This document shows positions 1 to 64,000 of a stretch of DNA of 64,000 nucleotides, in pieces (position 1 is the stretch's first letter; each line of letters begins with the position of its first letter). The notes beneath the pieces were generated by a model. That model did no database searches. It was not told the origin of the DNA and was given only the letters and a program-made list of their open reading frames with translations. Origin of the DNA: Rhodopseudomonas pentothenatexigens (GTDB taxonomy: Bacteria > Pseudomonadota > Alphaproteobacteria > Rhizobiales > Xanthobacteraceae); the NCBI RefSeq assembly GCF_900218015.1, contig NZ_UFQQ01000003.1:1-64000 (forward strand). The letters are read 5' to 3'. The position numbers and the translations under genes were made by a program.

Positions 1-49
1 AAGCCGATCCCAGCGCCAGCCTGAGACACCGGGCGCTGCGCCACTCGCC

Positions 50-80
50 AAAAATAAAACCCCGCCGAAAATCGACGGGG
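50..80. terminator. Rho-independent-type hairpin, stronger leftward
   Basis: The arms CCCCGCCGA and TCGACGGGG (60-80) form a 9-bp stem with one mismatch and an AAA loop. Read leftward, the hairpin is followed by a T-rich tract (complement of 51-59, TTTTATTTTT-like), so it suits the end of a leftward transcript such as mutM. Rightward it has only TTTG. A reading frame ending in TGA at 22-24 could be the tail of a rightward gene from outside the window, but that cannot be judged here. Confidence 0.6.
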
Positions 81-94
81 TTTGTCAGCGGTCT

Positions 95-118
95 GAGACC
101 TCCCCGAAGGGAGGTCTC
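95..118. repeat. Perfect 10-bp inverted repeat hairpin
   Basis: GAGACCTCCC (95-104) and GGGAGGTCTC (109-118) are perfect reverse complements around a CGAA loop. There is no clean T run on either side, so it is either a second element of the terminator at 50-80 or an unrelated hairpin. Confidence 0.55.
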
Positions 119-347
119 GTTTCGGTTTCCACTTCGGCCGTTTGGCCAATCTCGCTCACGCGTGGACCAAGATAACTTGGCGGGGAAGCGCTTTTTCAAC
201 CGATCTATCGCTTCGTGTAGATACAATACCGTACAAGATGCTTAGTTTCAATGACAACAGTTTCAAGTCTCGAATGGGCTCGATCCCTGCCAATACCTTG
301 ATCTGGCTAGATTATTCTCTGGTTGGAGCTTGTTCCGCAGATGCTGC
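119..347. other. Non-coding stretch with AT-richer composition
   Basis: No convincing gene is seen between the hairpins and the mutM stop. A rightward frame 142-357 would give 71 residues with no recognisable motif and would overlap the end of mutM. The stretch around 175-340 is visibly AT-richer than the genes around it, which could mean an untranslated tail, a degraded gene or a small RNA. Confidence 0.35.
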
Positions 348-1223
348 CTACTTCTGACACTTCGGGCACCAGAACGTCGACCGGCCGTTCTGCACGAAGC
401 GCTGCACCGTGCCGCCGCAGGTCGGGCACGGCTCGCCTTCGCGGTCGTAGACCTTGAACGAATGCTGGAAGTAACCGAGTTCGCCGCTGGTCTGGCGGTG
501 GTCGCGCAGCGACGAGCCGCCGGCCTTGATCGCTTCGCCGAGCACCTCGCGGATCGCCTCCGTCAGCCGCACCGCGCGGTCGGTCGGCTCGCTTTTCCGA
601 TTGGCCAGAGCCGAGGCTTTGCGCTTCGGCGACAGGTGCGCGCGAAACAGCGCTTCGCAGACATAGATGTTGCCGAGGCCCGCGACCACGCGCTGGTCGA
701 GCAGCGCCGCCTTGAGGCTGGTCTGCTTGCCGGCGCAGGACTTTGCCAGCAGGCTGGCGTCGAACGCGTTGCCGAGCGGCTCGGGGCCGAGGCCCTTCAG
801 ATGTGGCTCGATTTCGATCTCGCTGCGCGGAAACACCTTCATGAAGCCGAACCGGCGCGGATCGTTGAACACGATGCGGGCGCCGGACGCCATTTCGAAT
901 ACGACGTGGTCGTGGGTGCGGTCCTCGCTGCGCGGATAGTGAAACTCGCCCGGCGTGGTCTCGCCGTCGGCCTCGACCACCCGGAACGAGCCGGACATCC
1001 CGAGATGCATCAGCAGCACGTCGCCGCTCGACAGATCCGCCAAGAGATATTTGGCGCGCCGGCCGAGGCCGGTCACGGTCTGACCGGTGAGGCGGGCGAC
1101 GAAGTCCTTCTGCAGCGGAAACCGCAAGGTCTCCCGGTGTGCCACCGCGCGGTCGATCCGAAAGCCCTCCATCGCCGGCTGCAGCCCGCGGCGGACGGTC
1201 TCGACTTCGGGGAGTTCAGGCAT
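348..1223 (-). CDS. mutM: Formamidopyrimidine-DNA glycosylase (MutM/Fpg)
   Basis: Base-excision repair enzyme that removes 8-oxoguanine and formamidopyrimidines and nicks the abasic site. The 291-residue product starts [14 protein letters not shown], so after Met removal Pro-1 is the catalytic nucleophile; this fixes the start at 1223 and rules out a longer frame beginning at 1277. The C-terminus carries the zinc finger (CPTCGG, then FWCPKCQK) that ends the family. Length matches the usual 270-295 residues. The gene points away from ubiE, with about 270 bases between them. Downstream lie the hairpins at 50-118. Confidence 0.95.
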
Positions 1224-1489
1224 GGAAAGCTCGTCGCTTGGCTCCCCCGTCACCCGAGAAGCGAAGCGACGACGCAAACCGAGGCCGCTCGGGCAGCCCG
1301 TGGATTGCTTCGCCGCGCGTGCAATGACGGGGAAGGCTTGATTCGTCGCGGAAATTCCCGCCCCTAAGCTAGGGCATTCAGGTGATAGCGCCTCCGGCCG
1401 TGGCGCGCTATATGGTCCGCCGCGGACCGCGTTTTCGTGTTTCGGGCGGTATTCGGCCCGAAAACCGTCCGCGCGCAGGAGTTGAAGGC

Positions 1490-2251
1490 ATGACTGAGCC
1501 GGGCGAGACCACGCATTTCGGCTATCGCGACGTTCCGCTGGACGAGAAGCAGACGCTGGTCAACGACGTGTTTCACAGCGTCGCCGGCCGCTACGACCTG
1601 ATGAACGATCTGATGTCGGGCGGCATGCACCGGTTGTGGAAGGACGTGATGATCACGACCCTCAACCCGCCGCGCGACGACACGCCGTTCCGGCTGCTCG
1701 ACGTCGCCGGCGGCACCGGCGACATCTCGTTCCGCGCTGCCAAAGCGTCGGGCGCCGGCTTCCACGCCACCGTCTGCGACATCAACACCGATATGCTCGA
1801 AGTCGGCCGCCAGCGTGCGGCCGAGCGCCATCTCGACGACAAGGTCGATTTCGTCGAGGGCAATGCCGAGAGCCTGCAATTCGACGACCGCAGCTTCGAT
1901 GCCTACACCATCGCTTTCGGAATCCGGAACGTGCCGCGGATCGATCTGGCGCTGAAGGAAGCCTATCGGGTGCTGAAGCCGGGCAGCCGCTTCCTGTGCC
2001 TGGAATTTTCGTCGGTCGACGTGCCGGGCCTGTCGAAGCTGTACGATTTGTTCTCGTTCAAGGTGATCCCGGAGATCGGCCGCGTCGTCACCGGCGATGC
2101 CGAGAGCTACCAGTATCTGGTCGAATCGATCCGCAAATTCCCCAAGCCGTATGATTTCGCCGAGATGATGCGTGACGCCGGCTTCGCGCGCGCCAACTGG
2201 CAGGTAATGAGCGGCGGCATCGTCGCGCTGCATTCGGGCTGGCGTTTGTGA
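1490..2251 (+). CDS. ubiE: Demethylmenaquinone/ubiquinone C-methyltransferase UbiE
   Basis: SAM-dependent C-methyltransferase of ubiquinone synthesis. The 253-residue protein has the family marker [16 protein letters not shown] near residues 35-50, a SAM-binding loop ([14 protein letters not shown]) and the later UbiE signature around [12 protein letters not shown]. The chosen ATG has AGGAG ten bases upstream; the frame is open back to 1382, but nothing upstream resembles the family. It overlaps ubiB by four bases (GTGA), so the two are translationally coupled and both serve quinone synthesis. Confidence 0.94.
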
Positions 2252-3825
2252 TCGCAGCACTCACTCATCTGGCGCGGCTCGGCCGCGCCGCCTTCGTGTT
2301 CGCGCGCGAGGGCGTGTTCGGCGTGGTCGATCCGGGTTTGATTCCGCCGGCCGGCCAGGTGCCGGTGCGGCTGGCGCGGCTGATCGAGCGAGGCGGCGCC
2401 AAGTCCGGGCCGCGGCTGTCGCGGGCGCTGACCCGCCTCGGCCCGGCCTATCTCAAGCTCGGACAATTCCTCGCCACCCGTCCCGACGTGGTCGGTGTGG
2501 CGATGGCGCGCGATCTGGAAAGCCTGCAGGACCGGCTGCCGCCGTTTTCGCAGGAGGAGGCCGAGCAGGCGATCGCCGCCTCGCTGGAACGCCCGGTTCG
2601 TGACGTGTTCGTCAGCCTCAGCGCGCCGGTCGCGGCCGCCTCGATCGCCCAGGTGCATCGCGGCGAGATCGAGGTCGACGGGGTGCGCAAGCAGGTCGCC
2701 GTCAAGGTGCTGAGGCCGAACGTGTCGGCGCGGTTCAGGCGCGATCTGTCCGACTTCTTCTATGTGGCCGAGAAGGCGGAAATCTATTCGGCCGAAGCGC
2801 GTCGGCTGCGGCTGGTCGAAGTCATCAACACCATGTCGCGCTCGGTCGCGATGGAGATGGACCTGCGGCTGGAGGCGGCCGCGGCGTCCGAGATGGCCGA
2901 GAACACCAAGGACGATCCGGACTTCCGCGTCCCCACCGTCGACTGGAATCGCACCACCCACAACGTGCTGACGATGGAGTGGATCGACGGCATCCCGCTC
3001 AACGATCACGCCCGCCTCCAGGCCGCAAATGTCGACACCGTCGAGCTCGGCCGCAAGGTGATCCAGAGCTTCCTGCGCCACGCGCTGCGCGACGGCTTCT
3101 TCCATGCCGACATGCATCCCGGCAATCTGTTCCTGGGCAGCGACGGGCGCCTGGTCGCGGTCGATTTCGGCATCATGGGGCGGTTGTTGCCGAACGAGCG
3201 GCGATTCCTCGCCGAAATCCTGCTCGGCTTCATCACCCGTAATTATCGCCGCGTCGCCGAGGTGCATTTCGAAGCCGGCTACGTGCCGCCGCATCACTCG
3301 GTGGAGAATTTCGCGCAAGCGATCCGTGCGATCGGCGAGCCGATCCACAATCGCACGGCCGAAGAAATCTCGATGGCCAAGCTGCTGACGCTGCTGCTCG
3401 AGGTCACCGGCCTGTTCGACATGCGGACCCGGCCGGAGCTGATTCTGCTGCAGAAGACCATGGTGGTGGTCGAAGGCGTGGCGCGGAGCTTCGATCCCAA
3501 GCTCGACATCTGGAAGGTCGCCGATCCGGTTGTGCGCGAGTGGATTCAGCGCAACCTCGGCCCGATCGGCAAGGTCGAAGGCGCGCTGGCCGGCGCCGGC
3601 GAACTCGGCCATACGCTGAGCGGCTTGCCGACCATCGTGTCGCGCGCCGTCACCGTGCTGAACCAGCTCGAGGTCATGACCAAGGACGGGCTGGTGCTGG
3701 CGCCGGAGACCATCGCCGCGATCGGCCGCACCGAGCGCGGCCGCACCCGGGGCCGGACGGTGGCGCTGTGGGTCATCGCCGCCACCTTCATCGGGGTGCT
3801 GATCGCGCTGTCGCGGATGATTTGA
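2248..3825 (+). CDS. ubiB: Ubiquinone biosynthesis kinase-like protein UbiB
   Basis: ABC1/ADCK (UbiB) family atypical kinase-like ATPase required for ubiquinone synthesis at the inner membrane. The 525-residue product has the N-terminal KxGQ-type motif ([13 protein letters not shown], about residue 68), an A-rich loop with [11 protein letters not shown], the catalytic-loop region [12 protein letters not shown] and the metal-binding VDFGIMGRL. The C-terminus holds hydrophobic segments ending in [17 protein letters not shown]. It starts at a GTG overlapping the ubiE stop. Length matches the family. Confidence 0.94.
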
Positions 3826-3878
3826 CCGCATTGCATTCATCTCTTGATTGCAGTGCACGCGTCGAATAGCCTTCCCGC

Positions 3879-5324
3879 ATGGCCAATCTGACGATCCGCA
3901 AGCTCGACGACGTGCTCAAGGCCGAACTCCGCCAGCGCGCGGCCGCCAATGGCCGCTCGATGGAGGACGAGGTTCGGGTGATCCTGCGCGACGCCTGCCA
4001 CAAGCGGCTCGGCTTCGCGGAGTCTTCCTCAGCCGGCCCTGCTCTTCCGTCAGCCCCTGCGCCCGACGATCCGCCGGACGGCGCGCGTCCCCAGCCGCAG
4101 CCGGGTGGCGTGCGGGTGACGCTGATCGTCGGCGGTGGCATCGCGGCCTACAAGGCAATGGACCTGATCCGTCGGCTGAAGGAGCGCGGCGCCGACGTCC
4201 GCGTGGTGCTGACCAAGGCGGCCCAGCAGTTCGTCACCCCGCTGACCGCCAGCGCGCTGTCGCATCAGCGCTGCTACACCGATCTGTTCGATCCTGCGAG
4301 CGAGTTCGATGCCGGACACATCCGTCTGGCGCGCGACTGCGACCTGATCGTCGTCGCGCCGGCGACCGCCGACCTGATGGCCAAGATCGCCGGCGGTCAT
4401 GCCGATGACCTTGCCACCGCGATCCTGCTCGCTACCAATCGCCAGATCCTGCTGGCCCCAGCAATGAATCCGCTGATGTGGAACAACGCCGCGACCCGGC
4501 GCAACGTCGCTCAGCTCAAGCAGGACGGCGTCGCGATGGTCGGCCCCAATGCCGGCGAGATGGCCGAACGCGGCGAGGCGGGCGTCGGACGGATGGCGGA
4601 GCCGATCGAGATCGCGGCTGCGGCCGAAGCGCTGTGGCGGCCGCAGCCGCCGAAGCCGCTGCTCGGCAAGCGGGTGCTGATCACCGCGGGCCCGACCCAC
4701 GAGCCGATCGATCCGGTGCGCTACATCGCCAATCGTTCGTCCGGTAAACAGGGCTACGCGATAGCGGCCGCGGCCGCCGCCGCCGGCGCCGAGGTGGTGC
4801 TGATTTCCGGTCCGGTCGAACTGCGGGCGCCGGCGGGCGTCGATCTCACCCGCGTGGAGTCGGCGCGCGAGATGCTTGCTGCGGTGCAATCCGCATTGCC
4901 GGCGGATGTGGCGATTTTCGCTGCCGCGGTGGCGGACTGGCGGGTTGCTGCCGAAGGCGAGCAGAAGCTGAAGAAGGGTGCCGGCGGGCCGCCGCCGCTG
5001 CAGCTCACCGAGAATCCCGACATTCTGGCGACGATCTCGAAGCTGACCGAAGGCCGGCCGCCGCTGGTGGTCGGGTTTGCGGCCGAGACTGAAAACCTGA
5101 TCGACAACGCCAACGCCAAGCTCGCGCGCAAGGGTTGCGACTGGATCGTCGCCAACGACGTGTCTCCGGCCACCGGCGTGATGGGCGGCGACCGCAACAC
5201 CGTGCATCTGTTGATGCGCCACGGCGAGGCCACCGACCTCGAATCGTGGCCGCTGATGACCAAGGACGAAGTCGCGACCGCGCTCGTGGCGCGGATCGCC
5301 CAAGCAATGGCAGTTCCCGCATGA
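3879..5324 (+). CDS. coaBC: CoaBC with an N-terminal FitA-like ribbon-helix-helix domain
   Basis: Bifunctional phosphopantothenate-cysteine ligase/phosphopantothenoylcysteine decarboxylase of CoA synthesis. The 481-residue protein is about 75 longer than E. coli CoaBC. Residues 3-40 (NLTIRKLDD...[15 protein letters not shown]) read as a FitA/Arc-type ribbon-helix-helix DNA-binding domain, followed by a Pro/Ala linker (about 48-76). The flavin decarboxylase follows, with active-site His147 in [10 protein letters not shown] and PAMNPLMW at 194-201. The CoaB ligase begins near 262 ([39 protein letters not shown]). No PIN toxin gene is adjacent. The gene overlaps dut by ATGA. Confidence 0.93.
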
Positions 5325-5779
5325 CCCAAGTGATCACCGTCTTGATTCGCCACCTGCCGCACGGCGAAGGCTTGCCGCTGCCGGACTATCAGACCGCGCA
5401 TGCCGCCGGGCTCGACCTGGTCGCGGCGGTCCCGCAGGACGCGCCGCTGACGCTTCAGCCCGGCCGCTACGTGCTGGTGCCGACCGGGCTCACCATCGCG
5501 CTTCCGGAAAACTACGAGGCCCAGGTGCGTCCGCGTTCGGGGCTCGCCGCCAAGCACGGCGTCACCATATTGAACGCACCCGGCACGATCGACGCCGATT
5601 ATCGCGGCGAGATCGGAGTGCTGCTGATCAACCACGGCACCGAGCCGTTCAGCATCCGTCGCGGTGAACGCATCGCCCAAATGGTGATCGCGCCGGTCAG
5701 CCGCGCGCGGTTCGTGGCGGTCGATGCGCTGCCGGAAAGCGGCCGAGGCGCCGGCGGTTTCGGCTCGACAGGCCGCTGA
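5321..5779 (+). CDS. dut: dUTP pyrophosphatase
   Basis: Trimeric dUTPase that hydrolyses dUTP to dUMP, keeping uracil out of DNA and supplying thymidylate synthesis. The 152-residue product shows the five family motifs: AGLDL near the start, PRSGLA, the motif-3 loop [22 protein letters not shown], and the C-terminal [10 protein letters not shown]-loop-like arm. The ATG overlaps the coaBC stop (ATGA), the same arrangement as the coaBC-dut pair in many proteobacteria. The next gene is about 220 bases away, so the operon probably ends here. Confidence 0.95.
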
Positions 5780-5810
5780 GTAGCGACCCGCATTGAGGTG
5801 ATACTTCCGC

Positions 5811-5950
5811 GACTCCACTAGATTTAGTGTCAAGCACGGTCGGAATCCGCGGCGGAAAATATAAACCGTCCGTTTACGAACGGTCGGGCCTCCGTTCACG
5901 GTCTGGACTCTTACCCCCCGAGTCGCGATGGCGATAATGTCCCGTGATTC
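5811..5950. promoter_or_regulatory. Cluster of five GANTC (CcrM) sites upstream of divL
   Basis: GANTC occurs at 5811, 5843, 5906, 5920 and 5946, five times in 140 bases between dut and the DivL-like gene; a hand estimate at about 65% GC expects less than one. GANTC is the target of the cell-cycle methylase CcrM in alphaproteobacteria, and methylation state there can tune transcription through GcrA. An imperfect inverted repeat (ACCGTCCGTT, TACG, AACGGTCGGG; 5864-5887) lies in the same stretch. Confidence 0.45.
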
Positions 5951-5997
5951 GGCTATGGCGCGGCTTGTGAGTTGCGCCGTGCGGTTTGGGGCAATCG

Positions 5998-8511
5998 ATG
6001 TCAGGCGTATTAGGGTCCATACGTCGGACCAGTCTGTCGTGCACCTGCCTGGTGCACGGTCTGGCTGGGACGGCCGTGATGGTCGCGTCGTCGCCGGCGC
6101 GAGCCGCCGACGATCAGCTGGCCGCCATCACCTCATCGCTGCTGCTCGATCTCAACCGCCACGAGATGATGACGCTGATCATCGCGCTCGCGGCGCTGGG
6201 CTTCTCGGTGATGTCGGCGATCGTTCTGGTGCGGACGCGGCAGCGCGCCAGCGCCCGCGAAGCCGGGCTGCGCGCCGATCTGCAGGGGCTGCAGGCGGAA
6301 TCCGACCGCTTCCAGGCGCTGCTGTTCGCCGAGCCCCAGGTGCTGATCTCCTGGGCCGCCGGCGACAGCCGGCCGCAGATCAGCGGCGACACCGCGCTGT
6401 TCCTGTCTTCGGAGGCTCAGAACCGTCAGCCGCAGCGCATTCTCGCGTTCGGCACTTGGCTGCCGCCCGAGCCGGCGCTGCAGATGGATCATGCGGTCGA
6501 TGCCCTGCTCGACAAGGGCGAGGGCTTTCTGCTGCAGCTCGTCACGTCGAGCGGGCGGTCGATCGAGGCGATGGGACGCGCCGTCGGCGGCCAGGCCGTC
6601 GTGCGCATCCGCGAACTGAGCGGCGTCCGGCGCGAACTCGCCGACATGACCCGGCGCTTCAAGGCGCTGCAGGACGAAACCGAGATGCTGCGCGGCTTCG
6701 CCACCGCCGCGCCGTGGCCGATCTGGACCCGGCGCACGGACGGAACGCTCAGCTTCGCCAACGCCGCCTATGCGCGCGCGACCGATGCCAGCGACGCGGC
6801 GGACGCGATCGGCCGCAATCTCGAATTGCTCGACAGTAGCGACCGCGCCGCTCTGGCCCGCTCGCTCGGCGACAGCGCCGAATTCACCGGTCGGTTGCCG
6901 ATCGTGGTCGGTGGCGAGCGCCGCTATTTCGACGTGCGGGCGCTCAAGGTGCCCGGCGGCAGCGCCGGTATCGCGGTCGATGCCACCGAAACCGCCGCGC
7001 TCGGCGCCGCGCTCGAGCGAATGGCGGATGCGCATCGGCGCACCCTCGATCAGCTTTCGTCCGGTGTGGCTGTGTTCGATGCCCAGCGCCGGCTGAAGTT
7101 CTACAACGATTCCTATCGCAAGCTGTGGGACCTCGACCGGATTTTCCTCGATAGCCATCCCGACGACTCCACTGTGCTCGACCGTCTGCGCGCCGAACGC
7201 AAGCTGCCGGAGGAGCGAGACTTCAAGGCGTGGAAGAACAAGCTGCACGAAGCCTATCGGGCGGTCGAGGCCGACAAGGACGTCTGGTACCTGCCGGACG
7301 GCCGCGCCGTCAGCATCGTCACCACGCCGAACCCGGAAGGCGGCGTCACCTATCTGTTCGATGACGTCACCGAAAGTCTCGACCTGAAGCGCCGGTACGG
7401 CGGCCTGATCGACGTCCAGCGCGAGACGCTCGACAACCTGTCGGAAGCGGTCGCGGTGTTCGGCTCCAACGGCTGCGCGCAGTTGTTCAACCCGCCGTTC
7501 GCGCGGATGTGGAACCTGTCGGCCGAGGCGATGCAGAGCCAGCCGCACATCGAGACGATCGAAGCGTGGTGCCGGCCGCTGTTCGACGAGGACGTGTTCT
7601 GGCAGGCGCTGCGCGGCGCCATCACCGGCATCGACGATCGGCGCCATGTCCTGCTCAAGCTGGAGCGCAAGGACGGCAGCGTGCTGGCCTGCAAGACCAT
7701 GCCGCTGCCCGACGGCGCCACCATGCTGACGTTCCAGGACATCACCGACACCGAGAATGTCGAGCGCGCGCTGCGCGAGCGCAACGAGGCGCTGGAGACG
7801 GCCGATCGTATCAAGATCGATTTCGTCCACCACGTCTCCTACGAGTTGCGCTCGCCGCTGACCACGATCATCGGCTTCGCGCACTTCCTCAGCGATTCGT
7901 CGACCGGGCCGCTCACCGACAAGCAGGCCGAGTACGTGAACTACATCACGACCTCGACCAACGCGCTGATGGCGATCATCAACAACATCCTGGATCTCGC
8001 CAGCATCGACGCTGGCGCGATGACCCTGAATCTTGGGCCGATCGACATCCGCAAGGCGATCGACGCGGCCGCCGAGGGAATCCAGGACCGGCTCGCACGG
8101 GACCAGATCGCGCTGCAGATCGACGTTGATCCGGGTATCGAGAGCTTCGTCGGTGACGAGCGGCGGGTGGTGCAGGTGCTCTACAATCTGCTCGCCAATG
8201 CGGTCGATTTCTCGCCGCAGCAGGGCACGGTGCGGCTCACGGTGCGCAGGGGCGAGAGCCGCGTGGCGTTCACCGTGACCGATGCCGGGCCCGGCATCGC
8301 TCCGGCCTTCAAGGAAAAGATGTTCGACCTGTTCGAGAGCGATCCGCAGGGTTCGCGCCATCGCGGCGCCGGGCTCGGCCTGTCGCTGGTCCGTTCGTTC
8401 GTCGAACTGCACGGCGGCAAGGTCCAGGTCGAATCGACGGTCGGCCGCGGCACCTCGGTGACCTGCGAGTTTCCGATCGAGCCGGCCGTCCAACGCCACG
8501 CCGCCGAATGA
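5998..8511 (+). CDS. divL: DivL-like PAS sensor kinase with Tyr in the H-box
   Basis: Membrane-anchored PAS histidine-kinase-like protein, 837 residues. It has an N-terminal hydrophobic segment, a second membrane helix (LIIALAALGFSVMSAIVLV), a coiled-coil-like linker and at least two PAS-like regions before the kinase core. The H-box reads HHVSYELRSPL, so Tyr615 occupies the position of the phosphoacceptor His. The ATP-binding part is intact: YNLLANAVDF (N), DAGPGI (G1), GAGLGLSL (G2). Caulobacter DivL, a cell-cycle regulator acting on CckA, has the same Tyr. The ATG at 5998 follows GGGG; an in-frame TTG lies at 5986. It overlaps the next gene by ATGA. Orthology is inferred. Confidence 0.8.
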   Translation: MSGVLGSIRRTSLSCTCLVHGLAGTAVMVASSPARAADDQLAAITSSLLLDLNRHEMMTLIIALAALGFSVMSAIVLVRTRQRASAREAGLRADLQGLQAESDRFQALLFAEPQVLISWAAGDSRPQISGDTALFLSSEAQNRQPQRILAFGTWLPPEPALQMDHAVDALLDKGEGFLLQLVTSSGRSIEAMGRAVGGQAVVRIRELSGVRRELADMTRRFKALQDETEMLRGFATAAPWPIWTRRTDGTLSFANAAYARATDASDAADAIGRNLELLDSSDRAALARSLGDSAEFTGRLPIVVGGERRYFDVRALKVPGGSAGIAVDATETAALGAALERMADAHRRTLDQLSSGVAVFDAQRRLKFYNDSYRKLWDLDRIFLDSHPDDSTVLDRLRAERKLPEERDFKAWKNKLHEAYRAVEADKDVWYLPDGRAVSIVTTPNPEGGVTYLFDDVTESLDLKRRYGGLIDVQRETLDNLSEAVAVFGSNGCAQLFNPPFARMWNLSAEAMQSQPHIETIEAWCRPLFDEDVFWQALRGAITGIDDRRHVLLKLERKDGSVLACKTMPLPDGATMLTFQDITDTENVERALRERNEALETADRIKIDFVHHVSYELRSPLTTIIGFAHFLSDSSTGPLTDKQAEYVNYITTSTNALMAIINNILDLASIDAGAMTLNLGPIDIRKAIDAAAEGIQDRLARDQIALQIDVDPGIESFVGDERRVVQVLYNLLANAVDFSPQQGTVRLTVRRGESRVAFTVTDAGPGIAPAFKEKMFDLFESDPQGSRHRGAGLGLSLVRSFVELHGGKVQVESTVGRGTSVTCEFPIEPAVQRHAAE

Positions 8512-10028
8512 GCGCGGCGGCGACATTCTCCGTCGCGCTTGCCAACGAAGCCGCGACCACGCGGCTGATGGCCGAGGTTGCGCTGCTGATCGCCCCCGGC
8601 GACGTGGTCACGCTGTCGGGCGATCTCGGTGCCGGCAAGACCGCCGCTGCGCGGGCGATGATCCGCTATCTCGCGGCCGACGACATGCTGGAGGTACCGA
8701 GCCCGACCTTCACATTGGTGCAGACCTACGACTTGCCGCCCTATCCGTTACTACATGCGGATCTGTACCGCGTCGAAGATCCGTCCGAACTCGAAGAGAT
8801 CGGATTGTCGCCGCTGCCGGACGGCACCGTCGCGCTGATCGAATGGCCGGAGCGCGCCGCCACGGCGTTGCCGGAAGACCGCATCGACATCGCGCTCAGC
8901 CATCGTCCCGCGCTCGGCCCGTCGGCGCGCGCGGCGGAAATCACCGGCCACGGCAAGGCCGTCAAGCAGGTCGAGCGGCTCGCCGCGCTGCGCAGCTTCA
9001 TCGAGACCGCCGGCTACGCCGATGCCGAGCGTCGGCACATGCCGGGTGATGCGTCGACGCGCTCCTACGCGCGGCTGCAGCGCGGCTCCGAGAGCGTGAT
9101 CCTGATGAACGCGCCGCGCCGTCCCGACGGTCCGGCGCTGTATGCCGGCAAGAGCTACAGCGCCGCGGTGCATCTGGCCGAGGACGTCCGCCCGTTCGTC
9201 GCCATCGGGCAGGGCCTGCGCGAGCGCGGCTTCTCGGCTCCGGCGATCCATCATGCCGATCTCGACGCCGGATTCCTGATCACCGAGGATCTCGGCAGCG
9301 TCGGCTTCGTCGAGGGCGATCCGCCGGCGCCGGTGGTCGCGCGCTATCAGGCCGCAACCGACATGCTGGCCGCGCTGCACGCCAAGCCGCTGCCGGATCA
9401 TCTGCCGCTGTCGCCGCGCGAGAGCTATGCGGTGCCGACCTTCGACGAAGACGCGATGATGATCGAGGTCGGCCTGATGCTGGAATGGTACCTTCCGGAT
9501 CGCGGCGCACCGCCGTCGGAAGTGACGCGCGCCGAGTTCGTCGCGCTGTGGCGCAAGCTGCTCGCCGGCATCGCGGCCGCGCCGCGCACCTGGGTGCTGC
9601 GCGACTATCACTCGCCGAATTTGATCTGGCTGGAGGATCGTCCCGGCATCGAGCGCGTCGGGATCATCGATTTTCAGGACACCGTGCTGGGCCCGGTCGC
9701 CTACGACGTCGTGTCGCTGCTGCAGGATGCCCGCATCGACGTGCCGGAAGCAGTCGAGCTGTCGCTGCTCGGTCGCTACGTCAAGACCCGGCTCGCCGCC
9801 GATCCCGAGTTCGACGCCGCCGGTTTCGCACGGCTCTATGCCGTGATGTCGGCGCAGCGGAACACGCGGCTGCTCGGAACTTTTGCCCGGCTCAACCGGC
9901 GAGACGGCAAGCCGCACTACTTGAAGAATCAGCCGCGGGTGTGGGCGTATCTGGCCCGCTCGCTGGCACATCCGGCGCTCGCCGAGGTCCGGGCCTGGTA
10001 CCGGGACCATGTGCCGCCACCGCTCTGA
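8508..10028 (+). CDS. TsaE-AmgK fusion: tRNA t6A ATPase plus sugar kinase
   Basis: A 506-residue fusion. Residues about 1-150 are TsaE, the ATPase of the TsaBDE complex that makes t6A37 in tRNA: P-loop GDLGAGKTAAARAM, SPTFTLVQ and DLYR. Residues about 160-506 are an aminoglycoside-phosphotransferase-fold kinase of the AmgK type (anomeric MurNAc/GlcNAc kinase of peptidoglycan recycling): catalytic RDYHSPNLIW and metal-binding IIDFQD. A MurU-like gene, the next enzyme of that route, lies 0.6 kb downstream, which supports AmgK. The ATG overlaps the kinase stop by ATGA. Confidence 0.87.
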   Translation: MSAAATFSVALANEAATTRLMAEVALLIAPGDVVTLSGDLGAGKTAAARAMIRYLAADDMLEVPSPTFTLVQTYDLPPYPLLHADLYRVEDPSELEEIGLSPLPDGTVALIEWPERAATALPEDRIDIALSHRPALGPSARAAEITGHGKAVKQVERLAALRSFIETAGYADAERRHMPGDASTRSYARLQRGSESVILMNAPRRPDGPALYAGKSYSAAVHLAEDVRPFVAIGQGLRERGFSAPAIHHADLDAGFLITEDLGSVGFVEGDPPAPVVARYQAATDMLAALHAKPLPDHLPLSPRESYAVPTFDEDAMMIEVGLMLEWYLPDRGAPPSEVTRAEFVALWRKLLAGIAAAPRTWVLRDYHSPNLIWLEDRPGIERVGIIDFQDTVLGPVAYDVVSLLQDARIDVPEAVELSLLGRYVKTRLAADPEFDAAGFARLYAVMSAQRNTRLLGTFARLNRRDGKPHYLKNQPRVWAYLARSLAHPALAEVRAWYRDHVPPPL

Positions 10029-10077
10029 TTCGGCGGATTTCCTTTACCCATCTTTAGAGGCGGCCACGTAGTGTTGC

Positions 10078-10443
10078 GTGGTCGCTGAGGCATGGCCCGG
10101 CGGCGTCAAGACCGAACTGCAGGACTTCGAGATGGTTGCCGAACGCAATAAGGACGGCCGCGTGGTGTTCGACCGCGGCTTGCGCGCTCAGATGATGGCG
10201 ATCGACGGAACCTGGCGTCGTCCCTGTCTGATCGAGGACGTCTCCGAGTTCGGCGCCAAGCTGACGATCGAGGGCTCGGTCGAAGGACTCAATTTGAAGG
10301 AATTCTTCCTGCTGCTGTCGTCGACGGGGCTGGCCTATCGGCGCTGCGAACTGAGCTGGATCAACGGGGACCAGATCGGCGTCACCTTCCTGCGCCTCGA
10401 CAAGAAAAAGAAGCGCCAGGCCGCACAGGTCGAGGACGCCTGA
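10078..10443 (+). CDS. PilZ-domain protein
   Basis: Small protein of 121 residues (GTG at 10078) or 103 residues (ATG at 10132). The centre reads IEDVSEFGAKL, matching the D/N-x-S-x-x-G half of the PilZ c-di-GMP motif, preceded by an Arg-containing segment (VVFDRGLRAQ) that only loosely fits RxxxR. The C-terminus is a basic tail (KKKKRQ). PilZ proteins bind c-di-GMP or act as degenerate adaptors; the imperfect Arg motif leaves binding open. It lies between the AmgK-like and MurU-like genes. Confidence 0.7.
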   Translation: MVAEAWPGGVKTELQDFEMVAERNKDGRVVFDRGLRAQMMAIDGTWRRPCLIEDVSEFGAKLTIEGSVEGLNLKEFFLLLSSTGLAYRRCELSWINGDQIGVTFLRLDKKKKRQAAQVEDA

Positions 10444-10590
10444 GCCGCTCCGCTCATGCAGCCGGAGCGAAGCGCGCGCGTCGTATCGTCGTCATGATCG
10501 CCGACTACCCAGTGACCGCCTCCGATAGACCGATCGGAGTCGCGTGATACAATCGATTCGCGCCGCCTGGTGCGTTCCGAGTCGGAGACC

Positions 10591-11313
10591 ATGACCGTTC
10601 GTCCCCACAAAGCCATGGTGCTGGCCGCCGGCCTCGGCCTGCGGATGCGCCCGCTGACCGAGCACATGCCGAAGCCGCTGGTGCGCGTCGCCGGCCGTCC
10701 GCTGCTCGACCACGTGCTCGACCGGCTGGCCGAGGTCGGCGTCACCGAAGCGGTCGTCAACGTCCACTATCTGCCGGATCAGATCATCGATCACGTGGCC
10801 GGGCGAACCAGCCCGCGGGTGATCATTTCGGACGAGCGCGATCAGGTGCTCGGCACCGGCGGCGCGGTGGTCAAAGCGCTACCGTTGCTCGGCGATGCGC
10901 CGTTCTATCACCTCAACGCCGACACGATGTGGATCGACGGCGTGCGGCCGAATCTGGCGCGGCTCGCCGAAGCGTTCGATCCGGCGCGGATGGACATCCT
11001 GCTGCTGATGGCGCCGACCGCGGGCAGCATCGGCTATGCGGGCAAGGGCGACTTCGCGATGAGCACCGACGGCAGCCTGCACAGGCGCAAGGAAACCGAG
11101 GTGGTGCCGTTCGTCTATGCGGGTGCCGCGATCATGTCGCCGGCGATCTTCAAGGACGCGCCGCAGGGCGAATTTTCGCTGACCAAAATGTTCGACAGCG
11201 CCGGCCAGCGACACCGGCTGCACGGGTTGCGGCTCGACGGCGTCTGGATGCATGTCGGCACGCCCGACGCGGTGGCTGCGGCCGAACGGGCGTATCTCGC
11301 CAGCGTCGCCTGA
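10591..11313 (+). CDS. murU: MurU-like nucleotidyltransferase
   Basis: Sugar-1-phosphate nucleotidyltransferase of 240 residues. The N-terminal signature is AMVLAAGLGLRMRPLT followed by PKPLVRVAGRPLLDH, the NTP-transferase loop and Lys motif. In the context of an AmgK-like kinase it is best read as MurU (N-acetylmuramate-1-phosphate uridylyltransferase), which with AmgK recycles MurNAc to UDP-MurNAc and bypasses fosfomycin-sensitive MurA. The ATG at 10591 has GGAG four bases upstream; a GTG at 10570 is possible. A mannose-1-phosphate guanylyltransferase cannot be fully excluded. Confidence 0.83.
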   Translation: MTVRPHKAMVLAAGLGLRMRPLTEHMPKPLVRVAGRPLLDHVLDRLAEVGVTEAVVNVHYLPDQIIDHVAGRTSPRVIISDERDQVLGTGGAVVKALPLLGDAPFYHLNADTMWIDGVRPNLARLAEAFDPARMDILLLMAPTAGSIGYAGKGDFAMSTDGSLHRRKETEVVPFVYAGAAIMSPAIFKDAPQGEFSLTKMFDSAGQRHRLHGLRLDGVWMHVGTPDAVAAAERAYLASVA

Positions 11314-11381
11314 GGGGGCGCCGGCCACCTCCTTTCGCCGGATTTGCCGTGCCATGATGGCGAAGGCGAATCAGGACATCG

Positions 11382-14300
11382 ATGCACCTTTTCAGCGTTC
11401 CATCTTCGGCGCCATTTCTGCGCACGACCATCGCGGCGCTGGTCGACGGCCGGCTGGTCGACGGCTTCGAGGCGCGTAGCGCGCCGGAGCGGCTCGCCGA
11501 CGCCACGCTGTATCTGCCGACCCGGCGCGCCGGCCGCATGGCGCGCGAGATCTTCCTCGACGTGCTCGGCGCCGACGCCGTGCTGCTGCCGCGGATCGTC
11601 GCGCTCGGCGATATCGACGAAGATGAGCTGGCGTTCGCGCAGGCCGCATCGGGGCTCGCCGATCTGGAAATTCCCCCCGCGCTCGACGGGCTGCCGCGCC
11701 GCTTGCTGCTGGCGCAGCTGATCGCGGGCTGGGCCGCCCGGCTGAAGCCGGACGATCCGGCGCAAGCGCCGCTGGTGGTCGGGGGGCCGGCCTCGGCGCT
11801 GGCGCTCGCCGATGATCTGGCGCGGCTGATCGACGATATGTCGACCCGCGGCGTCGACTGGTCGGCGCTCGGGAAGCTGGTGCCCGACGCATTCGATCGC
11901 TACTGGAGCCTCACGCTCGAATTTCTCGAGATCGCCGGCCACGCCTGGCCGCAACATCTGAAAGAGACCGACCGGATCGAACCGGCGGCGCGGCGTGATC
12001 GGCTGATCGATGCGGAGGCGCAGCGGTTGGCAACCCAGCGCACCGGTCCGGTGATCGCCGCCGGTTCGACCGGCTCGATGCCGGCGACCGCGAAGCTGCT
12101 CACCGCGATCGCAGGGCTGCCCCACGGCGCAGTGGTGCTGCCCGGCCTCGACATCGATCTGGACGACGCGGCATGGGATCTGATCGGCGGCAGCCGCGAC
12201 CGGCAGGGCAAGCCGGTGGCGCCGCCGTCGCCGAATCATCCGCAATACGCCATGCACGGCCTGCTCGAACGGATGGGTGTGACGCGCCGCGAGGTGCAGC
12301 AGCTCGGCACGCCGGCCCGCCACGGCCGCGAACTGCTGGCCTCCGAGGCGCTGCGGCCGTCGTCGGCGACGGCGGTGTGGCACGACCGGCTGAAGGAGGC
12401 CGAGGTCGATCGCCTGATCGGCGAAGGCGCAGATGGACTGACGCTGATCGAAGCGCCGAATTCGGAAGCCGAGGCTTTGGCGGTTGCGGTGGTGCTGCGC
12501 GAGGCGCGTGAGCAGTGCAAGACCGCAGCGCTGGTGACGCCGGATCGCGCGCTGGCGCGCCGCGTCGTCGCCGCGCTCGGCCGCTGGCATCTGCCGGTGG
12601 ACGATTCCGGCGGCGACTCGCTGATGGAGACGCAGCCAGGCATCTTCGCGCGGCTCGCGGCCGAGACCGCGCTCGAAGGCTGCGAACCGGCGACGCTGCT
12701 GGCGCTGCTCAAGCATCCGCTGCTGCGGCTCGGCCGCGCCGATCATGGCTGGCGTAGCGCGATCGAAACCCTGGAACTCGCGCTGCTGCGCGGCCCACGG
12801 CCGCCCCCCGGCTGCGACGGGCTGGCCAAGGAATTCGCGATCTTCCGGGAAGAGCTTGCCAAGCTGAAGCGCGGCGAAGCCAGCGCGCTGCATCCGTCCG
12901 AGCCGCGCACGCGATTGTCCGAACCGAGCCTCGATGAAGCGCAGCAACTCATCGCACAGCTCAAAGCCGCGCTCGCACCGCTGGAGGCGTTCGGACCGAG
13001 CCCGCTAGATCTGTCCGAGATCGGCGCGCGGCATCGCGACGTCTTGAAGGCGTTGACGGCCGATCACGACGGCATCGTCGAAGCGTTCGAAGGCCCGCAA
13101 GGTTCGGCATTGCTCCGCGCGTTCGACGATCTCGCCGCAGTCGGTCCGGCGAGCGGCGTACTGGTCGCGGCGCGCGACTATGGCGAAGTGTTCGAGACCG
13201 CGTTCGGCGATCGCGTGGTTCGCCGTCCCGAACGCGCCGAGGCGCCGATCCGCATCTACGGCCCGCTCGAAGCGCGGCTGACGCAGCAGGACCGGGTCGT
13301 GCTCGGCGGACTGGTCGAGGGCGTGTGGCCGCCGGCGCCGCGGATCGACCCGTGGCTGAGCCGGCCGATGCGGCACGAACTCGGGCTCGATCTGCCGGAG
13401 CGCCGCATCGGCCTGTCGGCGCACGACTTCGCGCAGGCGCTCGGCGCCGACGAGGTGTTCATCAGCCACGCGGCCAAAGTCGGCGGTGCGCCGGCGGTGG
13501 CGTCGCGCTTCCTGCACCGGCTCGAAGCGGTCGCCGGCGCGGATCGCTGGAAGGCGATGAAGGCGCGCGGGCAGAAATATCTCGACTACGCGCACGAACT
13601 GGATCGCCCCGAAACCGTGACGCCGATCGCGCAGCCCGCGCCGAAGCCGCCGCGGATCGCGCGGCCGCTGAAGCTGCCGGTCACCGCGATCGAGGACTGG
13701 CTGCGCGATCCTTATACGATCTATGCCAAGTACATCCTGCGGCTGTCGCCGCTCGATCCGGCCGACATGCCGCTGTCGGGCGCCGATCGCGGCTCGGCGA
13801 TCCACGCGGCGCTCGGCGAATTCACCGAGCGCTACCAGGACGCACTGCCGGACGATCCGGTGACGGCGCTGCGCCAAATCGGCCAGAAACATTTTGAGCC
13901 GCTGATGGACCATGCCGAAGCCCGTGCGCTGTGGTGGCCGCGCTTCCTGCGAATCGCGACCTGGTTCGGCGCGTGGGAGCAGCGGCGCCGTGCTGGCGTC
14001 GTGCAGGTGCAGGCGGAGCGCCGCGGCACGCTGACGATCCCGCTTGGTGGGGAACGCAATTTCGAATTGTCGGCGCGCGCCGACCGCATCGAACGTCGCG
14101 ACGACGGCAGCTACGCGATCCTCGACTACAAGACCGGACATCCGCCGACCGGCAAACAAGTGCGGATGGGGCTGTCGCCGCAGCTCACGCTGGAAGCGGC
14201 GATCCTGCGCGACGGTGGCTTCGAGGATATTCCGGCTGCCGCCTCGGTGAGCGAGCTCACTTACGTCAAGCTGAGCGGCAATACGCCGCCGGGCGATGAG

Positions 14301-14531
14301 CGCGTGCTTGAACTGAAGATCGAACGCAAGGACGAGCCGCAGCTCCCCGACGATGCCGCCGATGAAGCGCGCGCTAAGCTGGAAGGTTTGGTCCGCCGCT
14401 TCGAGGACGAGAAGCAGCCCTATCGTTCGCTGGTGCTGTCGATGTGGTCGCAGCGCTACGGCACCTACGACGATCTGGCGCGGATCAAGGAATGGTCGGC
14501 GGCCGGCGGTCGCGGAGACGCGTCGTCATGA
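11382..14531 (+). CDS. addB: Double-strand break repair protein AddB
   Basis: Large subunit of the AddAB helicase-nuclease that resects DNA ends for RecA loading. The 1049-residue alphaproteobacterial AddB has an N-terminal helicase-like half without a clear Walker A and a C-terminal PD-(D/E)XK nuclease (LSARADRIERR, then AILDYKTGHPP near residues 895-925). The stop overlaps the addA start as ATGA, so the subunits are coupled. Length and order (addB then addA) fit rhizobial relatives. Confidence 0.92.
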   Translation: MHLFSVPSSAPFLRTTIAALVDGRLVDGFEARSAPERLADATLYLPTRRAGRMAREIFLDVLGADAVLLPRIVALGDIDEDELAFAQAASGLADLEIPPALDGLPRRLLLAQLIAGWAARLKPDDPAQAPLVVGGPASALALADDLARLIDDMSTRGVDWSALGKLVPDAFDRYWSLTLEFLEIAGHAWPQHLKETDRIEPAARRDRLIDAEAQRLATQRTGPVIAAGSTGSMPATAKLLTAIAGLPHGAVVLPGLDIDLDDAAWDLIGGSRDRQGKPVAPPSPNHPQYAMHGLLERMGVTRREVQQLGTPARHGRELLASEALRPSSATAVWHDRLKEAEVDRLIGEGADGLTLIEAPNSEAEALAVAVVLREAREQCKTAALVTPDRALARRVVAALGRWHLPVDDSGGDSLMETQPGIFARLAAETALEGCEPATLLALLKHPLLRLGRADHGWRSAIETLELALLRGPRPPPGCDGLAKEFAIFREELAKLKRGEASALHPSEPRTRLSEPSLDEAQQLIAQLKAALAPLEAFGPSPLDLSEIGARHRDVLKALTADHDGIVEAFEGPQGSALLRAFDDLAAVGPASGVLVAARDYGEVFETAFGDRVVRRPERAEAPIRIYGPLEARLTQQDRVVLGGLVEGVWPPAPRIDPWLSRPMRHELGLDLPERRIGLSAHDFAQALGADEVFISHAAKVGGAPAVASRFLHRLEAVAGADRWKAMKARGQKYLDYAHELDRPETVTPIAQPAPKPPRIARPLKLPVTAIEDWLRDPYTIYAKYILRLSPLDPADMPLSGADRGSAIHAALGEFTERYQDALPDDPVTALRQIGQKHFEPLMDHAEARALWWPRFLRIATWFGAWEQRRRAGVVQVQAERRGTLTIPLGGERNFELSARADRIERRDDGSYAILDYKTGHPPTGKQVRMGLSPQLTLEAAILRDGGFEDIPAAASVSELTYVKLSGNTPPGDERVLELKIERKDEPQLPDDAADEARAKLEGLVRRFEDEKQPYRSLVLSMWSQRYGTYDDLARIKEWSAAGGRGDASS

Positions 14532-17500
14532 GCCGCGTCATTCCCAACGAAGCACGTGCCCGGCAGGAGATCGCGTCCGATCCGTCGGCATCGGTGTTCG
14601 TCTCCGCCAATGCCGGCTCGGGCAAGACCCATGTGCTGGTTCAGCGAGTCATTCGCCTGCTGCTCGACGGCGTCTCGCCGGAGCGCATCCTGTGTATCAC
14701 CTTCACCAAGGCAGCGGCCGCCAACATGGCCGAGCGGGTGTTCACCACGCTCGGCCATTGGGTGAAGCTCGACGACGAGGAATTGTCAGCGGCGATTCGC
14801 GCCACCGGCGTCAAGACGGTCGGCCCCTCACTGCTGGCGCAGGCGCGAAAATTGTTCGCCTGCGCGCTGGAGACGCCGGGCGGGCTGAAGGTGCAGACCA
14901 TCCACGCGCTGTGCACGCGGCTGCTGCAGCAGTTTCCGTTCGAGGCCAACGTGCCGGCGCGGTTTTCCGTGCTCGACGACCGCGACCAGGCCGAGCTGAT
15001 GCAGCGCGCCAGCCTCGACGTGCTGCTGCGCGCCGCCGCGGCGCCGGACAGCGACGCCGGGCGCGCGCTGGCGTTCGCCATGACGAGTGCCGCTGACGTC
15101 ACCTTCCGCGATGTGGTGCAGGAAGCCTGCATGAGCCGCGATCGCTTCATGGCGTGGGTGGCGCAGGCCGGTAGCGTCGAGCGTGCGATGGCGCAATTGT
15201 CCGCCACGCTTGGCGTTGTGCCGGACGATAGCTGCGCGGCGGCCGATCGCGACATCGTCGACGGGCCGAACCTGCCGCGCTCGGAATGGGCTGCCGTCGC
15301 CGCGACATTCGAAGACGGCAGCGCCAACGATCAGGCGCAGGGCAGGCGGTTGCGTGCCGCGCTGGCGCTGGCGGATGCGGCGCAAATCGAAGCCTATCTC
15401 CAGGTGTTCTTCACCAAGGATAGCGGCCTGCGCAAAAGCCTGATCACCAAGAAGCTCGGCGACGGCGCGCCCGGCCTCGCCGAGAGGCTGCAGCGCGAAG
15501 GCGCGCGGCTTGGTGCTCTGCTCGAACGGCGCCGCGCATTGGCGTTGCGGGAACGCACGCGGGCGCTGCTGGTGATCGCCGCCCAGGTTGCCGGCAACAT
15601 CGCGCGCGAGAAGCGCGAGCGTGGGCTGCTCGATTACGACGACCTGATCGACAAGACGCTGGCGATGCTCGACAGCGGCGCGGCCGGGTGGGTGCATTTC
15701 AAGCTCGACCGCGGCGTCGATCATGTGCTGATCGACGAGGCGCAGGATACGTCGCCGAAGCAGTGGAAGATCGTGGCCCGGCTGATCGACGAGTTCACGT
15801 CGGGCGAGGGCGCGCGCGATGGCATCAAACGCACCATCTTCGCGGTCGGCGACGAGAAGCAGTCGATCTTCTCGTTCCAGGGCGCGGTGCCGAAGGAGTT
15901 CGCCGAGTGGCGTGACCTGTTGCAGCGGCGGTTCAGTGGTGCCGGGCTGACCTTCGAGAAGGTGGCGTTCAACTACTCGTTCCGCTCCGGCGCCGCGATC
16001 CTGCAATCGGTCGATCAGGTGTTCCGCGATCCGGCGATCTACCGCAGCATCCACGCCGACTCGACCTACCCGCTGCATCAGTCGCTCGCCGATGCAGGGC
16101 CGAGCCTGATCGATCTGTGGCCGCTGGAAGTCCCGGACGATCGCCAACAGATCGAAGGCTGGCAGGCGCCGTTCGATGCGGTGTCCGAGACCAGTCCCGA
16201 GGTCCGGCTCGCCGACAAGGTGCGGGCAGAGATTGGCGCACTGATCACGCGCGGCACCCAGACCGGTCCGATGGGCCGCCGCCGGCCGCTGAGCTATGGC
16301 GACGTGCTGATCCTGGTGCGGCGGCGTGGCTCGGCGTTCGACGCGGTGATCCAGGCGCTGAAACGCGGCGGCATCCCGGTCGCCGGCGCCGACCGGCTGA
16401 AGCTGACCGAGCACATCGCGATCATCGACCTGATGAATCTCGCCGACGCACTGCTGCTGCCGCAGGACGATCTGGCGCTCGCAGTGGCGCTGAAGAGTCC
16501 ACTGTTCGGGCTCGATGACGACGACCTGTTCAAACTGGCCTGGCAGCGCAAGGGTTCACTACGCGCTGCGCTGGCCGATCATGCTGCGTCTGATCCGAAG
16601 TTAGCGGCCGTGCAGCGCCGGCTGGAGAGCTACGCGGCGCGGGCACAGGCCGAAACGCCGTTCGGGTTCTTTGCCTGGCTGCTCGGCGGCGACGGCAGCG
16701 ACAGCGGCCGCGCCCGCATCCTACGCCGGCTCGGGCCGGAGGCTAACGATGCGCTCGACGAGTTTCTCGAGCTGGCGCTGAGCTTCGAGCAGAAGCGGGC
16801 GCCGTCGCTGCAAGGCTTCATGGCGTGGCTGCGCGAAGCCGACACCGAGATCAAACGCGACATGGAAATCTCCCGCGACGAAGTCCGGGTGATGACTGTG
16901 CACGGCGCCAAGGGTCTGGAAGCGCCGGTGGTGTTCCTGATCGACACCACCTCGTCGCCGGCCGACACCCAGCGGCTCAACCTGATCCGGCTGCCGGGCG
17001 GCAACGCCGCGCCGGGCTCGGTCGCCGCGATGGTGTGGGCGGGACGCAAGGCCGACGATCCGAGCGTCGTCGAGCAGGCGCGCAGCGCGATGATCGAGGA
17101 GACCGAGGACGAATATCGCCGGCTGCTGTACGTGGCGATGACCCGCGCGGCCGACCGGCTGATCGTCGGTGGCTGCATGCCGGGCAACCGCAACGAGGTG
17201 CGGCCGCACTCCTGGTATGATCTGATCAGCAAGGGGCTGGAGTCGTCCGGACTGATGATGCAGCCGGTCCCGCCCGAGGGTGTGATCAAGCGCTACTGCC
17301 GCCCGGAGGACGTGATCGAGGAAACTGGCGCGGCGACGCCGCGCCACGAGGCGACGGTCACGTTGCTGCCGGACTGGCTGCGCCGGCCGGCGCCCGGCTT
17401 ACCGTCTGCCGAACAGGTGCTGCGGCCCTCGGATGCCGACGACGATGATCGGCGCCGGCTGCGGCCGGGAGAGTCCGACGCTAGCCGTAGCCGCGCGCTG

Positions 17501-18013
17501 CAGCGCGGCACGCTGGTGCACCGGCTGCTGCAATCGCTGCCGGAGATCGCGGTTGTCGATCGCTCGGTGGCGGCAGACCGGTTCCTCGCCCGCAATGCGC
17601 CGGATTGGAGCGAGGAGGATCGGGATGCGCTCGTCGCCCAGGTGCTCGGGCTGATTGCCGATGCGAGGTTTGCGGCGGTGTTCGGCCCCGGCAGCCGCGC
17701 CGAGGTGCCGATCGTCGGCCGGCTGCAGCGCCGCGGTGGGCCGGTGCTGGTGTCCGGCCAGATCGACCGCCTGGTCGTGACCGAGACCGAGGTCCTGATC
17801 GTCGATTACAAGACCAACCACGCCCCGCCGCGGGTCGAGGCGGAGGCGCCGCGCCCTTACGTCCGCCAGCTCGCCCGCTACCGCGCGTTGCTCGGCGCGA
17901 TCTATCCACAGCGCACCGTCCGGGCCGCCCTGCTCTGGACCGAAGCGGCTGAAATCATGGAGATTTCGGCCTCTGCGCTGGACGCGGAGCAGGCCGATCT
18001 GACGGTGCCGTGA
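14528..18013 (+). CDS. addA: Double-strand break repair helicase-nuclease AddA
   Basis: UvrD-like SF1 helicase with C-terminal nuclease, 1161 residues. Seen are Walker A (VSANAGSGKTHVLVQRV), the Q/Ia region (CITFTKAAAANMAER), DEXX-box VLIDEAQDTSPKQW, motif III GDEKQSIFSFQGA, motif V VMTVHGAKGLEAPVVF, motif VI YVAMTRAADRL and the nuclease motif VLIVDYKTNHAPP near the end. The ATG overlaps the addB stop. The frame is open upstream to 14444, but that part is inside addB and unlike the family. Confidence 0.94.
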   Translation: MSRVIPNEARARQEIASDPSASVFVSANAGSGKTHVLVQRVIRLLLDGVSPERILCITFTKAAAANMAERVFTTLGHWVKLDDEELSAAIRATGVKTVGPSLLAQARKLFACALETPGGLKVQTIHALCTRLLQQFPFEANVPARFSVLDDRDQAELMQRASLDVLLRAAAAPDSDAGRALAFAMTSAADVTFRDVVQEACMSRDRFMAWVAQAGSVERAMAQLSATLGVVPDDSCAAADRDIVDGPNLPRSEWAAVAATFEDGSANDQAQGRRLRAALALADAAQIEAYLQVFFTKDSGLRKSLITKKLGDGAPGLAERLQREGARLGALLERRRALALRERTRALLVIAAQVAGNIAREKRERGLLDYDDLIDKTLAMLDSGAAGWVHFKLDRGVDHVLIDEAQDTSPKQWKIVARLIDEFTSGEGARDGIKRTIFAVGDEKQSIFSFQGAVPKEFAEWRDLLQRRFSGAGLTFEKVAFNYSFRSGAAILQSVDQVFRDPAIYRSIHADSTYPLHQSLADAGPSLIDLWPLEVPDDRQQIEGWQAPFDAVSETSPEVRLADKVRAEIGALITRGTQTGPMGRRRPLSYGDVLILVRRRGSAFDAVIQALKRGGIPVAGADRLKLTEHIAIIDLMNLADALLLPQDDLALAVALKSPLFGLDDDDLFKLAWQRKGSLRAALADHAASDPKLAAVQRRLESYAARAQAETPFGFFAWLLGGDGSDSGRARILRRLGPEANDALDEFLELALSFEQKRAPSLQGFMAWLREADTEIKRDMEISRDEVRVMTVHGAKGLEAPVVFLIDTTSSPADTQRLNLIRLPGGNAAPGSVAAMVWAGRKADDPSVVEQARSAMIEETEDEYRRLLYVAMTRAADRLIVGGCMPGNRNEVRPHSWYDLISKGLESSGLMMQPVPPEGVIKRYCRPEDVIEETGAATPRHEATVTLLPDWLRRPAPGLPSAEQVLRPSDADDDDRRRLRPGESDASRSRALQRGTLVHRLLQSLPEIAVVDRSVAADRFLARNAPDWSEEDRDALVAQVLGLIADARFAAVFGPGSRAEVPIVGRLQRRGGPVLVSGQIDRLVVTETEVLIVDYKTNHAPPRVEAEAPRPYVRQLARYRALLGAIYPQRTVRAALLWTEAAEIMEISASALDAEQADLTVP

Positions 18014-18109
18014 GCCGTGCTTGACCGCACCGCGGCGCGTTCATACGTTCACCCGTCATCACGGCGCGATTCCCGCCGCCGCTCTTCATCCGGTTTCACG
18101 AGGTATCCC

Positions 18110-18430
18110 ATGGCCGTTGGTAAGGTGTCAGACGCCGATTTCGAAAACGAGGTTCTCAACGCCCAGGGGCCTGTGGTGGTGGACTTCTGGGCCGAGTGGT
18201 GCGGCCCCTGCCGCATGATCGCGCCGGCGCTCGACGAAATCGCCGGGGCGATGGGCGACAAGGTCAAGATCGTGAAGCTCAACGTCGACGAGAGCCCGGT
18301 CACCGCCTCGAAGTATGGCGTGATGTCGATCCCGACCCTGATGATCTTCAAGGGCGGCGAAATGGCCTCGCGCCAGGTCGGCGCCGCGCCGAAGGCCAAG
18401 CTGCAGCAGTGGATCTCGGCCGCGGTCTGA
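18110..18430 (+). CDS. trxA: Thioredoxin
   Basis: Cytosolic disulfide reductase, 106 residues, with the redox site [10 protein letters not shown], the cis-Pro loop [12 protein letters not shown] and the conserved C-terminal GA. The ATG at 18110 has ACGAGG upstream; the frame continues upstream to 18017, but family proteins start with a short VGKVSDADF-like segment as here. It lies about 100 bases after addA and is followed at once by a terminator. Confidence 0.95.
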
Positions 18431-18457
18431 ACTCCGACGCTCCATGAACGTTCTGAG

Positions 18458-18484
18458 ACGGCCGGCAATCCGCCGGCCGTTTTG
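18458..18484 (+). terminator. Rho-independent terminator after trxA
   Basis: Perfect 9-bp stem ACGGCCGGC (18458-18466) / GCCGGCCGT (18472-18480), loop AATCC, followed by a short T run (TTTTGCGTTT). It lies 28 bases after the trxA stop. Confidence 0.85.
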
Positions 18485-18492
18485 CGTTTAGG

Positions 18493-19563
18493 GTGTCCTG
18501 CGTGGCGGCAAGAGCCAAGTCGTCGAAGACCAAATCCGCCGCGCCGATCGAGCCGATGGAGGCGCGGTCGGTCGATGCGATCCCGACCGGATCGGAGTGG
18601 CAGTACGAGCCGAAATGGGACGGCTTCCGTTGTCTGCTGGTGCGGAACGGCGATGATGTCGCGCTGTGGTCGAAGTCGGGTGAAGACCTCACCCGCTACT
18701 TCCCCGAACTTGTTGCAGCGGCGCTGAAGCTGAAGGCCGAGCGCTTCGTACTCGACGGTGAGATCGTCGTGCCGCAGGAGCGGACATTCTCGTTCGACGA
18801 CCTGTTGCAGCGGATTCACCCTGCGGCCAGCCGCGTGAAGAAGCTGGCCACCGAAACGCCGGCGATGCTGATCGTGTTCGATCTGCTCGCCGGCCCGCGC
18901 GACGACCGGCTCGCGGCTGCGCCGCTGGGGGAGCGGCGCGAGGCGCTCGAAGCTTTCGCCGAGGCGCAGTTCAAGGGCCATCCGACGTTCCGGCTGTCGC
19001 CGGTCACCACCAGCGACAAGCAGGCCGCGAACTGGCTGGCGCAGGCCGGTGGCGGCTCCGACGGCGTGATCGCCAAGCGCCGCGATCTCGCTTACCAGTC
19101 CGGCAATCGCGACGGCATGCAGAAGATCAAGAAATTCCGCAGCGCCGATTGCGTGGTCGGCGGCTTCCGCTACGGCAGCGCGCCGCTCGGCGGCCGTAAG
19201 GTGGTCGGCTCACTGCTGCTCGGGCTCTACGATAAAGCCGGCCTGCTGCATCACGTCGGCTTCACCTCGGCGCTGAAACGTGCCGAGAAACCGGCGCTGA
19301 CCGACAAGCTCGAAGAGTTGCCCGGTGAAGGCTTCACCGGCAATGCGCCGGGCGGTCCGAGCCGGTGGTCGACGGCGCGATCGGCGGAGTGGCAGCCGCT
19401 TGCCCCGAAGCTGGTGGTCGAAATCTGCTACGATCATTTCAGCGGCGAACGGTTTCGCCACGGCACCAGCCTGCTGCGCTGGCGCCCCGACAAGGCGCCG
19501 CGGCAATGCACGATGGATCAGCTCGAGCAGAAGCAGGTCGATCCGATCAAGCTGCTGGCGTGA
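18493..19563 (+). CDS. ATP-dependent DNA ligase, LigC type
   Basis: Stand-alone ATP-dependent DNA ligase of 356 residues. The adenylation motif YEPKWDGFRCLL carries the lysine that is adenylated; VLDGEIV (motif III), SDGVIAKRRDLAYQSG (IV-like) and KIKKFRSADCVVGGF (V) follow, then an OB domain with LRWRPDKAPRQC. It lacks the polymerase and phosphoesterase modules of LigD, so it resembles LigC used in end joining or ribonucleotide repair. No Ku gene is in the window. Starts are GTG at 18493 or 18502; the first lies just beyond the trxA terminator. Confidence 0.85.
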   Translation: MSCVAARAKSSKTKSAAPIEPMEARSVDAIPTGSEWQYEPKWDGFRCLLVRNGDDVALWSKSGEDLTRYFPELVAAALKLKAERFVLDGEIVVPQERTFSFDDLLQRIHPAASRVKKLATETPAMLIVFDLLAGPRDDRLAAAPLGERREALEAFAEAQFKGHPTFRLSPVTTSDKQAANWLAQAGGGSDGVIAKRRDLAYQSGNRDGMQKIKKFRSADCVVGGFRYGSAPLGGRKVVGSLLLGLYDKAGLLHHVGFTSALKRAEKPALTDKLEELPGEGFTGNAPGGPSRWSTARSAEWQPLAPKLVVEICYDHFSGERFRHGTSLLRWRPDKAPRQCTMDQLEQKQVDPIKLLA

Positions 19564-19572
19564 GCCGAACGA

Positions 19573-20901
19573 TCAGTTCGGCGGTGTGCCGTTGAGGCCC
19601 AGCACGTGGCCGGCGAGATACAAGGACCCGGTGATCAGGATACGCGGCGGCAGTTCGTAGGCCAGCGATGCGATCCGTCGCAGCGCCGCCGGGACGTCGT
19701 CGACAAGCTCGACGCGCAGGCCGAGCGCGCGGCCGGCGTCGGCGAGGCGCTCCGGCGGCATCGCGCCATCGCGGTTCGGGATCGGCACCACGATCAGGTG
19801 ACGCGTCAGCCCGGTGAAGTTGGCGAGGAACGCGGCGGCGTCCTTGTTGGCCATCATCCCGGCGATCAGCACCAGCGGCCGCGACACGCGCTCTTCGAGG
19901 TCGCCGAGCGCGGCGGCGGCGACGCGTCCGCCGTCGGCATTGTGACCGCCGTCGAGCCACAGCTCGCAGCCGGCCGGTGCATCGTCGAGCAGCCTGCCCG
20001 AAGTGATCCGCTGCATCCGTGCCGGCCACTCTGCCGCCTGTAGTCCGGCCTGATAGGCGTTCTGCGGAATCGTGAAGTGCGATTGTGCGCGCAGCGTCGC
20101 GATCGCGAGGCCCGCATTGTCGATCTGATGCCGGCCGAACAATTTCGGCGCGTCGAGGTCGAGCAGGCCGCGTTCGTCCTGATAGGCCAGCCGGCCATGT
20201 TCGAGCTGGACGTGCCATTGCTGGCCGCAGGCGAACAGCGGCGCACGCAGCCGCTTGGCTTCGCGCTCGATCACCTCCATCGCCTCGTCGCGCTGCTCGG
20301 CGACGATCACCGGCGCCCCGCGGCGCAGGATGCCTGCCTTTTCGGCCGCGATGTCGGCGATGGTCGGGCCCAGGAACTCGGTGTGGTCGATGCCGATCGG
20401 CGTCAGCACGCAAGCGAGCGGTTGCTCGATCACGTTGGTGGCGTCGAGCCGGCCGCCGAGGCCGACTTCGAGCAGCGTGACGTCGGCGGGATGCTGCGCG
20501 AACAGCCACAGCGCGGCGGCGGTCTCGATTTCGAACAGCGTGATCGGCACGCCGGCGTTGACGCGTTCGCAATGCGCCAGCGCCGCCAGCAATTCGTCGT
20601 CACCGACCAGCCGGCCGGCGATCCGGATGGTCTCGTTGACACGGACCAGATGCGGCGAGGTGTAGGCGTGGACCTTCAGTCCTGCGGCTTCCAGAATCGC
20701 GCGCAGGAACGCGACGGTCGAGCCCTTGCCGTTGGTGCCGGCGACATGGATCACCGGCGGGAGCTTGCGCTCAGGATGGCCGAGGGCGGCGAGTAGCCGC
20801 TCGATCCGCCCGAGCGTGAGGTCGATCGCGATCGGATGCAGCCGCGCCAGGCGCGCGCGTAGTTCGCCGAGCGAGGCCGGCGGCGCGGTGCCTTCGCTCA
20901 C
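19573..20901 (-). CDS. folC: Folylpolyglutamate/dihydrofolate synthase FolC
   Basis: Adds glutamate to dihydropteroate and folates. The 442-residue product has the P-loop [51 protein letters not shown] and the ligase motif [10 protein letters not shown]. The start chosen is the GTG overlapping the accD stop (GTGA, 20898-20901); the frame is open to 21063, but that is inside accD. The accD-folC order is common in bacteria. It converges on the ligase gene, with 9 bases between stops. Confidence 0.92.
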
Positions 20902-21884
20902 GCCTGCGGCGGGGCCGGCTGGGCCGGCGGCTCGGTCGGCGCCGGAGCCGCGGTCTTCTGTTCGGGGGCTTCGGCCTCCGGCTCGGCCTGGGCGACGGCT
21001 TCGGCCGGTGTCTCGACCGCGGTGGTGACGGTCAGCGCCGGCGACTTGGTCAGCAGCCGGCACAGCCGCGCCAGCGTCGGGCGCAGGTCGTGGCGATGCA
21101 CCACCATGTCGACCATGCCGTGGTCCTTGAGATACTCGGCGCGCTGGAAGCCGTCGGGCAGCTTCTCGCGGATGGTCTGTTCGATCACACGGGCGCCGGC
21201 GAAGCCGATCAGCGCGCCCGGTTCGGCGATGTGGATGTCGCCAAGCATCGCGTAGGACGCGGTGACGCCACCGGTGGTCGGATTGGTCAAGACCACGATG
21301 TAGGGCAGCTTGGCTTCGCGCAGCATCTGCACCGCGACCGTGGTGCGGGGCATCTGCATCAGCGACAGGATGCCTTCCTGCATCCGGGCGCCGCCGGAGG
21401 CCGCGAACATGATGAAGGGCGCGTGCTTTTCGACCGCGAGCTCCATGCCGCGGATGATCGCTTCGCCGGCCGCCATGCCGAGCGAGCCGCCCATGAAGTC
21501 GAAGTCCTGCACCGCGACCACGACCGGCGACGTTTCGAGCTTGCCGAAGCCGACGCGGACCGCGTCATGGGCGCCGGTCTTGGTGCGGGCGTCCTTGATG
21601 CGGTCGGCGTATTTACGTTCGTCGCGGAATTTCAGCGGGTCGGCCACCACTTCGGGCAGCGCGACGTCGTACCAGGTCTCGTTGTCGAAGATCGACTTCA
21701 GGCGTGCCAGCGCGCCCATCCGCATGTGATAGTTGGAGCCGGGGATGACGAACTGGTTCTGCTCGACGTCCTTGTAGAACACGAGCTGCCCGGTATCCGG
21801 ACATTTGATCCAGAGGTTCTCCGGAGTCTCGCGCCGCAGCATGTTGCGGATCTTCGGACGGACGACGTTGGTCAACCAGTTCAT
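20898..21884 (-). CDS. accD: Acetyl-CoA carboxylase carboxyltransferase beta, zinc-less
   Basis: Beta subunit of the carboxyltransferase that makes malonyl-CoA for fatty-acid synthesis. The 328-residue product has the crotonase-like core ([44 protein letters not shown]). The N-terminal zinc ribbon is degenerate: relative to E. coli AccD, Cys28 is kept but the other three ligands are Thr31, Ile47 and Ser50 (IKCPDTGQ, then [11 protein letters not shown]). The C-terminal about 40 residues are a Pro/Ala/Glu tail that looks disordered. It overlaps folC by four bases. Confidence 0.93.
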
Positions 21885-21993
21885 GACGTGCTCCGCGCGT
21901 CGCCCGACGAGGCGCCGCCTGGGTTCATGGCATTGTCAGGATATGGCGGCGGGGCACGGCCCCGTCCAGACCATCGTCCTGGTTCGATTGCTG

Positions 21994-22830
21994 CTATTCC
22001 GCAGCCTGTTTCGCACCGCGAACGCCGGCCGCCAGCGAGGCGACCAGATCCGCCACCGCGCCGACCGTGGCCCTGGTGGCGCGGCCCTCGGAGTCGAGGC
22101 TGGCCTTGAGCGCATCGATCAGAGCCGAGCCCACCACCGCGCCGTTCGCCTGCGCGGCGATCGCCTGCGCCGCATCCGGCGTGCGGATGCCGAAGCCGAC
22201 GCAGACCGGCAGGTTGGTGTGACGTTTGATCCGCTGCACCGCGGCACCAACCGCCGAGGCGTCCGCCGCGGCCGATCCGGTGATGCCGGTGATCGAGACG
22301 TAATAGACGAAGCCCGAAGTATTGGCGAGCACCGCCGGCAACCGCTTTTCGTCGGTGGTCGGGGTGGCGAGGCGGATGAAATTGAGCCCGGCCTTCATCG
22401 CCGGCAGGCACAGCTCTTCGTCCTCTTCGGGCGGCAGATCGACGATGATCAGGCCGTCGACACCGGCCTGCTTGGCGTCGGCCAGGAAGGCATCGACGCC
22501 GTAGATGTAGATCGGGTTGTAGTACCCCATCAGTACGATCGGCGTGGCGTTGTCGGTGGCGCGGAAGTCGCGGACCAACCCCAACGTCTTCTTCAGCGTG
22601 GTGCCGGCCTTCAGGGCGCGCAGGCCGGCGGCCTGGATCGCCGGACCGTCCGCCATCGGATCGGTGAACGGCATGCCGACTTCGATCACGTCGGCGCCTG
22701 CGGCCGGCAGCGCTTTGAGGATCTGCAGCGAGGTGTCGAGATCGGGATCGCCCGCCATCACGAAGGTAACGAGCGCGGGACGGCCCTGCTGCTTCAGCTC
22801 GGTGAAGCGTGTGTCGATGCGGGTGGTCAT
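21994..22830 (-). CDS. trpA: Tryptophan synthase alpha chain
   Basis: Cleaves indole-3-glycerol phosphate and channels indole to TrpB. The 278-residue TIM-barrel protein has [19 protein letters not shown] with the catalytic Glu, the catalytic Asp in [10 protein letters not shown], the GITG loop and the phosphate-binding [12 protein letters not shown]. The ATG shares a base with the trpB stop (TGATG at 22828-22832), so the pair is coupled; the frame runs upstream within trpB without family resemblance. Confidence 0.95.
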
Positions 22831-24044
22831 CAGAACTTGCCCCCGAGATGTTCGGCGACCGAGGCGAGATCCTTGTCGCCGCGGCCGGACATGTTGACGA
22901 CCATCAGGTGATCCTTCGGCAGCTTCGGCGCGAGGTCGGCGACCTTGGCGAGCGCGTGGCTCGGCTCCAGCGCCGGGATGATGCCTTCGAGCCGGCAGCA
23001 CAGCTTGAACGCGTCGAGCGCTTCGGTGTCGGTGGCGGACAGGAAATTGACGCGTCCGACGTCATGCAACCAGGAGTGCTCCGGCCCGACGCCCGGATAG
23101 TCGAGGCCGGCGGAGATCGAATGCGCTTCCTCGATCTGGCCGTCCGCATCCATCAGCAGATAGGTGCGATTGCCGTGCAGCACGCCGGGCTTGCCGCCGG
23201 CAATCGAGGCCGCGTGCAGCTTGTCGAGCCCGTGGCCGGCGGCTTCGACGCCGTAGATCGCCACGCCCGGATCGTCGAGGAACGGATGGAACAGGCCCAT
23301 CGCGTTGGAGCCGCCGCCGATGCAGGCGACCAGGGAGTCGGGCAGGCGCCCTTCGGCCTGCATGATCTGCTCGCGAACTTCCTGACCGATCACCGCCTGA
23401 AAGTCGCGCACCATCATCGGATAGGGGTGCGGGCCCGCCACGGTGCCGATGCAGTAGAAGGTGTCGTGGACGTTGGTGACCCAGTCACGCAGCGCCTCGT
23501 TCATCGCGTCCTTCAGCGTGTTGGCGCCGGAGGTGACCGGGCGGACTTCGGCGCCGAGCGCCTTCATCCGCAGCACGTTGGGCTGCTGGCGTTCGACGTC
23601 GACCGCGCCCATGAACACCACGCATTGGAGACCGAACTTGGCGCACATCGTCGCGGTGGCGACGCCGTGCATGCCGGCGCCGGTCTCGGCGATCACCCGC
23701 GGCTTGCCCATCCGCTTGGCCAGCATGATCTGGCCGAGCACGTTGTTCACCTTGTGGGCGCCGGTGTGGTTGAGGTCTTCCCGCTTGAAGTAGATCTTGG
23801 CGCCGCCGAAATGCTCGGTCAGCCGCTCGGCGAAATACAGCGCCGAGGGACGTCCGACATAGTGCTTGAGATGGCCGTCCATCTCGGCGCGGAACGCCGG
23901 GTCGACCTTGGCTTCCGCATAGGCCTTTTCCAGGTCGAGGATCAGCGGCATCAGCGTCTCGGCGACGAAGCGGCCGCCATAGATGCCGAAGTGCCCGCGC
24001 TCGTCGGGGCCGGACCGGAAGGAATTCGGCAAAGCTTGGTTCAT
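22830..24044 (-). CDS. trpB: Tryptophan synthase beta chain
   Basis: PLP enzyme joining indole and serine. The 404-residue product shows the PLP-lysine segment [27 protein letters not shown], the phosphate-binding GGGSNAMG and a [10 protein letters not shown] segment. Length matches the family. It lies 13 bases after trpF and overlaps trpA by one base, forming trpF-trpB-trpA, the common alphaproteobacterial order in which trpE, D and C lie elsewhere. Confidence 0.96.
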
Positions 24045-24057
24045 GTGAGCTCTTCGG

Positions 24058-24699
24058 TTAGGCCGCGCGGGCGGCGCGGATGAAGTCGCGGATCAGGTCC
24101 GGGTCCTTCTCACCGGGTGAGGTTTCAACCCCCGACGAGACGTCGACGCCCTGCGCCCGCGTCACCCGCAGCGCTTCGGCGACATTGTCGGCGTTGATCC
24201 CACCGGAGACCAGGAAGGGAAGTTTGAGATCGACGCCATCGAGCAGCTTCCAGTCGAACGCGGTGCCGAGCCCGCCGGGGCGGGTGGCGTCCTTCGGCGG
24301 CCGCGCGTCGAACAGGATGCGGTCCGCTACCCCCGCGTAGTCCGGCAGCACCGAAAGATCTTCGGGGCTCGCCACCGCAATCGCCTTCATCACCGGCAGG
24401 CCATAGATCCGCTTGATCGAACGCACCCGCTCCGGGCTCTCGCTGCCGTGGAATTGCAGCCAGTTCGGCCGAAGCTGCTCGACGATGGCGTCGAGCAGGT
24501 CGTCGTCGGCATCGACGGCGAGCGCGACCTTGGCGGCGCGGCTGCGGACTTGACGGCCGAGCGCATCGGCGAAGTCGATGTCGAGATGGCGAGGGGAAGC
24601 AGGAAAGAACACGAAGCCGACCATGTCGGCGCCGGCTTCGACCGCTGCTTCCAGCGTGTCGGCGGTCGTCAGACCGCAGATTTTGACAATTGTGGACAT
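24058..24699 (-). CDS. trpF: Phosphoribosylanthranilate isomerase
   Basis: Third-branch enzyme of tryptophan synthesis (PRA to CdRP). The 213-residue TIM barrel begins [17 protein letters not shown] with the catalytic Cys in KICGL, followed by [24 protein letters not shown], the catalytic Asp segment ILFDARPP and the C-terminal [13 protein letters not shown]. The frame is open upstream to 24939, but the family start is clear. It heads trpFBA, 58 bases after the lapA-like gene. Confidence 0.95.
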
Positions 24700-24757
24700 G
24701 GCTTTGCGCTGAGTCTGGGTTGCCGGCGCGCCACCGCGCCGCAGAGAATGCGCAGTC

Positions 24758-25144
24758 TTACAACGCGGCGCGGGACTTGTCGCGCCCGGCGCTGGTGGAA
24801 CCGCTCTCGAGCAGCAGCCGGCGGGGCTCGCTCTGCGCCGGCGTCGCGATGCTGGCGCGCAGGCTGGCGAGCTGCGCCTGGGCCTCGATCGCTTCGGCCT
24901 GGTGCCGGCGGGCGGCGCGACGCCAGCGCCGCTGCCCAAACCAGGTCGCGATACCGCCGACGATCACGCCGATGATCGCGACGGCGATGATCACCACGAA
25001 CAGCGGCAGCCGGATATGGCCGAGCGGGCTGGTGGGATCGAGCGGGTCGAACGAGACGTCGACCAGATGGCGGTTGGCGACCGCGAATACCACGAGGATC
25101 AGACCGAGCGGGATCAGCACCAGGGCCGTCAGGAATTTCTGCAT
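24758..25144 (-). CDS. LapA-family (DUF1049) membrane protein
   Basis: Small inner-membrane protein of 128 residues. There are two hydrophobic helices (about residues 3-22 and 47-68), a short periplasmic loop containing SFDPLDPTSPLGHIRLPL, the hallmark of the LapA/YciS domain, and a charged cytoplasmic tail with Ala/Glu-rich, possibly coiled-coil sequence. In E. coli the family works with LapB in controlling LpxC turnover; here lapB is not adjacent, so the role is open. It sits 36 bases downstream of ihfB. Confidence 0.8.
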   Translation of the reverse strand: MQKFLTALVLIPLGLILVVFAVANRHLVDVSFDPLDPTSPLGHIRLPLFVVIIAVAIIGVIVGGIATWFGQRRWRRAARRHQAEAIEAQAQLASLRASIATPAQSEPRRLLLESGSTSAGRDKSRAAL

Positions 25145-25180
25145 GTCATTCGCTCGCCTTGCCCGGCAATGGGCGTCGCG

Positions 25181-25495
25181 CTACGCGGTGTCGGTGGTCG
25201 GGGCTGCGTCGCCGCTGTCGCGGTTCAGCCGCTCACGCATTTCCTTGCCGGTCTTGAAAAATGGCACGGTCTTCTGCTCGACCGGCACATGGGCCCCGGT
25301 GCGCGGATTGCGCCCGGCTCGCGCCGGCCGATGCTTCACCGAGAAGGCGCCAAAGCCGCGAAGCTCGACCCGGTCCCCGCGCGCCAATGCTTCGACGATC
25401 TCGTCGAGGATCGCGTTGACGATATTCTCGACGTCCCGCTGATACAGGTGCGGGTTGTGCTCGGCGATACGCTGAACGAGTTCGGATTTGATCAT
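25181..25495 (-). CDS. ihfB: Integration host factor beta subunit
   Basis: DNA-bending HU/IHF family protein, 104 residues. It starts [17 protein letters not shown] as IhfB proteins do, carries [21 protein letters not shown] with the intercalating-Pro arm, and ends with a short Asp/Ala/Thr tail beyond the usual 94 residues. It lies downstream of rpsA and sppA, keeping the widespread rpsA...ihfB neighbourhood. About 165 bases separate it from sppA. Confidence 0.94.
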
Positions 25496-25660
25496 CGAGG
25501 ATGTGGTCCGTGCGTGCGGACCGCCATTTCCGTGAAAATGCTGTGAACTGTCAAGACGCTAAATCGATCAGCCGCTCCCGGGACAGGCGCCAAATCGACA
25601 TCATCGAGCCCGCTTTCAGGGCTCCGATACCGTACGCGACTGCACGCCCGGCGGGCACAA

Positions 25661-26641
25661 TCACTGACCGGCGGAGGGCGCCCACAACGCCAGCATGCCG
25701 TCGAGGCCGAGCCGCTCGACCGATTGCATCGCGCCGCTCTGTTCGAGGCGACGCGCGATCGCGCCAAGGCCCGCAGCGTCGAAAGCGACTGACGCCGCGG
25801 CGCGCAGGAAGGTGAGGTCGCCGAACTGCGGTGCCAGCTTGTAGTCGCGCACCGGCAGACCGGATTTGACGTTCTTCGCCTTCTCCAGCCAGGCGATTGC
25901 GGTCTTCTCGTCGCCGAGCTGGTCGATCAGTTTCAGCCCGACGGCCTGGCGGCCGGTGAACACCCGGCCGTCGGCCACGACGTTGAGCTGATCATCGGTC
26001 ATCTTGCGGCTCTGCTGCACCACGCCGCGGAACCAGGCGTAAGAATCCTTCACCAATGCCTCGATAGCGGCGCGCGCCTCCGGGCTGGTCGGCTCGAAGC
26101 CGTTCGGGGCGGCCTTCAGCGGTGACGATTTCACTTCCTCGACCTTGACGCCGACGGTCTTCAGCAGTTCCGAGACGTTGGGATACTGGAACAGCACGCC
26201 GATCGAACCGACCAGCGAGGTCTGCTGCGCGACGATGTGCTCCGAGGCGAGGGCGGCGATGTAGCCGCCGGAAGCCGCGAGCCCTTCGACCACCACCACC
26301 ATCGGCTTCTTTGCCTTCAGCCGGACCAGCGCGTCGTGCAATTCTTCGGAGCCCGCGGTGGTGCCGCCGGGCGAATTGATGTGCACGATCACGGCCGCAT
26401 AGGAAGACTTGCCGAGCCGGTCGAGCGCTTGGACACGCTCGTCATTGCTGCGGATCAGGCCCTCGATCTTGATGCGCGCGATCGAGCCGGTCGTCGTGAG
26501 CGCGGTGCGGCCGGCTGGAGATACCATCGCGCCGACCGCCAGCACGGCGACGATCGCGACCAGGACGGCCGCCACGCGCCAGAACGTCAGCTTCCTGCGC
26601 ATCCGGCGGCGATCGACGATCACATCGGCATCCAGCGACAT
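25661..26641 (-). CDS. sppA: Signal peptide peptidase SppA (S49)
   Basis: Membrane-anchored serine protease that degrades leader peptides and membrane proteins. The 326-residue short-form SppA has one N-terminal membrane helix (residues about 20-43: FWRVAAVLVAIVAVLAV), the nucleophile serine in EGLAASGGYIAAL and the general-base lysine in SSPLKAAPNG. It is the half-length type, unlike the roughly 620-residue E. coli tandem form. The ATG is preceded by CGGAGAA. AT-rich sequence upstream (about 26700-26750) may hold its promoter. Confidence 0.92.
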   Translation of the reverse strand: MSLDADVIVDRRRMRRKLTFWRVAAVLVAIVAVLAVGAMVSPAGRTALTTTGSIARIKIEGLIRSNDERVQALDRLGKSSYAAVIVHINSPGGTTAGSEELHDALVRLKAKKPMVVVVEGLAASGGYIAALASEHIVAQQTSLVGSIGVLFQYPNVSELLKTVGVKVEEVKSSPLKAAPNGFEPTSPEARAAIEALVKDSYAWFRGVVQQSRKMTDDQLNVVADGRVFTGRQAVGLKLIDQLGDEKTAIAWLEKAKNVKSGLPVRDYKLAPQFGDLTFLRAAASVAFDAAGLGAIARRLEQSGAMQSVERLGLDGMLALWAPSAGQ

Positions 26642-26815
26642 CAGCGGTTCTCCGGTCGGCGGCTATCGTTTCGGTTGTCAGACGAGATCGTTGACGTCCC
26701 GTGAGCGAAATACATCAATTGCAATCCAATATGAAGAAAACATGGTTCGTTTCGCGCCCCGTGCGCGGGGCCGCGACCGCATGGCGTTGTCGCCGCGCGT
26801 CAGATGTCACGCCAC

Positions 26816-26846
26816 TAAAAAGGGCCCCGGCAATGCCGGAGCCCTT
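26816..26846 (-). terminator. Rho-independent terminator after rpsA
   Basis: Read leftward: AAGGGCTCCGGC, loop ATT, GCCGGGGCCCTT, a 12-bp stem with one A-C mismatch, then TTTTTAG. It lies about 25 bases beyond the rpsA stop and separates rpsA from sppA. Confidence 0.88.
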
Positions 26847-26871
26847 GATGTCGTGAAGCTAAGCTCGAGGC

Positions 26872-28569
26872 TTACTTGTCGCGCTGCTTGAGCGCGGTAC
26901 CGAGAATGTCGCCCAGCGTCGCGCCCGAATCGGACGAGCCGTACTGCGCGATAGCTTCCTTCTCCTCGGCCACTTCCAGCGCCTTGATCGACACCTGGAC
27001 CTTGCGGGCCTTCTTGTCGAACTGGATGACGCGGGCGTCGACCTTTTCACCGACCGCGAAGCGATCGCTGCGCTGGTCGTTGCGGTCGCGCGCCAGCTCC
27101 GAGCGCTTGATGAAGGTGGTGAAGTCGGTGCCGGAGATCTGCACGTCGATGCCCGATTCCTTCACGTCGAGCACTTCGCAGGTCACGACCGCACCCTTCT
27201 TGACGTCGCCCGGCTCGGCGAAGGGGTCGCCTTCGAGCTGCTTGACGCCGAGCGAGATGCGCTCCTTTTCGACGTCCACGTCGAGCACCACGGCCTTGAC
27301 CATGTCGCCCTTCTTGAAGTTGTCGATCACCTGCTCGCCCGGCAGCTTCCAGTCGAGATCCGACAGGTGGACCATGCCGTCGACGTCGCCGTCGAGACCC
27401 AGGAACAGACCGAACTCGGTCTTGTTCTTGACCTCGCCCTCGACGGTCGAACCGACCGGATGCTTCTCGACGAACACTTCCCACGGATTGCGCATGGTCT
27501 GCTTGAGACCGAGCGAGATGCGGCGCTTGACCGAATCGACTTCGAGCACCTGCACTTCGACTTCCTGAGAGGTCGAAACGATCTTGCCGGGGTGCATGTT
27601 CTTCTTGGTCCACGACATCTCGGAGACGTGGATCAGGCCTTCGATGCCCGGCTCGAGCTCGACGAACGCACCGTAGTCGGTGATGTTGGTGACGCGGCCG
27701 GTGAAGCGCGCGTTCAGCGGATACTTGGCCTCGATGCCCTGCCACGGATCGTCCAGCAGCTGCTTCATGCCGAGCGAGATGCGGTGGGTCTCGTGGTTGA
27801 TCTTGATGATCTTGACCTTGACGGTCTGGCCGATGGTCAGCACCTCGGTCGGGTGATTGACCCGGCGCCAGGCGATATCGGTGACGTGCAGCAGGCCGTC
27901 GATGCCGCCGAGGTCGACGAACGCACCGTAATCGGTGATGTTCTTGACCACGCCGTCGATCACCTGACCCTCTTCGAGGTTCTGCACCAGCTCCTGGCGC
28001 TGCTCGGCGCGGGTCTCTTCGAGAACCGTGCGGCGCGACACCACGATGTTGCCGCGGCGACGATCCATCTTGAGGATCTGGAACGGCTGCGAGTTGTTCA
28101 TCAGCGGCGCCACGTCGCGGATCGGACGGATGTCGACTTGGCTGCGCGGCAGGAACGCCACGGCGCCGTCGAGGTCGACCGTGAAGCCACCCTTGACCTG
28201 GTTGAAGATGACGCCGAACACCTTTTCGTTGGCGTTGAACGCCTTCTCGAGCTTGCCCCAGCTCTCTTCGCGGCGCGCCTTGTCGCGCGACAGCACGGCT
28301 TCGCCGAGGGCATTCTCGATCCGGTCGAGGAACACCTCGACGGTATCGCCGACCTTGATCTCGTTGTCGCGGCCGGGACCGGCGAATTCGCGCAGCGGCA
28401 CGCGGCCTTCGGTCTTCAGGCCGACGTCGATGACGGCCATGTCCTTCTCGATCGCGACCACCTTGCCCTTGATAACCGAGCTTTCCTGCAGGTTACCGCC
28501 GGCGAAGGATTCGTCGAGCATCGCGGCAAAATCGTCGCGGGTCGGGTTGTAAGTGTCAGTCGAAGCCAT
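26872..28569 (-). CDS. rpsA: 30S ribosomal protein S1
   Basis: RNA-binding ribosomal protein that captures mRNA for initiation. The 565-residue product consists of six S1 (OB) repeats, recognisable by recurring ITDYGAFVDLGGIDGLLHV and ITDYGAFVELEPGIEGLIHV-type cores. It starts MASTDTYNPTRDDF at 28569 with GGAGAAC upstream; a longer frame to 28848 is not family-like. It follows cmk, as in most proteobacteria, and is closed by the terminator at 26816-26846. Confidence 0.96.
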   Translation of the reverse strand: MASTDTYNPTRDDFAAMLDESFAGGNLQESSVIKGKVVAIEKDMAVIDVGLKTEGRVPLREFAGPGRDNEIKVGDTVEVFLDRIENALGEAVLSRDKARREESWGKLEKAFNANEKVFGVIFNQVKGGFTVDLDGAVAFLPRSQVDIRPIRDVAPLMNNSQPFQILKMDRRRGNIVVSRRTVLEETRAEQRQELVQNLEEGQVIDGVVKNITDYGAFVDLGGIDGLLHVTDIAWRRVNHPTEVLTIGQTVKVKIIKINHETHRISLGMKQLLDDPWQGIEAKYPLNARFTGRVTNITDYGAFVELEPGIEGLIHVSEMSWTKKNMHPGKIVSTSQEVEVQVLEVDSVKRRISLGLKQTMRNPWEVFVEKHPVGSTVEGEVKNKTEFGLFLGLDGDVDGMVHLSDLDWKLPGEQVIDNFKKGDMVKAVVLDVDVEKERISLGVKQLEGDPFAEPGDVKKGAVVTCEVLDVKESGIDVQISGTDFTTFIKRSELARDRNDQRSDRFAVGEKVDARVIQFDKKARKVQVSIKALEVAEEKEAIAQYGSSDSGATLGDILGTALKQRDK

Positions 28570-28869
28570 TTGTTCTCCAGATGCGGATGTCGCCGGCAGT
28601 TCGGTTGAGGGCCGTCTCGCGCGCACAGTGTCAGGGGTCCGCGAACTTGACGACCGCCCTGCACATCGGTGCGGAGCGGGCCGGCAGCATGCCTGCACGG
28701 TCGAGACGTTGATCCGCGGTGAGGCGGATCGCAGATTGGGGCATTCCAGCAGAACGTCCGGCGGCGAAAGGCGCGACGAATCCGATACGGATCTCGCGGT
28801 CTTCATCCGGCCATCGCGGCGGTGGCGGCGGAGCGGGCGAACCTCCAATGACGGCGTCGGTTTGGTCGA
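28570..28869 (-). other. 300-bp cmk-rpsA spacer (rpsA leader)
   Basis: No gene is supported. The rpsA frame runs open through this spacer, but the peptide is Arg/Ser-rich and unlike S1. It probably holds an rpsA promoter and a long 5' leader, which fits S1 genes that autoregulate through the leader; no specific site was recognised. Confidence 0.4.
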
Positions 28870-29520
28870 TTAGACCCGACGCCGGCCCGCTCGAACGGCC
28901 TCGACAATATCGATGGCGGCCCGGACGCCGCCTTCTATATCCAAATAGGAATTATCGAGCAAGACTGCATCCGGTGCTTGCTTGAGCGGCGCCGCCGAGC
29001 GGTTCCTGTCGCGCTCGTCGCGCTTGATGATGTCGGCCAGGATTGCAGCCTCGTCCGCCGGTTCGCCGCGGGACTGCGCCTCCAGGAAGCGACGGTGCGC
29101 GCGGATCTCGGGGGCGGCGACCACGAAGATCTTCACCTCGGCATCCGGACAGATCACCGTGCCGATGTCGCGACCATCCAGTACGGCGCCCGGCAGGGTG
29201 GCGGCGAAAATCTGCTGGAACTCGACCAGGGCGGCGCGGACCTGCGGATGCGCCGACACCACCGACGCAGCCTCACCCACGGTGTGGCTCTTGAGCGCCG
29301 GATCGTCGAATCCCGTCGGGTCGAGCGTGCGCGCGACCTCGGCGGCGCGGACCTCGTCGGTGAGGTCGGCGCCTGCGTCCAGCATGGCCTTGGCGACCGC
29401 GCGGTAGATCAAACCGGTATCGAGGTGACGAAAGCCGTAATGCGCGGCAAGCCGCTTGGCGAGTGTGCCCTTTCCGGACGCAGCCGGTCCGTCGATCGCA
29501 ATAATCATTCTCTGTCGCAT
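28870..29520 (-). CDS. cmk: Cytidylate kinase
   Basis: Phosphorylates CMP/dCMP. The 216-residue product has the P-loop [47 protein letters not shown] and the lid [13 protein letters not shown]. Starts at 29520 ([10 protein letters not shown]) or 29508 (MIIAID) are both possible. The order cmk-rpsA is conserved. The acyltransferase gene begins about 150 bases away on the other strand. Confidence 0.94.
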
Positions 29521-29673
29521 TCCAGGTGCTTGCTACGCCGGCGACGGCAACCGGTCGTCGCGGCGGGGTCAGGGGGCGGTTTGCAGCCGCCAACGACTGG
29601 GTATAAACCCGCGATCCGCCAAAGCCAGCCTTCTTGGCGATTCAGCATCAATCTCTGCCCGGACCCTTCCTGG

Positions 29674-30348
29674 ATGGCCACGCCCGCTTTCGTCAAACGC
29701 ATTACGCGATCTGATGCGGTCCTGTCGCTCGGCGTCAATTTTTCCAAGATCTATTTCAAGTTCGTGATGTGGACCGGCCGATACGACCGGCAAGCCGCTC
29801 CGATCCCCGAGCCTTACATCCTGGCGATGTGGCACGGGCGGCTGATCATGGCGCCGATGCTGCAGACCAAGAGCAAGCCGCTGGTCGCGCTGATCAGCGG
29901 GCATCGCGACGGCAAGATCATCTCCAGGGTCGGGGCCGCGTTCGGGATTCAGACCGCGGTCGGCTCGTCCTCGCGCGGCGGCATGCGGGCGGCGCGCGAA
30001 ATGATGCGGCTTGGAAAGTCCGGCCACAGCCTGTTCGTCACGCCCGATGGCCCGCGCGGCCCCCGCATGCGTATCAACAGTGAGGGCGTTCTCGATATGG
30101 CGCGGCTGACCGGTCTGCCGATCCTGCCGGTGTCGGTCAGCCTGTCGCGCCACAAGCTGTTACGGAGCTGGGACCGGCTGATGCTGCCGGGACTTTTTGC
30201 GAAGGTCGCGATCCGGTTCGGCGAGCCGATCACCGTCGAGACCGGCTCGCAAACCGCAGAGATCGCGGAGCGGCTGCAGGCGGCGCTGACCGCCGCACAG
30301 CAGGAAGCCGACCGGCTGGTCGGCATTCCTCCGGTCGAAGCCGCCTGA
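29674..30348 (+). CDS. DUF374 lysophospholipid acyltransferase-like protein
   Basis: Member of the DUF374/LPLAT-like acyltransferases, 224 residues. Markers are ILAMWHGRLIMAPML (the WH pair matching the family HX4D region), LISGHRDGKIIS, VGSSSRGGMRAAREM, and FVTPDGPRGPRM followed by PILPVSVSLS. It probably acylates a lipid A or phospholipid precursor at the inner membrane; the substrate is unknown. The ATG at 29674 follows a weak GGACCCTTCC region, and the longer open frame upstream is antisense to cmk. It ends 3 bases before the aroA stop, so the genes converge. Confidence 0.82.
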   Translation: MATPAFVKRITRSDAVLSLGVNFSKIYFKFVMWTGRYDRQAAPIPEPYILAMWHGRLIMAPMLQTKSKPLVALISGHRDGKIISRVGAAFGIQTAVGSSSRGGMRAAREMMRLGKSGHSLFVTPDGPRGPRMRINSEGVLDMARLTGLPILPVSVSLSRHKLLRSWDRLMLPGLFAKVAIRFGEPITVETGSQTAEIAERLQAALTAAQQEADRLVGIPPVEAA

Positions 30349-30351
30349 GGT

Positions 30352-31689
30352 TCAGCCGAACTCTGCGCCCAGCCGCCGCATCATCGGGACGAAGTCCGGG
30401 AAGCTGGTGGCGATGAATCCGGTGTCGTCGACCGCCACCGGCCGGTCGGCCGCCAGTCCCATCACCAAGGCCGACATCGCGATGCGATGATCCATGTGGG
30501 TAGCGACCACGCCGCCGCCGGGCACCTGGCCCTTGCCCTCGACGATCAGATCGTCACCGTCGATCTCGACCACGACGCCGTTGACCCGCAGCATCGCCGC
30601 AGTCGCTTCCAGCCGGTCACTTTCCTTGACCCGCAATTCGTGCAGGCCGCGCATCACCGTGGTGCCTTCGGCGAACGCCGCGGCCACTGCCAGCACCAGA
30701 TACTCGTCGATCATCGACGGCGCCCGTTCCGGCGGCACCTCGACGCCCTTCAGCTTCGATCCGCGCACCCGGAAGCTGGCCATCGGCTCGCCGGCATCGC
30801 CTCTGACGTCGCTTTCTTCGATCGAGGCGCCCATTTCGCGCAGCGTCGCGATCAGTCCGGTCCGGAGCGGGTTGGTCATCACGTCGGTCAGCTCGATATC
30901 GGAGCCCGGCACCACCAGCGCCGCCACCATCGGGAAGGCCGCCGACGACGGATCTGCCGGCACCACCACCGGGGCGCCGCGCAATTCCGGCTGGCCGGTT
31001 AACGAAATCTTACGGCCGTGGGCGCCTTCCGGTTCGGTGACGACCGTGGCGCCGAAATGCTGCAGCATCAGCTCGGTGTGGTCGCGGCTGGCCTCGGCCT
31101 CGATTACCGTGGTGATGCCGGGTGCCGACAGGCCGGCGAGCAGCACGGCGGATTTGATCTGCGCCGATGGCACCGGGGTACGGTAGAGGATCGGCAGTGG
31201 ATCGCGGGCGCCCTGCAGGGTCAGCGGCAGCCGGCCGCCTTCGCTGCTCGACACCACTTTGGCGCCCATCAGCTCCAAGGGATCGACGATCCGCCGCATC
31301 GGCCGGCTGCGCAGCGACGCATCGCCATCGAAAGTCGCCACGATCGGCGATCCCGCCACCGCGCCCATCGCCAGCCGGCAGCCGGTGCCGGAATTGCCGA
31401 AATCGAGCGGGATTTCCGGAGCCGCGAAACCGGCCACGCCGACGCCGTGAACGCGCCATTCGCAGTCGCCGGTCCGCTCCACCTTGGCGCCGAGTGCGCG
31501 CATCGCCTTGGCGGTGTTGAGAACGTCTTCGCCCTCGAGCAAGCCGGAGATTCGGGTCTCGCCGATCGCCAGCGCTCCGAGAATCAGCGCCCGGTGCGAG
31601 ATCGACTTGTCGCCCGGGACGCGTGCGGTGCCGCGCAGGGCGCCGCTCTTGCGCGCCTGCAGCGGCGTCGGCTGGTTCGAATCGGTCAA
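30352..31689 (-). CDS. aroA: 3-phosphoshikimate 1-carboxyvinyltransferase (EPSP synthase)
   Basis: Shikimate-pathway enzyme and glyphosate target, 445 residues if begun at the TTG at 31689 ([15 protein letters not shown]). Signatures: [57 protein letters not shown] and [16 protein letters not shown]. The form with Ala in the GNSGTG-to-SRPM region is typical of alphaproteobacterial class II enzymes such as CP4. The first ATG at 31758 would add 23 residues rich in Arg/Ala that look untranslated, so TTG is preferred. Confidence 0.93.
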
Positions 31690-31832
31690 GATTGTGGTCC
31701 CCTCGCGGCTGCGGGTGATTCGGCTCGGCGCCGCGGCCCGCTTCGCGGCCTTCGGCATAAACCGCTATTGACAGCGGCGTGCCAACTAGCCAAGTGAAGC
31801 ACCGTTTTTCAAGAAATCCCAAGGTTGCACAA

Positions 31833-32237
31833 GTGGCGAAATCCGATCTCGGAACCAAACGTATTTGCCCGACGACGGGCAAAAAGTTCTACGATCTGAA
31901 CAAGAACCCCGTGATCTCGCCCTACACCGGCGAGGTGGTGCCGATCGCACCGGTCGCGGCGCCGCGCACTCGTGCCGACCAGCGCCCCACCGCCAGCGCG
32001 GACACCGAGGCGCCCGAGGCGATGGAGGCCGAAGAGCTGGTGTCGCTGGAAGAGGCCGATGCCGAGGAGAATACCGGCAAGGTCAAGGCGGTGGTTCCGG
32101 AATCCGAGGACGACATCGAGATCGACGAAACGATCGACGACGATGACGACGATTCGACCTTCATCGCCGATGAGGAAGAAGAGGACGAAGACGTCACCGA
32201 CATCATTGGTGACGTTTCTGGCGATGAGGAGACTTGA
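31833..32237 (+). CDS. TIGR02300 (FYDLN) acidic protein
   Basis: Protein of unknown function, 134 residues from the GTG at 31833. The N-terminus VAKSDLGTKRICPTTGKKFY followed by DLNKNPVISPYTGEVVP is the diagnostic block of the alphaproteobacterial TIGR02300 family and looks like a zinc ribbon with most Cys lost. The rest is very acidic, with runs of D and E near the C-terminus, and probably disordered. A GTG 54 bases upstream would add 18 residues not seen in the family. It diverges from aroA. Confidence 0.85.
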   Translation: MAKSDLGTKRICPTTGKKFYDLNKNPVISPYTGEVVPIAPVAAPRTRADQRPTASADTEAPEAMEAEELVSLEEADAEENTGKVKAVVPESEDDIEIDETIDDDDDDSTFIADEEEEDEDVTDIIGDVSGDEET

Positions 32238-32306
32238 GATCGTCGCCGATATGTGATCAACGATTGCCGCGCGGCGAATTTGATTTGCGCCGCGCACCCA
32301 GGGTCA

Positions 32307-32382
<76 letters not shown>

Positions 32383-32580
32383 GCCTTCGCTTGCTTCGCA
32401 AGCTTCGGCTCGGCAAGCCCGGAAACCTATCGTGGCGAAGCAAGCGAAGGCTGCCGCGGCGTAGCCCGAAGGGCGAAGCCGGGCCACGAGCACGCAAGCT
32501 TCGGCTCGGCAAGCCCGGAAACCTATCGTGGCGAAGCAAGCGAAGGCTGCCGCGGCGTAGCCCGAAGGGCGAAGCCGGGC
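32383..32580. repeat. 88-bp tandem direct repeat with inverted arms after tRNA-Ala
   Basis: Two identical 88-bp copies (32397-32484 and 32493-32580) lie 96 bases apart, separated by 8 bases. A 17-base arm, GCCTTCGCTTGCTTCGC (32383-32399), has exact reverse complements inside each copy (32435-32451 and 32531-32547), so alternative large hairpins can form. The array starts directly at the tRNA 3' end and ends 55 bases before the GIY-YIG gene. Confidence 0.9.
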
Positions 32581-32635
32581 TAAATTCGCTTCATTGTCTC
32601 GAATCGATTTCGAGCGCCTTAGCGCGGGGTGCTCA

Positions 32636-32872
32636 ATGAAATACGTTTACATTCTTCAAAGCGAAGTTTCTGAGCGCTTCTACGTCGGCATCACTGACGA
32701 TTTGCCTGCGCGAATTCGCAAGCATAACGCCGGTGAGGTGCCGCATACGTCGAAATTCCGTCCGTGGAGGCTGAAGACGTACATTGCCTTTAGTGACCCC
32801 CGCCAGGCTTTCGCTTTTGAAAAGTATCTGAAGTCCGCGTCCGGGCGGGCGTTTGCAAAAAAGCGTCTTTGA
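32636..32872 (+). CDS. Small GIY-YIG nuclease-domain protein
   Basis: Single-domain GIY-YIG protein of 78 residues, UPF0213/YhbQ-like. It shows KYVYILQSE and FYVGITDD (the GIY and YIG halves), the Arg in RIRKHNAGE, and Glu in AFAFEKYLKSASGRAFAKKRL, which could complete the catalytic set. Upstream in-frame ATG at 32594 is not conserved-looking. Family members are structure-selective or uncharacterised nucleases; many stand next to repeats. Here an 88-bp tandem repeat lies just upstream. Confidence 0.85.
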   Translation: MKYVYILQSEVSERFYVGITDDLPARIRKHNAGEVPHTSKFRPWRLKTYIAFSDPRQAFAFEKYLKSASGRAFAKKRL

Positions 32873-32917
32873 GAGGTAAGTTCTCCGCTCCTGCAAAGCT
32901 TCGGTAAGAAAGCCCGT

Positions 32918-34123
32918 ATGACCCCTGCATTGAATTCCGGCGCGATTGCCGGTCTGCGCGTGATCGATCTGTCGCGCGTGCTCGGCGGCCCGTACTGCAC
33001 CCAGATCCTCGCCGACCACGGCGCCGACGTCATCAAGGTCGAACCGCCGGCTGGCGACGAGACCCGCGACTGGGGCCCGCCGTTCCACGACGACGACGCG
33101 GCGTATTTCATCGGCACCAACCGCAACAAGCGTTCGATCGGCCTCGACCTCGCCTCCGAGGGCGGCCGCACCGTGCTGATGAAGATGCTCGAAGACGCCG
33201 ACGTGATGATCGAGAACTTCAAGCCGGGCACGCTCGACAAATGGGGCATCGGCAACGACGTGCTGCGGGCGAAATTTCCGCAGCTGGTGCATTGCCGGAT
33301 TTCGGGCTTCGGCGGCGACGGCCCGCACGGCGGCCATCCCGGCTACGACGCCATCATCCAGTCGATGGTCGGCCTGATGGAATCGACCGGCACGCCGGAT
33401 TCTGGCCCTACCCGCATCGGCGTCGCGCTGGTCGACATGTCGACCGGACTCTACGCCTGCGTCGGCATCCTGATGGCGCTGTTGGAGCGGCAGAAGTCGG
33501 GGCTCGGCCAGTTCGTCGAGGCGACGCTGTTCGAGACCGGCCTCGCCATCATGCATCCGCACACGGCGAACTTCTTCATGCACGGCAAGCCGCCGGCGCG
33601 TACCGGCAACGAGCATCCGAATCTGTATCCGTATTCGGTGTTCGCGGCGCGCGACGGCAACATCTTCATGGGCGTCGGCAACGACGGCACCTTCCGCAAG
33701 CTGTGCCGCGAACTCGGCAAGCCGGAGCTCGGCACCGATCCGCGCTTCGCTCGCAACCGCGACCGCGTCGTCAACCGCGCGGAGCTGCGCGCCGAGCTGG
33801 AGGCGATCCTCGCCAATCACGACGCCGAGCCGCTGTGCCGCAAGCTGCTCGCCGCCGGTCTGCCGGCCGGGCCGGTGCAGGCGATCGACAAGGCGCTCGC
33901 CAGCGAGCACGTCAAGTACCGCGGCGATATCATCGAGAAGGACTGGTACAGGGGCGTCGCTTCGCCGATCCGGTTCGACCGCACCAAGGCGTCGTTGCGC
34001 GGCGTGCCGCCGAAGTTCAGCGAGCACGCGGGAGAGGTGCTTGGGGAGTTCGGCTATTCGGCTGACGACATCTCCAAACTGGTCGCCGACGGCATCGTCA
34101 GCGGCCCGGAGCGCAAGCGCTGA
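32918..34123 (+). CDS. CaiB/BaiF-family CoA transferase
   Basis: Class III CoA transferase, 401 residues. The N-terminus GLRVIDLSRVLGGPYCTQILADHGADVIKVE is split here as GLRVIDLSRVLGGPYCTQ and the downstream ADVIKVEPP; the nucleophilic Asp lies in LVDMSTGLYA. Other family blocks are NRNKRSIGLDL, PYDAII-like GYDAIIQSMVGLMESTG and the C-terminal KYRGDI. The acyl substrate cannot be told from sequence. It lies 45 bases after the GIY-YIG gene and 236 bases before ugpB, and the Pho box in between suggests it is not part of the ugp unit. Confidence 0.9.
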   Translation: MTPALNSGAIAGLRVIDLSRVLGGPYCTQILADHGADVIKVEPPAGDETRDWGPPFHDDDAAYFIGTNRNKRSIGLDLASEGGRTVLMKMLEDADVMIENFKPGTLDKWGIGNDVLRAKFPQLVHCRISGFGGDGPHGGHPGYDAIIQSMVGLMESTGTPDSGPTRIGVALVDMSTGLYACVGILMALLERQKSGLGQFVEATLFETGLAIMHPHTANFFMHGKPPARTGNEHPNLYPYSVFAARDGNIFMGVGNDGTFRKLCRELGKPELGTDPRFARNRDRVVNRAELRAELEAILANHDAEPLCRKLLAAGLPAGPVQAIDKALASEHVKYRGDIIEKDWYRGVASPIRFDRTKASLRGVPPKFSEHAGEVLGEFGYSADDISKLVADGIVSGPERKR

Positions 34124-34145
34124 TCACCGTCGCTCCGGCAGCGAT

Positions 34146-34178
34146 GGCGACCGCCGTCTGCGTCGGCGACCGCCGTCT
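34146..34178 (+). repeat. Pair of 14-bp direct repeats upstream of ugpB
   Basis: GGCGACCGCCGTCT occurs at 34146-34159 and 34165-34178, 19 bases apart, just after the CoA-transferase stop. It could be an operator or a chance slippage duplication. Confidence 0.4.
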
Positions 34179-34283
34179 CTCCCGCAACCAATACCGTGGT
34201 GCAATGCGTCTCGCACTGCACCACGAGGTTTTTGCCGCGGCCACGATGCGGTCACTTCCCCAACCGCCCGGCCCTCCCTTATA

Positions 34284-34301
34284 CGGTCATGTGTCTGTCA
34301 T
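34284..34301 (+). promoter_or_regulatory. Pho box upstream of ugpB
   Basis: CGGTCATGTGTCTGTCAT matches the 18-base PhoB box (two CTGTCAT half-sites 11 bases apart) at 15 of 18 positions; the second half-site is perfect. It lies 58 bases before the ugpB ATG, a suitable place for activation. Ugp systems are classic Pho-regulon members, so the site supports phosphate control of this operon. Confidence 0.7.
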
Positions 34302-34359
34302 TCAGCACTGCTACCCGCGCCACAACCACCACAGTGACGTGCCCAACCGGGAGGTTTTC

Positions 34360-35688
34360 ATGGCATTTCGATCCTTTGGCCTGACCGCGGCCGCCGCGAC
34401 GGCGATCGCCGCGACGCTGACGCTGGCTGCGCCGGCGCATGCGGTCACCGAGATACAGTGGTGGCACGCGATGACCGGCGGCAACAACGACGTCATCGTC
34501 AAGCTGGCCAACGACTTCAATGCCGCCCAGAGCGACTACAAGGTGGTGCCGACCTACAAGGGCGGCTACGCCGACACCATGAACGCCGGCATCGCCGCGT
34601 TCCGTGCCGGCAACGCGCCGCACATCCTTCAGGTGTTCGAAGTCGGCACCGCCACCATGATGGCCGCCACCGGCGCGGTGAAGCCCGTTTACAAGCTGAT
34701 GCAGGAGACCGGCGAACCGTTCGATCCCAAGGCGTATCTGCCGGCGATCACCGGCTACTACTCGACCTCCAAGGGTGAGATGCTGTCGTTCCCGTTCAAC
34801 TCCTCGTCGATGGTGATGTGGGTCAATCTCGACGCGTTGAAGAAAGCGAACATCGCCGAGATTCCGAAGACCTGGCCCGAGGTGTTCGACGACGCCAAGA
34901 AACTGAAAGCGGCCGGCTACGCCACCTGCGGCTTCTCCACCGCGTGGGTCACCTGGGCCAATCTCGAGCAGCTCTCCGCTTGGCACAACGTGCCGCTGGC
35001 CACCAAGGCCAACGGTCTCGACAGCTTCGACACCAAGCTCGAATTCAACGGCCCGGTGCAGGTCAACCATCTGCAGAAGCTGATCGAATTGCAGAAGGAC
35101 AAGACCTACGACTATTCCGGCCGCACCAATACCGGCGAAGGGCGCTTCACCTCGGGCGAATGCCCGCTGTTCCTGACCTCGTCGGGCTTCTTCGGCAACG
35201 TCAAGTCGCAGGCCAAGTTCAACTGGACCAACGCGCCGATGCCGTATTATCCGGACGTCAAGGGCGCGCCGCAGAATTCGATCATCGGCGGCGCCTCGCT
35301 GTGGGTGATGGGCGGCAAGAAAGCCGACGAGTACAAGGGCGTCGCCAAGTTCCTGGCGTTCCTGTCGGACACTGACCGCCAGGTCGCGATCCACAAGGCT
35401 TCCGGCTACCTGCCGATCACCAAGGCGGCCTATGAGAAAGCCAAGGCCGAGGGCTTCTACAAGGAGCAGCCGTTCCTCGAAACTCCGATCAAGGAGCTGA
35501 CCAACAAGCCGCCGACCGAGAATTCGCGCGGCCTGCGTCTCGGCAACATGGTGCAGCTCCGCGAAGTCTGGGCCGAGGAGATCGAGCAGGCACTGGCCGG
35601 CAAGAAGACCGCCAAGGAAGCGCTCGACGCCGCGGTCGAACGCGGCAACGCGATGCTGCGGCAGTTCGAGAAGACGGCGGTGAGATAG
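34360..35688 (+). CDS. ugpB: sn-glycerol-3-phosphate ABC transporter binding protein
   Basis: Periplasmic substrate-binding protein for glycerol-3-phosphate and its diesters, 442 residues. A Sec signal peptide covers about residues 1-28 (MAFRSFGLTAAAATAI... ending APAHA). UgpB markers follow: EIQWWHAMTGG, YKGGYADTMNAGIAAFRAG, FPFNSSSMVMW, TSSGFFGNVK and RGLRLGNMVQLREVWAEE. The ATG has GGGAGG upstream; the frame runs open to 34144 without family resemblance. It begins the Pho-box-led ugp operon, but ugpA lies 489 bases away because of an inserted DUF559 unit. Confidence 0.94.
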   Translation: MAFRSFGLTAAAATAIAATLTLAAPAHAVTEIQWWHAMTGGNNDVIVKLANDFNAAQSDYKVVPTYKGGYADTMNAGIAAFRAGNAPHILQVFEVGTATMMAATGAVKPVYKLMQETGEPFDPKAYLPAITGYYSTSKGEMLSFPFNSSSMVMWVNLDALKKANIAEIPKTWPEVFDDAKKLKAAGYATCGFSTAWVTWANLEQLSAWHNVPLATKANGLDSFDTKLEFNGPVQVNHLQKLIELQKDKTYDYSGRTNTGEGRFTSGECPLFLTSSGFFGNVKSQAKFNWTNAPMPYYPDVKGAPQNSIIGGASLWVMGGKKADEYKGVAKFLAFLSDTDRQVAIHKASGYLPITKAAYEKAKAEGFYKEQPFLETPIKELTNKPPTENSRGLRLGNMVQLREVWAEEIEQALAGKKTAKEALDAAVERGNAMLRQFEKTAVR

Positions 35689-35720
35689 TTATTTCGCAGC
35701 ACGCTCTCTATCCCCCCTGC

Positions 35721-35758
35721 CCCCCGCTCTTGCGGCGGGGAGGGGTCGGGGGTGGGGG
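35721..35758. repeat. Left inverted repeat of DUF559 unit A
   Basis: A 38-base element with a hairpin part (CCCCGC...GCGGGG) and a G-rich tail (GAGGGGTCGGGGGTGGGGG) pointing toward the DUF559 gene. It matches the reverse complement of 36125-36162 at 37 of 38 positions. Confidence 0.9.
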
Positions 35759-35778
35759 TGCCCCAGGCACGAACGCTG

Positions 35779-36174
35779 ATGGCACGCACGGTTGACCAGC
35801 GGATCGAACGAGCTAGGAGCCTTCGTCAAAATCCGACGGACGCCGAGCGGAAGCTGTGGCAGCGACTGCGTCGATCCGCCTTCAGCGAGGTTCATTTCCG
35901 CCGCCAGGCGACGATCGGGCCTTACTACGCAGACTTCGCCTGCCATGCCCTCCGCCTCGTCATCGAACTCGATGGAGGCCAGCACGCAGAATCAGCCGCC
36001 GATGTAGTCCGAACCAGCTATCTCCATGCGGCGGGCTATCGCGTTTTGCGTTTCTGGAATAACGATGTCCTGAACAACATCGACGGTGTGATGCAGACGA
36101 TCGTAGACGCCGTCCGCGCGGCTCCCCCCACCCCCGACCCCTCACCGCCGCAAGAGCGGGGGGAGGGGAGTTAA
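35779..36174 (+). CDS. DUF559 endonuclease-like protein (unit A)
   Basis: Single-domain PD-(D/E)XK nuclease-like protein (DUF559, related in fold to Vsr), 131 residues from the ATG at 35779. Seen: RQNPTDAERKLWQRLR, FRRQATIGPYYADFAC and LVIELDGGQHAE, where Asp of ADFAC and Glu/Asp of IELDGG form the presumed metal site. Then RVLRFWNNDVLNN. The last 16 or so codons (PTPDPSPPQERGEGS) are the flanking repeat read through. An earlier GTG at 35752 lies in the left repeat. It sits between ugpB and ugpA, codirectional, and its stop is 3 bases before the ugpA ATG. Function unknown. Confidence 0.85.
   Translation: MARTVDQRIERARSLRQNPTDAERKLWQRLRRSAFSEVHFRRQATIGPYYADFACHALRLVIELDGGQHAESAADVVRTSYLHAAGYRVLRFWNNDVLNNIDGVMQTIVDAVRAAPPTPDPSPPQERGEGS
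36125..36162. repeat. Right inverted repeat of DUF559 unit A
   Basis: Mirror copy of 35721-35758 (37 of 38 bases). It overlaps the 3' end of the DUF559 reading frame. The purine-rich end just beyond it (GGGGAGGGGAG, to 36170) lies 7 bases before the ugpA ATG and can act as its ribosome binding site. Confidence 0.9.
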
Positions 36175-36177
36175 CGC

Positions 36178-37059
36178 ATGCTCAAGCACGCCGTCTTTCA
36201 ATCCAAGTTCCTGCCCTACCTGCTGGTGCTGCCGCAGGTCGCGGTGGTGCTGGTGTTCTTCTATTGGCCCGCCGTTCAGGCGGTGATCCAGTCGTTTCTG
36301 CTGCAGGACGCATTCGGGTTGTCGACCGTGTTCGTGTGGTTCGACAATTATCGCGAGCTGCTGGAGCAACCCGATTATTATGCCGCGATCGTCCGCACCT
36401 TCGCCTTCTCCTTTGCGATCGCCCTGTCGTCGCTGTCTTTGGCGCTGCTGCTTGCGGTGATGGCGGACCGGCCGCTGCGCGGATCGACCTTCTATCGCAC
36501 CATGCTGATCTGGCCCTACGCGGTGGCGCCGCCGGTGGTCGGCGTGCTGTGGGTGTTCATGCTCAATCCCTCGCTCGGCGTGATCGCCCACGGGCTGCGC
36601 GCGCTCGGCGTCGACTGGAATCCGCTGCTCGACGGCGATCAGGCGGCGCTGCTGATCGTGCTCGCCGCGGCGTGGAAGCAGATCTCCTACAATTTCCTGT
36701 TCTTCCTCGCGGGGCTGCAGGCGATCCCGTCGAGCGTCATCGAGGCGGCGGCGATCGACGGCGCCCGGCCGATGCGCCGGTTCTGGACCATCATTTTTCC
36801 GCTGCTGTCGCCGACGATCTTCTTTCTGGTGATCGTCAACGTGGTGTATGCGTTCTTCGATACGTTCGGCATCATCGACACCATGACCCGCGGCGGCCCG
36901 GCGAAAGCCACCGAGACGTTGGTCTACAAGGTGTACCAGGACGGTCTGCTCGGATCGAACCTCGGCAGCTCGGCGGCCCAATCGGTAATCCTGATGGCGA
37001 TCGTGATCGCACTGACGGCGATCCAGTTCCGTTTCGTCGAGCGCAGGGTGAACTATTGA
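36178..37059 (+). CDS. ugpA: sn-glycerol-3-phosphate ABC transporter permease UgpA
   Basis: Inner-membrane permease of 293 residues with about six hydrophobic segments and the ABC permease coupling loop [20 protein letters not shown]. The start [18 protein letters not shown] is typical of UgpA. Its ribosome binding site appears to be the purine-rich edge of the DUF559-flanking repeat. The stop shares a base with the ugpE start (TGATG). Confidence 0.93.
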
Positions 37060-37907
37060 TGGTCGAGCACCGGAAGTTCGGAAATCTGGTGCCGCATCTG
37101 ATCCTGTGGATCGGCGTCGCGGTCGTGGCGTTTCCGGTCTATCTAGCCTTCGTCGCCTCGACTCAGGACAACGCCACCATCGCCAACGGCCAGATGTCGC
37201 TGCTGCCGGGCGACCATTTTCTCGAGACCTACTATAAGACGATCTTCGTCGGCTCGTCGGGCACCACCCGCGAGCCGGTCGCCAGCATGCTGTTCAACTC
37301 CTTCGTGATGGCGATGTCGATCGCGCTCGGCAAGATCGCGATATCGATCATCTCGGCGTTCGCGATCGTGTATTTCCGCTTCCCGTTCCGGATGTCGATT
37401 TTCTGGCTGATCTTCATCACTCTGATGCTGCCGGTCGAGGTCAGGATCTATCCGACCTACAAGATCGCCGCCGATCTCAATCTGCTCGACAGCTATGCGG
37501 GGCTGGCGCTGCCGCTGATCGCGTCGGCGACGGCGACCCTGCTGTTCCGGCAGTTCTTCATGACGGTGCCGGACGAGCTGCTGGAGGCCTCCCGGATCGA
37601 CGGCGCCGGGCCGCTGCGGTTTTTCTGGGATACGCTGCTGCCGCTGTCGCGCACCAACATGGCGGCGCTGTTCGTGATCTTGTTCATCCTCGGCTGGAAT
37701 CAATATCTGTGGCCGCTGCTGATCACCACGCGTGACGACATGCAGACCATCCAGATCGGTATCCGCAAGATGATCGTCACCTCCGACGCGCTCACCGAAT
37801 GGCCGGTGGTGATGGCGACGGCCGTGCTGGCGATGCTGCCGCCGGTCGCGGTGGTGGTGCTGATGCAGAAGCTGTTCGTGCGCGGTCTGGTCGAGACGGA
37901 GAAGTAA
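37059..37907 (+). CDS. ugpE: sn-glycerol-3-phosphate ABC transporter permease UgpE
   Basis: Second permease, 282 residues, six predicted membrane helices. It has the UgpE-like start [19 protein letters not shown], the periplasmic segment after [10 protein letters not shown], and the coupling loop [20 protein letters not shown]. The ATG overlaps the ugpA stop by one base; ugpC follows after two bases. Together with UgpA it forms the transport channel. Confidence 0.93.
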
Positions 37908-37909
37908 TC

Positions 37910-39010
<1,101 letters not shown>

Positions 39011-39039
39011 GCTCCTGGTGGAATTCACCGTTCCGGCTT

Positions 39040-39068
39040 CTTGAACAGTTCTTTTGCACTGCCCATAT
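39040..39068 (+). promoter_or_regulatory. RpoH-like heat-shock promoter
   Basis: CTTGAA (39040-39045), a 15-base spacer, then GCCCATAT (39061-39068) matches the sigma-32 consensus CTTGAA / CCCCATNT with one change. Transcription would start near 39075, exactly where the leader hairpins begin. Confidence 0.7.
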
Positions 39069-39075
39069 TGGTCTG

Positions 39076-39152
39076 GACCGGCCGGCGAGGTGCCGGACGG
39101 TCGACGGGGTGCCGCAAGGACCCCCTCAAAGTCGCTTCGAGAGGACTTTGTG
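39076..39152 (+). promoter_or_regulatory. ROSE-type RNA thermometer leader of hsp20
   Basis: Three successive hairpins. The first pairs GACCG (39076-39080) and CCGGC (39082-39086) with GCCGG (39092-39096) and CGGTC (39098-39102). The second pairs GGGGT (39106-39110) with ACCCC (39120-39124). The third pairs CAAAG (39127-39131) with CTTTG (39146-39150) and places TCGCT (39132-39136) opposite the Shine-Dalgarno AGGA (39142-39145) with the G left bulged. That is the U(U/C)GCU core of rhizobial ROSE elements, which melts on heating to free the ribosome site. Confidence 0.82.
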
Positions 39153-39578
39153 ATGTCTCGTGTTCCTTCGTTATCAAGTCCCTTCCTGCTGGGATTCGAC
39201 GAGATCGAGCGTGCGCTCGACCGCGTCGTCAAAGGCGCCGACGGGTATCCCCCGTACAACATCGAGCGGTGCGAACGCAGCAACGGCGATCCCGAAAAGC
39301 TGCGGATCACATTGGCGGTGGCTGGATTCACCCGCGATCAACTCGACGTCACGGTTGAGGAGAATCAACTGGTGATCCGGGGCCGGCAGCAGGATGACAA
39401 AGCTCGGCAATACATCCACCGCGGCATTGCCGCACGTCACTTCCAGCGGACCTTCGTGCTGGCCGACGGGATGCAGGTGCTGGGTGCGGACCTGAAGAAC
39501 GGGTTGTTGTCCGTCGACCTCGTCCGGCCGGAGCCGGAAAGGGTCATTAAGACAATCGCCATCACCGAACACGAATAA
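39153..39578 (+). CDS. Small heat-shock protein, Hsp20/IbpA type
   Basis: ATP-independent holdase chaperone, 141 residues. The N-terminus (SPFLLGFDEIERALDRV) and the alpha-crystallin domain (PPYNIERCE, LRITLAVAGFTRDQLDVTVE, FQRTFVLADGMQV, LKNGLLSVDLVRPEPE) are those of rhizobial class A Hsp20. The ATG lies 7 bases after the AGGA sequestered in the ROSE hairpin; earlier in-frame starts would translate that hairpin. An RpoH-like promoter lies upstream. DUF1150 follows after 49 bases. Confidence 0.94.
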   Translation: MSRVPSLSSPFLLGFDEIERALDRVVKGADGYPPYNIERCERSNGDPEKLRITLAVAGFTRDQLDVTVEENQLVIRGRQQDDKARQYIHRGIAARHFQRTFVLADGMQVLGADLKNGLLSVDLVRPEPERVIKTIAITEHE

Positions 39579-39627
39579 TGGAACGAGTAGCGGACTCGAC
39601 CGCTTGTCTCCTAGAGGAGTCGAGACC

Positions 39628-39894
39628 ATGACTGAATCTGGTACTACGCTTGAAAATGTGGGTGTCACGCCGGAAGCGCTGGCGCATCTGGGCGAAGGCC
39701 ACATCGCCTATGTGAAGCAGATCCGCTCCGAGGACGTCCCGGGATTGTTCCCGCAGGCGCCGCAGATCGCGCCCGGTCTCAAGCTGTTCGCGCTGCATTC
39801 GGCCGACGGCACGCCGATCATGCTGACCGACAGCCGGGAAGCGGCGATCGCCAATGCCTGGAGCCAGGAACTGCAGGCCGTCAGCGTCCACTAA
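39628..39894 (+). CDS. DUF1150 family protein
   Basis: Small protein of 88 residues of unknown function. The block LAHLGEGHIAYVKQI, then GLKLFALHSADGTPIMLTDS and EAAIANAWSQELQAVSVH, matches the alphaproteobacterial DUF1150 family. The ATG has AGAGGAG upstream. It follows hsp20 closely and probably shares its heat-shock transcript; the pairing is common in rhizobia, which hints at a stress role. A hairpin terminator follows. Confidence 0.85.
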   Translation: MTESGTTLENVGVTPEALAHLGEGHIAYVKQIRSEDVPGLFPQAPQIAPGLKLFALHSADGTPIMLTDSREAAIANAWSQELQAVSVH

Positions 39895-39924
39895 GCGCTG
39901 ACTCGAAAACAAAACGGTTACGCG

Positions 39925-39954
39925 ACGCGGGGAATCCGGTGACGGCCCCCGCGT
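39925..39954. terminator. Probable bidirectional terminator between DUF1150 and ptsN
   Basis: ACGCGGGG (39925-39932) pairs perfectly with CCCCGCGT (39947-39954); a TTTG tail follows rightward, and leftward a T-rich tract (GTTTTGTTTTC) appears about 10 bases beyond. It lies between the convergent DUF1150 and ptsN genes. Confidence 0.6.
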
Positions 39955-40139
39955 TTGTCGTGTCTCAACAGCGGCACCGAGGCCCCGGGCCGGCGTCGTC
40001 GGTTCGCCGCGGATCGCGCCGCGTTACTTGCTTGCCCCCGGTTAAACAGGGCTCGCAGCCTCGCCTGCTCGCAACCGGCACAACCTGGTAGGAGGCGAAG
40101 GCTCCTCGGAGCTGATCGCCCAGCTAATCAGCCGCGGTG

Positions 40140-40601
40140 TTAAGCCGCGGTCGCGGGAGGCAGCGCCAGCACCGAGTAGATCGCGTGGGCATCGCGCGAA
40201 GCGCGCAGCTTTTTGGCGACGTCCTGGTCGCGCAGCAGGCGGGCGATCCGCGCCAGCGCCTTGAGATGGTCGGCGCCGGCACCTTCCGGCGCCAGCAGCA
40301 GGAAGATCAGATCGACCGGCTGGCCATCCATCGCTTCGAAGTCGATCGGCCGCTCCAATCGCGCGAACAGCCCGAACAACTTCTCCAGCTTGGGCAGCTT
40401 GCCGTGCGGAATCGCCACCCCATAGCCGACCGCCGTGGTGCCGAGCTTCTCGCGCTGCAACAATACCTCGAAGATCGTGCGCTCGTTTTGGCCGGTCAGT
40501 TCAGCGGCGCGCGCCGCCAGCTCCTGCAGCGCCTGCTTCTTGCTGATCACCTTCAGCGCCGGGATGACGGCCTCGGGCGCGACAAGATCCGTTATCGTCA
40601 T
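40140..40601 (-). CDS. ptsN: Nitrogen-regulatory PTS EIIA protein PtsN
   Basis: EIIA-Ntr of the nitrogen phosphotransfer system, which controls potassium transport, sigma-54-linked functions and other targets. The 153-residue product starts MTITDLVAPEAV and carries the phosphorylatable His in VAIPHGKL; VDLIFLLLAPEGAGADHLKAL is typical. The start at 40601 is chosen over an in-frame ATG at 40664. It ends the lptC-lptA-lptB-rpoN-hpf-ptsN series, as in E. coli. Confidence 0.93.
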   Translation of the reverse strand: MTITDLVAPEAVIPALKVISKKQALQELAARAAELTGQNERTIFEVLLQREKLGTTAVGYGVAIPHGKLPKLEKLFGLFARLERPIDFEAMDGQPVDLIFLLLAPEGAGADHLKALARIARLLRDQDVAKKLRASRDAHAIYSVLALPPATAA

Positions 40602-40873
40602 CAAGGCGTTCCGGGGAGGTTGCTGCGGTCCGGTGTGAAATAGGACGGCGGTGGGTTGCGTCAAGCGTTCGATCTGAGAAGCTTCGCCCGATCGTCCGAC
40701 CAGGGCGAATACGCTTCTGAAATCATCATCCTAACCAAAGTCTAGCATTCCAGACGGCGACCGTAAAACGACGTCGGCGGCCCGCCGAGGAGCGGCGGAC
40801 CATAGGCAGAGCGCCCAACGGGCGTCAATGCCCTGAGGAGACCGCTGCGCAGTGGTTCCCCAGGGCGTCGGCA

Positions 40874-41482
40874 TCAGCTTGCGGCGCCGTTCAGGACCGG
40901 CGGATCGATCCAGCCGATATTGCCGTCGGCCCGACGATAAATGATGTTCACCCGACCCGAGCTGCCGTGCAGGAACACCAGCACCGGAGCTCCGGTAAGA
41001 TCGAGTTCGACCACCGCTTCGCTCACCGACAGCCGCTTCATCGCGGTGGTCGCCTCGGCGATGATCACCGGATTGTAGGCGTCCTCGTGGTGTTCTTCGT
41101 CTCCCGGCGCTTCGATCACATAGCTGGCCGCGTCGACCGGCGCGCTGAGCTCGGCGAGCGCGTTGGCCTCGGCGTGCGCCTTGCGGGCGGAGCGATCCTT
41201 CAGCCGGCTCTTATAGCGGCGGAGCCTCTTTTCGATCTGCACCAGAGCCTGATCCGCGCTGACATAGGCGTCGGCAGCGTTGGACTCGGCCTCCAGGGTG
41301 ATGCCGGAATCGAGATGCAGCGCACAATCGGTCCGGAAGCCGAAGCCGTCTTTGCTGAGCGTGAAGTGCCCCGAATAATTCCCATCGAAATACTTGCGCA
41401 GCACCTCCTCGGTGCGCTCGCTCACGCGGCTGCGCAGCGCTTCGCCGATGCTGATGCTTTTGCCGGATATCCGGATCGTCAT
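40874..41482 (-). CDS. hpf: Long-form ribosome hibernation factor HPF
   Basis: Binds idle 30S subunits and drives 100S dimers. The 202-residue long form has the N-terminal S30AE domain (MTIRISGKSISIGEALRSRV, ADAYVSADQALVQIEKRLRRYK) joined by an acidic linker to the C-terminal dimerisation domain (KRLSVSEAVVELDLTGAPVLVF, NIIYRRADGNIGWIDP). It sits between rpoN and ptsN. An imperfect hairpin (GCCCTG at 40830, CAGGGC at 40861) lies just after the stop but lacks a T run. Confidence 0.93.
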   Translation of the reverse strand: MTIRISGKSISIGEALRSRVSERTEEVLRKYFDGNYSGHFTLSKDGFGFRTDCALHLDSGITLEAESNAADAYVSADQALVQIEKRLRRYKSRLKDRSARKAHAEANALAELSAPVDAASYVIEAPGDEEHHEDAYNPVIIAEATTAMKRLSVSEAVVELDLTGAPVLVFLHGSSGRVNIIYRRADGNIGWIDPPVLNGAAS

Positions 41483-41539
41483 GGGAGTGCCTCGATTCAC
41501 GTTTGGGGAACTGACTCTAGTCAGAGCAGGGCGACGCAA

Positions 41540-43180
41540 TCAAGCTGGGGCGGTGTCGCGGGAGCGGCTCGCCACAGCGGACGCACCCAGCATGTTCTGC
41601 TTGTCGCGACGGCGCTGCACCGAAGAGGGAATGCGCATCGCTTCGCGATATTTCGCGACGGTGCGGCGCGCGATGTCGATGCCGGCTTCGCGCAGTCGTT
41701 CGACGATCGTATCATCCGACAGGATCGCCGACGGATCTTCATCGTCGATCAGCTGGCGGATCTGGTGGCGCACCGCTTCGGCCGAATGCGCTTCGCCGCC
41801 GTCGGCGGACGCGATCGATGCGGTGAAGAAATACTTGAGTTCGAAGGTGCCGCGGTTGGTCGCCATGTATTTGTTGGCGGTGACGCGCGACACGGTCGAT
41901 TCGTGCATCTGAATCGCGTCGGCCACGGCTTTCAGATTCAGCGGACGCAGATGCTTGACGCCGTGGGTGAAGAAGCCGTCCTGCTGGCGCACGATCTCGG
42001 TCGCGACCTTGAGGATGGTGCGGGCGCGCTGATCGAGCGCGCGCACCAGCCAGGTGGCGTTCTGCAGACAGTCGGAGAAGTACGACTTGTCGCCGTCCTT
42101 GCGGATCGTCTTGGACAGCTCGGAATAATACGACTGGTTGACCAGCACCTTCGGCAGCGTGTCGCTGTTGAGCTCGACCAGCCAGCCGCCGTCGGGGCCG
42201 GGACGGACGAACACGTCCGGCACGATGGTCTGCACCCGCGACGAGCCGAATTTCAGGCCGGGCTTCGGATCGAGATGGCGGATTTCGCCGATCATGTCGA
42301 CAAGGTCTTCGTCGTCGACGCCGCAGATCTTCCGCAAATTCGCGACATCGCGCTTGGCGAGCAGATCCAGGTGCTCGACCAGGGCCTGCATGGCCGGATC
42401 GTAGCGGTCGCGCTCGCGGAGCTGGATCGCGAGGCATTCGCTCAAATTGCGCGCGCAGATTCCGGGTGGGTCGAAGCTCTGCAGCACCTGCACCACCGCT
42501 TCGACCTCGGCCGGGCTGGCGCCGAGCCGTTCGGCGGCATCGCCGAGATCGGCCGGCAGGTAGCCGGCATCATCGACCAGGTCGATCAGGTACTGCCCGA
42601 TCAGGCGCTGCGACGGCGTCGTCACCGCGACGGCGAGCTGCTCGGCAAGATGATCGGCCAGCGACAATTCGGCGGCCACGAAAGCTTCGAGATTGTAGCC
42701 CTCGTCCGACGAAGCGCCGCCGCCCCATTCGGTATAGGAGGCCGGCGCGCTGTCCTGCGCGGCGCGCGCCGCGGCTTCGGCGGGCTCTTCGGGGAACACG
42801 TTCTCCATGCCGGTATCGAGCGTCTGCTCGATGTCGCTGCGGCTGCCGAGATCGCGGTGCATCCACTCTTCAGTGCCGGGCTCGAACGCGCCGGCGCCGG
42901 TGGTGTCGGCGAAATCGGACGAGCCGTCGCCGCCGAGATCTTCGCCGCCGTTTGCGTTGAAGTCAGCGCCGCCTTCGGCGCCTTCCGCCGCTTCTCCGGC
43001 CACCGGCGGTTCCGCATTGTCGCCGGCGCGATCCAGCAACGGGTTCTTCTCGATTTCGTCTTCGACGAATGCCGCGAGGTCGAGATTCGACAGCTGAAGC
43101 AGCTTGATCGCCTGCATCAGTTGCGGGGTCATCACCAGAGACTGGGTCTGGCGGAATTCGAGACGTTGCGACAGCGCCAT
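41540..43180 (-). CDS. rpoN: RNA polymerase sigma-54 factor RpoN
   Basis: Sigma factor for -24/-12 promoters, needing AAA+ activators; governs nitrogen metabolism and, in this group, nitrogen fixation. The 546-residue protein shows region I (SLVMTPQLMQAIKLLQLSN), an acidic region II, the core-binding domain and at the C-terminus the RpoN box ARRTVAKYRE. Length is normal for rhizobia. It lies downstream of lptB with about 205 bases between. Confidence 0.96.
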   Translation of the reverse strand: MALSQRLEFRQTQSLVMTPQLMQAIKLLQLSNLDLAAFVEDEIEKNPLLDRAGDNAEPPVAGEAAEGAEGGADFNANGGEDLGGDGSSDFADTTGAGAFEPGTEEWMHRDLGSRSDIEQTLDTGMENVFPEEPAEAAARAAQDSAPASYTEWGGGASSDEGYNLEAFVAAELSLADHLAEQLAVAVTTPSQRLIGQYLIDLVDDAGYLPADLGDAAERLGASPAEVEAVVQVLQSFDPPGICARNLSECLAIQLRERDRYDPAMQALVEHLDLLAKRDVANLRKICGVDDEDLVDMIGEIRHLDPKPGLKFGSSRVQTIVPDVFVRPGPDGGWLVELNSDTLPKVLVNQSYYSELSKTIRKDGDKSYFSDCLQNATWLVRALDQRARTILKVATEIVRQQDGFFTHGVKHLRPLNLKAVADAIQMHESTVSRVTANKYMATNRGTFELKYFFTASIASADGGEAHSAEAVRHQIRQLIDDEDPSAILSDDTIVERLREAGIDIARRTVAKYREAMRIPSSVQRRRDKQNMLGASAVASRSRDTAPA

Positions 43181-43386
43181 GGTGGCCAGGAAACGGTAGT
43201 TGGTCCGTTTCTTGCTTACGCCTTTCCGGAGCGGTTGTACACGCCTTGACGGATGGGAAATTTGGAGTAGAGGCGCCGGCCCTTCGGGCGGGATGTCTTT
43301 CCGGTATCTAAGTAGTTCCGATCGCGCCTCACGATCAGGCCGGTAATGGTAATCATGGACCCGCCGGCCCTAAACCGCAACCAGCT

Positions 43387-44349
43387 TCACAGCCGGAATT
43401 CTTCACCAAGGTAAAGCCGGCGCACGTCCGGATCGTTGACGATGTCTTCAGGCGTGCCTTCGGTCAGGATCTCGCCCGCATAGACGATGTAGGCACGGTC
43501 GGTGAGGCCGAGGGTTTCGCGGACGTTGTGGTCGGTGATCAGCACGCCGATGCCGCGATTGGTCAGATGCCGCACCAGGTCCTGAATGTCGCCGACCGCG
43601 ATCGGGTCGATGCCGGCGAACGGCTCGTCGAGCAGCATGTAGTTCGGTCGGCTGGCCAGCGCGCGGGCGATCTCGACGCGGCGGCGTTCACCACCGGACA
43701 ATGCGATCGAGGGCGATTTGCGCAGGCGCTCGATGTTGAATTCCTGCAGCAAATTATCGAGCTGGGCTTCACGCTTGCGCCTGTCGGGTTCGACCGCTTC
43801 CAGCACCGCGCGGATGTTCTGTTCGACGGTGAGGCCGCGGAAGATCGAGGCTTCCTGCGGCAGGTAGCCGATGCCCAGCCGGGCGCGCTGATACATCGGC
43901 AGCTTGGTGACGTTGTGGCCGTCGAGCTCGATCGCGCCGCGGTCGGCCTTGATCAGGCCGGTGATCATATAGAACACCGTGGTCTTGCCGGCGCCGTTCG
44001 GGCCGAGCAGACCGACCGCTTCGCCGCGGCGGACGTAGATGCTGACACCGCGCACGATCTTGCGGGTGCCGAAGCTCTTCTCGACGCTGTGGACCGCCAG
44101 ATAATTGGGCGAGGGCGCCTGCTGGTGCGTGGCCGCTTGCCGGGGGGCGGCAGCCGGGCGCCGCGCCGCCGCCGGCTGCCGCTGCTGTGTGGCGTAAGCA
44201 TCGCTCCGCGTGATCGGGGGGGCATCGCGCACCGGCACGGTCAGCAGATCGCCGACATCGTCGCCGTATCCGGTGATGTCGCTCCCCACGTGTGACGAGC
44301 CGGAAGCCTTTGGGCCGCGCCGACGGAACATGCCGCGAAGATCCACCAT
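43387..44349 (-). CDS. lptB: LPS export ABC ATPase LptB with N-terminal extension
   Basis: Cytoplasmic ATPase of LptB2FG, which extracts lipopolysaccharide from the inner membrane. The 320-residue product has a core from about residue 82 (YLAVHSVEKSFGTRKIVRGV) with GPNGAGKTT, LPQEASIFRGLTV, LSGGERRRVEIARAL, LLDEPFAGIDP and TDHNVRETL. The first 80 or so residues are an Ala/Pro/Gln-rich, probably disordered extension absent from E. coli LptB (241 residues). No in-frame start was found nearer the core. Confidence 0.92.
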   Translation of the reverse strand: MVDLRGMFRRRGPKASGSSHVGSDITGYGDDVGDLLTVPVRDAPPITRSDAYATQQRQPAAARRPAAAPRQAATHQQAPSPNYLAVHSVEKSFGTRKIVRGVSIYVRRGEAVGLLGPNGAGKTTVFYMITGLIKADRGAIELDGHNVTKLPMYQRARLGIGYLPQEASIFRGLTVEQNIRAVLEAVEPDRRKREAQLDNLLQEFNIERLRKSPSIALSGGERRRVEIARALASRPNYMLLDEPFAGIDPIAVGDIQDLVRHLTNRGIGVLITDHNVRETLGLTDRAYIVYAGEILTEGTPEDIVNDPDVRRLYLGEEFRL

Positions 44350-44525
44350 GCGCTACAGTACCTGCTTCGCGATCCACCCTGCCACCATCGCGTCGGCGGC
44401 GCCGCTGCCGGGATCGGGCGCGGACAGCGGACGGCGCACCGAACGGGGCGAGGCTTTGCGGTCGCTGTTACAGCTGTGCAGCATCAGGTTCAACCTGGGC
44501 GGTGCTCGATGTCGGCGGGGCGTGA

Positions 44526-45188
44526 TCACTTCGGCTTGCCGGAGCTGGTCGGCGGACCGAGCGGCAGCGGGCCGCCGCCGTTTGCGCCGGACGACTGGAA
44601 CAGACCCTGGACCCGGCCGGTGTCGGATTCCACCCGCGACACGCCGGTGGTCATATCGACCAGCAGCCGGTCGCCCCGCACCACGTTACGTGCCTGGGTC
44701 AGCACCACATTGCCGGTCATCGTCACCAGATTGGTCTTGGTCTCAAACACCGCCCTGTCGCCGGTGACGACCTGATCCTTCTGGGTGACCACGACGTGGC
44801 CCTTGGCTTCGAGCCGCCGGATCGACGAGGCGCCGTCCGGGCCGGGGGCCGCTGCTGCCATCGGCTTGCCTTTGGCACCTTTCGCCGGCGCCTGATCCTG
44901 ATCGTAGAACACCACCAGGCTCTGCGAGGTCATCGTGGTGTCGCCCTGCACCACTTTGACGTTGCCGGTGAAGGTCGCTTCCTTCTTCTTGTCGCGCACT
45001 TCCAGAGTGTCGGATTCGATCTGGATCGGCTTGTCGCGGTTCTGCGAGAAGCCCTGCATCGCATTCGGTACGCCCTGCATGGCGCTTTGGGCGACCGCCG
45101 GCACGGGGCCGAGCGCCGCCACGGCCAGCGCGGCGCAGGCTGCTGCGAGGCGGCCGCGGCGCGGATGGAAAAAAGCGGCAACGTTCAT
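44526..45188 (-). CDS. lptA: LPS transport periplasmic protein LptA
   Basis: Periplasmic bridge protein carrying LPS between LptC and LptD, 220 residues. A signal peptide covers about residues 1-35 (RLAAACAALAVAALG, ending PAVAQS). OstA-like repeats follow: PIQIESDTLEVRDKKKEATF, GNVKVVQGD, TMTSQSLVVFY and ATFTGNV/TMTGNVVLTQ repeats. The C-terminal about 25 residues are Gly/Pro rich. It lies 8 bases after lptC; the open frame upstream is inside lptC. Confidence 0.9.
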   Translation of the reverse strand: MNVAAFFHPRRGRLAAACAALAVAALGPVPAVAQSAMQGVPNAMQGFSQNRDKPIQIESDTLEVRDKKKEATFTGNVKVVQGDTTMTSQSLVVFYDQDQAPAKGAKGKPMAAAAPGPDGASSIRRLEAKGHVVVTQKDQVVTGDRAVFETKTNLVTMTGNVVLTQARNVVRGDRLLVDMTTGVSRVESDTGRVQGLFQSSGANGGGPLPLGPPTSSGKPK

Positions 45189-45196
45189 GGTCGGGC

Positions 45197-45937
45197 TCAC
45201 TTCGCGAGGGCGCGCTGGCCGGAGGCGGGAGCCGGCCGCTTGGCCGGGGCGGGGGCTGCAGGCCGAGCGGGCGAGCCTGCGTCCGGATCGACCGGCGAGG
45301 CGTTGTCGAGGTTCATCACCACGCCGCCCTCGAACCGGATCAGGTCGCCCTTTTCGGTGATCCGCATCCGCTGGCCGCGCAGCGTGCCGCCCTCCCATTT
45401 GACATCGACCGGGGCGTCGGACGTGACCGTGCCCTGGCCCATGTCGACATCGGCCTGAGTCATCCACGCTTCGGTGCCGGTGGAATTGTGCAGATAGACG
45501 TCCTTGTTGAGCTTCAGAAGCTGGGCCTTGGTCTGGAACTGCCCCTCCCGCGCCTCGATCACCACGGTGGACTGGTCTTCCGACAGCACCTTGGCGCGCA
45601 GCGTATGCAGGTCGACATGGTCCTGGCTGGTCAGATCCTGGGTGGCCGAGCGGGCCCACATTTCATAGGGCCGGCCGTCATCGGTGAAGCCGGCGAGATG
45701 CGGCGCTTCCATCGTGATCTTGGTACCGGACACCACCAGGTCGCCGATGTCGAGCGGCAGTTTGGACAGATAACGGAACGGGTTGAAGATCGAGATCGCG
45801 ACGATCACCGCCATCGACAGCACCACGACCAGCGGGACGGCGACGCGCAGCGTGCGCACCAAGCGGCTGTGACGCGCCGCTGCCGCGAAGCGCGCCTCCA
45901 TACCGGCCTGATAAGACGACATCTGAATCGCCGTCAC
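45197..45937 (-). CDS. lptC: LPS export protein LptC
   Basis: Bitopic inner-membrane protein passing LPS from LptB2FG to LptA. The 246 residues comprise a short cytosolic start, one membrane helix (VAVPLVVVLSMAVIVAISIF, about 32-51) and a periplasmic jellyroll (ITMEAPHLAGFTDDGRPYEM, VYLHNSTGTEAWMTQADVDM, GGTLRGQRMRI). The C-terminal tail is Ala/Pro rich. Starts at the GTG 45937 or ATG 45922 (MSSYQAG) are both possible. Confidence 0.9.
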   Translation of the reverse strand: MTAIQMSSYQAGMEARFAAAARHSRLVRTLRVAVPLVVVLSMAVIVAISIFNPFRYLSKLPLDIGDLVVSGTKITMEAPHLAGFTDDGRPYEMWARSATQDLTSQDHVDLHTLRAKVLSEDQSTVVIEAREGQFQTKAQLLKLNKDVYLHNSTGTEAWMTQADVDMGQGTVTSDAPVDVKWEGGTLRGQRMRITEKGDLIRFEGGVVMNLDNASPVDPDAGSPARPAAPAPAKRPAPASGQRALAK

Positions 45938-46162
45938 CGCTGCTCCCGAGCTGATCTCGTGGTTGTTACGGAGCCGTACGCCCCATCCTCCGGAGCGCCG
46001 CTGCCGAGGGCGACCTCCAGTCTGCAGTACATCCTTAATCTTATCTTAATCGCCCCGTCAGGGGAGGGCCACGCCCGGCCCATCAGGCCGAGGAGTATGA
46101 CCGAAACGCGGCGCGCCGCCCCGGGTGCGGCGTCACGGCCGGCGTCGGCGCGGCTAAACCGT

Positions 46163-46777
46163 TCACGAATGAGCGAAAATGTCCTCTTCGCTCCAGCCGT
46201 CGAGATCCAGCCGGGCGCGCACCGGCAGGAAACCGAAGCAGGCGGTTGCCAGTTCCGTCCGGTTCTCCCGCGCCAGCATCGCGTCGAGCCGGTCGCGCAG
46301 CGCATGCAGATGCAGCACGTCAGAGGCGGCGTAAGCGAGCTGGGCGTCGCTCAAGCTGTCGGCGCCCCAATCGCTGGATTGCTGCTGCTTCGACAGATCG
46401 ATGCCGAGCAGTTCGCGCACCAGATCCTTCAGGCCGTGGCGGTCGGTGTAGGTGCGGGTCAGGCGCGAGGCGATCTTGGTGCAGTACACTGGCTGCGGCA
46501 TCACGCCGAACGCCTTGTACAGCGCCGCCAGATCGAATCGGGCGAAGTGGAAGATCTTCACCACGGCCGGATCGCCGAGCAGCTTCTTGAGGTTCGGCGC
46601 GTCGGTCGCGCCCTGCGGGATCTGCACCACGTCGGCGCTGCCGTCGCCGTTCGACAGTTGCACTACGCACAGCCGGTCGCGATGCGGATGCAGCCCCATC
46701 GTCTCGGTGTCGATCGCCACCGAATGCGGATAGCGCGAAAGATCCGGCAGGTCGCCGCGATGCAGGCGGATCGTCAT
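46163..46777 (-). CDS. rnd: Ribonuclease D, short form
   Basis: DEDD-type 3'-5' exoribonuclease acting on tRNA and stable RNA ends. The 204-residue protein has only the exonuclease domain: VAIDTETMGLHPHRDRL (DxE), FHFARFDLAALY, and YAASDVLHLHALRDRL (second and third acidic residues with Tyr). The HRDC domains of E. coli RNase D are missing, as in several alphaproteobacteria. Its start at 46777 is preceded by a frame open to 46987, which runs into the tRNA and is not used. Confidence 0.9.
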   Translation of the reverse strand: MTIRLHRGDLPDLSRYPHSVAIDTETMGLHPHRDRLCVVQLSNGDGSADVVQIPQGATDAPNLKKLLGDPAVVKIFHFARFDLAALYKAFGVMPQPVYCTKIASRLTRTYTDRHGLKDLVRELLGIDLSKQQQSSDWGADSLSDAQLAYAASDVLHLHALRDRLDAMLARENRTELATACFGFLPVRARLDLDGWSEEDIFAHS

Positions 46778-46945
46778 GGTGTCGCAAACCTCGGGCAATG
46801 GATCAGGAGGCCTGAGCGCCTCCGAATCGCCACTCAACCTACCGCCCCGATTCGCAGGAGGCGAGGGGCGCCGGCCACCGAGATGGTGGGAGCCGAAAGC
46901 GATGGCCTCGAAGCGAGGTCGATGTGAGGAGAAGGGCGTGGGCAA

Positions 46946-47030
46946 TGGTGCCCAGGAGAGGACTCGAACCTCCACGGTGTTACCCACTGGTACCTGAAAC
47001 CAGCGCGTCTACCAATTCCGCCACCTGGGC
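46946..47030 (-). tRNA. tRNA-Leu (CAG)
   Basis: 85-nt class II tRNA with encoded CCA on the complement strand: acceptor GCCCAGG/CCTGGGC, anticodon stem CTGGT/ACCAG with loop TTCAGGT giving anticodon CAG, a long variable arm and T loop TTCGAGT. It reads CUG leucine codons, the main Leu codon in this GC-rich genome. Confidence 0.97.
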
Positions 47031-47189
47031 CCGGGGCGCTTGATAGGGAGGCGTTACGGAAAAGTCAAATGGCTTCCGCCGGCCAAATCCGCTGTACAGC
47101 GGAAGGTTGATGGCGTAACGCGAAAACGCCAAAATGTCCGCGAATTCCCGGACGTCGAAAGACGCTCCCTGCCAGCAGGATCAGCCCGC

Positions 47190-48155
47190 ATGACTTCGAA
47201 CATCGACACGCTCGTCACGGTTTTCGGTGGCTCCGGCTTCCTCGGCCGGCATGTCGTCAGCGCATTGGCGCGGCGCGACTATCGGATTCGGGTGGCGGTG
47301 CGTCGGCCGGAGCTTGCCGGACATCTGCAGCCGCTCGGCCGGGTCGGCCAGATCCACGCCGTGCAGGCGAATCTGCGCTATCCCGAATCGGTCGCGGCGG
47401 CGATGCGCGGCGCGCATGTGGCGATCAATCTGGTCGGCATCCTGGCCGAGGGCGGCGCGCAGAAATTCGATTCGGTGCAGGGCAGCGGCGCCGGAGCGGT
47501 GGCGCAGGCCGCCGCCGCGGTGGGTGCGCGGATGGTGCATGTCTCGGCGATCGGCGCCGATCCGGATTCGCCGGCCCGCTACGCCCGCAGCAAGGCCGCC
47601 GGCGAGCGCGCGGTGCATGAGGCGGTCCCGCAGGCCACGATCTTCCGGCCCTCGGTGGTGTTCGGTCCGGAAGACCAGTTCACCAATCGGTTCGCGTCGC
47701 TGGCGCGGATGTCGCCGGTGCTGCCGCTGGTGGGGGCCGACACCAGGTTGCAGCCGGTCTATGTCGGCGACGTCGCGGCCGCGATTGCGGAAGCGGTCGA
47801 CGGCCAGGCGCAGCCGGGCGTGACCTACGAACTCGGCGGCCCGGAACTGCTGACGATGCGCGAGATCCTCCAGATCATCCTGCAGATCACCGATCGTAAG
47901 CGCCTGCTGCTGCCGCTGCCGTTCGGCCTCGCCGGCCTGCAGGCGATGCTGCTGCAATTCGCCCCGGGCGCGTTCAAGCTGACGCCCGATCAGGTCCGGA
48001 TGCTGCAGGTCGACAATGTGGTGTCGGAGGCCGCCAAATCGGCCGGGCTGACGCTGCAGGGGCTCGGCATCCAGCCGGATTCGTTGCAGGCGATCGCGCC
48101 GTCCTATCTGTGGCGATTCCGCAAGACCGGGCAGTTCGCGCGCAAGACCGCTTAG
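47190..48155 (+). CDS. NDUFA9-like NAD(P)-binding protein
   Basis: Atypical short-chain dehydrogenase/reductase of the complex I NDUFA9 family, 321 residues. The N-terminus VTVFGGSGFLGRHVVSALA is the Rossmann motif; INLVGILAEGG, MVHVSAIGADPDSPARYARSKAAGE and FRPSVVFGPEDQF follow. The Tyr-Lys pair is in YARSK. In alphaproteobacteria and mitochondria the family member sits on complex I and binds NADPH; that role here is inferred. Start ATG at 47190; the longer frame to 47040 runs toward the tRNA. Confidence 0.87.
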   Translation: MTSNIDTLVTVFGGSGFLGRHVVSALARRDYRIRVAVRRPELAGHLQPLGRVGQIHAVQANLRYPESVAAAMRGAHVAINLVGILAEGGAQKFDSVQGSGAGAVAQAAAAVGARMVHVSAIGADPDSPARYARSKAAGERAVHEAVPQATIFRPSVVFGPEDQFTNRFASLARMSPVLPLVGADTRLQPVYVGDVAAAIAEAVDGQAQPGVTYELGGPELLTMREILQIILQITDRKRLLLPLPFGLAGLQAMLLQFAPGAFKLTPDQVRMLQVDNVVSEAAKSAGLTLQGLGIQPDSLQAIAPSYLWRFRKTGQFARKTA

Positions 48156-48207
48156 CTACGTCACGTCGATCAAAGTCGGGTCGATCGAATACGGCGGCTG
48201 CCGCGAT

Positions 48208-49014
48208 TCACATTCCGAGAGCCAGCGCGATCAGGCCGAGCGTGCCGACGATCACGCGCCACCATGCGAACAGTTCGAAGCCGTGGCGGGTGACGTAGGT
48301 GAGGAAGGTCTTCACCACGATGATCGCGGTGATGAACGATACCACGAAACCGATCGCCACGATGGTGAGATTGTCGGCGGTCATGTCGGCGCGGTTCTTG
48401 TACAGATCGTACACGAACGCGCCCAGCATCGTCGGAATCGCCAGGAAGAACGAGAATTCGGCCGCCGACCGCTTGTCGGTGCCGAGCAGCATGGCGGCCA
48501 CGATGCTGGCGCCGGAGCGCGACACGCCGGGGATCATCGCGGTGCACTGCGCGCAGCCGATGTAGAAGTAGGTCAGGAGCGGAAACGCGGTGGCGTCGTG
48601 GTAGCGCGGCGTCAGGTCGAGCTGATCGACCCACAGCAGGATCGCGCCGCCGACGATCAGCGAAAAACACACCACCCACGGATTGAACAGGTAGTGCTTG
48701 ATATAGCCGCCGAACGCCGCGCCGATCAGCGCCGCCGGCAGGAACGCCAGCAGCACGCCGATGACGAAGCGGCGCGCGGCGGGATCGGAGAACATTCCGA
48801 GCGCAATCCGCCACAATTTGACGAAATACAGCGCCAGGATCGCCAGGATGGCGCCGAGCTGGATCAGCACCGCGAAGCTCTTCCAGAAATTGCCCTCGCC
48901 GAGATTGAAGAACCGCTCCGCCAGCAACAGATGGCCGGTTGAAGACACCGGCAGAAATTCGGTCACACCCTCGACGATGCCGAGAATGACGGCCCTGATG
49001 ATATCGGTGAGCAT
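48208..49014 (-). CDS. uppP: Undecaprenyl-diphosphatase UppP/BacA
   Basis: Integral membrane phosphatase that recycles undecaprenyl pyrophosphate for peptidoglycan and polysaccharide synthesis. The 268-residue product has the two signature motifs: EGVTEFLPVSSTGHLLL near the N-terminus and MIPGVSRSGASIVAAML in the middle, and about seven or eight hydrophobic helices. It starts MLTDIIRAVILGI. It converges on the NDUFA9-like gene and diverges from the GST gene. Confidence 0.95.
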   Translation of the reverse strand: MLTDIIRAVILGIVEGVTEFLPVSSTGHLLLAERFFNLGEGNFWKSFAVLIQLGAILAILALYFVKLWRIALGMFSDPAARRFVIGVLLAFLPAALIGAAFGGYIKHYLFNPWVVCFSLIVGGAILLWVDQLDLTPRYHDATAFPLLTYFYIGCAQCTAMIPGVSRSGASIVAAMLLGTDKRSAAEFSFFLAIPTMLGAFVYDLYKNRADMTADNLTIVAIGFVVSFITAIIVVKTFLTYVTRHGFELFAWWRVIVGTLGLIALALGM

Positions 49015-49213
49015 GGAATCGTCCGCTGAAAGGGATCGGTCGTCCGCGAGGCGGGACCTTGTCGCCTATTCCCCACGGGGCCGCAACGGCAAAAATCCGT
49101 CTTTCGATGCCTTGCCTCGGAGCCTCAGGAGACTAGTTTGGCGGCCTCCCGAAGAGCGTGTTCGACGCGATCCGCCACGGTTTGTTAAGCTCTTCGAAAC
49201 TATCTAGGACATC

Positions 49214-49906
49214 ATGTACACCCTGTTCCACCACCCGTTCTGTCCGCAGTCGCGGTTCGTTCGCCTTGCGCTCGGAGAACACGGCCTCGATCTGCGGTTG
49301 GTGGAGGAGCGGTCCTGGGAGCGGCGAACCGCGTTCCTGGCGCTGAACCCCGCCGGAACCACGCCGGTGCTGGTCGCCGAGGGGCGCCCGGCGATTCCGG
49401 GCGTGGGGGTGATCGCCGAATTCCTGGATGAAGTGCACGGTGCCGAACTCGGCGACCGCCGGCTGTTGCCGCAATCCACCGCCGAGCGGATCGAGGTGCG
49501 GCGGCTGCTGTCGTGGTTCAACGACAAATTCTTCGAAGAAGCTTCCGGCCCGCTGATGACCGAGCGCATCTACAAGCGCTTCATGAGCGAGGAGGACGGT
49601 GGCGGCCCGCCTGCGATGGACGTGATCCGCGCCGCCAACGCCAATGTACGCTATCATCTCGCCTACATCGGCTGGCTGGCGCGAACCCGGAACTTTCTCG
49701 CCGGCGATCGCATGACCTATGCGGATCTCGCCGCCGCGGCGCATCTGTCGGCGATCGATTATCTGGGCGACGTGCCATGGATCGAGGACGAGGCGGCAAA
49801 AGCCTGGTACGCGCGAATCAAGTCGCGGCCGTCGTTCCGGCCGCTGCTGAGCGAATGGCTGGCTGGCGTGCCGGCGTCCCGCACCTACGTGGATCTGGAT
49901 TTCTGA
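49214..49906 (+). CDS. Glutathione S-transferase family protein
   Basis: GST-fold protein of 230 residues. The N-terminal thioredoxin-like half starts [20 protein letters not shown] with a candidate Cys/Ser near residue 10-13, and has [10 protein letters not shown] and IAEFLDEV (cis-Pro and substrate-loop motifs). The all-helical C-terminal half contains [20 protein letters not shown]. Substrate unknown. RBS AGGAC precedes the ATG. It overlaps or abuts queG. Confidence 0.88.
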
Positions 49907-51063
49907 GCGCCGCCGCGGGGCAGCCCGCACCGCGGGGCGATGGCGAGGCCTTGAAGGCGCAGTTGGCCGACCAGGCACGCGCGCTCGGGTTCGATGCGTT
50001 CGGGATCTGCGCCCCCGATTCCATCCCGGAAGCGCCGGCCCGGCTGCGCGCCTTTCTCGACGCCGGCTACCACGGCGACATGGCCTGGCTCGCCGATCGT
50101 CCCGAGCGTCGCTCCGATCCGCGGGTGATGTGGAGTGAGGTTCGAAGCGTCATCCTGCTCGGCTTCAATTACGGCCCGGACGTCGATCCCCGCACCGTTC
50201 TGGCGCGAAAGGATCGTGGTGCAATCTCGGTGTATGCGCAGGGCGACGACTATCACGACGTCATCAAGGCCAGGCTGAAGCTGTTCGGCCGCTGGCTGGT
50301 CGCCACGGCCGGCGGCGACGTGAAGGTGTTCATCGACACCGCGGCGGTGATGGAGAAGCCGCTGGCACAGGCTGCTGGGCTCGGCTGGCAGGGCCGGCAC
50401 ACCAATCTGGTGTCGACCAGCCGCGGCTCCTGGATGTTTCTGGGCGCGGTGTTCACCACGCTCGATCTGCCGCGCGACGCGTCCGAGCGCGATCACTGCG
50501 GCTCGTGCCGCGCCTGCCTCGACGCCTGCCCGACAGCCGCGTTTCCGGCGCCGTACCAGCTCGATGCCCGGCGCTGCATTTCGTATCTGACGATCGAGCA
50601 TAAGGGCGCGATTCCGCATGAGTTCCGGCCGCGTCTCGGCAACCGGATCTATGGCTGCGACGATTGCCTCGCCGCCTGTCCATGGAACAAGTTCGCCCAG
50701 GCGGGGCGCGAGGCAAAGCTCGCCGCCCGGCAGGGGCTGCGGGCGCCGGAACTCGGCGAACTGGTCCGGCTCGACGATCCGTCGTTCCGTGCGCTGTTCA
50801 CCAAGTCGCCGGTGAAGCGCGTCGGCCGTGATCGCTTCATCCGCAACGTGCTGATCGCGATCGGTAATTCGGGTGACGTCGAACTGGCCGTGGAGGCCGA
50901 GCGGCTGCTCGCCGATCCAAGTGCCACGATCCGCGGCGCTGCGGCCTGGGCGCTGGCACAGCTGCTGCCGCCGGAACGCTTCGCGGCCCTGAAGGCGTCG
51001 CATCTTGCCGGCGAGCCACATCAGGGCGTGCGGGCGGAGTGGGGCGGCGTGGCTGCTGAGTAG
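49855..51063 (+). CDS. queG: Epoxyqueuosine reductase QueG
   Basis: Cobalamin and Fe-S enzyme making the last step of queuosine in tRNA. It shows [18 protein letters not shown], the catalytic region [17 protein letters not shown], and two ferredoxin-like cluster motifs, [14 protein letters not shown] and [18 protein letters not shown]-like C-terminus ([18 protein letters not shown]) follows. The start is uncertain: ATG 49855 (402 residues, overlapping the GST by 52 bases), CTG 49903 at the GST stop (CTGA overlap), or TTG 49951 (370 residues). The conserved part begins near residue 32 of the longest form. Confidence 0.92.
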
Positions 51064-51086
51064 GGCGCTACCCCCAATCAATCGTC

Positions 51087-51183
51087 ATCCCTCGCGAAGG
51101 CGAGGGATCCAGTGTCCAGGGTGTTAACGTCCCTGAATCGCACTGGAATACCGTCATCGCCCGCATTTGCGGGCGATGACGGT
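51087..51183. repeat. Nested multi-hairpin intergenic repeat
   Basis: Hairpin A: ATCCCTCGC/GCGAGGGAT (51087-51108). Outer stem B: TCCAGTG (51108-51114) with CACTGGA (51141-51147), enclosing hairpin C: CAGGG/CCCTG (51117-51135). Hairpin D: a perfect 15-bp stem ACCGTCATCGCCCGC/GCGGGCGATGACGGT (51150-51183) with loop ATTT. It lies between the convergent queG and hydrolase genes and resembles the abundant palindromic intergenic repeats of Bradyrhizobium/Rhodopseudomonas genomes. Confidence 0.8.
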
Positions 51184-51223
51184 AAGAAGAATTGGTGGAC
51201 GGACTTCAAACGCATCGCCCTCG

Positions 51224-52009
51224 TCAGCCCAACTCCTCGACCGCCGCCAGCATCCGGGCGATGTCCTGCGGGCGGCTGAGGCGGTGGTCGCCGTCCTGGA
51301 TCATGGTCAGGACCACGTCCTCGGTCGGCAACCGCTCGGCCAACGCGAAGGCGTGACGCCATGGCACGTCTTCATCCTGTCTGCCCTGCAGGATGCGCAC
51401 CGGGCAGCCGACCTCGGTCATGCCGCCGAGCACCAGGTGATTGCGGCCGTCGTCGATCAGCGCCTTGGTGATCGGGTATGGCTCGCCGTACTCCGACGGG
51501 CGGTACCAGACGCCCTTGGTCTCGATCTCGGCGCGGATCTCCGGTGAAAATCCCTTCCACATCAGCGCTTCGGTAAAATCCGGCGCAGGCGCGATCAGCA
51601 CCAGGCCGGCCAGGCTGGCGGCCGACTCGCCGCCGCGGCGGCGCAGCGCGCGCGCCAGCAGCAGCGCCATCCAGCCGCCCATCGACGACCCGACCACGAT
51701 CTGCGGACCGCGGCAGAGCGCGTCGAACACCGCCAGGCTCTCTTCCAGCCAGCGGCCGATCGTGCCCTCGGCGAAGCTGCCGGAGGATTCGCCATGGCCG
51801 GAATAATCGAACCGGACGCAGGCTCGCCCGCGGGCCTCGGCCCATTGGTCGAGCGCGGTCGCCTTGGTGCCGGTCATGTCCGAATTGAAGCCGCCGAGCC
51901 AGAACAGGCCGGGGGAGGCGCCCGGCCGTGGCCGGACCGCGATCCGCCGCGCCGTGGGGCCCTCGCCGACGGTGATGAAGTCGGGCGCTGTGTCGGATGA
52001 ATTTGTCAT
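51224..52009 (-). CDS. Alpha/beta hydrolase
   Basis: Serine hydrolase of 261 residues. The nucleophile elbow is VVGSSMGGWMALLLA; oxyanion and early blocks are FWLGGFNSDMTGTKA and FDYSGHGESSGSFAEGTIG; acid and base likely lie in RILQGRQDEDVPW and MIQDGDHRLSRPQD. It resembles ABHD10/YqiA-like esterases or palmitoyl thioesterases, but the substrate is unknown. Start ATG at 52009. Confidence 0.85.
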   Translation of the reverse strand: MTNSSDTAPDFITVGEGPTARRIAVRPRPGASPGLFWLGGFNSDMTGTKATALDQWAEARGRACVRFDYSGHGESSGSFAEGTIGRWLEESLAVFDALCRGPQIVVGSSMGGWMALLLARALRRRGGESAASLAGLVLIAPAPDFTEALMWKGFSPEIRAEIETKGVWYRPSEYGEPYPITKALIDDGRNHLVLGGMTEVGCPVRILQGRQDEDVPWRHAFALAERLPTEDVVLTMIQDGDHRLSRPQDIARMLAAVEELG

Positions 52010-52331
52010 GGATCAACAACCTCGCTGCCGGGTTGGTTTGCAGTACGCGTCGAGGTGCCGTCAATGCCGGGCGCCTCTCGTAACGTAGCGTGGTAAGAAG
52101 GGGCGCGCGGCGAAGTGTCCGATTTCGGTTATGCCGAAGTCGGCTTGCCGGCCGGCGGTTCTTCCGCCACACTGCGTGCGGATCAGAGGGGCATTGGCCC
52201 GGTGTCGACGCGCAGGATGGTTTTGCGTCCGGTCGCGCTTCGACCTATATGAAGCATGAGATCCGACCAGCAGCCGTTCTGCCTCGATCCCATTGTTCGC
52301 CGTCAACGTTCACAAGTGTGGAGAAGCACCC
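52010..52331. other. 322-bp divergent spacer before infC
   Basis: No gene is supported. It must hold the promoter of the hydrolase (leftward) and of the infC-rpmI-rplT operon (rightward), and the infC leader. The infC Shine-Dalgarno GGAG (52319-52322) is at its right end. No riboswitch or clear hairpin was recognised. Confidence 0.4.
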
Positions 52332-52871
52332 ATTCGCCGTCCCAACAGAGCGCCGCCCCCCGTAGCCAAGGACGGGCCGCGCACCAACGATGAAATCCGC
52401 AATTTCGAGATCCAACTGATTGACCAGACCGGTGTGAACCAGGGCAAGGTCGAGACCATCGTCGCGATCAAAATGGCGATGGATGCAGGCATGGACCTCG
52501 TCGAGATTTCGCCGACCTCGTCGCCGCCGGTCTGTAAGATCATGGACTACGGCAAGTACAAGTATTCGGCGCAGAAGAAGGCCGCCGAGGCGCGCAAAAA
52601 GCAGAAGATCGTCGAGATCAAGGAGATCAAGCTCCGCCCGATGATCGACGACCACGATTACAACGTAAAGATGAAGGCGATGCAGCGCTTCTTCGAAGAA
52701 GGCGACAAGGTCAAGATTACCTTGCGCTATCGGGGACGCGAAATGGCTCACCAGGAGATCGGCACAAAGCTGCTCGAAAAGGTGAAGAACGACGTCGCCG
52801 AAATCGCCAAGGTCGAGCAGGACGCCCGCTTCGAAGGCCGGCAGGTCGTGATGGTGCTGGCACCGCGCTGA
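52332..52871 (+). CDS. infC: Translation initiation factor IF-3 with ATT start
   Basis: IF-3 checks start-codon pairing on the 30S subunit. The 179-residue product starts at ATT (52332), ten bases after [24 protein letters not shown], then IRLIDQTG-like [47 protein letters not shown] and the C-terminal [13 protein letters not shown]. An AUU start is the known device by which IF-3 represses its own mRNA. No ATG or GTG lies suitably nearby; a frame from 52293 adds unrelated residues. Confidence 0.93.
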
Positions 52872-52901
52872 CGCGGGTCGAGTTTCGATTTCAGAACGAA
52901 C

Positions 52902-52937
52902 AAGGCCCGCCAGCCGATCTGACGGGCCTTTTTCTTT
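52902..52937 (+). terminator. Rho-independent terminator after infC
   Basis: AAGGCCCGCC (52902-52911) pairs with GACGGGCCTT (52921-52930) with one mismatch, followed by TTTCTTT. It lies 31 bases after infC, so rpmI-rplT may depend on read-through or on a promoter in the next 250 bases. Confidence 0.88.
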
Positions 52938-53183
52938 GACCGGCTTCTTTGGCCGGCGCGTGGCGTCACCGGACAGCGCTGCGCCTTACACATTGCCAAC
53001 CGGCCTCCGCTCTGCCATAAGCGCAGCCTTCATCGCCCGGCTGATCAAGGGCTGCCGTGGCGATGGCCCTGCCGACTTGCCTCGATTTTGAGAATGGTCG
53101 TGCAATTTCAACGCTCTAACGAGCATGTCCGCCGCCGCAGAGCGCCCCCGGGGCGCTTTTCGCGCGTGGCAAAGGAGAGCCAA
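52938..53183 (+). other. infC-rpmI spacer
   Basis: No gene is supported between the infC terminator and rpmI. It probably carries a promoter and leader for rpmI-rplT. The strong Shine-Dalgarno AAAGGAGA (53171-53178) of rpmI is at its end. No L20-binding structure was recognised by eye. Confidence 0.35.
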
Positions 53184-53384
53184 ATGCCCAAGTTGAAGAC
53201 CAAATCGGGCGCCAAAAAGCGCTTCAAAGTCACCGCCACCGGCAAGGTGGTGTCCGCCCAGCGCGGCAAGCGCCACGGCATGATCAAGCGCACCAAGAAG
53301 CAGATCCGTCAGCTTCGCGGCACCCGCGTGATCTTCAAGACCGATGGCGACAACATCAAGAAGTACTTCTTGCCGAACGCCTGA
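53184..53384 (+). CDS. rpmI: 50S ribosomal protein L35
   Basis: Basic 66-residue protein of the large subunit: [38 protein letters not shown] and the C-terminal [16 protein letters not shown] precedes the ATG. Order infC-rpmI-rplT-pheS is conserved. Confidence 0.97.
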
Positions 53385-53468
53385 CCGTTCACGCTGCGCA
53401 TTTGCGCGGCAGCCTCATCGGGCCGCATCGCGGCCGTCCAAACCAAATTCAGATGAAGGAGATCAGTC

Positions 53469-53828
53469 ATGGCTCGCGTCAAACGCGGTGTGACGGCTCA
53501 CGCCAAGCATAAGAAGGTCTACAAGCTCGCCAAGGGCTATCGCGGTCGTCGCAAGAATACGATCCGCACCGCCAAGGCTGCGGTCGACAAGGCCGGCCAG
53601 TACGCGTTCCGGGATCGCAAGCGCAAGAAGCGGACGTTCCGCGCGCTGTGGATCCAGCGCCTCAATGCCGCGGTGCGCCCGCTCGGCATGACCTACAGCG
53701 TGTTCATCAACGGCCTCGCCAAGTCCGGCATCGTCGTCGACCGCAAGGTGCTGTCCGACCTCGCGATCAACGAACCGGCGGCGTTTCAGGCGATCGCCGA
53801 GAAGGCCAAGGCTGCGCTCGCAGCCTAA
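53469..53828 (+). CDS. rplT: 50S ribosomal protein L20
   Basis: Early 50S assembly protein, 119 residues: [38 protein letters not shown], then [18 protein letters not shown] and GLAKSGI. AAGGAGAT precedes the ATG. In many bacteria L20 represses its own operon. Confidence 0.97.
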
Positions 53829-53852
53829 AGGCCCGCCACCGGGTTGATCGTC

Positions 53853-53916
53853 ATCGCCGGACTTGATCCGGCGATCCATCTTTCAAGCGCGATGGATGCC
53901 CGGGTCACGCCCGGGC
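53853..53916. repeat. Three-hairpin intergenic repeat between rplT and pheS
   Basis: Hairpins: ATCGCCGG (53853-53860) with CCGGCGAT (53868-53875); ATCCATC (53874-53880) with GATGGAT (53891-53897); GCCCGGG (53898-53904) with CCCGGGC (53910-53916). It resembles a common palindromic intergenic repeat of this bacterial group. It ends 12 bases before the pheS Shine-Dalgarno GGGGAG. Confidence 0.8.
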
Positions 53917-53943
53917 ATGACTACATTGGGGAGTGGCTTCGCC

Positions 53944-55026
53944 ATGTCGAACCTTCAAGACCTCCAATCCCAGATCCTCGCCGACATCGCCGCGGCGGTT
54001 GATGAAGCCGCGCTGGAAGCGGTCCGTGTCGGGGCGCTCGGCAAGAAGGGCTCGATCTCGGCACTGCTCGCCACCCTCGGCAAGATGGACCCGGAGCGGC
54101 GCAAGACCGAAGGCGCCGCGATCAATCGCGCCAAAGAGGCGGTGACCGAGGCACTGGCCGCCCGCCGCGACGTGCTGAAGGCGGCGGCGCTCGACGCCAA
54201 GCTGGCCGCCGAAACCATCGACGTCACCTTGCCGATGCGCGAGCCGCTCGCCGAGCAGGGCCGGCTGCATCCGCTCAGCCAGGTGTGGGACGAGCTTACC
54301 GCGATCTTCGCCGACATGGGCTTCTCGATCGCCGAAGGTCCGGACATCGAGACCGACGACTACAACTTCACTAAACTGAACTTCCCCGAAGGCCACCCGG
54401 CCCGGGAGATGCACGACACCTTCTATTTCAACCCGAAGGAAGACGGCTCGCGCCTTCTGCTCCGCACTCACACCTCGCCGGTGCAGGTGCGGACGATGCT
54501 CAGTAAGCGGCCGCCGATCCGGGTGATCTGTCCGGGGCGCACCTATCGCAGCGACTCGGACCAGACCCACACGCCGATGTTTCATCAGGTCGAAGGGCTG
54601 GTGATCGACAAGGGCAGCCATCTCGGCCACCTGAAGTGGATCCTGCACGAGTTCTGCAAGGCGTTCTTCGAGGTCGACAACGTCAACATGCGGTTCCGTC
54701 CGTCGTTCTTCCCGTTCACCGAGCCGTCACTGGAAGTCGATATCCAGTGCCGCCGCGGCAAGGACGAGATCCGGTTCGGCGAAGGCGAGGACTGGCTGGA
54801 GATTCTCGGCTGCGGCATGGTGCACCCCAACGTGCTCACCGCCTGCGGTCTCGATCCCAACGAGTATCAGGGCTTCGCCTGGGGCATGGGCATCGACCGC
54901 ATCGCGATGCTGAAATACGGCATGAGCGATCTGCGGCAGTTGTTCGAAGCCGACGTGCGCTGGCTCAATCACTACGGCTTCAAGCCGCTCGACATCCCGA
55001 CGCTGGCGGGCGGATTGAGCTCGTGA
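53944..55026 (+). CDS. pheS: Phenylalanyl-tRNA synthetase alpha subunit
   Basis: Catalytic subunit of the alpha2beta2 class II synthetase, 360 residues. An N-terminal coiled coil (about 1-85) is followed by the catalytic core: [52 protein letters not shown], the motif 2 region [32 protein letters not shown] and motif 3 [14 protein letters not shown]. The ATG at 53944 follows GGGGAG; the frame is open to 53863 through the repeat. Confidence 0.96.
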
Positions 55027-55053
55027 ATGTTGCGCGCCGTGCTTTGAGCAAGT

Positions 55054-55092
55054 GCCCTCACCCCAGCCCTCTCCCGCAAGCGGGAGAGGGGG
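55054..55092. repeat. Palindromic repeat r1 (+), DUF559 unit B
   Basis: CCCTCTCCCG/CGGGAGAGGG hairpin (55067-55090, loop CAAG) with a leading CCCTCACCCCAG tail. It is in inverted orientation to r2 at 55197-55234 and is 28 bases after the pheS stop. Confidence 0.9.
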
Positions 55093-55196
55093 CAGGCTGC
55101 GGCTTACGGAAGCTCATTGCCTGAACGCGGGCGTCAGTAATTGAGATGATAAGTTTTTGAGATGATTGACGACCTCGCAACGCCGCACGGCGAACT

Positions 55197-55234
55197 CCCT
55201 CTCCCGCTTGCGGGAGAGGGTTGGGGTGAGGGCG
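55197..55234. repeat. Palindromic repeat r2 (-), DUF559 unit B
   Basis: CCCTCTCCCG, CTTG, CGGGAGAGGG followed by TTGGGGTGAGGG. Tail points toward the DUF559 gene, 20 bases away. Reverse complement of r1/r3 type. Confidence 0.9.
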
Positions 55235-55254
55235 ACACGGGCACGGAGCTTGCG

Positions 55255-55758
55255 ATGGACGATCCGAAGCAGCCGACTCCGAAACCGAGCTGGAACGCCT
55301 CCCCGAGCCAGCACCGCCATGCGCGCGAGCTGCGAAAGAAGTCGACCGACGTCGAACGACTGATGTGGGCGGCGCTGCGCGACAAGCAGCTCAATGGCTT
55401 CTCGTTCAAGCGGCAGGTGCCGATCGGGCCGTATATCGCGGACTTCGCCTGCCACTCGGTGAAGCTCGTCGTCGAGCTCGATGGTGGTCAGCATTTTTCG
55501 GATGACGGTGAACGCGCCGATGCGGCCCGCACGGCGGCGATCGAGGCCCGCGGGTTTCGGGTGATCCGCTTCAACAATGCCGAGGTGATGAGCAATCGGG
55601 CCGGGGTGCTGCAGAGCATTGCAGATGTGCTTGCGGCAAGGGCCCCCACCCCAACCCTCTCCCGCAAGCGGGAGAGGGGGCTCGCCGATCGCGGGGATAA
55701 GCAGCGGCCTGCACCGAACGATACAACGCAGCGCTCGGCAACGGACGATGCGGACTAA
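55255..55758 (+). CDS. DUF559 endonuclease-like protein (unit B)
   Basis: Second DUF559 (PD-(D/E)XK, Vsr-like) protein, 167 residues from ATG 55255. Core: HARELRKKSTDVERLMWAAL, FKRQVPIGPYIADFACHSVK, LVVELDGGQHFSDDGE and FRVIRFNNAEVMSN; Asp of IADFAC and Glu/Asp of VELDGG are the presumed metal ligands. Roughly half of core residues agree with unit A. From about residue 129 the frame reads through repeat r3 (PTPTLSRKRERG) and adds a probably meaningless tail. An in-frame ATG at 55162 would translate r2. It splits pheS and pheT, codirectional with them. Confidence 0.85.
   Translation: MDDPKQPTPKPSWNASPSQHRHARELRKKSTDVERLMWAALRDKQLNGFSFKRQVPIGPYIADFACHSVKLVVELDGGQHFSDDGERADAARTAAIEARGFRVIRFNNAEVMSNRAGVLQSIADVLAARAPTPTLSRKRERGLADRGDKQRPAPNDTTQRSATDDAD
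55643..55681. repeat. Palindromic repeat r3 (+), DUF559 unit B
   Basis: CCCCCACCCCAA tail, then CCCTCTCCCG/CGGGAGAGGG hairpin. Same orientation as r1, inverted to r2, tail toward the nuclease core. Overlaps the 3' end of the DUF559 frame. Confidence 0.9.
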
Positions 55759-55797
55759 CGACATGGCCCGCAGCCCCTCCACCCAGCGCAGCGCGCT

Positions 55798-55835
55798 CCC
55801 TCTCCCGCTTGCGGGAGAGGGCTGGGGTGAGGGCG
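55798..55835. repeat. Palindromic repeat r4 (-), DUF559 unit B
   Basis: CCCTCTCCCG, CTTG, CGGGAGAGGG followed by CTGGGGTGAGGG. Forms a second inverted pair with r3 and ends 68 bases before the pheT ATG. Confidence 0.9.
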
Positions 55836-55903
55836 CCGCGGGCACCGTTTCGACTATTCAGCACGGCGCATCTTTCCGCGCTGCAAGACGGAAGTAACAA
55901 CCG

Positions 55904-58315
55904 ATGAAGCTCACCCTCTCCTGGCTGAAGGATCATCTCGACACCGACGAGCCGCTCGATGTGCTCGCCGACAAGCTCACCATGATCGGGCTCGAGGTCG
56001 AGGGCATCGAGGACAAGGCCAAGGCTCTGGCGCCGTTCACCATCGCCAAGGTGCTGACTGCGGAGAAGCATCCCAACGCCGACAAGCTGCAGGTCTGCAC
56101 CGTCGACACCGGTGACGGCGGCGCGCCGGTGCAGGTGGTGTGCGGTGCGCCGAACGCGCGCGCCGGTCTCGTCACCGTGTTCGCGGCGCCGGGCACCTAC
56201 ATCCCGGCGAAGGATTTCACGCTCGGTATCGGCACTATTCGCGGCGTCGAGAGCCGCGGCATGTTGTGCTCGGCCGCCGAATTGCAGATCTCCGACGACC
56301 ACGACGGCATCATCGAGTTGCCGGCCGATGCGCCGGTCGGCGCCGCCTATGCGGCCTGGGCCGGGCTCGGCGATCCGGTGCTGGACATCAACCTGACGCC
56401 GAACCGGCAGGACTGCGCCGGCGTGCACGGCATCGCGCGCGATCTCGCCGCCGCCGACATGGGCAAGTTCAAGGATCCCGCCATCAAGCCGGTCAAGGGC
56501 GAATTCCCGTGCCCGGTCAGCGTCACCGTCGAAGACAGCAAGCTGTGCCCCGGCTTCGCGCTGCGGCTGGTGAAGGGCGTCAAGAACGGCCCGTCGCCGG
56601 AATGGCTGCAGAAGCGTCTGACCGCGATCGGCCTGCGCCCGATCAACGCGCTGGTCGACATCACCAACTACCTGACGTTCGATCGTTCGCGACCGCTCCA
56701 TGTGTTCGACGCCGCCAAGGTGAAGGGCAATCTGGTGGTGCGCCGCGCTCACGATGGCGAGACGCTGCTGGCGCTCGACGGCCGCACCTACACGCTGGAT
56801 TCGTCGGTCTGCGTGATCGCGGACGATCACGGTGTCGAATCGCTCGCCGGCATCATGGGCGGCGAGTTGTCCGGCTGCTCGTCCGAGACCACCGACGTGC
56901 TGATCGAATCGGCGCTGTGGAACGAAATCAATATCGCCCAGTCCGGCCGCAAGCTCGGCATCAACACCGATGCGCGTTATCGCTTCGAGCGCGGCGTCGA
57001 TCCGGCCTTCATGCTGCCGGGGCTCGAACTGGCCACCAAGCTGGTGATGGAGTTCTGCGGCGGAACGCCGTCGGACGTGGTCGTGGTCGGCAGCGCCTTC
57101 GGTGAAGACAAGATCATCGACTTCCCGCTCGCCGAGGTGAAGCGCCTCGCCGGCATCGAAGTGCCGCTGGTCGAGATTCGTCGCATCCTGACCCGCCTCG
57201 GTTTCGTCGTCGCCGGCCAGGGGCCGGTGGTGAAGGTCGCGGTGCCGTCGTGGCGCAGCGACGTTCACGGCAAGGCCGATATCGTCGAGGAAGTCGTCCG
57301 GATCGTCGGCGTCGACAAGGTGCCGCTGACGCCGTTCGAGCGTGGCGATGACCCGCGCAAGCCGGTGCTCACCCAGATCCAGAACCGCACCCGCCGCGCC
57401 AAGCGCGCGCTGGCGGCGCGCGGCCTGACCGAGGCGGTGACCTGGTCGTTCATTTCCAAGCCGTTCGCCGAAGCGTTCGGTGGTGGTCAGCCGGAGCTGG
57501 CGCTCGCCAATCCGATCGCATCGGATCTGTCCGACATGCGGCCGAGCCTGTTGCCCGGCCTGATCGCTGCCGCGCAGGCCAACGCCGATCGTGGCTCGCC
57601 GGATCTGGCGCTGTTCGAGGTCGGGCAGGTGTTCAAGGGCGACCAGCCGCAGGACCAGTTCATGGCCGCCAGCGGTGTCCGCCGCGGCGTCGCATCTTCG
57701 GCCGGCCTCGGACGTCATTGGTCGGGCTCGGCGCAGGCGACCGCGCTCGACGCCAAGGCCGACGCGTTCGCGGTGCTGGCCGCGGCCGGCGCGCCGATGG
57801 CGGGGCTGCAGATCGCCACCAACAAGCTGCCGGCCTGGCTGCATCCGGGGCGATCCGGCGCGATCCAGATCGGGCCGCAGAACGTGCTCGGCTGGTTCGG
57901 CGAATTACATCCGCGGGTGCTCGAACAGCTCGGTGCCGACGGTCCGCTGGTGGCGTTCGAAGTGATCCTGGAGAAGATCCCCGATCCGAAACAGCGCCCG
58001 ACCCGCGCCAAGCCGGCGCTGGAATTGTCCGCGTTCCATCCGGTGTCGCGCGACTTCGCCTTCATCGTCGAGCGCAAGGTCGCGGTCGCCGATATCGTCC
58101 GTGCCGCGCAGGGCGTCGACAAGAAGCTGATCACCTCGGTGGGCGTGTTCGACGTCTATGAAGGCAAGGGCATCGATCCCGACAAGAAGTCGGTGGCGAT
58201 CGCCGTGACGCTGCAGCCGCGCGACAAGACCATGACGGATCAGGAGATCGACGCGGTCGCCGCCAAGGTCGTGGCGGAAGTCACCAAGAAGACCGGCGGC
58301 AGCTTGCGCGGCTGA
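55904..58315 (+). CDS. pheT: Phenylalanyl-tRNA synthetase beta subunit
   Basis: Large subunit for tRNA binding and editing, 803 residues. It starts [19 protein letters not shown], has the EMAP-like tRNA-binding OB domain ([37 protein letters not shown]), the B3/B4 editing region ([20 protein letters not shown]), B5 and the C-terminal anticodon-binding FDX domain ([18 protein letters not shown]). GGAAG precedes the ATG. It is 877 bases from pheS, a gap filled by DUF559 unit B. Confidence 0.96.
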
Positions 58316-58321
58316 GCCGGT

Positions 58322-59779
58322 TCAGCGCCACCACGACGGAGTGCCGCTCGCCGGTGCCGGCGGGCGCTGTTCGCGCGGTCGCTGCGGCTGGCGCCGCGGC
58401 TTCTGCTTTCGCACCGGCTTCTCTGGCGCCGGCGCTTTGACAGGGCCGATCTTCTTCAGCGCGGCTTCGGCAGCCTGTTCACCGGACTCCCAGGCGCCTT
58501 GCACCGTGCCGAACAGCGTTTCGTGCGTCGCTTCACCGGCAAAGAACAGATTGCCGAGCGGCTCGCCGAGGACCTTGCGCGAGGGCTGGCCGCCGGGCTC
58601 CGCCGCCGACATTGCGCCGAGCACGTAAGGCATCTCGTTCCAGCGCGTCGCCGCCTTGCGCTCGACCGCATTGGCGATGTCGCTGCCGAACAGCTTGCCG
58701 AGCCACTCGACGGCGAAATCCTGCATCGCCGCTTCGCCCTGTGCGGCGAGCTGGCGTCCGAACGAGCCGGCGACGTCGACGGTACACAGCGAGGTGCCGC
58801 CGACATTGCCCACCAGCGTCGCGGTGCGGATGTCGTCGGCGCGTTCGATGATGGTCTCGTCGCGCGACAGCCCGAGCGGGTTGCCCTTGAACTGCAGCGC
58901 GATGCGGTCGGCGCTGCCGAGGCTCAGCCGCGCGGCGGCGTCGAGCTGCCGCTTCGGCAAGTCGGGGGAGAACGCCAGATTGCCCGAGGTCAGCACGCTG
59001 GTCGAAGCGGTGACGATGATCGCGCGCGCAGCGATCCGGCCCGCAGCCGTTTCCACCGCGAGGTCGCGACCGCTCCACACGATCCGTTTTACCGGGGTCG
59101 ACAGCGCGACCGGCAGCGAAGCCGCGAGTTGGGTCAGCAAGCTGCCGACGCCTTGGGGGCAGCCGATCAGCGCGGTGCGGTCCAGCGTCCGCACCGCGTC
59201 CATCGCCGACAAGGCGCGAAGATCCTTGCTCGTTGCCGCTGGGCCGAGCACGTAATTGATGGTCGCCGCCCAATCGCCGAGGTCGTTCGGGAGCGCTGCG
59301 GCGCAGGAGATGTCGGTCTTGCCGCGCGACGCCTCCACGATCGCGCGGCTGGCGCGGACAAATGTGGCGAGGAAATCTTCGGTCTCGCGTGAGCGGGCGT
59401 TGCGGCGGCCGATCCGGATCTTCTGACCCGGCGATACCGGTGTCACCGCGAAGCCGGAGCTGCGGGCCAGCCGGACCAGCGGGTTGCTGTCGGGATTGTG
59501 CAGCCAGCGCGCGCCGCGGTCGAACGGGGCTGCGAAGCTGGTGGTATCGGTCACGCAGCGGCCGCCGATCTCCGAAGCAGCCTCGACCACGATCACCTTG
59601 CGGCCGGCCGCCACGATCCGCCGTGCCGCGGCGATCCCGGCGGCGCCGGCGCCGACCACAACGATCTCCGCCTCGCGTGGCAAAGCGGCGTTCGCCCGGC
59701 CCGCCAGAGTCGGCAGCAAAGCAAGGCCGGCAGTGGCGCCGAGCAGCCCCTCGAGCAGGCTGCGTCGCGAAATCGTCAT
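58322..59779 (-). CDS. Exported FAD-dependent amine oxidase
   Basis: Flavin monoamine oxidase family protein, 485 residues. The Tat-type signal MTISRRSLLEGLLGATAG ends near GRANA (about residue 31). FAD binding: EIVVVGAGAAGIAAARRIVA, then VVEAASEIGGRC and FDRGARWLH; the C-terminal FFAGEATHETLFGTVQGAWESG matches the family. The last about 45 residues are a basic Pro-rich tail (KPVRKQKPRRQPQRPREQ) ending SWWR. Substrate unknown. It converges on pheT with 6 bases between. Confidence 0.88.
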   Translation of the reverse strand: MTISRRSLLEGLLGATAGLALLPTLAGRANAALPREAEIVVVGAGAAGIAAARRIVAAGRKVIVVEAASEIGGRCVTDTTSFAAPFDRGARWLHNPDSNPLVRLARSSGFAVTPVSPGQKIRIGRRNARSRETEDFLATFVRASRAIVEASRGKTDISCAAALPNDLGDWAATINYVLGPAATSKDLRALSAMDAVRTLDRTALIGCPQGVGSLLTQLAASLPVALSTPVKRIVWSGRDLAVETAAGRIAARAIIVTASTSVLTSGNLAFSPDLPKRQLDAAARLSLGSADRIALQFKGNPLGLSRDETIIERADDIRTATLVGNVGGTSLCTVDVAGSFGRQLAAQGEAAMQDFAVEWLGKLFGSDIANAVERKAATRWNEMPYVLGAMSAAEPGGQPSRKVLGEPLGNLFFAGEATHETLFGTVQGAWESGEQAAEAALKKIGPVKAPAPEKPVRKQKPRRQPQRPREQRPPAPASGTPSWWR

Positions 59780-60127
59780 GGCATGGTTTCCGAAAACTTG
59801 AAGGCGGCTGGCACGGTCGACTCGTGCAACCCACAGCGGCCGGCGCGGCGGGTGTCCCGAGAGGCGACGGCAAGGTGACGCGCGACTGTGACCAATGTCT
59901 TGAACTCCGTCGCGTTTAGCGTCGTGCGCCGACTGCTTCGATGGTGCCGCACGGCGCAGTCGACCGAGCCAACTTGCCGGAATCGCTCCCGCCCGGCAAC
60001 CGTTCGTGGTGAACGATGCGTAGCCTTGCGAGGAACCAGATGAACTAAACTGCAACGGCTTTGCTCGACGATCGTCGACGACTGCGATGTGACGATGTCG
60101 CAGCAGTGACCCCGCAGGAGCGCAGCA
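59780..60127. other. 348-bp divergent spacer
   Basis: No gene is supported. It separates the leftward FAD oxidase from the rightward YiiX-like gene and should hold both promoters. The right end has AGGAG (60115-60119), the YiiX-like ribosome site. An imperfect repeat of CGATCGTCGACGA (about 60067-60080) was noticed; nothing else stands out. Confidence 0.4.
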
Positions 60128-61027
60128 ATGGGCGTGGTGCTCAAGACCATCGGCAAGTTGATCGCCAGCTACTTGCAGAAGGAAGAGCCGGGCTACGAGC
60201 CGTTCACGCCCAGCGATCCCGATCATCTGCGCACCATCATGCAGCCCGGCGACGTCCTTCTGGTCGAGGGCAACAGCCGGATCGCCGGCATCATCAAGTA
60301 TCTGACGCAATCGACCTGGTCGCATGCGGCGCTGTATGTCGGGCCGATCGACGGCGTGGCGGAGCCTGATGGCGAGCCGCACGTCCTGGTCGAGGCCAAT
60401 ATCGGCGAGGGCGTCAGTTCGTCGCCGCTGTCACGGCATCTCGCCTATCACACAAGGGTGTGTCGCCCGGTCGGTCTGTCTTACGAGGATCGCCACACGG
60501 TCTGCCGCTACGCGATCAACCGGATCGGCTTCGGCTACGACACCAAGAACATCATCGACCTGATGCGCTATCTGGTGCCGCTTCCTTTGCCGCAGCGCTG
60601 GCGACGCCGCATGATCGCGCTCGGCTCCGGCGATCCGACCAAGATCATCTGTTCGGCGCTGATCGCCCAGGCGTTCGAGGCGGTGCGCTATCCGATCCTG
60701 CCGAAGATCACCAAAGCCGGCAGCCGAGCCGCGCGCCGCGAGATCCTCCAAATCCGGCATTCGTCGCTGTACATGCCGCGCGATTTCGATATCTCGCCCT
60801 ATTTCGAGGTGGTGAAGCCGACCATCGTCAACGGTTTTGACTACACGGCCTTGCATTGGGCCGACAAACCCAGGCTCGTCCCGGACGGCGATGGGCCGTT
60901 CAGGGGCTTTGCCGACGAACTTGAACCGGCCGCTTCGATCGCCGCACCTTCGGTCGCGCCGGAGCCGGCCGAAGCCGAGGCTCTGTGCGAGGGCGGGACG
61001 GCGCCGAAGCTCGACGCTGTCGCCTGA
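60128..61027 (+). CDS. YiiX/YebB-like NlpC/P60 cysteine hydrolase
   Basis: Circularly permuted papain-like (C92, YiiX/YaeF) hydrolase of 299 residues. The catalytic order is His then Cys: His66 in STWSHAALYVG and Cys175 in TKIICSALIAQAF. An early block MQPGDVLLVEGNSRIAGIIK is typical of these permuted enzymes. No signal peptide is obvious. The C-terminal about 40 residues are Ala/Pro/Glu rich. It may hydrolyse a cell-wall or lipid-linked amide; substrate unknown. It converges on the nuclease gene. Confidence 0.82.
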   Translation: MGVVLKTIGKLIASYLQKEEPGYEPFTPSDPDHLRTIMQPGDVLLVEGNSRIAGIIKYLTQSTWSHAALYVGPIDGVAEPDGEPHVLVEANIGEGVSSSPLSRHLAYHTRVCRPVGLSYEDRHTVCRYAINRIGFGYDTKNIIDLMRYLVPLPLPQRWRRRMIALGSGDPTKIICSALIAQAFEAVRYPILPKITKAGSRAARREILQIRHSSLYMPRDFDISPYFEVVKPTIVNGFDYTALHWADKPRLVPDGDGPFRGFADELEPAASIAAPSVAPEPAEAEALCEGGTAPKLDAVA

Positions 61028-61035
61028 CGCGGTGC

Positions 61036-61608
61036 TCAACGCACCTCACACCAGCCGTATCGATGAGCGCCGCCATAGGCGCGGGCGTAGCCGCCGTCCA
61101 GCAACGCGCTCGACACATTGGCTGTGCGGCGAGTCGCCACGTCGGCGACGACGCGGCCCTGATACTTGTCGGGGCCGATGTTGTAGATCGCAACCTCGCC
61201 CTCGGCGAGCAGCCGGCGCAGCGCCTCGGCAGCTGCTTCGGCCATCCGTAGTTCCCGGGCGCATTGCGCCTTCAGCTCCGGCGCATCGATGCCACGCAGC
61301 CGCACCCGCGTGCGCAGCTCCGCCCCGGGCCACAGATGCACCATGGCATCGAAGGTGTCGCCGTCGATCGTGTACAGCACGTCGACTGCATGCCGGGTGG
61401 TCGGATTGCCGGCGCGCCGCCACACCGTCTCGCTGTCATTGTCGACAGACTCTGATTCGAACGGCTTCATCCAGGGCAGATGCAGCCAATGCCGTGCTGG
61501 TAGCATGGTACCGGCCGCTACGCCGAGCACGAATACCCATGGCCACAGCCGCCTGCGCCAGGGCAGTCGCGAAATCCGGACCGGGTTCGTTCTCGGGTAT
61601 GGGGACAT
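61036..61608 (-). CDS. Membrane-anchored or exported SNase-like nuclease
   Basis: Staphylococcal-nuclease-fold protein, 190 residues from ATG 61608. An N-terminal basic start and one hydrophobic helix (LWPWVFVLGVAAGTML, about 17-33) suggest a membrane anchor or uncleaved signal. The OB-fold core has IDGDTFDAMV, TRVRLRGIDAPELKAQCARE (Asp, Arg and Glu of the metal and phosphate sites) and IYNIGPDKYQGRVVADV. Length is usual. A longer start at 61656 is unlikely. Confidence 0.85.
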   Translation of the reverse strand: MSPYPRTNPVRISRLPWRRRLWPWVFVLGVAAGTMLPARHWLHLPWMKPFESESVDNDSETVWRRAGNPTTRHAVDVLYTIDGDTFDAMVHLWPGAELRTRVRLRGIDAPELKAQCARELRMAEAAAEALRRLLAEGEVAIYNIGPDKYQGRVVADVATRRTANVSSALLDGGYARAYGGAHRYGWCEVR

Positions 61609-61692
61609 ATTCCTACTGTAGCCCGAGTCGGCCATCGCCGCAATACTCGGGCACAATCAACGGTTGCGCTCCGCCTCTCCGCTCGGCATAGC

Positions 61693-61911
61693 CTAAAAAT
61701 CCGAGGCGATGCCTTTGACTTCCCAATCGCCGTAGCGGGTCGGCTCCGGGCCTTTCGGCCCCTGAAACTCCTTGGCGCGCGCTTCGGCGTGGCGTGCGGC
61801 TTCGACGCGGCGGGCTTCGGCTTCAGCGAGAGCGCGCTTGGCCGCTTCGGGGAGGTCCTTGTTGGGCGCGGCGACATCCGTCGTGGCGGATTTCGGATCG
61901 GGATTTTTCAT
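61693..61911 (-). CDS. DUF1674 / SDHAF4-like succinate dehydrogenase assembly factor
   Basis: 72-residue protein ending GPEPTRYGDWEVKGIASDF, the diagnostic C-terminal block of DUF1674/SDHAF4. In mitochondria SDHAF4 helps flavinated SdhA join the complex and limits its autoxidation; the bacterial role is inferred. The N-terminal half is Lys/Ala/Glu-rich. A start at 61953 is possible but less likely. Confidence 0.88.
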   Translation of the reverse strand: MKNPDPKSATTDVAAPNKDLPEAAKRALAEAEARRVEAARHAEARAKEFQGPKGPEPTRYGDWEVKGIASDF

Positions 61912-62063
61912 CGGCGGACGCCTTTCTTCATCGCGCGGGGCGCAGACCATCACCGGCAGGTGCGACGGCGATTCTTATATTTGGCATATTCGAATGCCAT
62001 CCACGGCAGACCAGCGCGCGGCCTCGCGCGGCGTCTATCCTCCTGCTGTGATACCCTCAATCC

Positions 62064-63416
62064 ATGCCTGCTCCAAGATTCGCCCAAGCTTCCGAGGTGC
62101 CCGGCCTCGCTGCACGCCGCATTGCCGCGGATATTCTGGACGGGGTGCTGCAGAAGCGCCGCATGCTCGACGACCAGCTCGAAGGTCCGTCCGCACATCC
62201 GGGACTGAAGGCGCTGTCGGATCGCGACCGCGCACTGATGCGCCGGCTGGTTGCGACCATCCTGCGCCGGCTCGGCACGTTGGAAGGTCTGCTGGCGAGG
62301 CTGCTCGATCGAGGTGTGCCGACCGATGCGCCGCGCGCCAAGAGCGCGCTCTTGATCGGGGCCGCGCAAATTCTCTGGATGGACGTGCCGGATCACGCCG
62401 CAGTCGACCTATCGGTGCGGCTGGTCCAGTCCGACCGCCGCGCAGCCAAATATGCCGGCCTCGTCAACGCTGTGCTGCGGCGCTGCGCGCGTGAAGGCCA
62501 GCCGCTGGTCGAGGAACTGTCGGGCGGCACGCCCGACGTGCCGCAATGGCTGCTGGCACGCTGGAGTGCGCACTACGGAGCTGAAACCGCGCACGCGATT
62601 GCGCAGGCGATCAGCCACGAACCGTCACTCGACCTGACGGTCAAATCCGACCCGGCGCATTGGGCCGCGCGACTGCATGGCGAAGTGCTGCCGACCGGCA
62701 CCGTGCGCACCTTGCTGCAGGGCTCGGTGAGGATGCTGCCGGGTTTCGCCGAAGGCGAATGGTGGGTGCAGGATGCCGCTGCCGCATTGCCGGTGCGGCT
62801 GTTCGGCGATCTTGAGGGCAAAGCCGTTGCCGATCTTTGTGCCGCCCCGGGCGGCAAGACTGCGCAGCTCGTGTCGGCAGGTGCGCGGGTGAGTGCGATC
62901 GATCGTTCGCCGGCGCGCGTTGCGAGGTTGCGTGAAAATCTCGCGCGGCTGTCGCTCGAGGCCGAAACCGGCGTCGCGGACGCGGCCGAATGGCGAGGCG
63001 ATGCGATCACCGAGTTCGACGCGGTGCTGATCGACGCGCCCTGCGCCTCGACCGGCACGATCCGCCGCCATCCCGACGTCGCCTGGCTGAAGCAGGAGAG
63101 CGATATCGGCGCGCTCGCCGCGGTCCAGCACCGGTTGCTGACGAAAGCGGTGTCGCTGCTGCGACCCGGCGGTACGCTAGTATATTGCACCTGTTCGCTG
63201 GAGCCCGAGGAGGGTGAGCAGGCGATTGTCTCGCTGCTCGATGCCGAGCCATCGATGCGCCGTCAGCCGATCAATCCGGCGGAAGTCGCCGGACTCTCCG
63301 AGATCGTCACCCCCGATGGCGCGCTGCGGACCCTGCCGTGCCACCTCCCGCATGCCGATCCGCGGCTCGCAGGGCTCGACGGCTTTTACGCCGCACGGCT
63401 CGTGAAGTCGTTGTAA
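62064..63416 (+). CDS. rsmB: RsmB-like 16S rRNA m5C methyltransferase
   Basis: RsmB/NOP family SAM methyltransferase, 450 residues. The N-terminal NusB-like RNA-binding domain (ALSDRDRALMRRLVATILRR) is followed by the catalytic domain: DLCAAPGGKTAQLVSAGA, AIDRSPARVARLREN, DAPCASTGTIRRHPDVAWLK (first Cys) and VYCTCSLEPEEGEQ (second, nucleophilic Cys). It probably methylates C967 of 16S rRNA or an equivalent site. Divergent from the SDHAF4-like gene. Confidence 0.9.
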   Translation: MPAPRFAQASEVPGLAARRIAADILDGVLQKRRMLDDQLEGPSAHPGLKALSDRDRALMRRLVATILRRLGTLEGLLARLLDRGVPTDAPRAKSALLIGAAQILWMDVPDHAAVDLSVRLVQSDRRAAKYAGLVNAVLRRCAREGQPLVEELSGGTPDVPQWLLARWSAHYGAETAHAIAQAISHEPSLDLTVKSDPAHWAARLHGEVLPTGTVRTLLQGSVRMLPGFAEGEWWVQDAAAALPVRLFGDLEGKAVADLCAAPGGKTAQLVSAGARVSAIDRSPARVARLRENLARLSLEAETGVADAAEWRGDAITEFDAVLIDAPCASTGTIRRHPDVAWLKQESDIGALAAVQHRLLTKAVSLLRPGGTLVYCTCSLEPEEGEQAIVSLLDAEPSMRRQPINPAEVAGLSEIVTPDGALRTLPCHLPHADPRLAGLDGFYAARLVKSL

Positions 63417-63519
63417 TTTCTCAAGTTTGACGGCTGTCGGGAAGTGGCGCGGCAGCGGCCGTCCACATTCGCCTATCGCCAGGGTGTGTGGAGCCCAAAT
63501 CCAGATTAAAAGGATTCGC

Positions 63520-63533
63520 AACGAATTTTCGTT
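63520..63533. promoter_or_regulatory. Short palindrome upstream of the heparinase-like gene
   Basis: AACGAA, TT, TTCGTT is a perfect 6-bp inverted repeat in an AT-rich patch (63500-63550) between rsmB and the next gene. It could be an operator or part of a promoter; no regulator was identified. Confidence 0.3.
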
Positions 63534-63582
63534 AACTTGAGGTTGGTTTGGTTCCGAACATTCCTTCGTCTCCGCTGCGCGC

Positions 63583-64000
63583 ATGTCTGCAGAGCCGTTT
63601 CAGTCGAAGCTGTACCGGACTGGACGATTGTCCGACGTCTTGCGCGACCTGACGTCGGCCGTCCGCAGGGGGCAGCAACGTGATGCGTACCAACGATCCG
63701 GGGCTCTAGCGCAGGTGTCCGCCGCGCCCCGCAGACGGATTTCGACGCTGATCATGGGCCGCTTCGCGCGGACCGTGATGGCGCGCGCCTCCAGCGGTTC
63801 GGTGGCGATGACCCGGCTGTGGCCCGGCCGCACCGACCGGCTGATCATTGCGCCGCACGATCTGCGCACTGCGGACGCGACCCGCGCTGCCGAGATCTAT
63901 GCCGGCCGCTTCGTATTCGCCGGCAAGATCGTCACCTGCCACGGCCGCTCGATCTTCGACCTCGAACCGCCTTCCGACGATTGGGAAGCGGCACTGCTCG
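63583..64000 (+). CDS. Heparinase II/III family protein (5' part, cut by window end)
   Basis: An open frame from ATG 63583 to the window edge encodes 139 residues without a stop. It begins MSAEPFQSKLYRTGRLSDVL, and has RFARTVMARASSG, PGRTDRLIIAPHDLRTADA and IYAGRFVFAGKIVTCHGRSI, followed by FDLEPPSDDWEAAL; these match the N-terminal helical region of alphaproteobacterial heparinase II/III-like proteins that commonly follow rsmB and precede purH. The catalytic region lies outside the window, so the call rests on the N-terminus and the neighbour. Confidence 0.72.
   Translation, partial: MSAEPFQSKLYRTGRLSDVLRDLTSAVRRGQQRDAYQRSGALAQVSAAPRRRISTLIMGRFARTVMARASSGSVAMTRLWPGRTDRLIIAPHDLRTADATRAAEIYAGRFVFAGKIVTCHGRSIFDLEPPSDDWEAALL

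Follow-up and report, generated by a model that had tools for sequence, protein, structure and literature searches.

A DUF559 nuclease gene bracketed by inverted triplex-type repeats between pheS and pheT, a candidate small mobile element

The pheS and pheT genes in the window (the whole 64-kb stretch of DNA analysed here) are separated by a gap of 877 bases, from the end of pheS at 55026 to the start of pheT at 55904, in which four copies (r1-r4) of one 37-nt palindromic element alternate in orientation around a DUF559 gene. A second unit lies between ugpB and ugpA. The features of both units are listed below; for r1-r4, the plus sign denotes hairpin first and G-rich tail after.

55054..55090, minus: r1, TM/BoxC-type motif with hairpin and mirror tail; tail leftward, away from the DUF559 gene
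55197..55233, plus: r2, left inner end of the pheS-pheT unit; tail toward the DUF559 gene
55255..55758, plus: DUF559 (PF04480) nuclease gene of the pheS-pheT unit; core 55309-55632; frame continues through r3
55642..55678, minus: r3, right inner end of the pheS-pheT unit, inside the open reading frame; tail toward the DUF559 core
55798..55834, plus: r4, TM-type motif; tail rightward, away from the DUF559 gene
35714..35758, plus: left end of the ugpB-ugpA unit; repeat type differs from that of pheS-pheT; tail inward
35779..36174, plus: DUF559 gene of the ugpB-ugpA unit; core 35800-36114; start codon chosen by eye
36125..36168, minus: right end of the ugpB-ugpA unit; tail inward

The initial annotation had described four alternating repeats around a DUF559 gene in an 877-base pheS-pheT gap, and the coordinates, the orientations and the match of the open reading frame between r2 and r3 to PF04480 (125.7 bits at a curated cut-off of 20.6, E=9.2e-37) confirm this. 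The inverted pairs I1-I4 among r1-r4 are 91-97% complementary; the tails of the inner repeats r2 and r3 point inward and those of the outer repeats r1 and r4 outward. The likeness to the ugp unit that had been noted for r2 and r3 holds as well, with inward tails in both units and different repeat types. A scanner for the full motif returned r1-r4 as its sole matches in the 64-kb window and none in the reversed window; the ugpB-ugpA ends were missed because the stems there carry mismatches. A hairpin pattern allowing up to three mismatches matched 43 places in the 5.38-Mb source genome as compared to 0 for a control pattern, and many of these copies are intergenic, the contexts having been read for part of the 43. 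Just upstream of pheS, at window positions 53844-53927, lies a palindrome doublet of a different kind, ATCGCCGGACTTGATCCGGCGAT and ATGCCCGGGTCACGCCCGGGCAT, which we take to resemble the CGTC-tagged REP class (PMC3733652).

The DUF559 gene of the pheS-pheT unit comprises 167 codons plus stop if it starts at ATG 55255, the putative start codon, which is conserved in units of the same clade; the longest open reading frame begins at 55162. Median dN/dS values of 0.134, 0.092 and 0.116 at three sites point to purifying selection on the DUF559 gene. In 47 of 57 units of the genus, the DUF559 frame is open across the right-hand repeat (window 55634-55758 in the pheS-pheT unit), which therefore would encode C-terminal residues of the DUF559 protein. 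A predicted model of the 167-residue protein (pLDDT 85.5, from an alignment of 52 sequences) matched best, among PDB entries, the DUF559 protein 3hrl (E=1.5e-8), followed by 3r3p, the catalytic domain of the homing endonuclease I-Bth0305I (E=5.9e-4), and at a lower level Vsr (1vsr, E=0.034), and as modelled the protein is of the homing-endonuclease/Vsr fold type, PD-(D/E)XK. E. coli YcjD, Caulobacter VsrA and NGO0050 (PDB 3hrl) belong to the same domain family as the window protein. YcjD was one seed of the PD-(D/E)XK superfamily in a 2005 study (PMC1189080, available sections), and VsrA has been reported to be responsible for SOS induction in cells without the ScmA methylase (PMC12907096, available sections). 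No repeat association is described in the available sections of the published accounts of YcjD, VsrA and NGO0050, and another Caulobacter DUF559 locus (L215) does carry flanking repeats. Membership in a known anti-phage defence system was rejected, as PADLOC gave no match for the window protein or ycjD; for two DUF559 relatives it gave weak partial matches to Hhe and DpdF.

The ends follow the layout of pyrimidine arm, loop, purine arm, loop and purine tail mirroring the arm that characterises the BoxC/PIT/TM repeats. With A and T counted as alike, the tail is a mirror image of the hairpin's 3' arm: 278 ends were scored, 226 of them with a purine-rich hairpin, and among 137 distinct asymmetric arms the mirror match exceeded the direct match in 84 and the direct match the mirror match in 8, with 45 ties, or, counted by locus (69), mirror was favoured in 44 and direct in 5. 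Since the tail mirrors the 3' arm, the design is that of an intrastrand triplex. Many units possess a second hairpin between arm and tail, and its 47 distinct spacers show a mean stem of 5.66 as compared to 3.01 (maximum 3.45) in shuffled spacers; with stems so far above those of shuffles, the fold of the second hairpin is kept while its letters change. Judged by layout and letters, r1-r4 are members of the BoxC/PIT/TM intrastrand-triplex class, with which they share the hairpin plus G-rich mirror tail, near-identical letters (TMECO 1 as compared to r2), a dispersed intergenic location and the occurrence in inverted pairs. Contrarily, BoxC/PIT/TM repeats as described in the available sections of PMC4666352 have no nuclease gene, whereas the repeats here bracket DUF559 genes. 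Those sections of Holder et al. (2015) list E. coli copies, which resemble r2, and report triplex formation in vitro while not supporting a stable triplex in vivo; in inverted pairs of E. coli TM motifs, type A always occurs with type B, and high variability and small deletions are noted around E. coli TM sites (section 19). There, the origin of BoxC/PIT/TM is called unclear and no transposase or integrase remnants were found nearby; the words endonuclease, DUF and Vsr are absent from the main text (PMC4666352). An Rfam search gave one weak, irrelevant match. A G-quadruplex was retained as a second structural option only, the mirror design being what the asymmetric arms favour: the canonical G4 pattern is present in 68 of 114 genus ends and 47 of 104 ends of the wider sample, above mononucleotide shuffles, and this fit is not decisive because hairpin plus mirror tail already yields four G-runs.

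All five solo DUF559 genes of the source genome carry such hairpins, four on both sides and one (C39, L005) on the left only, and each of these units has its own repeat type. Two weaker PF04480 matches of this genome, in frames of 403 and 383 codons, have no such repeats. PF04480 matches were present in 16 of 16 genomes of the genus, from which 74 loci were sampled, namely 61 solo loci (>95 bits), 12 long-ORF controls and one truncated locus, other weak matches being left out. An inverted repeat with a score of at least 20 within 700 bp was found at 58 of the 60 solo loci with enough flank, in 16 genomes, as compared to 0 of 12 long-ORF DUF559 loci and 6 of 240 fake genes. The two low-scoring solo loci are G000:C39 and one locus of G004, and one solo locus of G006 owes its score to another repeat kind. 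A second kind of DUF559 gene (L006, L080-L090), with frames of about 400-465 codons, lacks flanking repeats, and its position was syntenic across the 12 loci compared. Clustering of the solo loci gave eleven groups; the ugpB-ugpA site accounts for two of these, the others including pheS|pheT, glyQ|glyS, metF|metH, pdhC|lpd and dnaN|recF (gene names assigned by reading translations). Between pheS and pheT, a DUF559 unit is present in 14 of 16 genomes, 13 with one clade and one (G001) with another clade and another repeat. An empty pheS-pheT site, proposed at the outset as something to look for, exists in G003, where the pheS stop overlaps the pheT start. In G005 (L095), a 699-base pheS-pheT gap holds an unrelated open reading frame, apparently for a membrane protein, instead of a DUF559 unit. 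Because the unit of one clade occupies an identical position in 13 of 16 genomes, there is no sign of recent movement, and the pheS-pheT unit looks vertically inherited.

Beyond the genus, the best 80 of 576 confirmed DUF559 loci from named genomes were analysed, 78 of them with flanks of at least 60 bp. Of these 78, 47 scored at least 20 within 300 bp, whereas none of 355 fake genes from these loci did; the 47 include a masked run of N (L226), a different long repeat (L248) and a locus of the same genus (L211). L248, a DUF559 gene of Legionella anisa, carries at its flanks, instead of triplex-type motifs, a different type of long inverted repeat (score 120). Hosts scoring at least 20 among these best 80 of 576 loci include Alpha-, Beta- and Gammaproteobacteria, SAR202, Dehalococcoidia, Binatia and Syntrophales, as well as Rickettsiales and Gastranaerophilales with 34-38% G+C; single host names may be wrong because many of the genomes are metagenome-assembled. 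The motif scanner was applied to 60 of the best 80 of 576 loci, those in which either flank extends over 2.4 kb. It found 96 motifs (8.0 per kb) in the first 100 bp from DUF559, 17 and 10 in the following two 100-bp bins, and 0.03-0.17 per kb beyond 300 bp (300-2500 bp). A motif was present within 300 bp on both sides in 36 of the 60 loci, on at least one side in 52 and on none in 8, and of 113 tails within 200 bp, 78 pointed inward and 35 outward. The possibility that the repeats are equally common elsewhere is thus contradicted by the density of the motif in the same loci, which is far higher beside DUF559, and the suggestion of independent units with one architecture is extended to inverted bracketing in many lineages.

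In E. coli, the DUF559 gene ycjD was reached via two E. coli records in a plasmid collection. A PF04480 control panel was not positive for E. coli although MG1655 has ycjD; members of the family can therefore escape this panel and perhaps also the family search. In MG1655, ycjD (1351407-1351760) lies between sapF and fabI, and by DNA similarity the gene occurs in 3365 of 5426 E. coli genomes. TMECO 9 (1351204-1351239, listed in the available sections of PMC4666352) is located 168 bp from the ycjD 3' end. A motif lies 145-183 bp past the 3' end in six of six strains scanned (CDS limits estimated for the first two loci), whereas the 5' side of the gene showed none in these six strains. In two of them, KE47 and S1-ESP-03-A, the 3' end of ycjD is overlapped by a motif that is intact and has its tail inward; at this place H240, MG1655 and D5 have a shortened form and SBF45 a variant form. 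The length of ycjD is 366 nt in S1-ESP-03-A and 354 nt in D5 and SBF45; a 2026 paper (PMC12817139, available sections) describes ycjD as 12 nt longer in ST69 and ST182 and places eefRABCD at this position in lineages that lack the gene. In S1-ESP-03-A, the annotated coding sequence of ycjD also terminates within the motif. In MG1655 (L322 1800-1930, gene on the minus strand), a second degenerate motif lies beyond the 3' end of ycjD, as does a partial copy of this end, and a separate hairpin that is not G-rich lies upstream of the gene. In 60 E. coli genomes sampled at even steps from 5108 records, near-identical places outside the ycjD locus had a median of 3 in the 39 genomes with ycjD as compared to 1 in the 21 without (Mann-Whitney p=1.6e-5), a difference that follows lineage and, as support for a role of ycjD, is weak evidence; E. 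coli genomes without ycjD also carry repeat copies. A Cedecea DUF559 gene has motifs on both sides with outward tails, and a DNA search of E. coli with this gene gave no match.

Besides full units, gene-less copies with two ends (about 100-130 bp) and single ends were found. Among 13 genomes compared at pdhC|lpd, the full unit was present in five and a single end in four; G003 and G001 have one hairpin there, and the site is empty in G014 and G009. The counts of pheST-type ends in five genomes of the genus were 32, 114, 57, 20 and 0. These forms, site states and counts fit the logic of RAYTs and REPINs. Terminal inverted repeats, as used to recognise insertion sequences and MITEs, are present. 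Comparisons at metF-metH and pdhC-lpd suggested short target duplications without proving them, and for two G000 doublets compared with contiguous sites in G007 and G015 a duplication reading is confounded by other repeats there; none of the site comparisons resolved a target-site duplication. Where G000 has pheST-type doublets, G007 and G015 have other palindromes (L160 as compared to L180; L020 as compared to L192), as if such intergenic spots were reused by different repeat families. In G009:C20, G090:C60 and G090:C111, ends of the same orientation recur at regular intervals of 188, about 219 and 196 bp, such as tandem amplification of whole doublets would give.

The repeat types follow the nuclease clades. 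In a tree of 60 DUF559 cores, in which many deep forks are unresolved, a single repeat type is paired with each clade. Units at pdhC|lpd and dnaN|recF belong to one clade and have the first hairpin in common, and pheS|pheT and glyQ|glyS each hold two unrelated combinations of clade and repeat. Protein distance and end-sequence distance are correlated (Mantel r=0.436, p=0.0001, 31 units), with host relatedness still contained in the correlation and several of the units being paralogues within one genome; the 31 come from 37 candidate units, namely 10 representatives of the genus and 27 loci from elsewhere in the family, and 21 of these 27 passed the end-detection cut. The similarity of own left and own right ends in 31 of 31 units is a biased measure because the ends were picked by that same alignment. 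The co-variation of repeat type with DUF559 subfamily that the initial annotation had envisaged was therefore found both in the core tree and by the Mantel comparison. These data also bear on homing, in which a free-standing DUF559 nuclease would cut an empty intergenic site and the unit would be copied in by repair, the triplex ends being boundaries or passengers. We regard this explanation as unlikely: the second-best fold match to I-Bth0305I, the location of units between conserved genes, the use of two sites by unrelated clades and the empty sites (pheS-pheT in G003; pdhC|lpd) are in line with it, whereas the match of the ends to the nuclease clade, the recurrence of one end design in many lineages and the gene-less two-end copies are left unexplained. 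The likeness to I-Bth0305I (PDB 3r3p) concerns the catalytic fold of the predicted model; unlike I-Bth0305I, the units are intergenic with inverted repeat ends, and cutting of a target is here only a proposal.

Repeats also occur without the matching nuclease. No match to the DUF559 of the window was found in 12 of 119 genomes of the family; three of these 12 have 21-25 copies of the repeat, one has 1 and eight have 0. The three are G086 and G106, complete single-contig genomes with 25 and 24 copies that are close relatives of the repeat, differing from it by one mismatch that is mostly at the last base, and G090 (91% complete), with 21 copies and no DUF559 match. G086 and G106 gave no match to PF04480, Y1_Tnp or PF18741, and PF18741, a related nuclease family considered as partner in DUF559-less genomes, was rejected, with no match in G086, G090 or G106. 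G005 has 20 copies, other DUF559 genes and no nuclease of the matching clade. Repeats without DUF559 may be relics after gene loss or may have spread by other means. Alternatively, the repeats may in general arise or spread by themselves (by slippage or fold-back repair) or via another factor, the DUF559 gene having been captured, regulated or tolerated by them, with a host role such as the repair of mismatches or structures. This would agree with the DUF559-less repeats of G086, G106 and G090, with the strong purifying selection on the DUF559 gene and with the small deletions and high variability around the motif in the available sections of Holder et al. (PMC4666352); against it stand the higher density of the motif beside DUF559 than elsewhere in these loci, the clade-specific repeat types and the paralogous units of one genome each with its own repeat, and we consider it still more doubtful than homing.

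A conventional REP/BIME (REPIN) system with a Y1 (RAYT) transposase as its mobilising enzyme, which the inverted doublets and single copies resemble in appearance, is largely refuted and most improbable, since the ends lack the GTAG or CGTC tag (tags as in the available sections of PMC3733652), Y1_Tnp exceeded the cut-off in only 2 of 12 genomes (G000, one match of 23.3 bits off the unit contigs; G009, two) and G005, G008, G086 and G106 have repeats without a Y1_Tnp match. With neither tag in the ends and no Y1 transposase match at the pheS-pheT unit, the view of the inverted pairs as BIME-type doublets had to be abandoned.

DUF559 genes are associated with triplex-type repeats; that the pair works as a system is what we infer. 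The initial annotation had proposed an undescribed repeat-nuclease system, of which the repeats are already known as BoxC/PIT/TM (PMC4666352, available sections), while the link between DUF559 and triplex repeats was not found in the open-access literature, judged largely from titles and abstract openings. Our preferred reading, to which we assign a probability of about 0.55, is that the unit is a small RAYT/REPIN-like mobile element in which the Vsr-like DUF559 nuclease would be the autonomous partner of the triplex repeats. The mobile-element reading is based on the bracketing, the match of clade and repeat, the mirror design, the site states, the gene-less copies and the purifying selection, and also on the motif at the 3' end of ycjD, the fold shared with I-Bth0305I and Vsr and the SOS induction reported for VsrA; counting against it are the repeats of G086, G106 and G090 without DUF559, the 8 of 60 loci without motif, the 35 of 113 tails pointing outward, the lack of a resolved target duplication, the rarity of DUF559 relatives on phages (2 of 50,697 records) and the static pheS-pheT unit in 13 of 16 genomes. 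The RAYT-REP/REPIN systems (PMC3116915 and PMC3733652, available sections) are alike in having a mostly single-copy gene between inverted palindromes and dispersed gene-less doublets and singles; their enzyme is a Y1 HUH transposase, whereas here it is a Vsr-like DUF559 nuclease with triplex-type ends that lack the GTAG/CGTC tag.

We propose that the element consists of a DUF559 gene between two inverted ends, each comprising pyrimidine arm, loop, purine arm, a short spacer or second hairpin and a mirror purine tail, and that the tail mirroring the arm would enable one strand to fold into an intrastrand triplex. When the ends become single-stranded during replication or transcription, the nuclease would recognise the fold-back ends of its own clade and nick or cut at these ends, and repair would subsequently place the segment spanning both ends, by joining or copying, in a different intergenic break. 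Copies without the gene would be moved in trans, in the way proposed for the movement of REPINs by RAYTs, and give rise to the dispersed BoxC/PIT/TM repeats. The wider proposition that DUF559 proteins including YcjD are the autonomous nucleases of widespread triplex-ended elements, with clade-specific recognition of fold-back ends and with the BoxC/PIT/TM repeats of hundreds of genomes as gene-less derivatives, is put forward tentatively, at slightly less than even odds.

The recurring pairing of DUF559 with triplex repeats suggests a possible source of the dispersed BoxC/PIT/TM repeats and names DUF559 as a candidate mobility gene for them, which is testable in K-12 through one gene, ycjD. 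If the mobile-element reading is true, the units would represent a new class of mobile element with an enzyme unrelated to RAYTs, and a biological role for triplex-forming ends as well as a function for DUF559 would be provided.
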